This document shows, in pieces, positions 1-34,300 of a stretch of DNA of 34,300 nt. The notes under the pieces are model-generated. The model saw nothing but the letters and a program-made list of their open reading frames with translations, did no database searches and was not told where the DNA came from. Origin of the DNA: Nitrospirota bacterium (GTDB lineage: Bacteria; Nitrospirota; 9FT-COMBO-42-15; HDB-SIOI813); the NCBI GenBank assembly GCA_023248395.1, contig JAHFEQ010000008.1, positions 1-34,300 on the forward strand, in the 5' to 3' direction. Position 1 is the stretch's first letter. The number at the start of each line of letters is the position of its first letter. The position numbers and the translations under genes are program-made.

Positions 1-917
1 AGGGTCTTTACATGCTGGAGGAAGTTCAACTGCTTGTTTGAAGTGGTCGCCGAAAAGTCCTGACGCTCGTAGATCAGGGACTCCCTGCCCGCCTTCCCCT
101 CTCCGTTAACGATGGTAATGCTGCTCTTCTTGCCAAAGGGTGGATTGGTCAGGACGATATTGAAACGGTCCCCAGGGTCCGAGATCAGGGCATCTCCCAC
201 CTCGATCAGGCTCTCCTCTCCACCAATCCCATGAAGGTAGAGGTTCATGACGCAGAGTCTTGCCACATTGTCGACGATGTCCTTTCCTTTAAAGGTATGG
301 TATTTGAGAAGCCTCTTCTGTTCTATATCCAGCTTATAATGTTTTGACAGATATTCATGGGCCGCCAGGAGAAACCCTCCCGTGCCGCAGGCAGGATCGC
401 AGATCGTCATGCCGGGCTGCGGCCTCGTCACCTCAACCATCGCCCTGATGAGCGGCCTCGGCGTGAAGTACTGCCCTGCACCGCTCTTGATATCCTCGGC
501 ATTCTTCTGCAGGAGCCCCTCATAGATCTCCCCCTTGACGTCGATGTCCATCCCCACCCATGTCTCGCCGTTGATGAGTTCAATCAGGCGTCTCAGTTTT
601 GCAGGGTCCTGGATCTTGTTCTGAGACTTTCTGAAGATGACCCCGAGCATCCCCTTGTCTTTTCCTAGGGTCTCGAGGATATGGCGGTAATGCGCCTCAA
701 GGGCATCCCCATCCCTCTCAAGGAGGCTCTGCCAGTCATAGCCTTTCGGAATGTTGGAAGGCTTGTTGAAGGGCGACCTCGTCTGCTCATCGGCCATCTT
801 CAGGAACAGAAGGTAGGTCAACTGCTCTACATAATCACCATAACTGACGCCGTCATCCCTCAGGACGTTACAGTAATTCCAGAGCCGCTGGACAATAGCG
901 GCGGATTCATTTGGCAT
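1..917 (-). CDS. hsdM: Type I restriction-modification DNA methyltransferase subunit HsdM (partial, C-terminus beyond left edge)
   Basis: Reading the minus strand from the ATG at 917 gives 305 uninterrupted residues to the window edge. The helical HsdM N-terminal domain covers about residues 5-130. The adenine-N6 methyltransferase core follows, with the AdoMet-binding motif DPACGTGGF at 174-182 and the catalytic NPPFG motif at 258-262. The family is usually about 500 residues, so roughly 200 are missing on the left. HsdM methylates adenine in the site chosen by HsdS and assembles as M2S or R2M2S. It is the last gene of the operon visible here, and its ATG overlaps the end of the nucleotidyltransferase gene by 11 bases, which suggests coupled translation. 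Both motifs are intact, so there is no sign of inactivation in the visible part. Confidence 0.96.
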   Translation of the reverse strand, partial: MPNESAAIVQRLWNYCNVLRDDGVSYGDYVEQLTYLLFLKMADEQTRSPFNKPSNIPKGYDWQSLLERDGDALEAHYRHILETLGKDKGMLGVIFRKSQNKIQDPAKLRRLIELINGETWVGMDIDVKGEIYEGLLQKNAEDIKSGAGQYFTPRPLIRAMVEVTRPQPGMTICDPACGTGGFLLAAHEYLSKHYKLDIEQKRLLKYHTFKGKDIVDNVARLCVMNLYLHGIGGEESLIEVGDALISDPGDRFNIVLTNPPFGKKSSITIVNGEGKAGRESLIYERQDFSATTSNKQLNFLQHVKT

Positions 918-1266
918 AAACGATCTCCCCTTCTTTGGCATAGGAGGCAATCAGGGAGGTCTCACTTTCATATTCCTCAGGGGTCATAGTGATGATATCC
1001 AGAGGGACCATAAATTTTTTGATGGTCATGATCTCAGCATCTTTAGTTAATTCTATTCTTTTAAAGATGTCTTTCCTCCTGAAATCCGCTGACACAATGA
1101 CAAGATCAATGTCACTTTCATCGGTCGCTCCACCCTTTGCATGGGACCCGAAGAGTATAATCTTTGAAATGTTTAACCCTCTTTCTCTTAAAATGCCTTC
1201 GAGGAATTTAATTATTCTGGTAACCTTGCTTTTAGACATTCTTAAGTTTTCTTTTTTGCTTTTCAC
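907..1266 (-). CDS. MNT-type minimal nucleotidyltransferase inside the RM operon
   Basis: This 119-residue protein is a stand-alone nucleotidyltransferase domain. The glycine-serine signature is at residues 40-41, followed by the paired aspartates D52 and D54 (SDIDL) and a third candidate metal ligand at D90, so the catalytic triad looks complete. The start is a GTG that overlaps the hsdS stop by 4 bases; an ATG at 1239 is an alternative. Its 3' end overlaps the hsdM start by 11 bases. Members of this family are often antitoxins that AMPylate or otherwise inactivate an adjacent HEPN toxin. No HEPN gene is visible next to it: its neighbours are hsdS and hsdM. Its target is therefore unknown. 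It may act on an RM subunit, the RT, or a toxin outside the window. Confidence 0.85.
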   Translation of the reverse strand: MKSKKENLRMSKSKVTRIIKFLEGILRERGLNISKIILFGSHAKGGATDESDIDLVIVSADFRRKDIFKRIELTKDAEIMTIKKFMVPLDIITMTPEEYESETSLIASYAKEGEIVYAK

Positions 1267-2702
1267 AAGACTTTCTCTTTGGTTATCTTCGCCTTCCTAT
1301 TACTTTCCAATTTTGCCTTTTCTGCCTTGATTCGTTCGAGCAACTTCTCAGCGGGTTCATCTGATGGGTCCTGAGGCACCAGCTTCCCCTCAAAGGCCCT
1401 TTTCAAGATGCTCTGCCGCAGCCTCTCCGCCTGCTTGAGGCTCTGCTCCACCACCTTCTCCACCTCATCCGCCACAGAGAACCGGCGTTCGATCTCTTCA
1501 ATGATCTTGTGCTGTTCGGGTAGAGGAGGGAGGGGAATGGGTATGTTCATAATAGTATCCCTATCAATTCCCGGGACAGTTGAACCAGCACCTAATCTTT
1601 GAAATAAATGAAAACTAAAATGTACAAAAAAGAAAACATAGCTGGGATTTACATACCATCCTCGAACTGCCATCAATTGCCGGCTAATAGCTGCGTCTTC
1701 AAGATGAAGAATATTTACCTTACCTACGCCTGCCCCTTTTACTGTTATTAAAATATCATTCTTCTTGGCTATAGCCTTGGGTTTTGTAGTCCATTTCGAA
1801 ATAATGGGGTATTTTAAACCAAAATCAGCCGGCCCTGTTAAATAAGGCACGCCTATAGAATCAAAATTATAATCTCCCGTTAGTATATGTTGTCCTGAAA
1901 CTAAATCCGAAATCTCCTCAATCCTCGTCCAAACCCAACCCACTGGTAATTCAAGCAGGTCGTCATTGTGAGCCGAAGGCGAAGCAATCTCATCTTTTAA
2001 AATCGCTTCGGTCATTTTACTCCTTCGCAATGACGGGCGAGAGGACTTTCCTTTTGTATCCTTTTCCCGTTCCTCTTCAATACGCATCAATAACTCAGAA
2101 GCAGGCTCAATCTTACCTTTATTCGCCTTCCGCCATTCCTCGGTCAACTTCCCCTCAAAAGCATACTTCAAAACCGCCTGACGATACCGCTTCAACTCCA
2201 CCTTCACCTTCTTCAGCGCCTCAACCCCAGCATCCAGCTTCGTAAAAACCTCCTCAATCTTGGCAACAATGCGATATTGTTCGGGGAGAGGGGGGAGGGG
2301 GAGTGATGATTTTTCTAAAAACTGAAAATGTCTAGCATATCCTTTATCAGGCAATTGGATAGCCTGCAAAAAATAATAAAATAGTTTTGGATAAAATACT
2401 TCTAAAGGCTTTATGACTTTGACACCATCAGCACCTGCAATAAATTCAAAGTCAACATACTTAACAACTTTTGTATGGTCACCAAAAATTATTACAGGCA
2501 ACTCACATGAAATTTTAAATTTCTCTTTATTTGTATATCCGCCTATAAAAGATTGTCCTTGGTCAATAACTGGCAGTCGCCCTTTTTCCTGATACTCGCT
2601 CTGTTTTAACTTTTTACCAGTTAGTGAAACTTTTTTAACAATCTCCCCCATCCTCGTCCACACCCAGCCTTTGGGGAGAGAAGGATAGTTATTGCTATTC
2701 AT
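1263..2702 (-). CDS. hsdS: Type I restriction-modification specificity subunit HsdS
   Basis: The 479-residue protein has the two-TRD layout of HsdS: target recognition domain 1 (about 8-140), a conserved coiled region starting at PLPEQYRIVAKIEE (about 138-215), TRD 2 (about 250-400), and a second coiled region starting with PLPEQHKII. The two coils are near repeats of each other, as expected for an internally duplicated HsdS. The protein determines the bipartite DNA target for both methylation and restriction. The ATG overlaps the RT stop codon by 8 bases. TRD 1 is much more AT-rich than the coils, in keeping with TRD exchange. Oddly, the linker before TRD 2 (about residues 223-247) is encoded by a 75-bp palindromic repeat, reported separately. 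Confidence 0.95.
   Translation of the reverse strand: MNSNNYPSLPKGWVWTRMGEIVKKVSLTGKKLKQSEYQEKGRLPVIDQGQSFIGGYTNKEKFKISCELPVIIFGDHTKVVKYVDFEFIAGADGVKVIKPLEVFYPKLFYYFLQAIQLPDKGYARHFQFLEKSSLPLPPLPEQYRIVAKIEEVFTKLDAGVEALKKVKVELKRYRQAVLKYAFEGKLTEEWRKANKGKIEPASELLMRIEEEREKDTKGKSSRPSLRRSKMTEAILKDEIASPSAHNDDLLELPVGWVWTRIEEISDLVSGQHILTGDYNFDSIGVPYLTGPADFGLKYPIISKWTTKPKAIAKKNDILITVKGAGVGKVNILHLEDAAISRQLMAVRGWYVNPSYVFFFVHFSFHLFQRLGAGSTVPGIDRDTIMNIPIPLPPLPEQHKIIEEIERRFSVADEVEKVVEQSLKQAERLRQSILKRAFEGKLVPQDPSDEPAEKLLERIKAEKAKLESNRKAKITKEKVL
1961..2035. repeat. 75-bp palindromic repeat inserted in frame in hsdS
   Basis: The element has terminal inverted arms, CGTCATTGTGA at 1961-1971 and TCGCAATGACG at 2025-2035 (one mismatch), and an inner pair CGAAGC/GCTTCG at 1980-1985 and 2005-2010. 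It resembles the CGTCATTGCGAG-type dispersed repeats found between genes in many environmental bacteria. Its length is 25 codons exactly, so hsdS stays open. It encodes about residues 223-247, between the central coil and TRD 2. Confidence 0.8.
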
Positions 2703-4578
2703 CTTTTGCTTTCTTTATATTTTCCATCCTACCCTCAAGGTATCTTTTCGTTTGTTCTATTCTATGCCTTATGTGATTTGGATAATCAGTAAGGTTCAAC
2801 TTTCTAAGGTTTTTTAATAGGGTCTCAATTATCCCCAAATTACTGCTTTCTCGCAGGAGTAAAAGCTTATAAGATTCATCTATAAACATATGCACATCTA
2901 TTCTGAATAGATTTTCGATTTCATATCTCTGCGTTTTATTATCATGCAATATGTCATTAAGAAACTTGGCGAAGAAGGTAACACGAGTATCTGTATCAAA
3001 CATTGCCTGTCTAATAGCTTCCTCTCTTCTTTGCAGATTTGCATTGAGAAAGCAAAGAAGCATAGCACGTTTGACTTGGTAGTTCAGTTCTTCATTAAAG
3101 AGATTCCAAAGACGTATCATATTCCGAGCAGATAACTGGAAGTAAGATAATGCCATTAAACAGTTTGCTCTTATTGACCAATGCATTTTTACATCAGTTG
3201 CATACCTATACAAGGTGGCTTCCAAGGAAGTTGGAAGGTGATTTTTATACCTGTAGATTTCTACAAAGCGTGCGATTTGATATTCAAAAATTTCATCATG
3301 ATTTTTGACAAAGGATAAGACATTCTCTGGGATTTTTTCTCCCTGGTGGAAACCTTTAAAGTATTTTACTATTTTATCTGTGAGAGCAGGGGTGTCTTCC
3401 ATCGCGCTAAAACATCTATAAATGGCACTCCTACTTTTTATCAGAGTTAATGCAGTGAGTAATCTTTTGAATAATCTCACATCCTTTGATTTCAGTTTTC
3501 GAGGAATTTGTTTTAAATATACCTTTAACTTTGCTTCATATTCCTCACACTCCTGTCTGGTTAGCTTACCTGCCTGAGCATTCTTTTGAATATCATCTAC
3601 TATGGGAGACAATTGTTCAAATCTTTCATCATGGATATACGAGAACAATTCAGGGTCGGTATAGATATCTGTTTTCGCTGTCTGAACATTTAAATGCAGC
3701 CCTCTTAACTCTCTATTTAAAACAAATAAGGCCCTTCTGGCATCATTTTTGGTTTTTGCTAATATCTTTACATCATCCATATAGCGGAGGTATTTGATAC
3801 CATGCTCTTGTTCAATTTTTGTAAGCACACGGTCTAATGGAATCAAATAAACATTTCCAAGATAACTACTGATATCGTTTCCTTGAGGGATTCCTCTATC
3901 AACGCGATTTCCCTGAGGAGGTAGCACAGTCCATTGTCCTAAGATATCGACAAGAAGATTGACTGGATAATGATCAGGACTGCCAATACAAGATATCAAT
4001 GTGGATTTAAGAACCTCATGGTTAATGTTCTCAAAATAGGCGGTAATGTCCGTTGTTGCCAAAAAATGATATCCCTCATTGAGGATATACTCTTTCATTT
4101 TTTGATCGAATGCCGGCCATGCATTATACCAATCTTCAAATTGTTTAATCTCTTTTCTTTGTTCGATTGGAAGGAGCGAAATATCTCTATCTTCGAACAG
4201 CCGGTCAGTTTTGCGTTTTTCTTTTGGAATGACTCTGCAGGAATAGACATTATCTGGTAAATCTTTATCAATCTCGTCTGCTATCACGTTGATTATCGCA
4301 TAGAGAACGATAAAGTCTTCAAAGTCAATCACTGTACCTGGTCTTGTTGCAAGGCCAGACTTTGGAACTTCAACTTCTAAAGGAACTTTTGGCCTATATT
4401 GTCTTTGTAATAACTTGTTCCTAAGCTCACTTAATAGACGTTTGCTGCTATGAGTATAATCTTGATGTCTGACAAGGTCTGGAATGAAGAATCGTTTTGC
4501 TCCATCTTTTGCGTAATTAAAAGCAAGTTTAAGATTATCTAAGGATGCAATCTGTTTAAGAAGTGTGCTTTCACTCAT
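2695..4578 (-). CDS. Reverse transcriptase of the UG/Abi (defence-associated) type
   Basis: The 627-residue protein carries an apparently active RT core. Motif A is TTDITAYFENI (D177), motif B is GIPQGNDISSYL (229-240), motif C is YMDD (266-269), and a lysine-bearing region lies near 302. Residues from about 310 to the end are almost entirely helical and look like degenerate HEAT-like repeats, as in the alpha-repeat domains of Abi/UG RTs. There is no group II intron maturase or endonuclease domain, and the gene sits 11 bases after the XRE gene, leaving no room for a retron RNA immediately upstream. The stop overlaps hsdS by 8 bases. Known relatives act in phage defence by templated or untemplated DNA synthesis; I cannot assign a numbered class. 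The AT-rich composition suggests acquisition. Confidence 0.9.
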   Translation of the reverse strand: MSESTLLKQIASLDNLKLAFNYAKDGAKRFFIPDLVRHQDYTHSSKRLLSELRNKLLQRQYRPKVPLEVEVPKSGLATRPGTVIDFEDFIVLYAIINVIADEIDKDLPDNVYSCRVIPKEKRKTDRLFEDRDISLLPIEQRKEIKQFEDWYNAWPAFDQKMKEYILNEGYHFLATTDITAYFENINHEVLKSTLISCIGSPDHYPVNLLVDILGQWTVLPPQGNRVDRGIPQGNDISSYLGNVYLIPLDRVLTKIEQEHGIKYLRYMDDVKILAKTKNDARRALFVLNRELRGLHLNVQTAKTDIYTDPELFSYIHDERFEQLSPIVDDIQKNAQAGKLTRQECEEYEAKLKVYLKQIPRKLKSKDVRLFKRLLTALTLIKSRSAIYRCFSAMEDTPALTDKIVKYFKGFHQGEKIPENVLSFVKNHDEIFEYQIARFVEIYRYKNHLPTSLEATLYRYATDVKMHWSIRANCLMALSYFQLSARNMIRLWNLFNEELNYQVKRAMLLCFLNANLQRREEAIRQAMFDTDTRVTFFAKFLNDILHDNKTQRYEIENLFRIDVHMFIDESYKLLLLRESSNLGIIETLLKNLRKLNLTDYPNHIRHRIEQTKRYLEGRMENIKKAKDE

Positions 4579-4589
4579 AATTTAAGGAG

Positions 4590-5717
4590 CTATGCGACAT
4601 CTCGAAACTTCTGAATGTCCCTCTCCGGGCAAAATTCATCTGGAATAAGTTCTAACACGGTTGTCTTAAGCCTATTCAAGTTTCTCTGGCTAAGAAAGTC
4701 ATGGTGCTGGAGAATACCAACAACAATGGTCGGACTTATTTCAAATTCCTGCGCACAATTCAAAACCCTATCCATTGAAATATATCTTTTATAGGGTTCA
4801 AAATATCTTAATATCTCTTTTGCCTTAAGTATCTTTTCAGCAAACTTATTCGCCGCTTTCTCTTTTTCTGTATTTAGGTCATCCAGATTATCTATAAAGC
4901 GGTCATCTTGCTTTTTAAGATGCAATAGGATATGTGCAATTTCATGGGCAAGAGTAAACCAGAAATTATCTATTCTGTCATGTCTGGCTGTATAAACAAT
5001 GACCGGATTTGAGTTATCAAAAAAGGACGCCCCGTCTATGTAGGTCTTCTGAAGGTGGCTCAGGGCAAAGAACTTGATACCACTTTCATTGAGTTTCTTA
5101 AGAACGGTTTCCACTCCATCTTCTAAGATGGTATATCTAAAGAGATAGTCAGCCAGGACTTGTAACGCATCCTTGTCGTATTTCTTTACTTTATAGAATC
5201 TTGCACATCTCTGGGCCATCTTAAACCAGGTATAGGCATAGTACTTATTGTATTGTGTGAAGGCTTCAGACTTTCTAAAGTTCATTGAAGCATCATCTAT
5301 AAAAGAAAAATCTAAAGTGGGGATCCCCCAGAATTTTTTTATTTCATTAACCAAATCATCAATAGTCTTAAGAGATTTTAACCAACCTTTTTTAATCATT
5401 TCCTTAACAGGCATGTATTTATAGATATTCGCCCTAATTTTCACATCTTTTTCTTCAACCCCCTCTTTTTGGAGCCTCAATCTATAATTTGTATCAAGAT
5501 TAATCCAGTATTGCGGAGATTGTCCAAAAGCCTTGCTTAACAGCTTTGCGGTTTCGATAGTAATAGCCTGCTTATTTATAATAAGCTTGTTCACATTCTT
5601 TAAAGAGATCCCAAGTATATCCACCAGGTCTTTCTGTCGCCAATTACGGGCCTCCAGTTCTTCTTTGATGAATTTACCTGTTCCAATGTTTAAAAAAGGA
5701 GCATATTTATTTCCCAT
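4590..5717 (-). CDS. XRE-family helix-turn-helix plus ImmA/IrrE metallopeptidase-like protein
   Basis: The 375-residue protein starts with a HigA-like helix-turn-helix (about residues 15-70, with RQKDLVDILGIS and the QSPQYW motif near 67-71). A helical middle follows, then an ImmA/IrrE (M78) domain with the zinc motif HEIAH at 258-262 inside TLAHEIAHILLHL. Proteins of this layout often repress their own operon and cleave or sense a partner when triggered, as ImmA does with ImmR. It lies between the AlbA_2 gene (57-base gap) and the RT gene (11-base gap), so it is a plausible regulator or damage sensor for the RT/RM operon. Its actual substrate is not evident. A HigA antitoxin-like role is possible, but no HigB-like toxin is adjacent. 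Confidence 0.9.
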   Translation of the reverse strand: MGNKYAPFLNIGTGKFIKEELEARNWRQKDLVDILGISLKNVNKLIINKQAITIETAKLLSKAFGQSPQYWINLDTNYRLRLQKEGVEEKDVKIRANIYKYMPVKEMIKKGWLKSLKTIDDLVNEIKKFWGIPTLDFSFIDDASMNFRKSEAFTQYNKYYAYTWFKMAQRCARFYKVKKYDKDALQVLADYLFRYTILEDGVETVLKKLNESGIKFFALSHLQKTYIDGASFFDNSNPVIVYTARHDRIDNFWFTLAHEIAHILLHLKKQDDRFIDNLDDLNTEKEKAANKFAEKILKAKEILRYFEPYKRYISMDRVLNCAQEFEISPTIVVGILQHHDFLSQRNLNRLKTTVLELIPDEFCPERDIQKFRDVA

Positions 5718-5774
5718 GATTAATCCTCATTTAGGAAGTGTTTTAATATGTTTTGTCCGTATCTTATCAGCTTG

Positions 5775-7166
5775 TCAATTCCCTGTCTCCTCAATTATTT
5801 TTCTCCCTCGTCCTGTGAGAATATACCTACCACCTTTATCAGGCCCGATTCTCTCAAGCAGGCCTTTCTCTTTGAGGTTTCTAATATTTTCTTTAATTTT
5901 CCTTTCAGAAATTCCTACTATAGAAGATAATTTATTTGCCGTTATATATTCATATCTCCTAATCTCTCCTAAAATCCTGATCTGGTTTTCAGTGACCTTT
6001 TCAGTGACCTTTTCAGTGACCTTTTCAGTCTTACCGGCAATCTTGAAATATTCACGGCTTGGAGTGAAGGTTATATAAAAATAATTTTCATTATATTCTA
6101 TTTTTGGATAAGGAGTATTTTCTTTTCTACATATTCTCCTCATTCTACCTATTCCCGTCCCCATCTTTTCACCAAAATGGATTCGGGAAAATAGATCAAC
6201 AATCAGGTGATTTCTTCTAAAGACTGTTTCACCGAGTGTAAAGTGCCGAGGTTTTAGCCAGAAGTTCTCAATTTTTATTTTGCCGGGTAGAAATTTTAAG
6301 ATATTGTTATGTCCGTGCTCGAAATAATACTTATGCATAACCGAATTGATTACGGCCTCCCTTATAGCCTCGAACGGATACTCATATATCTCTTCCCTCT
6401 GTGGTTTTCCGGTAAATCTGTAAGCAACCTTGGAATAAAGTTTTACAAAGTCCATCACCTGTTGAACTATCTCAAAGAGACCACCACCTATCTCTTTCCT
6501 GTCAATGACATCCACCCCCTCTATATCCTTGAATAAGGCGACTGTAAAAACAGACCAGGGTGTAAATCTCTGCGGTTCCCTGGCGAAAAATAGTACCCCT
6601 GCATTGTTGAAATATAGCTTGCCTTCCTGTTTTTCTGCGACACCTAAATTAAGCAGGATCGTCTCAGTATTCGTCGATTTTGAGAGTCCAGCGAGTTCTA
6701 AAAATCTCAACAGTTTATTCTTATCAAAATCCTTTGGATAATTAAACTTCAGATCTATCAGTTCATCAAATCTTATTTTCCCTTCAGATTTGAAAAAGTC
6801 AATGATTTCGTCCCTTGTCATCTTCTGTGAGTTAGGACCTAACCTCTTGAAAAACCCGGCAGAGCACTCATATGGCTTCTCATCGCCCTCCCTGACATGG
6901 ACTATCAGGATGTTTTCAAATTCATCAAACAAAATTTTTACTTTGGGCCGGCAGTTGTTTGCGATGTCCTGGATCTGTGATTTCAATCTATTGGAAATCT
7001 GAACACCTTTTATTTTACCATCATCAGTTATACCAATGAAAATTCTGCCACCTGATGCATTGGCAAAAGCAATGATCTCTTTGTCCAAACCGTTTGTATT
7101 CTCCTTAAATTCAATCTTGTAGCCTTCACCTTCTTGCAGAATTAATTGAAGTTCCTTTTTATTCAT
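5775..7166 (-). CDS. AlbA_2 (Schlafen-like) DNA-binding and HATPase regulator with winged-helix C-terminus
   Basis: The 463-residue protein has an AlbA_2/Schlafen domain at about 12-125 (KIEFKEN, then FANASGGRIFIGITDDG). A GHKL-type ATPase-like region follows at about 260-370, with an N-box-like EAVINSVMH at 270-278 and a glycine motif GTGIGR at 336-341. A short EKVT-repeat linker (about 381-394) leads to a C-terminal winged helix (about 395-460). Such proteins are annotated as ATP-dependent transcriptional regulators and are frequent in defence islands. Its ATG overlaps the hsdR stop by 4 bases, so it is translationally coupled to hsdR. I infer a regulatory or sensing role; enzymatic activity is not shown by the sequence. 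Confidence 0.88.
   Translation of the reverse strand: MNKKELQLILQEGEGYKIEFKENTNGLDKEIIAFANASGGRIFIGITDDGKIKGVQISNRLKSQIQDIANNCRPKVKILFDEFENILIVHVREGDEKPYECSAGFFKRLGPNSQKMTRDEIIDFFKSEGKIRFDELIDLKFNYPKDFDKNKLLRFLELAGLSKSTNTETILLNLGVAEKQEGKLYFNNAGVLFFAREPQRFTPWSVFTVALFKDIEGVDVIDRKEIGGGLFEIVQQVMDFVKLYSKVAYRFTGKPQREEIYEYPFEAIREAVINSVMHKYYFEHGHNNILKFLPGKIKIENFWLKPRHFTLGETVFRRNHLIVDLFSRIHFGEKMGTGIGRMRRICRKENTPYPKIEYNENYFYITFTPSREYFKIAGKTEKVTEKVTEKVTENQIRILGEIRRYEYITANKLSSIVGISERKIKENIRNLKEKGLLERIGPDKGGRYILTGRGRKIIEETGN
5986..6029. repeat. 12-bp tandem repeat (about 3.7 copies)
   Basis: The unit TTTTCAGTGACC is repeated three full times plus eight bases. On the minus strand it encodes the TEKV-TEKV-TEKV linker between the HATPase-like part and the winged helix of the AlbA_2 protein. 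Identical copies suggest recent slippage. The unit is four codons, so copy changes keep the frame. Confidence 0.95.
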
Positions 7167-9979
7167 GCCGCCAGCACCTCGTTCAGATCCTCAAGGATAC
7201 GGTTCACCTCCGGCCCAAAGAGCTGGTGAATCCTGACAGGGCCACCCTTCTCATAGAACGGCGCTAATTCAAGGTCTTCCATGCTGATGCTCAGGGAGGT
7301 GGCGATGTGCTCTTTGATCATCGAGAGCCATTCCCTCTGTTCCGGAGTGAACCGTTTCCCGGCCTTTTCATGATCCAACAGCCATCTGCTAAATCTCCGG
7401 TCCACGGTCTCTGAGAAGGGTTCAAGGATGTTGCTCTCTCCTACGGCAAAGCGGATCAGGGAGATGATGTTGGTCAGGAGCTTTTGCGGCCCTACCCCTC
7501 TGACCTTTGCTTTCTCCAGGTGTTCATAGGCCTGCCAGAGGAGTTCAGGGGTGAGGTTATAGGGCGGTCTTTTGATGGCATCCGCAAGTTCCTTGATCTC
7601 TTCATACACGATGTGACGTCTGCGATAGGGTTTACTGTAGATGATCTGGAGCGCCGATAGCTCATCCCTTTTCTCTTCTATGAATCGCTTGAAGGTATCC
7701 ACAACGGTCCGGGCCTTCTCCTTTGCCTTCTCATCGAAGCCGGCAAAGAGGAGCGCATCTTTGCTTACCGTATCGATGATCTGTTCACTCCTCTTTTTGA
7801 TCTCGATCAGGGTATTTCTCAATACCGGATTGTCAAAAGGGGAACAGGCCACCTTCACCAACTCGTCTGAGGCCTGACGGATCTGCTCTTCTGTCGGCAC
7901 ACCGGTCTTGAAAATCTCCCGTGCCTTCTCTATCTTTTTATCCGGGTCCACGGCATCCAGCAGGTTGTTGATGATCTCTTTTAAGGGCTTCCCATCGGCG
8001 GCAGTCTCTATCTCTCTCCCGTCCTTTTCATCGATCTCTTTCGCCAGCCTTGCAAGCCTTCCGGCCAATGAAATAAGTGTATCCTCGTCCCTATTCCCGA
8101 GGGCAACCGACAGTATGAGTTTATCAAAGGGGATGCCCCTCTTACGCTCCAGCGGCCTTGAGTCTGTCTTGTCATTCTCACAGACCCCCACGGCATCGAT
8201 GATCACAAAGTGGGTTTTATGAACGGCATCGCGTGTGACCGCGTTCAGATCTGTAGGAGAAATAACTCTCGTGCCCCGCCCTTTCATCTGCTCAAAGTAG
8301 ACCCTCGATTTCACATCCCGCATAAATAAGAGGCACTCGAGGGGCTTTATATCCGTGCCTGTTGAGATCATGTCTACGGTCACGGCGACGCGGGGATTGT
8401 AGGAGTTACGAAAACTGGCGATGAGGTCTTCAGGCTTTTCGCCTGTCGTCTTATAGGTGATCTTTTTGCAGAAGTCATTTCCCTTACCAAATTCTTCCCT
8501 GACGATATGGACGATATCTTCGGCGTGGGAATCGTCTTTGGCAAAGATGAGGGTTTTGGGGACATCATTTCTGCCGGGGAATATCTCTGTAAAGAGCTTT
8601 TCCTTAAAGGTCCTGATTACAGTCCTGATCTGATCGGGCGCCACCACATCCCGGTCTAACTGGATCGGTGCATACGCCAGCTCTTCGTCTAATTGCTCCC
8701 ATTTGGTCTTTCTTGTGAGCTTGTCCCTCCTGTCGACATAATAGCCGGCATCCACCTTACTCCCCTTTCCCGTGATCTCGGTCTCGATCCGGTAGACCTC
8801 GTACCCCACATTGACACCGTCTGCAACGGCACGCTCATGGCTATACTCCATGACCAGGTTCTGGTTGAAAAAGCCGAGGGTCTGTTTCGATGGTGTTGCG
8901 GTAAGCCCTATGATAAAGGCGTCAAAATATTCGAGGACCTGTCTCCAGAGATTATAAATAGAGCGGTGGCATTCATCGGTGACGATAAAGTCGAAGGTCT
9001 CAATTGGAATCTGAGGGTTATACAGGACCTCCCTTGCCCTCTCCTCTTCAGGTAAGATATCGAACAGGGACCGCTCTTCCAATTCTGCATCTAACCCCGG
9101 CTCCCCCTTTAGCATGGAATAGAGCCTTTGAATCGTGGTGATGCAGACCCGGCTGACAGGATCGAGGGTATTGGAGGCGAGGTGTTGGACATTGTAGAGT
9201 TCTGTAAACTTCCTCCCGTCATCGGGTGTGACATACTGCTGGAATTCCTTCTTCGCCTGACGCCCCAGGTTACTCCTGTCGACCAGGAACAGGATCCTTC
9301 TTGCATTAGCGAATTTGATCAACCGGTAAATGAAGCTCACGGAGGTATAGGTCTTGCCGCTGCCGGTGGCCATCTGGATGAGCGCCCTCGGTCTTGCCTC
9401 TGAAAAGGATAGGTCGAGGTTTTTGATGGCCTCGATCTGGCAGTCCCTTAATCCCCCCCTTCCCGTTGCAATGCTTCGCAGCAACGAGAACCCAGCCCCT
9501 TTACTAAAGGGGGGTGAGGAGGGAATCAGAGGCGGCATTTGCTTCAGTCTTGTTCGGAGGGTGGCGCTGTTTGAAAGCCACTCTTTCAGGGTCTCCGGCT
9601 TATGAAAGGCAAACACCCTTCGGGAGCGTGTTTCGGGGTCCCGCAGATCCCTGAAAAAGGTCTCAACACCGGTACTCTCATAGGCAAAGGGGAGGGGCTC
9701 CTGGACATGGGGGAGATTCTCAGGGACTCCAACCAGGTAGGCCTGAGATTGCTCTGCCACGCCGCTTAATGTCGTTCCTTCTGGCTTTGCCTCTACAACA
9801 CCAGCCGCCTTTCTATCCACGAAGAGGAGATAATCGGCAGTACCGGATTCGAGAGGAAACTCCCGGACAGCGATACCCAGGGCGGCACTGAGATTTAATT
9901 CCCTCAGGTCTTGCACCTTCCAGCCAGTGGCTTCCAGCAACTTGTCTATATTTTTCCTTGCCTTTTCCTCAGGTTTCAT
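7163..9979 (-). CDS. hsdR: Type I restriction endonuclease subunit HsdR (EcoEI-like)
   Basis: The 938-residue protein starts with a PD-(D/E)xK nuclease domain (GTADYLLFVDRK, D49; VVEAK, E63-K65). The SF2 translocase follows, with Walker A ATGSGKT at 204-210 and a DECH box at 335-338 (TDECHR). Motif III is LTATPSK, and motif VI is seen in QMKGRGTR. The C-terminus (SETVDRRFSRWLL and following) resembles EcoEI-type R proteins. HsdR translocates DNA and cuts it when HsdS/HsdM meet an unmodified site. It is the first gene of the operon, 28 bases or so after the predicted transcription start, with AGGA about 9 bases before the ATG. Residues 152-176 are encoded by a palindromic repeat just before the helicase core. 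All key residues are present, so the enzyme is probably active. Confidence 0.97.
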   Translation of the reverse strand: MKPEEKARKNIDKLLEATGWKVQDLRELNLSAALGIAVREFPLESGTADYLLFVDRKAAGVVEAKPEGTTLSGVAEQSQAYLVGVPENLPHVQEPLPFAYESTGVETFFRDLRDPETRSRRVFAFHKPETLKEWLSNSATLRTRLKQMPPLIPSSPPFSKGAGFSLLRSIATGRGGLRDCQIEAIKNLDLSFSEARPRALIQMATGSGKTYTSVSFIYRLIKFANARRILFLVDRSNLGRQAKKEFQQYVTPDDGRKFTELYNVQHLASNTLDPVSRVCITTIQRLYSMLKGEPGLDAELEERSLFDILPEEERAREVLYNPQIPIETFDFIVTDECHRSIYNLWRQVLEYFDAFIIGLTATPSKQTLGFFNQNLVMEYSHERAVADGVNVGYEVYRIETEITGKGSKVDAGYYVDRRDKLTRKTKWEQLDEELAYAPIQLDRDVVAPDQIRTVIRTFKEKLFTEIFPGRNDVPKTLIFAKDDSHAEDIVHIVREEFGKGNDFCKKITYKTTGEKPEDLIASFRNSYNPRVAVTVDMISTGTDIKPLECLLFMRDVKSRVYFEQMKGRGTRVISPTDLNAVTRDAVHKTHFVIIDAVGVCENDKTDSRPLERKRGIPFDKLILSVALGNRDEDTLISLAGRLARLAKEIDEKDGREIETAADGKPLKEIINNLLDAVDPDKKIEKAREIFKTGVPTEEQIRQASDELVKVACSPFDNPVLRNTLIEIKKRSEQIIDTVSKDALLFAGFDEKAKEKARTVVDTFKRFIEEKRDELSALQIIYSKPYRRRHIVYEEIKELADAIKRPPYNLTPELLWQAYEHLEKAKVRGVGPQKLLTNIISLIRFAVGESNILEPFSETVDRRFSRWLLDHEKAGKRFTPEQREWLSMIKEHIATSLSISMEDLELAPFYEKGGPVRIHQLFGPEVNRILEDLNEVLAA
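9450..9527. repeat. About 78-bp palindromic repeat inserted in frame in hsdR
   Basis: The element has a perfect inner palindrome CCCCTTTACTAAAGGGG at 9496-9512, a second hairpin GTTGC/GCAAC at 9465-9485, and G/C-run ends (AATCCCC at the left, GGGGGG...GGGAATC at the right). It belongs to the C-run/TTTA-TAAA/G-run type of dispersed repeat, like the copy in mtaB. It encodes residues about 152-176 of HsdR, between the nuclease part and the motif LRDCQIEAI that opens the helicase core. The borders are approximate. Confidence 0.75.
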
Positions 9980-10281
9980 AATATTAATTCCTGGGTAGGT
10001 AGTTTATGGGCCAATTCTACTGAGGAATTGAAGCCAGGTCAAGGAAAAGTCCCGATTGATAGTAACCTCTCAGTGGAGCAAGGGTGGGGTCGTTGCCCTG
10101 AGTGACTTGCCAGGGAGCAGTTGGGCAACTGTCTTTTTAAAATTGGGGCGGCAGGCGGAGCCAAAGTTTACACATGGTTTTTTTTATCTGGATGTGCTAA
10201 TTTTTATATTGTAAAAGGAAAAATGTGTTTGTTTCGGCTGATATATGTCAGCCGAGGCAATGAGGGGGAAGGGGGTCGAAG
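9980..10281. other. Intergenic region between divergent hsdR and nth, with two hairpins
   Basis: Apart from the hsdR promoter, two structures are visible. One is a stem GTTGCCC/GGGCAAC at 10092-10129 containing an inner CCCTG/CAGGG stem, followed on the plus strand by a short T-run (10133-10137), terminator-like in shape. The other is the inverted repeat TCGGCTGA/TCAGCCGA at 10234-10255 with a six-base loop, 27 bases before nth, a possible operator. A purine-rich Shine-Dalgarno tract lies just before the nth ATG. I saw no tRNA, no cobalamin riboswitch signature and no convincing small ORF. Confidence 0.5.
10014..10042 (-). promoter_or_regulatory. Sigma70-like promoter of the hsdR operon
   Basis: On the minus strand, the -35 box TTGACC (10042-10037) and the -10 box TAGAAT (10019-10014) are 17 bases apart. 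The start of transcription would fall near 10007, about 28 bases before the hsdR ATG. It is the only good promoter I see for the seven genes downstream. Confidence 0.7.
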
Positions 10282-10914
10282 ATGGAACTCAGGGAAAAGG
10301 CGTGCGAGATTCTGCGCCGCTTGAGAAGGGAGTATCCCTCCCCAAAAGTTGCCCTTAATTTTAATACCCCTTTTGAATTGCTTGTGGCTACGATCCTCTC
10401 CGCACAAACAACGGATGTCCATGTCAATAAGGTGACTGAGAACCTTTTCAAGAAATATAGATCGGTTAAGGACTATGCAGATACCCCGATCGAGAATCTT
10501 CAGAAAGATGTAAGCTCTGTCAACTTCTATAAGACGAAGGCGAGGAATATCCAGGGGACGGCGAGGATGATCATAGAAAAATTTCACTCAGAGGTCCCGA
10601 AGACGATGGATGACTTGATAAGCCTGCCAGGGGTTGCCCGTAAAACAGCCAATATCGTGCTCTCAAACGTCTACGGTATCGATGAAGGGATTGCTGTAGA
10701 TACCCATGTGAAGAGGGTGTCCTACAGGCTTGGGCTTACGAAAAACGAGGACCCTGTCAGGAGCGAGAGGGATCTGATGGCGATCACCCCCAGGGAGGAA
10801 TGGGGGAATCTATCCCATCTCCTGATATTTCATGGAAGAAAAATATGCCAGGCCAAAAAGCCGAAACATCAGGAATGTGTATTGTATGACATATGTCCGT
10901 CGAATAAGATATGA
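10282..10914 (+). CDS. nth: Endonuclease III (DNA glycosylase/AP lyase)
   Basis: The 210-residue protein matches Nth in length. The helix-hairpin-helix LPGVARKTAN carries the catalytic lysine K121, and VDTHVKR the catalytic aspartate D140. It removes oxidised pyrimidines and cuts the strand at the resulting AP site in base excision repair. The C-terminal iron-sulfur motif is unusual. The spacing fits the family pattern C-x6-C-x2-C-x5-C, but the second ligand is histidine (C189, H196, C199, C205). Either the cluster is held by three Cys and one His, or it is labile. A purine-rich ribosome binding site precedes the ATG. The stop overlaps the cobO start by 4 bases. Confidence 0.95.
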   Translation: MELREKACEILRRLRREYPSPKVALNFNTPFELLVATILSAQTTDVHVNKVTENLFKKYRSVKDYADTPIENLQKDVSSVNFYKTKARNIQGTARMIIEKFHSEVPKTMDDLISLPGVARKTANIVLSNVYGIDEGIAVDTHVKRVSYRLGLTKNEDPVRSERDLMAITPREEWGNLSHLLIFHGRKICQAKKPKHQECVLYDICPSNKI

Positions 10915-11483
10915 AAATGGAAAAGCCACAACTCAGAGTCTTTGAACCCAGGAAAAAGGTCGGCCTTGTTGTTGTGATTACAGGCGGTGGAAAGGGAAAG
11001 ACCACCTCGGCACTGGGCATGGCATTACGGGCAGTGGGTTATAACATGAAGGTGTGTATCATCCACTTTATAAAGGGGGATATGTATTCAGGAGAGCTGG
11101 ATGGCATCAGGAGGCTATCCCCTAACGTAGAGGTCCATCTGACAGGTAAGGGGTTCTGCGGGATCATGGGTGACCCGTATCCTTTTGAAGAACACAGGGC
11201 AAATGCCCAGGATGCCATAAGACTCGTGAAGGACAAAATATCTTCAGGAAATTTTGATATTGTCATCCTCGACGAGATAAACAATGCCCTGAAACTTGAA
11301 CTGATCGATCTTCCGCAGGTCTTAGATATTATCGATAATAAGCCGCCACTGATGCACCTTATCCTGACAGGCAGGGATGCCCATCCTGAGGTGATTAAGA
11401 AGGCCCACACCGTCACTGAGGTGAAGGAGATAAAACATGCCTTCCGGCAAGGAATAGAGCCCCAGAAGGGTATTGACTACTAA
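10911..11483 (+). CDS. cobO: Cob(I)yrinic acid a,c-diamide / cob(I)alamin adenosyltransferase (CobO/BtuR type)
   Basis: The 190-residue protein has the P-loop of the CobA/CobO/BtuR family, TGGGKGKTTSA (about residues 24-34), a Walker-B-like stretch FDIVILDEINNAL, and the family segment LTGRDAHPEV. It transfers the adenosyl group of ATP to the cobalt of reduced corrinoids, giving adenosylcobalamin or its precursor. The ATG lies in the ATGA overlap with nth, so the two are translated together although their functions are unrelated. No cobalamin riboswitch signature is visible before nth. The N-terminal dozen residues are short and basic, as is common in the family. Confidence 0.93.
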   Translation: MKMEKPQLRVFEPRKKVGLVVVITGGGKGKTTSALGMALRAVGYNMKVCIIHFIKGDMYSGELDGIRRLSPNVEVHLTGKGFCGIMGDPYPFEEHRANAQDAIRLVKDKISSGNFDIVILDEINNALKLELIDLPQVLDIIDNKPPLMHLILTGRDAHPEVIKKAHTVTEVKEIKHAFRQGIEPQKGIDY

Positions 11484-11526
11484 AGCAATTCAGTCACGCC
11501 CACCGTGTCCACTCCAGGCTACCAAT

Positions 11527-12219
11527 TTACAGCAATCCTTTATCTGCAAAGCTCAAAAACCCTCCGTCACCCAGGATGACATGGTCTAAGACCTTTATCC
11601 CGAGGAGGTCGCCGGCGGCCACCAGTCTCTTTGTGATCTCGATATCTTCCGGGCTTGGTGACGGGTCCCCGCTCGGGTGATTATGCAGAAAGATGACCGA
11701 TGCCGCTGAATTTTTAATGGCCTGGATATAGACCTCTCTCGGATGAACAATGCTGGACGTGAGGCAACCCTCTGAGACGGTATAGTCAGCAAAGATCCTG
11801 TTTTTCCCATCCAGCATCAAAAGTCTGAAGACCTCTTTCTTCAGCCCATGGAAATATTGTATATAATGACGGGAAACGTCATAGACATCCCTGCTTGAGA
11901 GTATGCGTCTCTTTTTGCCCAATGGAAATGCGGCAGCCCTTTTGCCTATCTCAAGGGAGGCCTTTATCTGGGCGGCCTTAGCCAAACCTACTCCCTTTAT
12001 AGAACAGAGTTCGTGGATGGTAGCCCCTGCCAGGGCCTTTAAATCTCCATAATGCTGTAATATCTCCATAGCCAGTTCCACAGCGCTCTTCCCTGCGCTG
12101 CCGGTGCGCAGGACTACGGCAAGCAGATGTGCCGTAGAGAGATGATCTTCCCCCTCCTTGATTAATCTTTCCCTCGGCCTCTCATCCTCGGGCCAGTGAT
12201 TGATGCCAACCTTTTTCAT
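11527..12219 (-). CDS. radC: RadC family JAB/MPN-domain protein
   Basis: Starting from the ATG at 12219 the protein has 230 residues, the usual length for RadC; the open frame extends upstream to 12354, but that extension is not RadC-like. The N-terminal part (NHWPEDERPRERLI) and a helix-hairpin-helix (LCSIKGVGLAKAAQIKA) precede the JAB/MPN metalloprotease-like domain with the motif HNHPSGDPSPSPEDIEIT. The true role of RadC proteins is unsettled; a DNA-repair function was proposed and later questioned. The gene is divergent from the TrkA-C gene, with only 49 bases between the two starts. Confidence 0.93.
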   Translation of the reverse strand: MKKVGINHWPEDERPRERLIKEGEDHLSTAHLLAVVLRTGSAGKSAVELAMEILQHYGDLKALAGATIHELCSIKGVGLAKAAQIKASLEIGKRAAAFPLGKKRRILSSRDVYDVSRHYIQYFHGLKKEVFRLLMLDGKNRIFADYTVSEGCLTSSIVHPREVYIQAIKNSAASVIFLHNHPSGDPSPSPEDIEITKRLVAAGDLLGIKVLDHVILGDGGFLSFADKGLL

Positions 12220-12268
12220 AATTGGAATTGTATTTTCTCTCCACATCCTATATACTTTTTTTATTATC

Positions 12269-12865
12269 ATGGCCAGATTTAACCGGATATATAAGGAGCT
12301 CAGTATCGCCTTAGAGGGGCTTAAAAAGGGGATCCTGGAGATAGCGATTACCACAAGCGAAAATACGCAGGTGGCAAAGCTCCTTTTTCAAGTATTCGAA
12401 CTGGAGAAAAAGACAGACAGCCTCTACATCGATATTGGCAAAACGGTTTTTGAACTCCGCCATCTCACCTTTAATGAGATCTTAGATAACAAGGATGTCA
12501 AAGATTACATCCATTCAATCCATTCAATCCAGCAGGATATCCAGACTATAGAAAAAGAGATCAACCTCCTGAGAGAAAACCGTGTCAAGTCCAGGATGGA
12601 GGAAATACAGAGATATATGCGGCGGGGAAACTATACCATTGAGGAGCTTAGGGTAGAGAAAGATTCTCCGGTGACTGGTAAGGAGATCGGCAAACTAAAG
12701 ATTCCTTCCGGAGTTATTATAATATCTGTAATCCACCATGATCTCTTTGCCATGCCGAAAGATAGTCTGTGTCTCACTGAAGGGGACAGGGTTTTTATCT
12801 TAGGTTCAAGGGACAAGATTAATGAAGCGGCATTATTCTTCTCTCCCTCTAAGCACCCTGCCTGA
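12269..12865 (+). CDS. Coiled-coil/PhoU-like protein with C-terminal TrkA-C (RCK_C) domain
   Basis: From the ATG at 12269 the product is 198 residues. The first about 125 residues are helical and PhoU-like. The C-terminal part (IGKLKIPSGVIIISVIHHDLFAMPKDSLCLTEGDRVFILGS) has the sequence pattern of a TrkA-C domain, the regulatory ligand-binding domain of potassium channels and transporters. No channel or transporter gene is adjacent, so its partner is unknown. The open frame runs further upstream to a TTG at 12200, which would add a strongly hydrophobic segment of about 20 residues, a possible membrane anchor, but would overlap radC. Neither start has a clear Shine-Dalgarno sequence. The 3' end overlaps the convergent mtaB by 33 bases. 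Confidence 0.8.
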   Translation: MARFNRIYKELSIALEGLKKGILEIAITTSENTQVAKLLFQVFELEKKTDSLYIDIGKTVFELRHLTFNEILDNKDVKDYIHSIHSIQQDIQTIEKEINLLRENRVKSRMEEIQRYMRRGNYTIEELRVEKDSPVTGKEIGKLKIPSGVIIISVIHHDLFAMPKDSLCLTEGDRVFILGSRDKINEAALFFSPSKHPA

Positions 12866-14185
12866 CAGGCTGTCATTCACCATACCTGACAATTGGACCT
12901 TAATGAATCCTCCCTTACCCCCTGACACCCCCCCTTTTTCCCCCTTTATTAAAGTGGGATTGACCAGCACCTTTAAATAGTTTCCCGTATATCCCTTAAG
13001 CAGGCCGGTCATCTCATCTTCCTCTTCCTCAATCAGGACATCAACGACCTTCCCAATGTATCTGTTCTTAAACTCCCTGTTCTTTCTCTCTCCCAGCCCC
13101 CTTATGGCATCACTCCTCTTTCGCTTAACATCCCCTTTTACGGTCTCTCTCACATCATAGGCGGCTGTCCCATGCCTCGGCGAATAGGCAAAGACATGCA
13201 GGTAGGTTACAGGAAGCCTTCCTATAAAACTGTGTGTATTCCTGAAATGGTGATCTTCCTCTCCAGGATATCCAACCATGACATCGCATCCTATCCCCGC
13301 ATCTTCAATCCTCCCTCTGATCTTTAGTATCAGATCCCCGAAGAATTCCGGTGTATAGTTTCTGTTCATCTTCAGGAGAATATCCTCATCTCCGCTCTGG
13401 AGAGGGATGTGGAAGTGTTTGCAGATCCTCTCCTCTGAGGCCACAAGGTCTATCAACTTATCCGTGATCTCTCTCGGCTCTATGGAAGACAGTCTGACCC
13501 GCTGTATATCTGTCTCTGTCAACATCCTTTCAATGAGGGACGACAGAGAGGCCTTTGGAGCGAGGTCCCTCCCGTATCCGCCGAGGTGTACCCCGCATAG
13601 CACGATCTCCTTATATCCGGATTGATCCAACGATCTTACCTGCCTTACGGCATCATCCGGGTTCAGGCTTCTGCTCTCTCCTCTCGCAAACGGCACAATG
13701 CAGTAGGAACACCGGCTATCGCACCCATCCTGAACCTTTACAAAGGCCCGTGTCCGTGCCGGGAATTCAGTGAAACCGGGTCGTGATATCATCAATGTAT
13801 GAGAGATATCACCCACAAAAATCTTATGGTCATTCGAATCATCCTCATAATTTTTTAAATAGTCCATAAACGCATACTTCTCTTCATTCCCTAAGACCAT
13901 AGAGACACCTTCAACCTTTGCGATCTCTTCAGGCCTTGTCTGGGCATAACACCCTGTCACAATGACCCGTGCCTTATTGTTTCTCCGGATGGCCCTTCTG
14001 ATAAGCCTTCGTGACTCCACATCCCCTTTCCCTGTCACAGTGCAGGTATTGACGACATAGATGTCTGCCTCATCATCGAATGGGACGATGGTATAGTCCC
14101 TGCTGCCACTGATGGAGGACTGTATCGCAGCGGTATCATATTGATTCACCTTGCATCCTAAGGTAGAAAAGGCTATTCTCATCAA
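12833..14185 (-). CDS. mtaB: tRNA (N6-threonylcarbamoyladenosine(37)-C2)-methylthiotransferase MtaB
   Basis: The 450-residue radical SAM methylthiotransferase has the three N-terminal domain cysteines (C11, C48, C79), the radical SAM triad CDSRCSYC (C155, C159, C162) and a C-terminal TRAM domain. The segments GCKVNQYDT and NTCTVTGKGD point to MtaB rather than MiaB or RimO. The enzyme converts t6A37 to ms2t6A37 in tRNAs. The TRAM domain is interrupted at about residues 409-427 by a repeat-encoded insert rich in Gly and Lys. The gene's ATG overlaps the vanZ stop by 4 bases, so it is translated with vanZ and probably miaB. Confidence 0.94.
   Translation of the reverse strand: MMRIAFSTLGCKVNQYDTAAIQSSISGSRDYTIVPFDDEADIYVVNTCTVTGKGDVESRRLIRRAIRRNNKARVIVTGCYAQTRPEEIAKVEGVSMVLGNEEKYAFMDYLKNYEDDSNDHKIFVGDISHTLMISRPGFTEFPARTRAFVKVQDGCDSRCSYCIVPFARGESRSLNPDDAVRQVRSLDQSGYKEIVLCGVHLGGYGRDLAPKASLSSLIERMLTETDIQRVRLSSIEPREITDKLIDLVASEERICKHFHIPLQSGDEDILLKMNRNYTPEFFGDLILKIRGRIEDAGIGCDVMVGYPGEEDHHFRNTHSFIGRLPVTYLHVFAYSPRHGTAAYDVRETVKGDVKRKRSDAIRGLGERKNREFKNRYIGKVVDVLIEEEEDEMTGLLKGYTGNYLKVLVNPTLIKGEKGGVSGGKGGFIKVQLSGMVNDSLSGRVLRGREE
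12905..12961. repeat. 57-bp palindromic repeat inserted in frame in mtaB
   Basis: The element is bounded by AATCC (12905-12909) and GGATT (12957-12961). Inside it has C-runs and the palindrome core CCCTTTATTAAAGTGGG. It is 19 codons long. On the minus strand it encodes NPTLIKGEKGG followed by more Gly/Lys, in the TRAM domain between KVLV and QLSGM. It is of the same general type as the element in hsdR. Confidence 0.75.
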
Positions 14186-14562
14186 TCAGAAACCCTCCTG
14201 AACACCTTTCTTTTAATAAATACCGCCGTCATGGCCATTATGGCCCCAAACCCGTCTGCAGCAACGTCCTTAATATCCGACGTTCTTGTTGGGACAAAGG
14301 ATTGATGAAACTCGTCACTCACACCATAACCCAGAGTAATGACCACAGTAAAAAGGACAAGCAACAGAAAGTTTACCCCACTCCAGGTGCCACTCAGGGC
14401 ACGAAACAGGAGCGTTGCAAATATGGCATACTCTGACACATGGGCCACCTTGTCAAAAAATGGAAACGGGGCTTTTTTCAAAGGGAAGGGCATGGATGAT
14501 AACAGAAACACAAGGACAGCAAAGATGATCACAGGGCCCCAAAGAGAAATCATCTTCTTCAT
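14182..14562 (-). CDS. VanZ family membrane protein
   Basis: The 126-residue protein has about four hydrophobic segments (near 6-22, 44-60, 64-80 and 103-117). It carries the VanZ signatures DKVAHVSEYAIFATLLFRAL and YGVSDEFHQSFVPTRTSDIKDVAADGFGA. VanZ-like proteins are small inner-membrane proteins; one confers low-level teicoplanin resistance, but most members have no known function. It sits between miaB (11-base gap) and mtaB (4-base overlap), so it is part of a tRNA-modification operon without an evident functional link. Confidence 0.88.
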   Translation of the reverse strand: MKKMISLWGPVIIFAVLVFLLSSMPFPLKKAPFPFFDKVAHVSEYAIFATLLFRALSGTWSGVNFLLLVLFTVVITLGYGVSDEFHQSFVPTRTSDIKDVAADGFGAIMAMTAVFIKRKVFRRVSD

Positions 14563-14573
14563 AGCGGATACAC

Positions 14574-15914
14574 TTACCTGATTACCTCTCCCTTCAAAGA
14601 TGCAAGGGTCGCTGAGGTGATCCTGACTGTCAGAATATCGCCTGCCGAGATATCGTCCTCCCTGGGTATATGGACAATCTTAGTCCCCCTGGTACGGCCC
14701 GTCATATTCCCTTTATCCCTCTTACTCTCCCCTTCTATCAAGACATTAAATTCCCTGCCGATACAGGCCTGATTTTTTTTCAGGGTGATACGGTTCTGTA
14801 TCTCTAATACCCTGTTTAGCCTGTCTTTGCCGGTCTCGTGGGGGACCTGTTCTTCATAAAGGCGTGCAGGTGTGTAGGGCCTCTTTGAATATTTAAAGGC
14901 AAAGATGCTATCGTATTGAAGCTCTTCTAATGCCTCAAGGGTCTTATTAAAGTCATCCTCTGTCTCTCCCGGAAATCCTGTAATAATATCCGCTGTAATG
15001 GTAACATCCGGGATGGCCTCACGTAACTTTCTGATCTTCTCTTTATATTCCGGGTAGGTATAATTCCTCTTCATCCGCTCAAGTACACGATCCGAACCCG
15101 ATTGCAACGGCAGATGGAGGTGCTCGCATACCTTCGACAGCTTTACCATGGCATCAATCAGTCTGTCCCCAAAATCCGCCGGATGCGAGGTGATAAATCG
15201 AATCCTCTTAATACCGGAGATGTCATTGATCATGTGGAGCAGATCCGCAAGATCGACATTATTCCCCAGATCCTTTCCGTAGGAGTCTACATTCTGGCCC
15301 AGCAGCGACACCTCTTTATAACCGGCGGATGCAAGCCCCCGGATCTCGCTGCATATCTCCTCTGGCTCCCTGCTCCTCTCGCGCCCCCGTGTATGAGGGA
15401 CCACACAAAAGGTACAGAACTTATCACACCCATCCACAATATTTACATATCCCATCATAGGGTGATTTCTCAGCACGGGAAGACTACTGACCTTTTCCGT
15501 CTTTAACGTCAATCCCTTCCTCCGCCTCTCTGTAGATACACGGCCCTTTGATGTCTCCACCTTTTTCTCAAGGAGCTTTGGGATGTCCGAAATATTATCT
15601 GTCCCGAACACCATGTCCACATAAGGGGCCTTCTTCACGATCTTCCCGCCCTCCTGCTGGGCCACGCAACCCCCCACCCCTATCAGCAGGTCTGGGTTCT
15701 TCTTCTTAAGCTCCAGCAGTCTCCCCAGGTCACTGTAACACTTATACTCTGCCTTCTCCCGGACGCTGCACGTATTGAGGATAATCATGTCGGCGCCATC
15801 CGGAGAATCCGTCAGGGAGTAACCTAATTCGGACAGTACCCCGGCGATCTTCTCTGTGTCGTGCTCATTCATCTGGCAACCAAAGGTCTTGATAAAAAGT
15901 TGCTTCGCCATCAA
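14574..15914 (-). CDS. miaB: tRNA-2-methylthio-N6-dimethylallyladenosine synthase MiaB
   Basis: The 446-residue radical SAM enzyme has the N-terminal cluster ligands C13 (TFGCQMNEHD), C49 (NTCSVREKA) and C83 (GCVAQQEG), the radical SAM triad CDKFCTFC (C163, C167, C170), and a TRAM domain (about 378-445). It adds the methylthio group to i6A37 of tRNA using AdoMet and a second iron-sulfur cluster as sulfur source. The length is standard. A good GGGAGG lies 8-10 bases before the start; the ATG at 15911 could be used instead. It is the first gene of the minus-strand group miaB-vanZ-mtaB. Confidence 0.96.
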   Translation of the reverse strand: MMAKQLFIKTFGCQMNEHDTEKIAGVLSELGYSLTDSPDGADMIILNTCSVREKAEYKCYSDLGRLLELKKKNPDLLIGVGGCVAQQEGGKIVKKAPYVDMVFGTDNISDIPKLLEKKVETSKGRVSTERRRKGLTLKTEKVSSLPVLRNHPMMGYVNIVDGCDKFCTFCVVPHTRGRERSREPEEICSEIRGLASAGYKEVSLLGQNVDSYGKDLGNNVDLADLLHMINDISGIKRIRFITSHPADFGDRLIDAMVKLSKVCEHLHLPLQSGSDRVLERMKRNYTYPEYKEKIRKLREAIPDVTITADIITGFPGETEDDFNKTLEALEELQYDSIFAFKYSKRPYTPARLYEEQVPHETGKDRLNRVLEIQNRITLKKNQACIGREFNVLIEGESKRDKGNMTGRTRGTKIVHIPREDDISAGDILTVRITSATLASLKGEVIR

Positions 15915-15932
15915 TAATTAACCTCCCCATCT

Positions 15933-15961
15933 AAAATACCTTGTCCTGCCTAAAAATGCAA
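15933..15961 (-). promoter_or_regulatory. Possible promoter of miaB
   Basis: On the minus strand TTGCAT (15961-15956) and TATTTT (15938-15933) are 17 bases apart, ending 18 bases before the miaB start and just before its ribosome binding site. Both boxes match sigma70 only partly, and the spacing to the ATG leaves a very short leader. Confidence 0.35.
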
Positions 15962-16117
15962 TATCTGTGCTCAATGAAAAACCCCGCAGCCAACGGAGGT
16001 ATTCAATCTCCCCTCCCTTGATGTACAACACCTTTCTGTGCATCTTATACCCTGAGCAGCATAGGTCCTTGTGCATATTTGCCTTTCATGCTCTCTTTCG
16101 TGTAATATCTCTTTAAG

Positions 16118-17017
16118 ATGGATAGAGACCTTAGTGATGCACTATCCCGGTTCCTCAACTACATTACCGTCGAAAAGGGTCATTCACAAAACACGATAGA
16201 GTCCTACAAAAGGGACCTCACCCGATACATCTCCTATCTTACGGATAGAGATATTAATTCTCCGGACAAGATCACCATTCATCTCCTGAGGGAATACCTC
16301 TCAGAGTTAATGAAACAATCTTTGTCTGTCTCTTCCATTAAGCGGTATATAGCGGCTATACGGCACTTCCACAAATTTATGGTCAGAGAGGGGCTCACAG
16401 ATTCAGATCCTACTGAATATCTTGAAACGCCGAGGGGGTGGCACAGGCTCCCAAAGACGCTCTCTTTCACCGAGGTGGAGTCCCTGCTCAAACAGCCCCG
16501 GGAGAATACTCCCATGGGTCTGAGGGATGGGGCCATGATAGAGCTCCTCTATGCCACGGGATTGCGGGTCTCGGAGCTGATAAAACTCAAACCCAGCAAT
16601 ATCAATTTAGAGGTAGGGTTTATCACGGCCGTTGGAAAGGGTGGAAAGGAGCGGGTAGTCCCGATGGGAGAGTATGCCCTGGAAAAGGTAAAACAATATA
16701 TCGAGCGGGCAAGATCCACCCTATTGAAAGGACGCTCCACTCCTTATGTCTTTGTCTCTACCTGGGGCAGGGGCCTGACACGGCAGGCCTTCTGGAAGAT
16801 CATAAAAAAGTATACACGGCTGGCCGGGATACAGAGGGATATCTCCCCTCACACCTTAAGACACTCCTTTGCCACCCACCTCCTCGAGCGTGGGGCCGAC
16901 CTCCGCTCAGTCCAGATGATGCTCGGCCATTCCGATATCTCCACCACCCAGATCTACACCCATATCAACCGGGAGCGGCTTAAGAAGATCCATGCCGAGT
17001 GCCATCCGAGGCCGTGA
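16118..17017 (+). CDS. xerD: Tyrosine recombinase XerC/XerD
   Basis: The 299-residue protein has the SAM-like N-terminal core-binding domain (about 1-95) and the tyrosine recombinase catalytic domain. The catalytic set is complete: R150 (ATGLRVSEL), K174, H245 and R248 (SPHTLRHSFATHLL), H271 (LGHSDISTTQ) and Y280 (QIYTH). Length and motifs fit XerD, which resolves chromosome dimers at dif with XerC and FtsK. No phage or integron feature touches it, so I treat it as the host enzyme. Assignment to XerC versus XerD from sequence alone is uncertain. The region before it (15915-16117) shows no gene. Confidence 0.92.
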   Translation: MDRDLSDALSRFLNYITVEKGHSQNTIESYKRDLTRYISYLTDRDINSPDKITIHLLREYLSELMKQSLSVSSIKRYIAAIRHFHKFMVREGLTDSDPTEYLETPRGWHRLPKTLSFTEVESLLKQPRENTPMGLRDGAMIELLYATGLRVSELIKLKPSNINLEVGFITAVGKGGKERVVPMGEYALEKVKQYIERARSTLLKGRSTPYVFVSTWGRGLTRQAFWKIIKKYTRLAGIQRDISPHTLRHSFATHLLERGADLRSVQMMLGHSDISTTQIYTHINRERLKKIHAECHPRP

Positions 17018-17088
17018 CTCTATCAAGAGCCTATTTTGAGATATAGAATCTGTTACAGATATTTAACAAGGATGGTAAGGAGGATGAC

Positions 17089-17538
17089 ATGAACATCAAT
17101 TTTACAAACCGGGAGTACGAAGCACTGCTGGACATGATCTATCTGGCTGATTGGATGCTGCATTCATACGACACAGAAAAATCCGATGACATCTATCAAG
17201 CGATTGAACAGAAGATCCTGGGTTACGCGAAGGACTTCGGATGTGGGGACAAGATCGTATTTGATCCGAAACTCCAACAACATTTCCCGACACGTGCGTA
17301 CGAAGAATCGAAAGAGATTCAAGGCGTTATCGATGACTACGATAACGAGACGTTCTGGGATGAGCTTATCGACCGATTGGCTACCCGCGATTTGGTGCGA
17401 CAATACGGAGCCGAAAAGCTCGATTCCATGACACCCACGGAACGGATTCATGCTTTCTTCGAGGCCGAGTCGCCGTATGCTGACGAATTCGAGACAAACG
17501 GGTTGGACAGAGTAGAAATAAGAAAGGCCCAACAATAA
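17089..17538 (+). CDS. Hypothetical acidic protein of 149 residues
   Basis: I do not recognise the family. The protein is acidic, mostly helical in appearance, without a signal peptide, membrane segment or cysteine cluster (single C52). A very good ribosome binding site (AAGGAGG, 6 bases before the ATG) and a normal stop support it as a real gene. It lies 71 bases after xerD on the same strand and may share its transcript. Recognisable segments are NREYEALLDMIYLADWML at the N-terminus and TFWDELIDRLATRDL in the middle. No function can be proposed. Confidence 0.75.
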   Translation: MNINFTNREYEALLDMIYLADWMLHSYDTEKSDDIYQAIEQKILGYAKDFGCGDKIVFDPKLQQHFPTRAYEESKEIQGVIDDYDNETFWDELIDRLATRDLVRQYGAEKLDSMTPTERIHAFFEAESPYADEFETNGLDRVEIRKAQQ

Positions 17539-17653
17539 AATGAGGCGGAATTATATAGACCGTTTTCTGAAGGAAAGAGCAGTTTCGAGAGGTTTGCCTT
17601 TTAGACCTATCCTGGTGTAATATTCAGAATAAATACGAGTGTCTCTATGTTCC

Positions 17654-17691
17654 CCCCTCACCTTAATCCTCTTCCCTGTGGGGAGAGGAAA
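17654..17691. repeat. Dispersed-type hairpin repeat before the DHH-CBS-nucleotidyltransferase gene
   Basis: This stretch reads CCCCTCACCTTAATCCTC then a hairpin CCTCTTCCC-TGTG-GGGAGAGG. It is of the CCCTCACC...GGGGAGAGGA type seen as intergenic repeats in many bacteria. It lies about 30 bases before the preferred start codon at 17723 and belongs to the open frame upstream of that start, which argues against a longer protein. Confidence 0.6.
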
Positions 17692-17722
17692 CAGCAAGGA
17701 GCTTTGGCGAGCGAGAAATATT

Positions 17723-20353
17723 ATGGAGATCATTACCACCCATACCAATGCCGATTTTGATGCGGTAGCCGCGATGATTGCCGCCAAGAAGCTCTATCCT
17801 GAGGCGAGGCTGATATTCCCCGGGACGCAGGAGAGGAATGTCAGGAACTTTATTGCCCAGAACCACATTGAATTTGATAAGATCAAGGACTTATCTCTGG
17901 GTAAGGTCACACGCCTGATTATCGTGGACTGCAAGAATGCCGGACGGATAGGTAAGCTATCAGAGATTTCCGAGAGGAAGGATGTCAGTCTCCATATCTA
18001 CGACCATCATCCCATCACCCCTGGCGACCTCCGGGGCGAATTGGAGATGATCAGCGAGGTCGGCGCTACGACCACTCTTTTTGTAGAGCTGTTAAAAGAA
18101 AAACATATCCCGGTATCTCCGGTTGAGGCGACACTATTTGCCGTGGCAATCTATGAAGAGACCGGTTCTCTGACCTTTCCATCAACCTCATCGAGGGATC
18201 TCATGGCCATTGCGCACCTGCTGTCCTGCGGTCTGGATCTCAGGGCCGTATCACGTTATCTGATCCATGAGATGGATGCGGACCAGATCGCCCTCTTAGA
18301 TGAACTGATACACAATGCCAAAACATACTATATCGACAGTCTCAAGATTGTGATCGCAAGGGGTGAGACTGAGAAATACCTCTCTGAGCTCTCGACGATT
18401 ACCCATAAGGTCAGGGATATGGAAGACATAGACGTCCTCATTGTCCTTGTCAGGATGGAGGACAAGATCCAGTTGGTCGCCCGCAGCAGGCTCCCGGATG
18501 TCAATGTGGGAGAGATCGCACGGGAATTTGGAGGAGGGGGTCATGCCACGGCGGCATCCGCAAGTATCAAAGAGCTCACCACCATTCAGGTTGAAGAAAG
18601 GATCCTGGAACTTCTTAACAAGAGGATTAAACCCTTCAAAACGGCAAAGGAGATCATGACCGCCCCTGTTAAGACCGTTCAAAAGGATGTGACCGTAAAG
18701 GATGCAGGAGACCTGATGACGCGATACGGGGTCAATGTACTCCCTGTCATTGACGGAGAGAGGCTGATCGGGCTTATCACGCGCGAAATTATACAAAAAA
18801 CGATCTTTCATAAGTTTGGCGATCTGCCTTTGACTGATTTTATGTCTACGGAGTTTCATCGGGTCACTGCAGGTACACCGTTCAGAGAAATAGAATCCAG
18901 TATGATCGAGCACAGCCAGAGGTTTATGCCGGTTGTGGAAGACGAAAGGATTGTTGGAGCCATAACGCGGACCGACATTATGAGGGCGCGTCATGAAGAT
19001 ATCACAGGGACACTGGAAGCCTCTGCTCAGAGAATCCCCAAAAGGCCTCATGAGAGAAATCTGAGAAGCCTGCTCAGGGAACGCCTCCCGGAACGTATCG
19101 AAAGGCTTCTCCAGGACATCGGTGCAACCTCTGACAACATGGGAGTTGTTGCCTATGCGGTAGGTGGCTTTGTAAGGGACCTCCTGTTGGGAGTAGAGAA
19201 TTACGACATTGATATCGTGATCGAGGGAGATGGTATCGCCTTTGCCGAAAATTTCGCAGCGGCTACTGGGGCGAGGGTGAGGAGCCATCAGAGATTCGGA
19301 ACCGCTGTGATCATCTTCCCGGATGATTTTAAGATGGATGTTGCCACCGCCAGGACCGAGTATTATGAATATCCCACGGCCCTTCCTACGGTAGAGCTAT
19401 CTTCGATAAAAAGGGATCTCTACCGAAGGGATTTTACGATTAATACCCTTGCTATTAAGTTAAACCAAAAGGACTTTGGCTATCTGATCGATTTTTTTGG
19501 AGGTCAGAGGGATCTCAAGGAGAAGACGATACGGGTATTGCACAACCTCAGTTTTATTGAAGACCCGACGCGCATCTACAGGGCGATCCGGTTTGAGCAG
19601 AGATTGGGTTTCAGGATCGCACGGCACACACAAGGTCTCATCTGGAGCGCCACCAAGATAGACCTGTTTCACAGGCTTGCAGGGAGGAGGCTCTTTACAG
19701 AGCTTGTTCTTCTCTTGTCTGAAGAAGATCCGGCAAAACCTGTTGCACGGCTGTCCGAGTTTGACCTGTTGAGGTTCATCCATCCCTCTCTCCAGTGGGA
19801 TGAGGATACTGCAATACTCTTTCAACATATAAAGGATGCCATAGCATGGTACCGGCTGCTATTTCTCAATAAAAAATATGAACCCTGGCAGATATACTTC
19901 TTTGGTCTCATAGACAAACTATCCCCGAAGGGGACAGGAGAGATGTGCCATAGATTGAGTATAAGAGAGGTCCTGCTCAAAAAAATCCTGACGACAAAGA
20001 GAGAGTCCAATGATATCCTTGACAGGCTTTGCAAGATGAGAACTGTAAAACCGAGCCGGCTGTTTGGAACCCTCAAGGGATATCCTCAGGAGACCCTGGT
20101 CTACATGATGGCAAAGGCTACCCAGGAAGAAGCCCAAAAGGGCATCTCACTATATCTTAGCCATCTGCAGGATACGAGGCCTTCCATCACCGGAAAAGAC
20201 CTGTCACAACTGGGTATAAAACCGGGCCCCCTCTATGGTAAAATCATGGGACAGATACTCTGGGCAAAGATTGACGGTCTTGTGAAGACCAGAGAGGAAG
20301 AGCTTGAGTTTGCAAAAGGAATTTTGGGGAAAAAGAATGGGAGATTACTATGA
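17723..20353 (+). CDS. DHH phosphoesterase / CBS / tRNA nucleotidyltransferase fusion (A-adding type)
   Basis: From the ATG at 17723 the product has 876 residues. It contains a DHH domain (TNADFDAVA at 8-16, DHH at 94-96), a DHHA1 domain (FGGGGHATAASASI, 269-282), two CBS repeats (about 308-430) and a class II polyA polymerase/CCA-adding head. In the head, GGFVRDLLLG is at 481-490 and the metal-binding DID at 495-497. The tRNA nucleotidyltransferase RNA-binding region follows to the C-terminus. This fusion is known from Deltaproteobacteria, Aquificae and related lineages, where the nucleotidyltransferase adds A (or CCA) to tRNA ends. The role of the DHH part is not established, although DHH enzymes degrade nanoRNA or cyclic dinucleotides. 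The open frame begins at 17639, but the extra 28 codons are repeat-derived. The stop overlaps the next gene by 4 bases. Confidence 0.92.
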   Translation: MEIITTHTNADFDAVAAMIAAKKLYPEARLIFPGTQERNVRNFIAQNHIEFDKIKDLSLGKVTRLIIVDCKNAGRIGKLSEISERKDVSLHIYDHHPITPGDLRGELEMISEVGATTTLFVELLKEKHIPVSPVEATLFAVAIYEETGSLTFPSTSSRDLMAIAHLLSCGLDLRAVSRYLIHEMDADQIALLDELIHNAKTYYIDSLKIVIARGETEKYLSELSTITHKVRDMEDIDVLIVLVRMEDKIQLVARSRLPDVNVGEIAREFGGGGHATAASASIKELTTIQVEERILELLNKRIKPFKTAKEIMTAPVKTVQKDVTVKDAGDLMTRYGVNVLPVIDGERLIGLITREIIQKTIFHKFGDLPLTDFMSTEFHRVTAGTPFREIESSMIEHSQRFMPVVEDERIVGAITRTDIMRARHEDITGTLEASAQRIPKRPHERNLRSLLRERLPERIERLLQDIGATSDNMGVVAYAVGGFVRDLLLGVENYDIDIVIEGDGIAFAENFAAATGARVRSHQRFGTAVIIFPDDFKMDVATARTEYYEYPTALPTVELSSIKRDLYRRDFTINTLAIKLNQKDFGYLIDFFGGQRDLKEKTIRVLHNLSFIEDPTRIYRAIRFEQRLGFRIARHTQGLIWSATKIDLFHRLAGRRLFTELVLLLSEEDPAKPVARLSEFDLLRFIHPSLQWDEDTAILFQHIKDAIAWYRLLFLNKKYEPWQIYFFGLIDKLSPKGTGEMCHRLSIREVLLKKILTTKRESNDILDRLCKMRTVKPSRLFGTLKGYPQETLVYMMAKATQEEAQKGISLYLSHLQDTRPSITGKDLSQLGIKPGPLYGKIMGQILWAKIDGLVKTREEELEFAKGILGKKNGRLL

Positions 20354-21189
20354 AAGTCTTAAAAACAGTGATAGGTTATTCTTTAGCAGGTTTCGTTATT
20401 ATGTCTTGTAGTAGTATATTCCTGTTTCCGTATAATCTCAAGGCAGAAGAGAACCATACAAAACAGCACCATCCTGCTAAAACCGATAGTCCCAAAGGTA
20501 AAAAGATAGAGGGGATGGTCTTTGTCAAAGGGGGCTGTTTTCAAATGGGAGACCTATTTGGAGATGGATATACAGGTGAAAGACCGGCGCATGAAGTCTG
20601 TGTGAATGATTTTTATATTGGGGAGAGAGAAGTGACCCAGAAAGAATGGGAAGCCGTCATGGGCGCTAACCCATCGGTCTCCAATACCGGGGATAATTAT
20701 CCTGTAGATTCGGTAGAATGGGAGGATGCCCAGAAGTTTATAGAAAAATTGAATAAGAAGAGGGGCAGAAAATATCGTCTGCCGACAGAGGCGGAGTGGG
20801 AGTATGCCGCAAGGAGTGGTGGAAAGAAAGAGAAATTTGCCGGGACGAACAGTGAGTCAGAACTTGGAGAATATGCATGGTATGATGATAATTCTGAGGG
20901 TGTGACCCATCCTGTAAAAGAGAAGAAACCAAATGTCATCGGGCTCTATGACATGTCAGGCAATGTCTGGGAATGGGTGTATGATTTTTATGACGGTGAT
21001 TATTATGCCACGAGCCCTAAAGATAATCCCACAGGCCCAGCCACAAGAACTTCTTATCACATCCTTCGGGGCGGTTCCTGGTACAGCGAGGCCAGGAATG
21101 TCCGTACCACCGATCGCTTCTGGTCGGATGTCGATGTTGCAGGCGCTGACTCCCTGTTTGGCTTCCGCCTGGTATTATCGCCTGAGTAA
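20350..21189 (+). CDS. SUMF1/formylglycine-generating-enzyme-fold protein, exported, probably not an FGE
   Basis: The 279-residue protein starts with a signal peptide (hydrophobic 7-30) holding a possible lipobox-like IMSC, so it may be a lipoprotein. The FGE-sulfatase domain covers about 55-277, with MVFVKGGCFQMGD, YRLPTEAEWEYAARSGG, GLYDMSGNVWEWVYDFYDG, HILRGGSW and FGFRLVLSPE. The segment after RGGSW (YSEARNVRTTDR) lacks the cysteine pair used by true formylglycine-generating enzymes, so a binding or structural role is more likely than sulfatase activation. Its ATG overlaps the stop of the preceding fusion gene by 4 bases. No sulfatase gene is nearby. Confidence 0.9.
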   Translation: MKVLKTVIGYSLAGFVIMSCSSIFLFPYNLKAEENHTKQHHPAKTDSPKGKKIEGMVFVKGGCFQMGDLFGDGYTGERPAHEVCVNDFYIGEREVTQKEWEAVMGANPSVSNTGDNYPVDSVEWEDAQKFIEKLNKKRGRKYRLPTEAEWEYAARSGGKKEKFAGTNSESELGEYAWYDDNSEGVTHPVKEKKPNVIGLYDMSGNVWEWVYDFYDGDYYATSPKDNPTGPATRTSYHILRGGSWYSEARNVRTTDRFWSDVDVAGADSLFGFRLVLSPE

Positions 21190-21192
21190 GAT

Positions 21193-21369
21193 TTAAGCTG
21201 CTGGCAATGGACCTGCGGCAACAAGTTTTTTTAAGCGAGAGTCAACTGTTAAATTAAGCCCTCCTAAAGTTCTTGCGCCAAGTAAGGGCATATCGCCTTC
21301 TTCGCCGAATACAACTTCATCAATTGTAAAACATTCGCCAATAAGCCCTCCTTTTTTTAAATTTTCCAT
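21193..21369 (-). pseudogene. 3' fragment of a clan AA (retropepsin-like) aspartic protease gene
   Basis: On the minus strand an ATG at 21369 opens 58 codons: MENLKKGGLIGECFTIDEVV, then GEEGDMPLLGARTLGGLNL and a short tail ending PLPAA. The part around PLLGARTLGGLNLTVD matches the C-terminal half of small soluble clan AA aspartic proteases, which are about 110-125 residues. The N-terminal half with the catalytic D-[ST]-G is absent. The fragment begins exactly at the outer edge of the attC-like site at 21368-21499, so the truncation probably coincides with a recombination event. It is too short to be an active protease. Confidence 0.6.
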
Positions 21370-21499
21370 ATAACGTAGAAGTCAGTGAATCGAACCACTG
21401 AAGCTCATCAAAAAGCAAAAAACTGATTTGCATACCTCAAGCTATCACAGGCTAAAAAAATGACCTGTGGTTCGATTTCACTGCACTGACTGGTTGGGT
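21368..21499 (-). repeat. attC-like recombination site 1 (integron cassette boundary)
   Basis: Read on the minus strand, this 132-bp site starts with ACCCAAC (fits RYYYAAC, 21499-21493) and ends with GTTATAT (one mismatch to GTTRRRY, 21374-21368). Between them is a long imperfect stem, GTCAGTG.AATCGAACCAC at 21381-21398 against its complement at 21467-21490, which carries extra unpaired bases as in attC sites. It shares its length, layout and inner segments (AAACTGATT, CCTGTGG) with the site at 22246-22376. Confidence 0.6.
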
Positions 21500-21507
21500 G
21501 GTCTTAA

Positions 21508-21690
21508 TTAAGATGCTTTTGCTCTCACCACAACCGCAGCCCGCTTTGCCGGTAGCGATACTACTTTTCGTCCACCTCTTTTTTGTTGTTTCTTCAGATC
21601 TTGATATATCGCATCCAGATTGTAATTAAATTTCGCTGCATGCTCCTCGCGTACTTTCCTTACATCTTCTACTATGCTATCTTTCCACAT
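21508..21690 (-). CDS. Antitoxin partner of the PIN toxin (VapB-like role)
   Basis: From the ATG at 21690 the product has 60 residues, starting MWKDSIVEDVRKVREEHAAK and ending in a basic tail (GGRKVVSLPAKRAAVVVRAK). Small proteins starting MWKD-IVEEVR are common next to PIN-domain toxins of the type encoded just upstream. The start is set by GGAGGA 7 bases before the ATG; this ribosome binding site lies inside the end of the toxin gene. A longer open frame from 21741 ignores that signal. The protein presumably binds and blocks the PIN toxin. It ends 9 bases before attC-like site 1. Confidence 0.78.
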   Translation of the reverse strand: MWKDSIVEDVRKVREEHAAKFNYNLDAIYQDLKKQQKRGGRKVVSLPAKRAAVVVRAKAS

Positions 21691-21694
21691 AGTT

Positions 21695-22165
21695 TTATCC
21701 TCCCATGAGTTCTTCCGGTGTGCATATAATCGGAGGTTCAAAATGGTTTCTGCGGCATACTGCAGCTATAGCATGTTCTTTTTCAGCATTGGCTATATGT
21801 TTACAGTTCCATGTTAATAAATAATCCATACCATGAATTACAGCAACAGCAATATGCAAAGCGTCTTCCACTGCTTTTGGTGGTAAAGCTTCATCTATCA
21901 TGATACGAGCTAAAGATATTACTTTCTCATTCAACTCAAGTAACGGAATTGATTCAAGGATGTCCAGACGTTTTTGTGCTGCATTTTTGTCGCCTGCTTT
22001 TGCTTCTTGAATAACAAGCTGGGAAATAAATAAATCAAAACGTTTCCTACGATTCTCCCACCATTCATTTGTCAATTCCTGATGCGCAGCAATGATAATA
22101 TCCCTGCTTGGTCTCGCAGCAAGATAACTGATAATAGATGTTTCTAAATATACCTTTTGCTTCAT
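21695..22165 (-). CDS. PIN-domain toxin (VapC family)
   Basis: The 156-residue protein is a PIN-domain ribonuclease with acidic positions E8 (VYLETSIISYL), E54 (VIQEAK) and D101 (EDALHIAVA), and the TWNCKHIAN segment around N120. The opening motif has Glu where many VapC proteins have Asp; this occurs in this subfamily. VapC toxins cut tRNA or rRNA. The gene precedes its antitoxin and ends 4 bases before the antitoxin start, the reverse of the usual vapB-vapC order. It lies between two attC-like sites, so the pair behaves as an integron cassette, where toxin-antitoxin pairs are frequent and help retain the array. Confidence 0.88.
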   Translation of the reverse strand: MKQKVYLETSIISYLAARPSRDIIIAAHQELTNEWWENRRKRFDLFISQLVIQEAKAGDKNAAQKRLDILESIPLLELNEKVISLARIMIDEALPPKAVEDALHIAVAVIHGMDYLLTWNCKHIANAEKEHAIAAVCRRNHFEPPIICTPEELMGG

Positions 22166-22245
22166 TTCATAATGTCCGTAATAATCGAACTATATCAACT
22201 TAATGTCCTTCTGAAGCGTGCCAGGATTGGATTCTATAGCTTTCA

Positions 22246-22376
22246 TCAAAACGCAAAACTGACTGATGCGTACCATGAACGATAACAACCAGCATAAAAC
22301 TGATTGGCAAACCACAGGGCATGACAGACTGAAAAAGTGTCCTGTGGTACGCATTCAGTCCAGTGCCGGGTTAGGC
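22246..22376 (-). repeat. attC-like recombination site 2
   Basis: On the minus strand the site starts with GCCTAAC (perfect RYYYAAC, 22376-22370), followed by CCGGCACTGGACTGAATGCG. This pairs with CTGACTGATGCGTACCA on the left side (about 22256-22273), with unpaired bases as in attC sites. The 3' core is degenerate (GTTTTGA at 22252-22246). The total of 131 bases is nearly equal to site 1, and inner segments are shared. It separates the PIN toxin pair from the small ORF at 22396-22644. Confidence 0.6.
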
Positions 22377-22395
22377 TTTTGCCTCGTCAACTTGT

Positions 22396-22644
22396 TTACA
22401 TCAAAGCTGTTGTTTGAAACTCTAATCCAAATATCATGAAATGCCGTCTGCATTTCTTGAATTGCCCAAGGAATTGTTCAAGTTGGCGAATCGCATCTGT
22501 CGCCACAACATAGTTTATCACTCGAGAACCTGAATCAATTGTACTTTTGCCATAACCCACACTTTTTTTCATGATATTACTGATATTATTTATAATCTGT
22601 CCACTTGTTAAATAATTTTTCCCCTTCATTGCAGAATTACTCAT
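22396..22644 (-). CDS. Hypothetical 82-residue ORF, possible integron cassette gene
   Basis: I do not recognise this protein. It is basic, has no signal peptide or membrane span, and has no clear ribosome binding site; an internal ATG (residue 6) is possible. It ends 20 bases before attC-like site 2 and starts 31 bases after the end of the integrase pseudogene, exactly where a first cassette would lie in a reverse integron. It may be a real cassette gene or the remnant of one. Confidence 0.35.
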   Translation of the reverse strand: MSNSAMKGKNYLTSGQIINNISNIMKKSVGYGKSTIDSGSRVINYVVATDAIRQLEQFLGQFKKCRRHFMIFGLEFQTTALM

Positions 22645-22675
22645 TTTTTTTTGAGGTCGCTAATCTTAATCATCA

Positions 22676-23066
22676 CTATTCTCCAACATGCTCCATTATT
22701 CTATAAGCATAACTATTGTTTATATAGTTTCTGTATAACACACCTGATGCTTTCACAATGCGTCCGCAGGACTGCGCACGACTGCACACGCCTTTGCCTC
22801 CTCGGTTTAGCACATGGGTGTAACTCATTGTCATCTTAACGTTCTTGCGACCAAGTAGTTCCTGAACTGTCCGGATGTTGTAGCCGTCCCCGAGCAGATA
22901 AGTCGCAAATGAGTGGCGAAAGACATGGGCGGACAGTGATCACCGCCCTGACTTCTTCATGCGCCTTGACCACAGGTACGTGCTTTGACCTGCGGGCTCG
23001 GATCACTTCCTCGATCTCGCTAATCTCCAGACCAAGCACGTGTCGATATAGAAACAGTAATGCACT
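22676..23066 (-). pseudogene. intI: Integron integrase intI, internally deleted remnant
   Basis: On the minus strand, 23066 to about 22937 encodes SALLFLYRHVLGLEISEIEE then RARRSKHVPVV and HEEVRAVI, the end of the N-terminal domain of an integron integrase. At about 22935 the frame jumps to [18 protein letters not shown], then [16 protein letters not shown] and [14 protein letters not shown], the C-terminal catalytic part with the H-x-x-R motif and the nucleophilic tyrosine. About 150 central residues, including box I arginine and the integron-specific insertion, are missing, and the N-terminus is gone. In the box after LLG, GHK has become GRK. The catalytic frame stays open to a TAG at 22676. 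This cannot make a working recombinase. Confidence 0.88.
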
Positions 23067-23082
23067 TCAGTCTCTCTTTTCG

Positions 23083-23601
23083 CTACTTCTTCAATGTCAC
23101 CTTCTTCATCACATCCCCGACCTTGACCTTCTGGATCACGTCCAATCCCTCTGTCACCTGACCAAAGACAGTGTATTTGCCATCCAGAAAAGGCTGCGGG
23201 GCAAGGCATATATAAAACTGGCTATCTGCACTGTTGGGGTCCATGGCCCGCGCCATGGCCACAGTACCTGTGCCATGCGTTTTGTTGTTAAACTCTGCCG
23301 GCAGCTTTACCCCGCTCCCTCCTGTGCCGTCACCCTTCGGGTCTCCACCCTGTATCACAAAACCCGGCTCTACCCTGTGGAAGTTCAGACCATTGTAAAA
23401 TCCGGTCTCTATGAGATGCGATATCCTCGCTACAGTCTTTGGCGCGACATCCGGATACATCTCAAATACGATCTTCCCTCTATCCATCTCTATAGTAACC
23501 ACTGGTTTATCTCCCCCTTTCTTTGCGCTTTCTGCAGCAAAGGTAGTCACTGCGAAAAAGGTTAATACCCCAACGACAAGCGATAAAACGATTCTCTTCA
23601 T
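23083..23601 (-). CDS. Periplasmic peptidyl-prolyl cis-trans isomerase (cyclophilin type)
   Basis: The 172-residue protein has a cleavable signal peptide (MKRIVLSLVVGVLTFFAVTT, cleavage likely after FAA) and a compact cyclophilin domain. It shows the motifs YNGLNFHRVEPGFVIQGGDP (active-site R in FHR), GTVAMARAMDPNSADSQFYI and the closing segment KYTVFGQVTEGLDV. It speeds prolyl isomerisation of exported proteins. It is the last gene of the minus-strand run that begins upstream at recG and ends only 16 bases before the intI remnant, so the integron lies directly against its 3' end. Confidence 0.94.
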   Translation of the reverse strand: MKRIVLSLVVGVLTFFAVTTFAAESAKKGGDKPVVTIEMDRGKIVFEMYPDVAPKTVARISHLIETGFYNGLNFHRVEPGFVIQGGDPKGDGTGGSGVKLPAEFNNKTHGTGTVAMARAMDPNSADSQFYICLAPQPFLDGKYTVFGQVTEGLDVIQKVKVGDVMKKVTLKK

Positions 23602-23643
23602 GTCCCCTCCTCTTTTTTTATTATTTCTGTTACCTTTTCTTTT

Positions 23644-24798
23644 CTATTCTCTCTTACCTTCATCAGCGTCTGCGCTGTTTGGGTACACTACTGTATATCC
23701 TTTCCTGAGTGTTTGCAAGAAGATTTCTTTTTCATCATAAAAATAGACCCAGAGGCGTCTCGCGGAGTAAACAGGGATTGAGTATACAAGCTGGGCAGTT
23801 CCACGCGGTGGTAGCTGTACCTCCTGTCCATGACCATCATAGAATACATGAATGGCACGTTTCCTGTCCTCATGATTCCAGAGATTGATGGTAAAGGTCG
23901 CCGTCGCCCCAGTCATGTATATCTCATTGTCTGACTGAACAGAAAAGCCGATCGGTGGCAATGCCTCTGGCAAAACAGGGTCTGTATGTTTCACAGGAGG
24001 TCTTTTAGGGGCAGAAGGGTTTAAAGATAGCCCCGTCCATCTGAGAAGGCTTGAAAACAGCGCTATTTCATCCCATGTGGCACGTGAATGGAGATAGGCC
24101 CAATCGGTAAATAGAGCGCTGGCAATGACACTGCCTCTGCCATGTTTGTAGATAAGCATCACAGGTTGCCCGCTAATACTATTCCGTAACAAAGGCCTCC
24201 CATTCCGTGGATAGGAGGTAAAGAGACCATCGATATTCAGGTGAGGTTTTGATGTCATTAGCCCTGAGACTGCGGTATGCCGGAGGGTCAATATTGCGGA
24301 ATGTGTCAGGGCGCTCTGGTCTTCAAGCCACCCATATCCATTGAGAGACTCACCTGGTGAGAAGGGAAGGAGGGCATAATCTCTACCAACTTTCTGGGAG
24401 AATACAAACAATATCCCGCCACCTTCCACAAACCTGCTTAAGGCCGCTCTAAATCCCTCCGGGTCTCTAAGAGAGGAGAGTCCGCCGGATGGGACAATCA
24501 ACAAGGATACTGACGAGGCTTGAGCAGAAAACTCTGTCTCTTGAACAACCCTTACGGGTAAATATAATCCAAAAAATAGTTCCGATTCTCTCCCATATCC
24601 ATTATCCAGAACAGCTATCCTCGATTTTGCGTCGACATTCGTTGAGATCTCTTCTAAATGGGTGGGGTATATTGCATCCCCAAGCGTGAAGCTTTCATCA
24701 GGCTGATCAGCGCCAGGATTGTCAATGGAGGTGGCGAAGGAAGGGGTTACAGAAATAAAGGCAGCGAAGAGAATAAATATTGTAATGACAGTTTTCAA
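23644..24798 (-). CDS. Secreted protein with a glutamine-amidotransferase-like fold (function unknown)
   Basis: The 384-residue protein has a signal peptide (about 1-22, ending FAT). The first half (IAVLDNGYGRESELFFGLYL, LLIVPSGGL, FVEGGGILFVFSQ, then GRGSVIASALFTDWAY) resembles the class I glutamine-amidotransferase-like domain found in bacterial surface and trimming proteins. The C-terminal third looks like a beta-sandwich domain (about 270-370: FSVQSDNEIYMTGATATFTINLWN). No catalytic Cys-His pair is evident, so it is probably non-enzymatic. It lies 16 bases after ppx/gppA and 42 bases before the cyclophilin gene on the same strand. Confidence 0.8.
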   Translation of the reverse strand: MKTVITIFILFAAFISVTPSFATSIDNPGADQPDESFTLGDAIYPTHLEEISTNVDAKSRIAVLDNGYGRESELFFGLYLPVRVVQETEFSAQASSVSLLIVPSGGLSSLRDPEGFRAALSRFVEGGGILFVFSQKVGRDYALLPFSPGESLNGYGWLEDQSALTHSAILTLRHTAVSGLMTSKPHLNIDGLFTSYPRNGRPLLRNSISGQPVMLIYKHGRGSVIASALFTDWAYLHSRATWDEIALFSSLLRWTGLSLNPSAPKRPPVKHTDPVLPEALPPIGFSVQSDNEIYMTGATATFTINLWNHEDRKRAIHVFYDGHGQEVQLPPRGTAQLVYSIPVYSARRLWVYFYDEKEIFLQTLRKGYTVVYPNSADADEGKRE

Positions 24799-24814
24799 TG
24801 TCTATTTTAGAAGT

Positions 24815-25771
24815 CTAAGACAATCTATTGTACAGGTCTATCACCAGCCCCTCCCGCAGGCCGCTATCACTGACGACGATCTCAGGAAACCTAAACCACT
24901 CCATGACCTTATCCACAACGACAGCGCCTGTAATGATGATATCCTCCCTCCCATTCTCAATGCCAGGGAGATCTTTCCTCTCTTTTATCGTCATGTCCGA
25001 AAGCGTCCGGCGGATCTCTCCGATCCTATCCTTGCTGATATGATATCCATTGATCTTACCTGGATCATAGACAGCCATCTTCTGTTCGATAGCCGCAAGG
25101 GTGGTCACGGTGCCGGCCGTGCCAATAAACATCTCTTTAGGGAAACGTTGCGAGTCAACGTCCCCGAAAGACGGGAGCTCTTTTAGACGCGCCTCAATAG
25201 CCGGCTCTAGTAATGCCAACTCTCTCTTTTCAGGGGGGTCAGAGAGTATATACTGCTCTGTAAATCTGACAACCCCGATATCTGTGCTTACCTTAAAAAG
25301 TATCTTGCCGCATGAAGCAGCGATAAATTCCGTACTCCCTCCGCCTATATCCATTAAAAAGATATCCTTGTCCTCTATATCCAGACCGGATGCAACACCG
25401 AGCAGGGTCAGTCGTGCCTCTTCATCACCGGAGATAATGTCAACATCCAGGCCAGTCCTTGTCTTGACCATTCTGATAAAATCAGCCCCGTTGGATGCCT
25501 CCCTCACAGCGCTTGTGGCCACGGCATAGGTACCATCCAGTGGATATTTACTGCAGATTTCAGAGAAGCCTTCTAACACCCTTACCGTCCTCTCCATCGG
25601 CTCAGGCTTCAGCCTCCCTGTCCTGGAAATATCTTCTCCCAGCCTGGTGATATGCCGGCCTGATTCTATTTTATGATATCTGCCATCAGGAGAAAATCGT
25701 ACTATCAGCAGCCTGAGGGTATTCGTGCCTATGTCAATCCCTGCGAGCGTCAGCAAATCTTTCCTCACCAT
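24815..25771 (-). CDS. ppx/gppA: Ppx/GppA family exopolyphosphatase / pppGpp phosphohydrolase
   Basis: The 318-residue protein is of the short (about 300-residue) Ppx/GppA type without the C-terminal HD-like domain. It has the ASKHA phosphate motifs: LAGIDIGTNTLRLLIVRF at the N-terminus, VATSAVREASNG near 90, and FLMDIGGGSTEFI near 143. It removes terminal phosphates from polyphosphate or converts pppGpp to ppGpp; the sequence does not decide which. A spacer with a palindromic repeat separates it from the upstream lipoprotein gene, and the GATase-like gene follows 16 bases after it. Confidence 0.93.
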   Translation of the reverse strand: MVRKDLLTLAGIDIGTNTLRLLIVRFSPDGRYHKIESGRHITRLGEDISRTGRLKPEPMERTVRVLEGFSEICSKYPLDGTYAVATSAVREASNGADFIRMVKTRTGLDVDIISGDEEARLTLLGVASGLDIEDKDIFLMDIGGGSTEFIAASCGKILFKVSTDIGVVRFTEQYILSDPPEKRELALLEPAIEARLKELPSFGDVDSQRFPKEMFIGTAGTVTTLAAIEQKMAVYDPGKINGYHISKDRIGEIRRTLSDMTIKERKDLPGIENGREDIIITGAVVVDKVMEWFRFPEIVVSDSGLREGLVIDLYNRLS

Positions 25772-25780
25772 GGTTTAGAA

Positions 25781-25829
25781 CGCAGGCTAAAGCCTGCGAC
25801 TACGGTCTGCGACTACAGCTTGCGGCTAC
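25781..25829. repeat. Palindromic/tandem repeat between ppx/gppA and the lipoprotein gene
   Basis: A perfect palindrome CGCAGGCTAAAGCCTGCG (25781-25798) is followed by further copies of the motif YTGCGRCTAC at 25805-25814 and 25820-25829. It is of the GCAGGCTAAAGCCTGCG(A/G)CTAC type widely dispersed in some bacterial genomes. Its right end reaches the lipoprotein stop codon. Confidence 0.8.
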
Positions 25830-26443
25830 TTCTTTATATCGAATTCGAACTCTTCTTCAACTCCACCGAGTTCAACCCTTAATCTTAAACCTTTTCCATA
25901 CGTAATCGCCTTCCGGAAATAGACAAAACCACGGACCTGAGAATTTGGATAGATTAGGGCCTCCGGGAGGGATAGGATTGATATATTACTAAAAGGTTTT
26001 CTCAAATAGGCAGGGACTTCAAATCCGTAGGTATAGGGGGGCCTTGTCTCTTCAAATCTGAAGAATATATCCGCCCTATCCCCATAGAGATCCCTTGTAG
26101 CCATCATGTATTCCGCGCCCTCCGGGGGGATTGCCTCGAACTGGTTTCCATGTTCATCAAAGAGCAGAAAACCACTATACTTTATGGCAATCTTATTTTC
26201 TGTATTGTTTCTTATTAGGAACAGGAACGGGGTAAAGTAGTCATTGAGCGCGTAGGGTGGATATCTCCACTCCTCTGTCTGCACCGACATCTTTATCCCG
26301 CTCTTCTCTTTTGTGATGATATTCGACTCTACGTCAACCAATCCGGACTGACCTGTCCTTGGAATTATCCTGGGTGCACAGGCCGTTATGAACGAACAAA
26401 AGATGAGACTCGCTATAAACAGGCGCTTATGGAAGCATTTCAT
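25826..26443 (-). CDS. Lipoprotein of unknown function
   Basis: From the ATG at 26443 the product has 205 residues. It has a lipoprotein signal peptide (MKCFHKRLFIASLIFCSFIT, lipobox ITAC, lipidated Cys at about 22). The mature part is mostly beta-rich and has no motif I recognise. The start is supported by GAGGGGAT 3-8 bases upstream. A longer frame from 26479 adds residues read from the neighbouring inverted repeat and has no signal-peptide logic. It lies on the minus strand between the 126-bp inverted repeat and ppx/gppA. Confidence 0.85.
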   Translation of the reverse strand: MKCFHKRLFIASLIFCSFITACAPRIIPRTGQSGLVDVESNIITKEKSGIKMSVQTEEWRYPPYALNDYFTPFLFLIRNNTENKIAIKYSGFLLFDEHGNQFEAIPPEGAEYMMATRDLYGDRADIFFRFEETRPPYTYGFEVPAYLRKPFSNISILSLPEALIYPNSQVRGFVYFRKAITYGKGLRLRVELGGVEEEFEFDIKK

Positions 26444-26457
26444 CTTATCCCCTCTTT

Positions 26458-26583
26458 GACGACTTCGTAAAAAGTCCATCTGCGGCGTTGCGCTGCATCC
26501 TTCGTCATTGCGGCGTACCTAAAAGTACGTCTCATTCCTCAGGATTTACGCGCCTTGCATATGGAGCTTTTTACGAAGTCGTC
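26458..26583. repeat. 126-bp inverted repeat with about 20-bp arms
   Basis: The left arm GACGACTTCGTAAAAAGTCC (26458-26477) pairs with GGAGCTTTTTACGAAGTCGTC at the right end (26563-26583), with one extra base. The core includes CTTCGTCATTGCGGCGTACC and an inner TACCTAAAAGTACGT. This is the ACTTCGTAAAAAGTC type of mobile palindrome common between genes in Desulfobacterota and related genomes. It fills the space between the coiled-coil gene and the lipoprotein gene and could fold as a terminator-like hairpin on either strand. Confidence 0.9.
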
Positions 26584-26615
26584 CACTTTCTATACTTTTT
26601 ACGAGGCCATCTTCT

Positions 26616-26939
26616 TCAACCCTTCTGTAAATCTCTCAGGTTATCTAATTCCTTCCTGTATTTCTCTTCCTCCATCTTTATTGTCTCAATCTTTTCCATG
26701 GTAGCTTTCACCTCAGCCCTTGAAAGAATATCGTAATCTTTTCTCTCTACCGCCTCGATAAACCTTTCCCCAAGCTCCTGATAAAGTTCAGAGAGATGGG
26801 TTTGAACCTTGGACGCATCAAATCGAAACTTCAGCATATCCATCTCCGTCATCGTTTTAAGAAACAGGGAGGTCCCCTCCCTTCTCAAGACTGAAATCCC
26901 CTCTGTCACGTCATTCTGTATCTTTCTAAACACATCCAT
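26616..26939 (-). CDS. Small coiled-coil protein of unknown function
   Basis: From the ATG at 26939 the product has 107 residues (a longer frame starts at 26975). It is nearly all charged helix (TEMDMLKFRFDASKVQTHLS, then VERKDYDILSRAEV and KATMEKIETIKMEEEKYRKE), typical of a coiled coil. It has no signal peptide. It follows recG by 50 bases on the same strand and precedes the 126-bp inverted repeat. I recognise no family. Confidence 0.7.
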   Translation of the reverse strand: MDVFRKIQNDVTEGISVLRREGTSLFLKTMTEMDMLKFRFDASKVQTHLSELYQELGERFIEAVERKDYDILSRAEVKATMEKIETIKMEEEKYRKELDNLRDLQKG

Positions 26940-26989
26940 AGATTGTATATTACAAGATTGGTCGGGCAAAATCAAGATAACAAATCCCT

Positions 26990-29086
26990 CTAAATCGTCG
27001 CCAGTTCAAGCTTATCCCGCCACTTTCGTTCCATAGCATGCCGTAGTAATCCATGTTCTGGCTTATCCAGCGAAGGATCCTTTTTAACAATCTCAAAGGC
27101 CTCTTTCTTTGCTGCCTCTAATATCTTTGCATCCCTGAGTATATTGGCTACCTTAAGCTCCGGAATCCCTGACTGTCTCGTCCCAAAGAATTCACCAGGT
27201 CCTCTGATCGATAAATCCTCCTCTGCGATCTCAAACCCGTTATTCGTCCTCTCCATAGTATTTAACCGGCGCCTTCCCTCCTCTGTGATTCCTCCACTCG
27301 TAAGGAGCAGGCAATAGGATTTATCCCCTCCCCTCCCGACCCTTCCGCGCAACTGATGGAGTTGAGACAACCCAAATCTCTCCGCATGTTCTATAATCAT
27401 CACGGTTGCATTCGGGACATCAACACCCACCTCTACAACTGTCGTTGAGACAAGGAGCTGTATTTCATTTCTCTTAAATTGCCCCATAATCTCCTCTTTT
27501 TGGGCAGACTTTATCCTCCCATGAAGGAGACCCGCCCTGTTTTCAGGAAAGGACTTCTGCAGCTTCTCTGCCATCTCCGTTGCCCCCTTGAGGTCAACCT
27601 TCTCAGACTCTTCTACAAGCGGGTATACCACGTAGACCTGTCTTCCCTTCCTTAGCTCCTCCTGCATGATGTAGTAGGCCTCTCTCCTCCTGTCCCCATA
27701 AAGCCATCTCGTGATAACCGGTATACGGCCTGGCGGCAACTCCCCGATAACCGACAGATCCAGATCCCCATAGACGCTCATGGCCAGCGTCCGGGGGATC
27801 GGGGTTGCTGTCATGATTAAGACGTCAGGGTTGTACCCCTTTTTCTTCAATGTAGCCCTCTGGAGGACGCCAAACTTGTGCTGCTCATCAATCACGGCAA
27901 ATCCCAGGCGTTTAAACATCACCCCTTCCTCAAGCAGGGCATGTGTCCCTATAACGATATTTACATTGCCCTCTGAGATATTTTGCAGAAGATTCCCCCT
28001 CTCTTTGGATTTTACACCACTGGTAAAGAGACATGCTGTAATGTTGAGCTGATCCAGATAGGTACTGATGTTTCGATAGTGTTGTTCAGCCAGCACCTCG
28101 GTGGGGGCCATAAGGACGGCCTGATACCCGTTTTCAACAGCAATAAGCATTGCGGTTAGTGCAACGATCGTCTTACCGCACCCAACATCCCCCTGAAGGA
28201 GTCTATTCATGGGATGAGGACTGGCCATATCCCCCCTTATTTCATCAATCACCCTCTGCTGGGAGAGTGTCAGTTTATACGGTAAGCGTGAGTGAAGCCT
28301 CCTGATAACAGGACCATCCACATTGAAAACAATGCCGCTCTCTTTTGTCACCACGGACTTCTTCATGGCCAGTCCAAGCTCCAGGAGCAGAAACTCTTCA
28401 AAGGATATCCGTTTGTGTGACCGCGTATCTCCCTTGTTCAGCCTTTCAATATCAGACCCTTCAGGCGGAAAATGGATATTATGGATAGCCTCACGATGTG
28501 CAGGGAGATGGTATTTCTCAAGCAGCTCTTTGGAAAGTATCTCAGGCCTATTGTATAGATCAAGAACACCCTTAAGGATACTTCTGACAACCTTCTGTGT
28601 AAGCCCATGGGTCACATGATATATTGGCACTATCCTGCCGGTATGAATAAGCTCACCATCCTCTGTGTCAATAATCTCAAATTCCGGGCCATCCATATAA
28701 AGTCCATAGCCATACTGGTCTGCCCGTACATGCCCGCTTAATACGACCTGCCTCTCTTTCTTTAAGACCTCTTTAAGAAAGGCCTGATTAAACCACTTTG
28801 CGGTGATGTACCCCGAGCCATCTGCTATCGTTGCCTCGAATATCTTTTTTCTCTGTCTCGGCGTAATGATAACCCTCGTAGCAATGACCTTTCCCTGAAC
28901 CGTTTGAAAGGTGTCGCCACTGTTTTGGGATATCTCACGGATCGGTCTTATATTCCCCCGATCTTCGTATCGAAAGGGTGTGAAATAGAGGAGGTCCTCT
29001 GCCGTATGTATTCCTAACCTGTTGAACAGTTTGGCCCGGGCAGGGCCTACGCCTTTGATATATTGTATGTCTTTTTGGAGGTCCAT
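26990..29086 (-). CDS. recG: ATP-dependent DNA helicase RecG
   Basis: The 698-residue protein has the wedge/OB-fold N-terminal part (IKGVGPARAKLFNRLGI at 10-26, then the wedge around 60-150) and a full SF2 helicase. Walker A is GDVGCGKT at 299-306, DEQH is at 400-403, LIMTATPIPRTLA is motif III, and QLRGRVGRGGDKSYCLLL is motif VI. The RecG C-terminal motif lies around GPGEFFGTRQSG. It drives fork regression and branch migration at stalled forks. Length is normal. It is divergent from rpmB, with the probable rpmB promoter in between. Confidence 0.97.
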   Translation of the reverse strand: MDLQKDIQYIKGVGPARAKLFNRLGIHTAEDLLYFTPFRYEDRGNIRPIREISQNSGDTFQTVQGKVIATRVIITPRQRKKIFEATIADGSGYITAKWFNQAFLKEVLKKERQVVLSGHVRADQYGYGLYMDGPEFEIIDTEDGELIHTGRIVPIYHVTHGLTQKVVRSILKGVLDLYNRPEILSKELLEKYHLPAHREAIHNIHFPPEGSDIERLNKGDTRSHKRISFEEFLLLELGLAMKKSVVTKESGIVFNVDGPVIRRLHSRLPYKLTLSQQRVIDEIRGDMASPHPMNRLLQGDVGCGKTIVALTAMLIAVENGYQAVLMAPTEVLAEQHYRNISTYLDQLNITACLFTSGVKSKERGNLLQNISEGNVNIVIGTHALLEEGVMFKRLGFAVIDEQHKFGVLQRATLKKKGYNPDVLIMTATPIPRTLAMSVYGDLDLSVIGELPPGRIPVITRWLYGDRRREAYYIMQEELRKGRQVYVVYPLVEESEKVDLKGATEMAEKLQKSFPENRAGLLHGRIKSAQKEEIMGQFKRNEIQLLVSTTVVEVGVDVPNATVMIIEHAERFGLSQLHQLRGRVGRGGDKSYCLLLTSGGITEEGRRRLNTMERTNNGFEIAEEDLSIRGPGEFFGTRQSGIPELKVANILRDAKILEAAKKEAFEIVKKDPSLDKPEHGLLRHAMERKWRDKLELATI

Positions 29087-29094
29087 TATTGTAC

Positions 29095-29124
29095 TTGCCT
29101 TTTATTTTTCAATTATGATAATAT
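29095..29124 (+). promoter_or_regulatory. Probable promoter of rpmB
   Basis: TTGCCT (29095-29100) and TAATAT (29119-29124) are 18 bases apart. Transcription would start near 29131 and leave a leader of about 39 bases with a strong AGGAGG before the GTG start. Confidence 0.45.
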
Positions 29125-29169
29125 TACAAAGTTTTATATACAAGTCCCCAAATTTTCAGGAGGTGTCGA

Positions 29170-29361
29170 GTGGCCAGGAGATGCTCAGTATGTGGCAAAG
29201 GAAGAACTGTTGGCAATAATGTCAGTCATGCCAATAATAAGTCAAAGAGGGTATTCCAACCCAATCTGCAACGGGTAAGGGTCATTATTAACACGGCCCC
29301 GAAACGTGTCAGGGTGTGTACGCGTTGTTTGCGTTCTAATCGCGTTCAAAAGGCGCTATAG
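29170..29361 (+). CDS. rpmB: 50S ribosomal protein L28
   Basis: The 63-residue protein matches bacterial L28: [22 protein letters not shown], then TKRVF-like [14 protein letters not shown] and the end [13 protein letters not shown]. It has the four-cysteine form (CxxC near 5-8 and 51-54), so it probably binds zinc. The start is GTG with AGGAGG 6 bases upstream. The 3' end overlaps the convergent ridA by 26 bases. Confidence 0.96.
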
Positions 29362-29728
29362 CAATAGCCTCTATCTCTACCTCTGCATCCTTTGGTAAAC
29401 GTGAGACTTCAACAGTAGATCTGGCGGGTGGACTACTCACAAAATATCTTTTATAGATGTTGTTAACCTTCTCAAAGTTCCCAAGATTCTTGAGATAGAG
29501 GGTTGTCTTTACAACATCTTCCAACCCCATACCAGCGGCCTCAAGAATTGCCTTTACATTTTTCAGGACCCTTTCGGCCTGTTCTTCGACATCCCCCTTT
29601 ATTAATTCCCCGCTTTCCGGATCAATGGGGATCTGTCCTGAGATAAAAAGGAGATTACCACTTCTGATTGCTTGTGAATAAGGACCTATGGCTGCCGGAG
29701 CCTTTGAGGTTGATATTATCTTTTTCAT
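29336..29728 (-). CDS. ridA: RidA family enamine/imine deaminase
   Basis: From the ATG at 29728 the product has 130 residues, the standard RidA size. Motifs are [25 protein letters not shown] at the N-terminus, and the substrate-binding arginine and glutamate in [24 protein letters not shown] near the end. RidA hydrolyses reactive 2-aminoacrylate and other enamines made by PLP enzymes. The start follows GGGGGG closely; a longer frame begins at 29785 without support. The gene is on the minus strand, 37 bases after the DUF3108 gene, and overlaps rpmB tail to tail. Confidence 0.95.
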
Positions 29729-29765
29729 TAACCCCCCATTGTCATTAGAAGGTTCCCCGATGGAT

Positions 29766-30524
29766 TCACCGGGAATTGTTGCCACTCTTCTTTTCTATCA
29801 GCATGGCGGTGATGTGTCCTATCTTGATCTTACTTTCCATCATCACCGGCATCCTGGAGGTATCATCCGTAAACCATACCAGCACATCCCCCTTGTTTAC
29901 GAACAGGCCTTCATATTTTATCAGCGCCTTTATCTTTATCGTATTAAAGGTACCGGCAGGGGTCCATAGCTTCTCTCTTTTTAATACCTGAATCACCAGA
30001 GTCCAGTTCTTTCCTCCGTCAAATACCTCAACCTGTATATCTTTCCCCACCTCTGCAGGAAGGGTACGAAAGAAGTACACGACAGACAGAGGATCCTGTA
30101 CTATGGGTGAAACCTCAGACGTATGTCTCTCCACGCCAGCCTGATGATTGATAAACGTTGCCGTCTTTTTCTCCCTGTCAAAGAGGATCTCCTTATCACT
30201 GGCATAGGAACCCTCCTGCTGTCGCGATCTAAAGCGATAAGGATAGAGATTCATGACATCCATGTAGGTCTCAACGACATCATTGACTGGATAGAACATC
30301 GAAATAAATTTATTGGAGCGCGTCGTGGAAGTTATCTTATACACCGGGCGGCCTTTGTCGATCTCTCTTTTCACCTCCATGATGGAGGTCCCGCCGCTCA
30401 TCCCATACCAGGAGAGGTCAAAGACCAGCCGTTCTCCGTCAATAAACGTATCGGCAAAGGAAAAAAATGGGCTGCAAATCAGAAGCGCTACAACTAGAGT
30501 TATACATTTAGCGAGATATTTGAT
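29766..30524 (-). CDS. DUF3108 periplasmic protein, start codon non-canonical
   Basis: The clear domain is DUF3108, a family of exported proteins of unknown function: [20 protein letters not shown] near the N-terminus, [22 protein letters not shown] and [21 protein letters not shown] near the end. The first in-frame ATG is at 30401, but conserved DUF3108 sequence and a good signal peptide ([20 protein letters not shown], cleavage after FSFA) continue upstream. Reading upstream there is no ATG, GTG or TTG before the TAA at about 30548. The likely start is ATC at 30524, or another rare codon, overlapping the SDR gene by 25 bases. An ATG lost by mutation or sequencing error is the alternative. 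Confidence 0.75.
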
Positions 30525-31462
30525 CCTGGAATCCCCATCCTCTTTTTAAAGTATTCTATCGTGTGCTGTAATCCTTCCTTTAACCCCACACGCGGTTCCC
30601 ATCCAAAGATCCTTTTTGCCCGTGTAATATCAGGCTGCCTTACCTTGGGATCATCCTCCGGAAGGGGCAACTGTACTATCGCACTTTTACTCCCTGTAAG
30701 GGCGGCAATCTCCTGTGCTAACCCCATCACAGTCATCTCCTGTGGATTCCCTATATTCACAGGGAGATTGTAATCAGATCTCAGCAACCTGTATATCCCC
30801 TCGACCAGATCCGTGATATAACAAAAGCTGCGGGTTTGGGTCCCATCTCCAAATACGGTGACATCCTCTCCCTTTAGGGCCTGAGCAATAAAGTTTGGTA
30901 TAGCCCTGCCATCCTTTATCCTCATCCTGGGACCATAGGTATTAAAGATCCTTACGATCCGGGTATCCACCTTGTGGTATCTCTGATAGGCCATGGTGAG
31001 CGCCTCTGAAAAGCGCTTTGCCTCATCATAGACCCCGCGTGGACCTATCGGGTTTACATTTCCCCAGTAGTCTTCATTTTGCGGGTGAATGAGGGGATCT
31101 CCATAGACCTCGGATGTGGATGCAAGCAGGAATCTTGCCCTTTTCTCTTTCGCAAGGCCAAGTGCCTTGTGAGTACCGAGAGAACCTACTTTTAAGGTCT
31201 GTATTGGATATTCCAGGTAGTCGAGGGGGCTGGCGGGACTAGCAAAGTGGAGTATGTAATCGAGCTTTCCCTGAACATACATATAGTTGGTTACATCATA
31301 ATGGATAAAGGAGAATTGACTATCCTTGATATGCCCGATATTATCAGCGCTTCCAGTGATAAGGTTATCGATACAGATAACCTCACAACCTTCCTTAAGA
31401 AACCTGTCGCATAGATAAGACCCTATAAACCCGGCACCGCCTGTAACAAGCACCCTCGGCAT
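30500..31462 (-). CDS. NAD-dependent epimerase/dehydratase, UDP-glucuronate decarboxylase type
   Basis: The 320-residue extended SDR has the NAD motif TGGAGFIGS at 7-15, the catalytic STS at 115-117, and Y145/K149 in VYDEAKR. The segments YRSxx-like [40 protein letters not shown] and [10 protein letters not shown] are typical of UDP-xylose synthase. The likely reaction is oxidation and decarboxylation of UDP-glucuronate to UDP-xylose or UDP-4-keto-arabinose for surface polysaccharide. UDP-glucose 4-epimerase-like or dTDP-glucose dehydratase activity is less likely. It overlaps the TPR gene by one base and the DUF3108 start. Confidence 0.88.
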
Positions 31463-32229
31463 TATTTACCCTCCTGGCTATTTGGGACTTTGGTATTGTC
31501 TGTCTTATCCTGCGGTTGTTCTTTTACGGCGCCACCAGTGCTCCCCTGCATCTTATTTAATTTAGCTGCGGCATCCTCCCTCCAGGGAGAGTTAGGAAAT
31601 GTCTTTACAAGAGACTCATATTTCTCTATGGCTGAAACCTTATCTCCGGTTATCTCATAGGTACGGGCTATTTCATAGATTGCCCGGTCAGTCACTAATG
31701 AGTTCTTCAGTGTCGATGCCTCCTTAAAGGCAGATAGTGCATTACTATAGTCCTTTTTATTCATGTAGGCATAACCAAGGTTCATGTAGACGAGGGGCCG
31801 GGTCGTATCCTGATCCCTGCATTTTTCTATGAACTTTTGATAAGCCTCAATGGCCTGGTCTGTCTGTCCAAGACCTAAATGACTATTGCCGGTATAATAC
31901 ATGGCAACTGGCATACTCTTAGTAGAAGAATAGTCTGTTACGATCTCCTGATATTTAGAAAGCGCCTCCTTATAGTTCCCTTCCAGGTAATAATTATAGG
32001 CGCTGTTCTCCATCAGGGAAGCCTCTTGATCCCATTTTTGGGCCAGGTAATAATAGGCTACGCCTGCACCAGAGAGGATCACTAAGAGGGCTATAGAGAC
32101 GACCGCTATCAAACGGTTCCTTTCAAGGGTCTGGCCTACCTTTGAAGAGATATCATGTACGATACCCCGTATTTCCTCTGATTCGACGACATCCTTCTTT
32201 TTTGGAGCCCGTTTCTTTATGATCTTCAT
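31462..32229 (-). CDS. Membrane-anchored tetratricopeptide repeat protein
   Basis: The 255-residue protein has a lysine-rich cytoplasmic N-terminus and one membrane helix (about 40-62, [20 protein letters not shown]). At least four TPR units follow (about 75-225), for example [39 protein letters not shown] and [19 protein letters not shown]. The layout is like the YfgM/BamD-type periplasmic TPR proteins; the exact partner is unclear. A strong promoter (32257-32285) and AGAGGTG before the ATG support the start. Its stop overlaps the SDR start by one base. Confidence 0.88.
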
Positions 32230-32256
32230 GGTTCACCTCTGATAACAAACTTAAAG

Positions 32257-32285
32257 ATATTAGGTAAATTATTCCCTCTTGTCAA
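32257..32285 (-). promoter_or_regulatory. Sigma70-like promoter of the TPR gene
   Basis: On the minus strand a consensus -35 TTGACA (32285-32280) and -10 TAATAT (32262-32257) are 17 bases apart. Transcription would start near 32250, about 21 bases before the ATG. Its -35 box overlaps that of the opposite promoter. Confidence 0.75.
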
Positions 32286-32307
32286 GTGCTCATTGATATG
32301 GTATTTT
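32279..32307 (+). promoter_or_regulatory. Possible promoter of the GAF gene, sharing its -35 box
   Basis: TTGTCA (32279-32284) and TATTTT (32302-32307) are 17 bases apart. The start of transcription would fall at about 32314, the A of the ATG that opens the GAF protein, so the mRNA would have almost no leader. The -10 box is weak. Confidence 0.4.
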
Positions 32308-32313
32308 TATCTA

Positions 32314-33111
32314 ATGGAAAAACCTTACATAAAGGAGCTCCAGGCCATAGAAAAAAAGAGGCGGGAACTCCTGAGCCTTGAAGTTGGGATACTGGTCTTA
32401 TTAACAACTGCCGTCATTGTCCTCTCTATTCTCGAACAGAAGTTTCTGACGTTATTTTTCCTGGGTCTCCTTACGGCACTATTCTCAATATACATCATCA
32501 GCAAGGAAAAGGAATTAAAAAGGTTAAATAACACCCTTACGGAAGAGCAGTTCAAAAATATCGAGGAACGCATCCGGTCAGCCTCCCTTAAGGAGCGTTT
32601 AAGTGAAGTCGTCGTGCTATACAGGGTCGGGCGTATCAGCGTATCTTTGTTAACCTTGCAGAGGAAGCTTGATAAGATTTTATCCCTTGCCTTCCACTTA
32701 GTAAAGGCAGACAGGGCCTCTATTATGCTCCCTAATGAAAAGGTCGGAACCTTTATTATAGCCAGCTCTATAGGCCTCGAGAAGGAGATTGTGGATGCAA
32801 AGTCCCCAAAGATAGGTGAGGGTGTTGCCGGCTGGGTTTTCGAGAACAAGACCCCTCTGATCCTTTTCGGAAGAGTGGAGGACAGCCGGTTTAAAAACTT
32901 TGTTCAAAAGACCAGTGAGATTAACTCAGCAATATCTCTCCCTATAAAGCTGAAGGGAAGGGTCATGGGAATCCTTAATTTAAGCTATTTGAAGGGGACT
33001 GAAAGGGCTTTTACAGAACGTGATTTGAGAGTGCTCTCGCTATTTGCAAGATATATATCCACGGCTATAGAACATACCCAGCTTCACCTGAATAAACAAC
33101 TGGTCCGCTAA
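32314..33111 (+). CDS. Membrane protein with GAF domain
   Basis: From the ATG at 32314 the product has 265 residues (a TTG at 32293 in frame would add seven). Two membrane helices lie at about 23-41 and 45-63. A coiled linker (about 65-100) leads to a GAF domain (about 105-255; LVKADRASIMLPNE, GEGVAGWVFENKTPL, INSAISLPIKLKGRVMGILNL and DLRVLSLFARYISTAIE). No histidine kinase, GGDEF or other output domain follows, so it may sense a small ligand and act on a partner. No Shine-Dalgarno sequence is evident before either start. It ends 9 bases before the convergent tatC stop. Confidence 0.88.
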   Translation: MEKPYIKELQAIEKKRRELLSLEVGILVLLTTAVIVLSILEQKFLTLFFLGLLTALFSIYIISKEKELKRLNNTLTEEQFKNIEERIRSASLKERLSEVVVLYRVGRISVSLLTLQRKLDKILSLAFHLVKADRASIMLPNEKVGTFIIASSIGLEKEIVDAKSPKIGEGVAGWVFENKTPLILFGRVEDSRFKNFVQKTSEINSAISLPIKLKGRVMGILNLSYLKGTERAFTERDLRVLSLFARYISTAIEHTQLHLNKQLVR

Positions 33112-33120
33112 AATTCCTCC

Positions 33121-33876
33121 CTAACTTATCCCGAATTCTTCCTTCTTGCCATGGGTCTCTCTGCAGAAGATCCTGGCCCCAATAATACCGATCTCATAAA
33201 GGACTAGGAGGGGACCCGCCATCAGTAACTGGTTAAATATATCCGGGGTTGGAGTCAGTATCGCTGCAATGATAAAGTTTATGAGTATCGCATACTTCCT
33301 GTTCCTCGATAAGAACTCAGGGGTAACTATTCCTATCTTAGTCAGGAAAATAATGATGAAGGGGAGCTCAAAAATGACCCCAAAGGCCAGCATAAATCTG
33401 ATTACAAAGTCAAGATAGGACCCTATTGAGATCATAGGGGTAAGACCAGCCGTCTTATACGTTAAGAGAAAATTCATGGCAAACCTGAGCACCACGATAT
33501 AACAGAAGGTGAGGCCTAAACCAAAGAAGATCAAAGCCAGAATAAGAAATGGAATGGCATAACGTCTCTCCTTTTCACTGAGGCCAGGGGAGACAAACCT
33601 CCAAATCTCGTATAATAAAACAGGCAGAGCCAGGATGAGACCGGCAAAGAAGGCCACTTTAAAGTTGCTCCAGAGCGCCTCTGCAGGAGACAGAAATATA
33701 AACGTGTTTTTCTTATCAGAAGTAACAAGGCTGGTCAAAAATTTGAGGATGCTTTCAGAGAAGTAAAAGGAGGCCATAAAACCCACCCCAATGGCTAAAA
33801 TAGAAATAATCAAGCTTTTCCGTAACTCAGCCAGGTGCTCTATCAGGGGCATCCTCTTTTCATCGATCTCTTTCAT
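33121..33876 (-). CDS. tatC: Sec-independent protein translocase TatC
   Basis: The 251-residue protein has six membrane helices and the TatC signatures PLIEHLAELRKSLI (the cytoplasmic N-terminal motif with conserved E/L-R), YEIWRFVSPGLSEKERRYA, and FGVIFELPFIIIFL. TatC recognises twin-arginine signal peptides and builds the translocon with TatA/TatB, which are not in the window. Its ATG overlaps the stop of the YdcH-like gene by 4 bases. Confidence 0.96.
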   Translation of the reverse strand: MKEIDEKRMPLIEHLAELRKSLIISILAIGVGFMASFYFSESILKFLTSLVTSDKKNTFIFLSPAEALWSNFKVAFFAGLILALPVLLYEIWRFVSPGLSEKERRYAIPFLILALIFFGLGLTFCYIVVLRFAMNFLLTYKTAGLTPMISIGSYLDFVIRFMLAFGVIFELPFIIIFLTKIGIVTPEFLSRNRKYAILINFIIAAILTPTPDIFNQLLMAGPLLVLYEIGIIGARIFCRETHGKKEEFGIS

Positions 33877-34115
33877 TTAGCCCTGGCCTTCTCCTTGTTC
33901 CCTTCTATCTTTAATATCTCCATCATCTTGTCTTTGGCGAGAAGTTTTTCCTTCTGCATGTTTTTCCTCAAGACTTCTTCTTTTGGGGTTAGAGTATTCT
34001 TTCTATTCAGGTCTCTTATCCCGCGCTCAAGCCTATTATGCCTCTCCTCCCAGGAAAAAAACTCATCATTCTCCCGGCGTAATCTCTCGATCAGCGCCAT
34101 ATTCTTAACTGCCAT
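33873..34115 (-). CDS. YdcH/DUF465-like small coiled-coil protein
   Basis: From the ATG at 34115 the product has 80 residues; the ATG at 34121 is only 2 bases from the AAGGAG and is less likely. The sequence is charged and helical: ERLRRENDEFFSWEERHNRL, then the LTPKEE turn and KNMQKEKLLAKDKMMEIL. The two-helix layout with LTPEE-like turn and KKEKLxxKDxM tail fits DUF465/YdcH, small proteins of unknown function. It is the middle gene of rimI-ydcH-tatC on the minus strand. Confidence 0.75.
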   Translation of the reverse strand: MAVKNMALIERLRRENDEFFSWEERHNRLERGIRDLNRKNTLTPKEEVLRKNMQKEKLLAKDKMMEILKIEGNKEKARAK

Positions 34116-34152
34116 ATGCATGTCTCCTTTCTTTTTTATATGATTTTAATCA

Positions 34153-34300
34153 TTAAATTATCTCTAATCCCATCACCCAGGCATCTTCTTTAGGGTTTCT
34201 GTAGTATTTTGACCTGCGTGTTATTAATCGGAAACCGAATCTCTCATACAGCCTGCGGGCGACCTCATTAGATTCTCTGACTTCCAGGTATGCGTTCTCA
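34153..34300 (-). CDS. rimI: Ribosomal protein S18 alanine N-acetyltransferase RimI (C-terminal part; cut by right edge)
   Basis: The last 48 codons of a minus-strand gene read ENAYLEVRESNEVARRLYER, then FGFRLITRRSKYYRNPKEDA and WVMGLEII. LEVRxSNxxARxLYExxGF and YYxxPxEDAxVM are the hallmark of RimI GNAT acetyltransferases, which acetylate the N-terminal alanine of S18 and in many bacteria lie next to tsaB/tsaD. The acetyl-CoA-binding loop is beyond the edge. Thirty-seven bases separate its stop from the YdcH-like start. Confidence 0.88.
   Translation of the reverse strand, partial: ENAYLEVRESNEVARRLYERFGFRLITRRSKYYRNPKEDAWVMGLEII

Follow-up and report, generated by a model that had tools for sequence, protein, structure and literature searches.

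A dispersed palindromic element lies in frame within a loop of the tRNA-modifying enzyme MtaB in a Nitrospirota bacterium

Results

A palindromic element is read in frame within mtaB

In a draft Nitrospirota genome, 19 residues of the tRNA (t6A37) methylthiotransferase MtaB are encoded by a copy of a dispersed palindromic element. The segment is very probably a copy of a lineage-specific, selfish palindrome that is nearly neutral at a permissive loop of the protein, in the manner of the RPEs of Rickettsia. Positions refer to the window, that is, the whole stretch of 34,300 nucleotides analyzed.

12833 to 14185, minus strand: mtaB, the host gene, encoding tRNA (t6A37) methylthiotransferase (TIGR01579, 433.6 bits; stop codon at 12833-12835)
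12906 to 12961, minus strand: in-frame palindromic element of 56 bp, AATCCCACTTTAATAAAGGGGG...GGGAGGATT, encoding MtaB residues 409-427, NPTLIKGEKGGVSGGKGGF
12939 to 12959, no strand assigned: palindromic core of the element, reading TCCCaCTTTAaTAAAGgGGGA on the minus strand

As the earlier note on this DNA had proposed, a repeat-coded segment of 57 bp is read in frame here and yields a Gly/Lys-rich peptide of 19 residues, of which seven are Gly and three are Lys; the exact element is 56 bp long (12906-12961). Codons 409-427 of mtaB consist of AATCCCACTTTAATAAAGGGGGAAAAAGGGGGGGTGTCAGGGGGTAAGGGAGGATT plus one base, with base 12905 filling out the codon. The AATCC/GGATT ends named in the earlier note are indeed present, but they carry no significance: two such matches occur in the window, where 3.3 would be expected. 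The recurring part of the element is instead the core CTTTAnTAAAG with C/G blocks on either side: the core pattern TTTAnTAAAGnGGGA has seven matches in the window against 1.4 expected, a number reached by none of 100 shuffles. Further, a BLAST search of the MtaB segment against the same genome recovered other copies at E values of 4e-6, 1e-4, and 6e-4. Unlike other copies, which are perfectly palindromic, the one in MtaB is extended and decayed. Folding of the mtaB transcript at the element did not exceed that of shuffled sequences (z 0.65), and an RNA hairpin in the mtaB transcript was rejected on this result.

The element belongs to a dispersed, lineage-specific family

Searches with patterns around CCCTTTAnTAAAGGGGGA revealed ∼20 copies in this genome (a 2.0-Mb draft in 119 contigs, 95% complete), an approximate count drawn from pattern and BLAST searches together. 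Examples are a perfect 44-bp palindrome at C17:10646, AATCCCCCTTTATTAAAGGAGGAAAGAGGGGGATT at C46:5330, and AATCCCCCCATCCCCCCTTTATTAAAGGGGGGTAAGGGGGGATT at C51:11815. The complete unit is AATCCCCCTTAATCCCCCTTTAnTAAAGGGGGAAAnAGGGGGATT, most commonly 45 bp in length: the 29 copies with both ends range from 35 to 65 bp, with 11 copies of 45 bp, seven of 35 bp, and four of 44 bp. No target-site duplication was seen, as none of these 29 two-ended copies is flanked by a repeat of at least 3 nt. The TTTAnTAAAG motif places a TAA in one of the three phases, and the palindrome offers an equal choice on either strand. The remaining two phases are free of stops and give NPPLLKGExGGF or SPFxKGGxRGI.

We surveyed the core across 41 genomes, allowing up to one mismatch; control patterns in this count were mostly at or near zero, with 28 as the highest. 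The core is present in all 10 genomes of the taxonomic family, at 11-200 copies each. Outside the family, one other family carries 15-66 copies and two more carry 6-8, and elsewhere in the phylum the core is absent or nearly so in this survey, with zero copies in most genomes. The core and right end of the element are matched exactly in ten IMG/VR viral contigs (L263-L272); MtaB was not found in viral contigs.

Short palindromes in many copies are also the mark of REP elements moved by a RAYT (Y1 transposase), and Y1_Tnp genes do occur in most of the relatives. However, neither this 95%-complete genome nor the 100%-complete G005, which has 19 copies of the element, contains a Y1_Tnp match, and G014 has 12 Y1 genes but no copy of the element. 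Moreover, none of the 11 Y1 loci of the relatives has the element core within ∼1.5 kb, and copies of the element are often intragenic. We therefore rejected a REP/RAYT origin, which we regard as very unlikely, on the absence of Y1_Tnp, the lack of the core near Y1 loci, and the intragenic copies.

Copies are read in frame in many genes, some of them probably since before the separation of genera

Consistent with the earlier suggestion that repeats serve as peptide in several genes, this genome has 13 element-bearing sites in frame within open reading frames, some of them C-terminal. The hosts include CysS (TIGR00435, 541 bits), HisZ, MtaB, HsdR, an SCO1 protein, a protein with a TIGR03936 domain, a radical SAM protein resembling those of heme synthesis, a DNA methyltransferase (with two copies), and an M56 peptidase. 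This classing is partly circular, as an in-frame copy itself lengthens an open reading frame; domain matches anchor the named genes, though not all. In the sister genome G003, 27 of 71 copies lie deep within long open reading frames, compared with 77% of random positions, and genes are therefore avoided, yet far from cleared. The hosts in G003 include PEP carboxylase, in which one Pfam match spans the insert, as well as a P-type ATPase, Ppx/GppA, a tyrosine integrase, GlnE, and Lnt.

For CysS, SCO1, and the radical SAM protein, the element is found at the same site in the sister genus g4 (G003), and for the last of these also in G007. Because these insertions in three other genes are common to the sister genus, they are old. 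The CysS site is empty in G002, G004, G005, and G006; together with the site shared with g4, this means most simply that the insertion predates the g1/g4 split and that an essential enzyme has since tolerated it. The TIGR03936 protein has the element in a loop in both this genome and G005, whereas G003 and G007, although closer, lack it there. Loop compatibility in these other host genes was read from alignment gaps, and that in MtaB from an AlphaFold2 model. At a CysS site other than that of the element, G005 has HPTIPPLSKGGQRGG.

Within the window, the MtaB copy had been counted as the third in-frame palindrome, after those in hsdS and hsdR. The hsdR copy is indeed of the same family as that in mtaB, and it follows the N-terminal part of HsdR, directly ahead of the helicase domain; the hsdS repeat is a different one.

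7163 to 9979, minus strand: hsdR, type I restriction subunit, host of the copy at 9450-9530
9450 to 9530, minus strand: another copy from the element family, in frame in hsdR and of composite type, with an internal small hairpin CGTTGCAATGCTTCGCAGCAACG
about 1957 to 2037: in-frame repeat of a different family in hsdS, GTCATTG...GCAATGAC

Other repeats and genes in or related to this region may be recorded here. The peptide CHCERSEAIS in L176 looks like that of the hsdS repeat, and a second peptide of repeat-coded appearance, V(A/V)AGFSLR, occurs in unrelated proteins encoded by this genome (L171, L166, and L021), twice in one radical SAM protein. A gene for a 627-aa reverse transcriptase (RVT_1; 2695-4578) stands between hsdS and the genes for an HTH/M78 protein, a Schlafen-AlbA protein, and HsdR, and may be part of a defense island. 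Tandem 12-bp repeats, TTTTCAGTGACC, lie at 5986-6029 in the C-terminal part of the minus-strand Schlafen-AlbA gene (5775-7166).

The element-coded segment replaces native residues in the β2-β3 loop of the TRAM domain

The host protein is, as had been supposed, an otherwise normal tRNA-modifying enzyme: its 450 residues score 433.6 bits against the TIGR01579 equivalog, above the cut-off of 357, and in a Foldseek search its fold matched MtaB 9a6d with a TM score of 0.92. Among named MtaB proteins, the closest is from a Nitrospirae groundwater MAG. The TRAM domain was not detected in a Pfam profile search of the protein. Both the alignment and the AlphaFold2 model bear out the assignment of the segment to a loop, namely that between β2 and β3 of the TRAM domain. 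The model, built with 52 sequences, has a mean pLDDT of 93.4, falling below 50 at residues 416-423; the insert is directly preceded by the end of one strand (405-408), and its last residue, F427, opens the next (427-436). Thus, the element-coded loop is predicted to be disordered and the protein core to be intact. The closing GGF-IKV aligns with the G/N-x-[IV]-[IV]-x-V of other MtaB proteins.

Measured from residue 407 to residue 430, the loop has 24 residues here, 18 in the nearest sister MtaB proteins (G003 and G007, 73% identical), and 15 in almost every one of 50 proteins from other lineages, all of which fall within 14-18. Hence, although the 19 residues described as added are present, the net gain is only six over the nearest sisters and nine over the usual 15-residue loop, and native residues have therefore been replaced. 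Judged from the sequences, the event looks less like a clean insertion than like a replacement. Comparison of SCO1 between this genome and G003 reveals in-frame trimming beside the element, like the loss in the MtaB loop. In the alignment, the MtaB element is absent from the sister genera.

Two further readings of the loop were weighed against these results. An expanded native loop with a chance likeness to the repeat would fit the chance-level AATCC/GGATT ends, and the length of the loop does vary somewhat among the MtaB proteins of the family. However, this explanation has virtually no chance of being correct and is refuted in practice by the DNA identity to unlinked genomic copies (E 4e-6), by the 14-18 residues in all 50 distant orthologues, and by the presence of the same repeat family in the corresponding loop of another MtaB, L064. 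An assembly error, in which contigs were joined at the repeat, is highly improbable as well: the draft is in 119 contigs and a G004 contig ends in the MtaB loop, but the sequences on both flanks belong to a single MtaB reading frame and agree with the sister MtaB proteins before and after the loop, whereas a misjoin at a repeat would fuse different genes.

The earlier note further regarded the segment as a domesticated peptide whose basic residues might affect tRNA binding. The TRAM domain is an RNA-binding domain, and MiaB-RNA complexes exist; the segment carries a net charge of +2, compared with a mean of -1 at the mildly acidic loop of the 50 other MtaB proteins, only one of which reaches +2. 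Co-option of the lysines to widen the RNA-binding surface and change tRNA binding would agree with these observations. Against it, the Lys/Gly content comes with the repeat in every gene that hosts it, the segment is predicted to be disordered and is absent from the sister genera, and the insert of L064 has a net charge of 0. We consider co-option quite unlikely, and the claim of domestication was not supported. The results fit a tolerated insertion with no sign of adaptive domestication.

The same MtaB loop carries the element in a second lineage

An insert conserved in distant MtaB proteins without the DNA palindrome would have spoken against the repeat as its source; none of the 50 MtaB proteins from other lineages has such an insert, and the one further MtaB with an insert at this loop, L064, has the DNA element itself. 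The L064 loop, of 61 residues by the measure above, is a composite of the element family that includes the small hairpin CGTTGCAATGCTTCGCAGCAACG seen in the hsdR copy and keeps the native loop end. In the tree, L064 lies outside the group formed by the present MtaB and those of G003, G007, G004, and G005 (support 98/98). As read from the tree and alignment, either two independent insertions or one insertion with several losses would be needed. Two independent insertions are favored because the sub-type and the reading phase differ, and the insertions in L064 and in the present MtaB are probably independent.

Other MtaB genes provided some additional observations. Contig C78 of G004 (the end of L037) stops exactly inside the same loop (GTGTTGATCTCCCCTTACCCGGGGTTCACAA), perhaps owing to a repeat there too. 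The MtaB of G005 (L044) contains in frame, at about residue 117 of the alignment, the repeat-like peptide PPHPNPLPHGERE, which differs from the present one and lies in another loop, and the MtaB of G021 (L051) has a C-terminal extension, ...DVIPAKAGIQGLS, that resembles a repeat-coded peptide of yet another family.

Discussion

We propose that the element spreads as a selfish sequence and that its 45-bp unit, equal to 15 codons, with no target duplication and free of stops in two of three phases, would often keep the reading frame upon insertion. In-frame outcomes would be frequent because of this length, the absence of a target duplication, and the two open phases in either orientation. Selection would then retain those insertions located in surface loops or linkers. 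The β2-β3 loop of the MtaB TRAM domain would have been hit, most likely after the genus split from its sisters, and most native loop codons would have been lost with the insertion or afterwards, such that the last residues of the element now form the turn and the first residue of β3. The effect on the enzyme is likely close to neutral. It is also conceivable, albeit unlikely, that the element has become frame-neutral by evolution and seeds the same permissive loops repeatedly, making it a steady source of loop peptides, some of them functional and kept across genera.

These findings extend coding palindromes to an uncultured Nitrospirota group, in which one MtaB loop has been struck in two lineages, and the length and phase structure of the short unit can explain the survival of in-frame copies. 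They also carry a warning for annotation, as NPPLLKGExGGF or SPFxKGGxRGI within proteins is repeat-derived. A description of the element sequence was not found in the open-access literature searched.

Among known systems, REPs share with the present element the form of short, many-copy palindromes but usually lie outside genes and are associated with a Y1 transposase, neither of which applies here. The element differs from MITEs in having no target-site duplication in the 29 copies. ERIC and YPAL/RU-2 are likewise small repeats with open frames that fuse to genes; their intragenic fusions, however, involve units 127-168 bp long for which target-site duplications are listed (PMC2229807), whereas none was seen here. 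The closest likeness in kind is to RPEs, which are inserted in frame in many Rickettsia genes, with one host enzyme shown to be active (PMC2229807, PMC10969869), and which have counterparts in Wolbachia and Methanocaldococcus jannaschii (PMC2229807, PMC10969869, citing Ogata et al. 2000, 2002, 2005; Suyama et al. 2005). The RPE unit is of about 105-150 bp (PMC2229807), compared with 35-65 bp (mode 45) for the present element, which differs further in its occurrence in Nitrospirota, its G/C-block sequence, and its two open phases, and is set beside the RPE families by their description. Overall, in both systems dispersed palindromes lie in frame in conserved housekeeping genes and are apparently compatible with the fold, and the present element has the marks of the RPE-like kind: a dispersed palindrome in many copies, in frame in conserved genes, and, in MtaB, at a surface loop.
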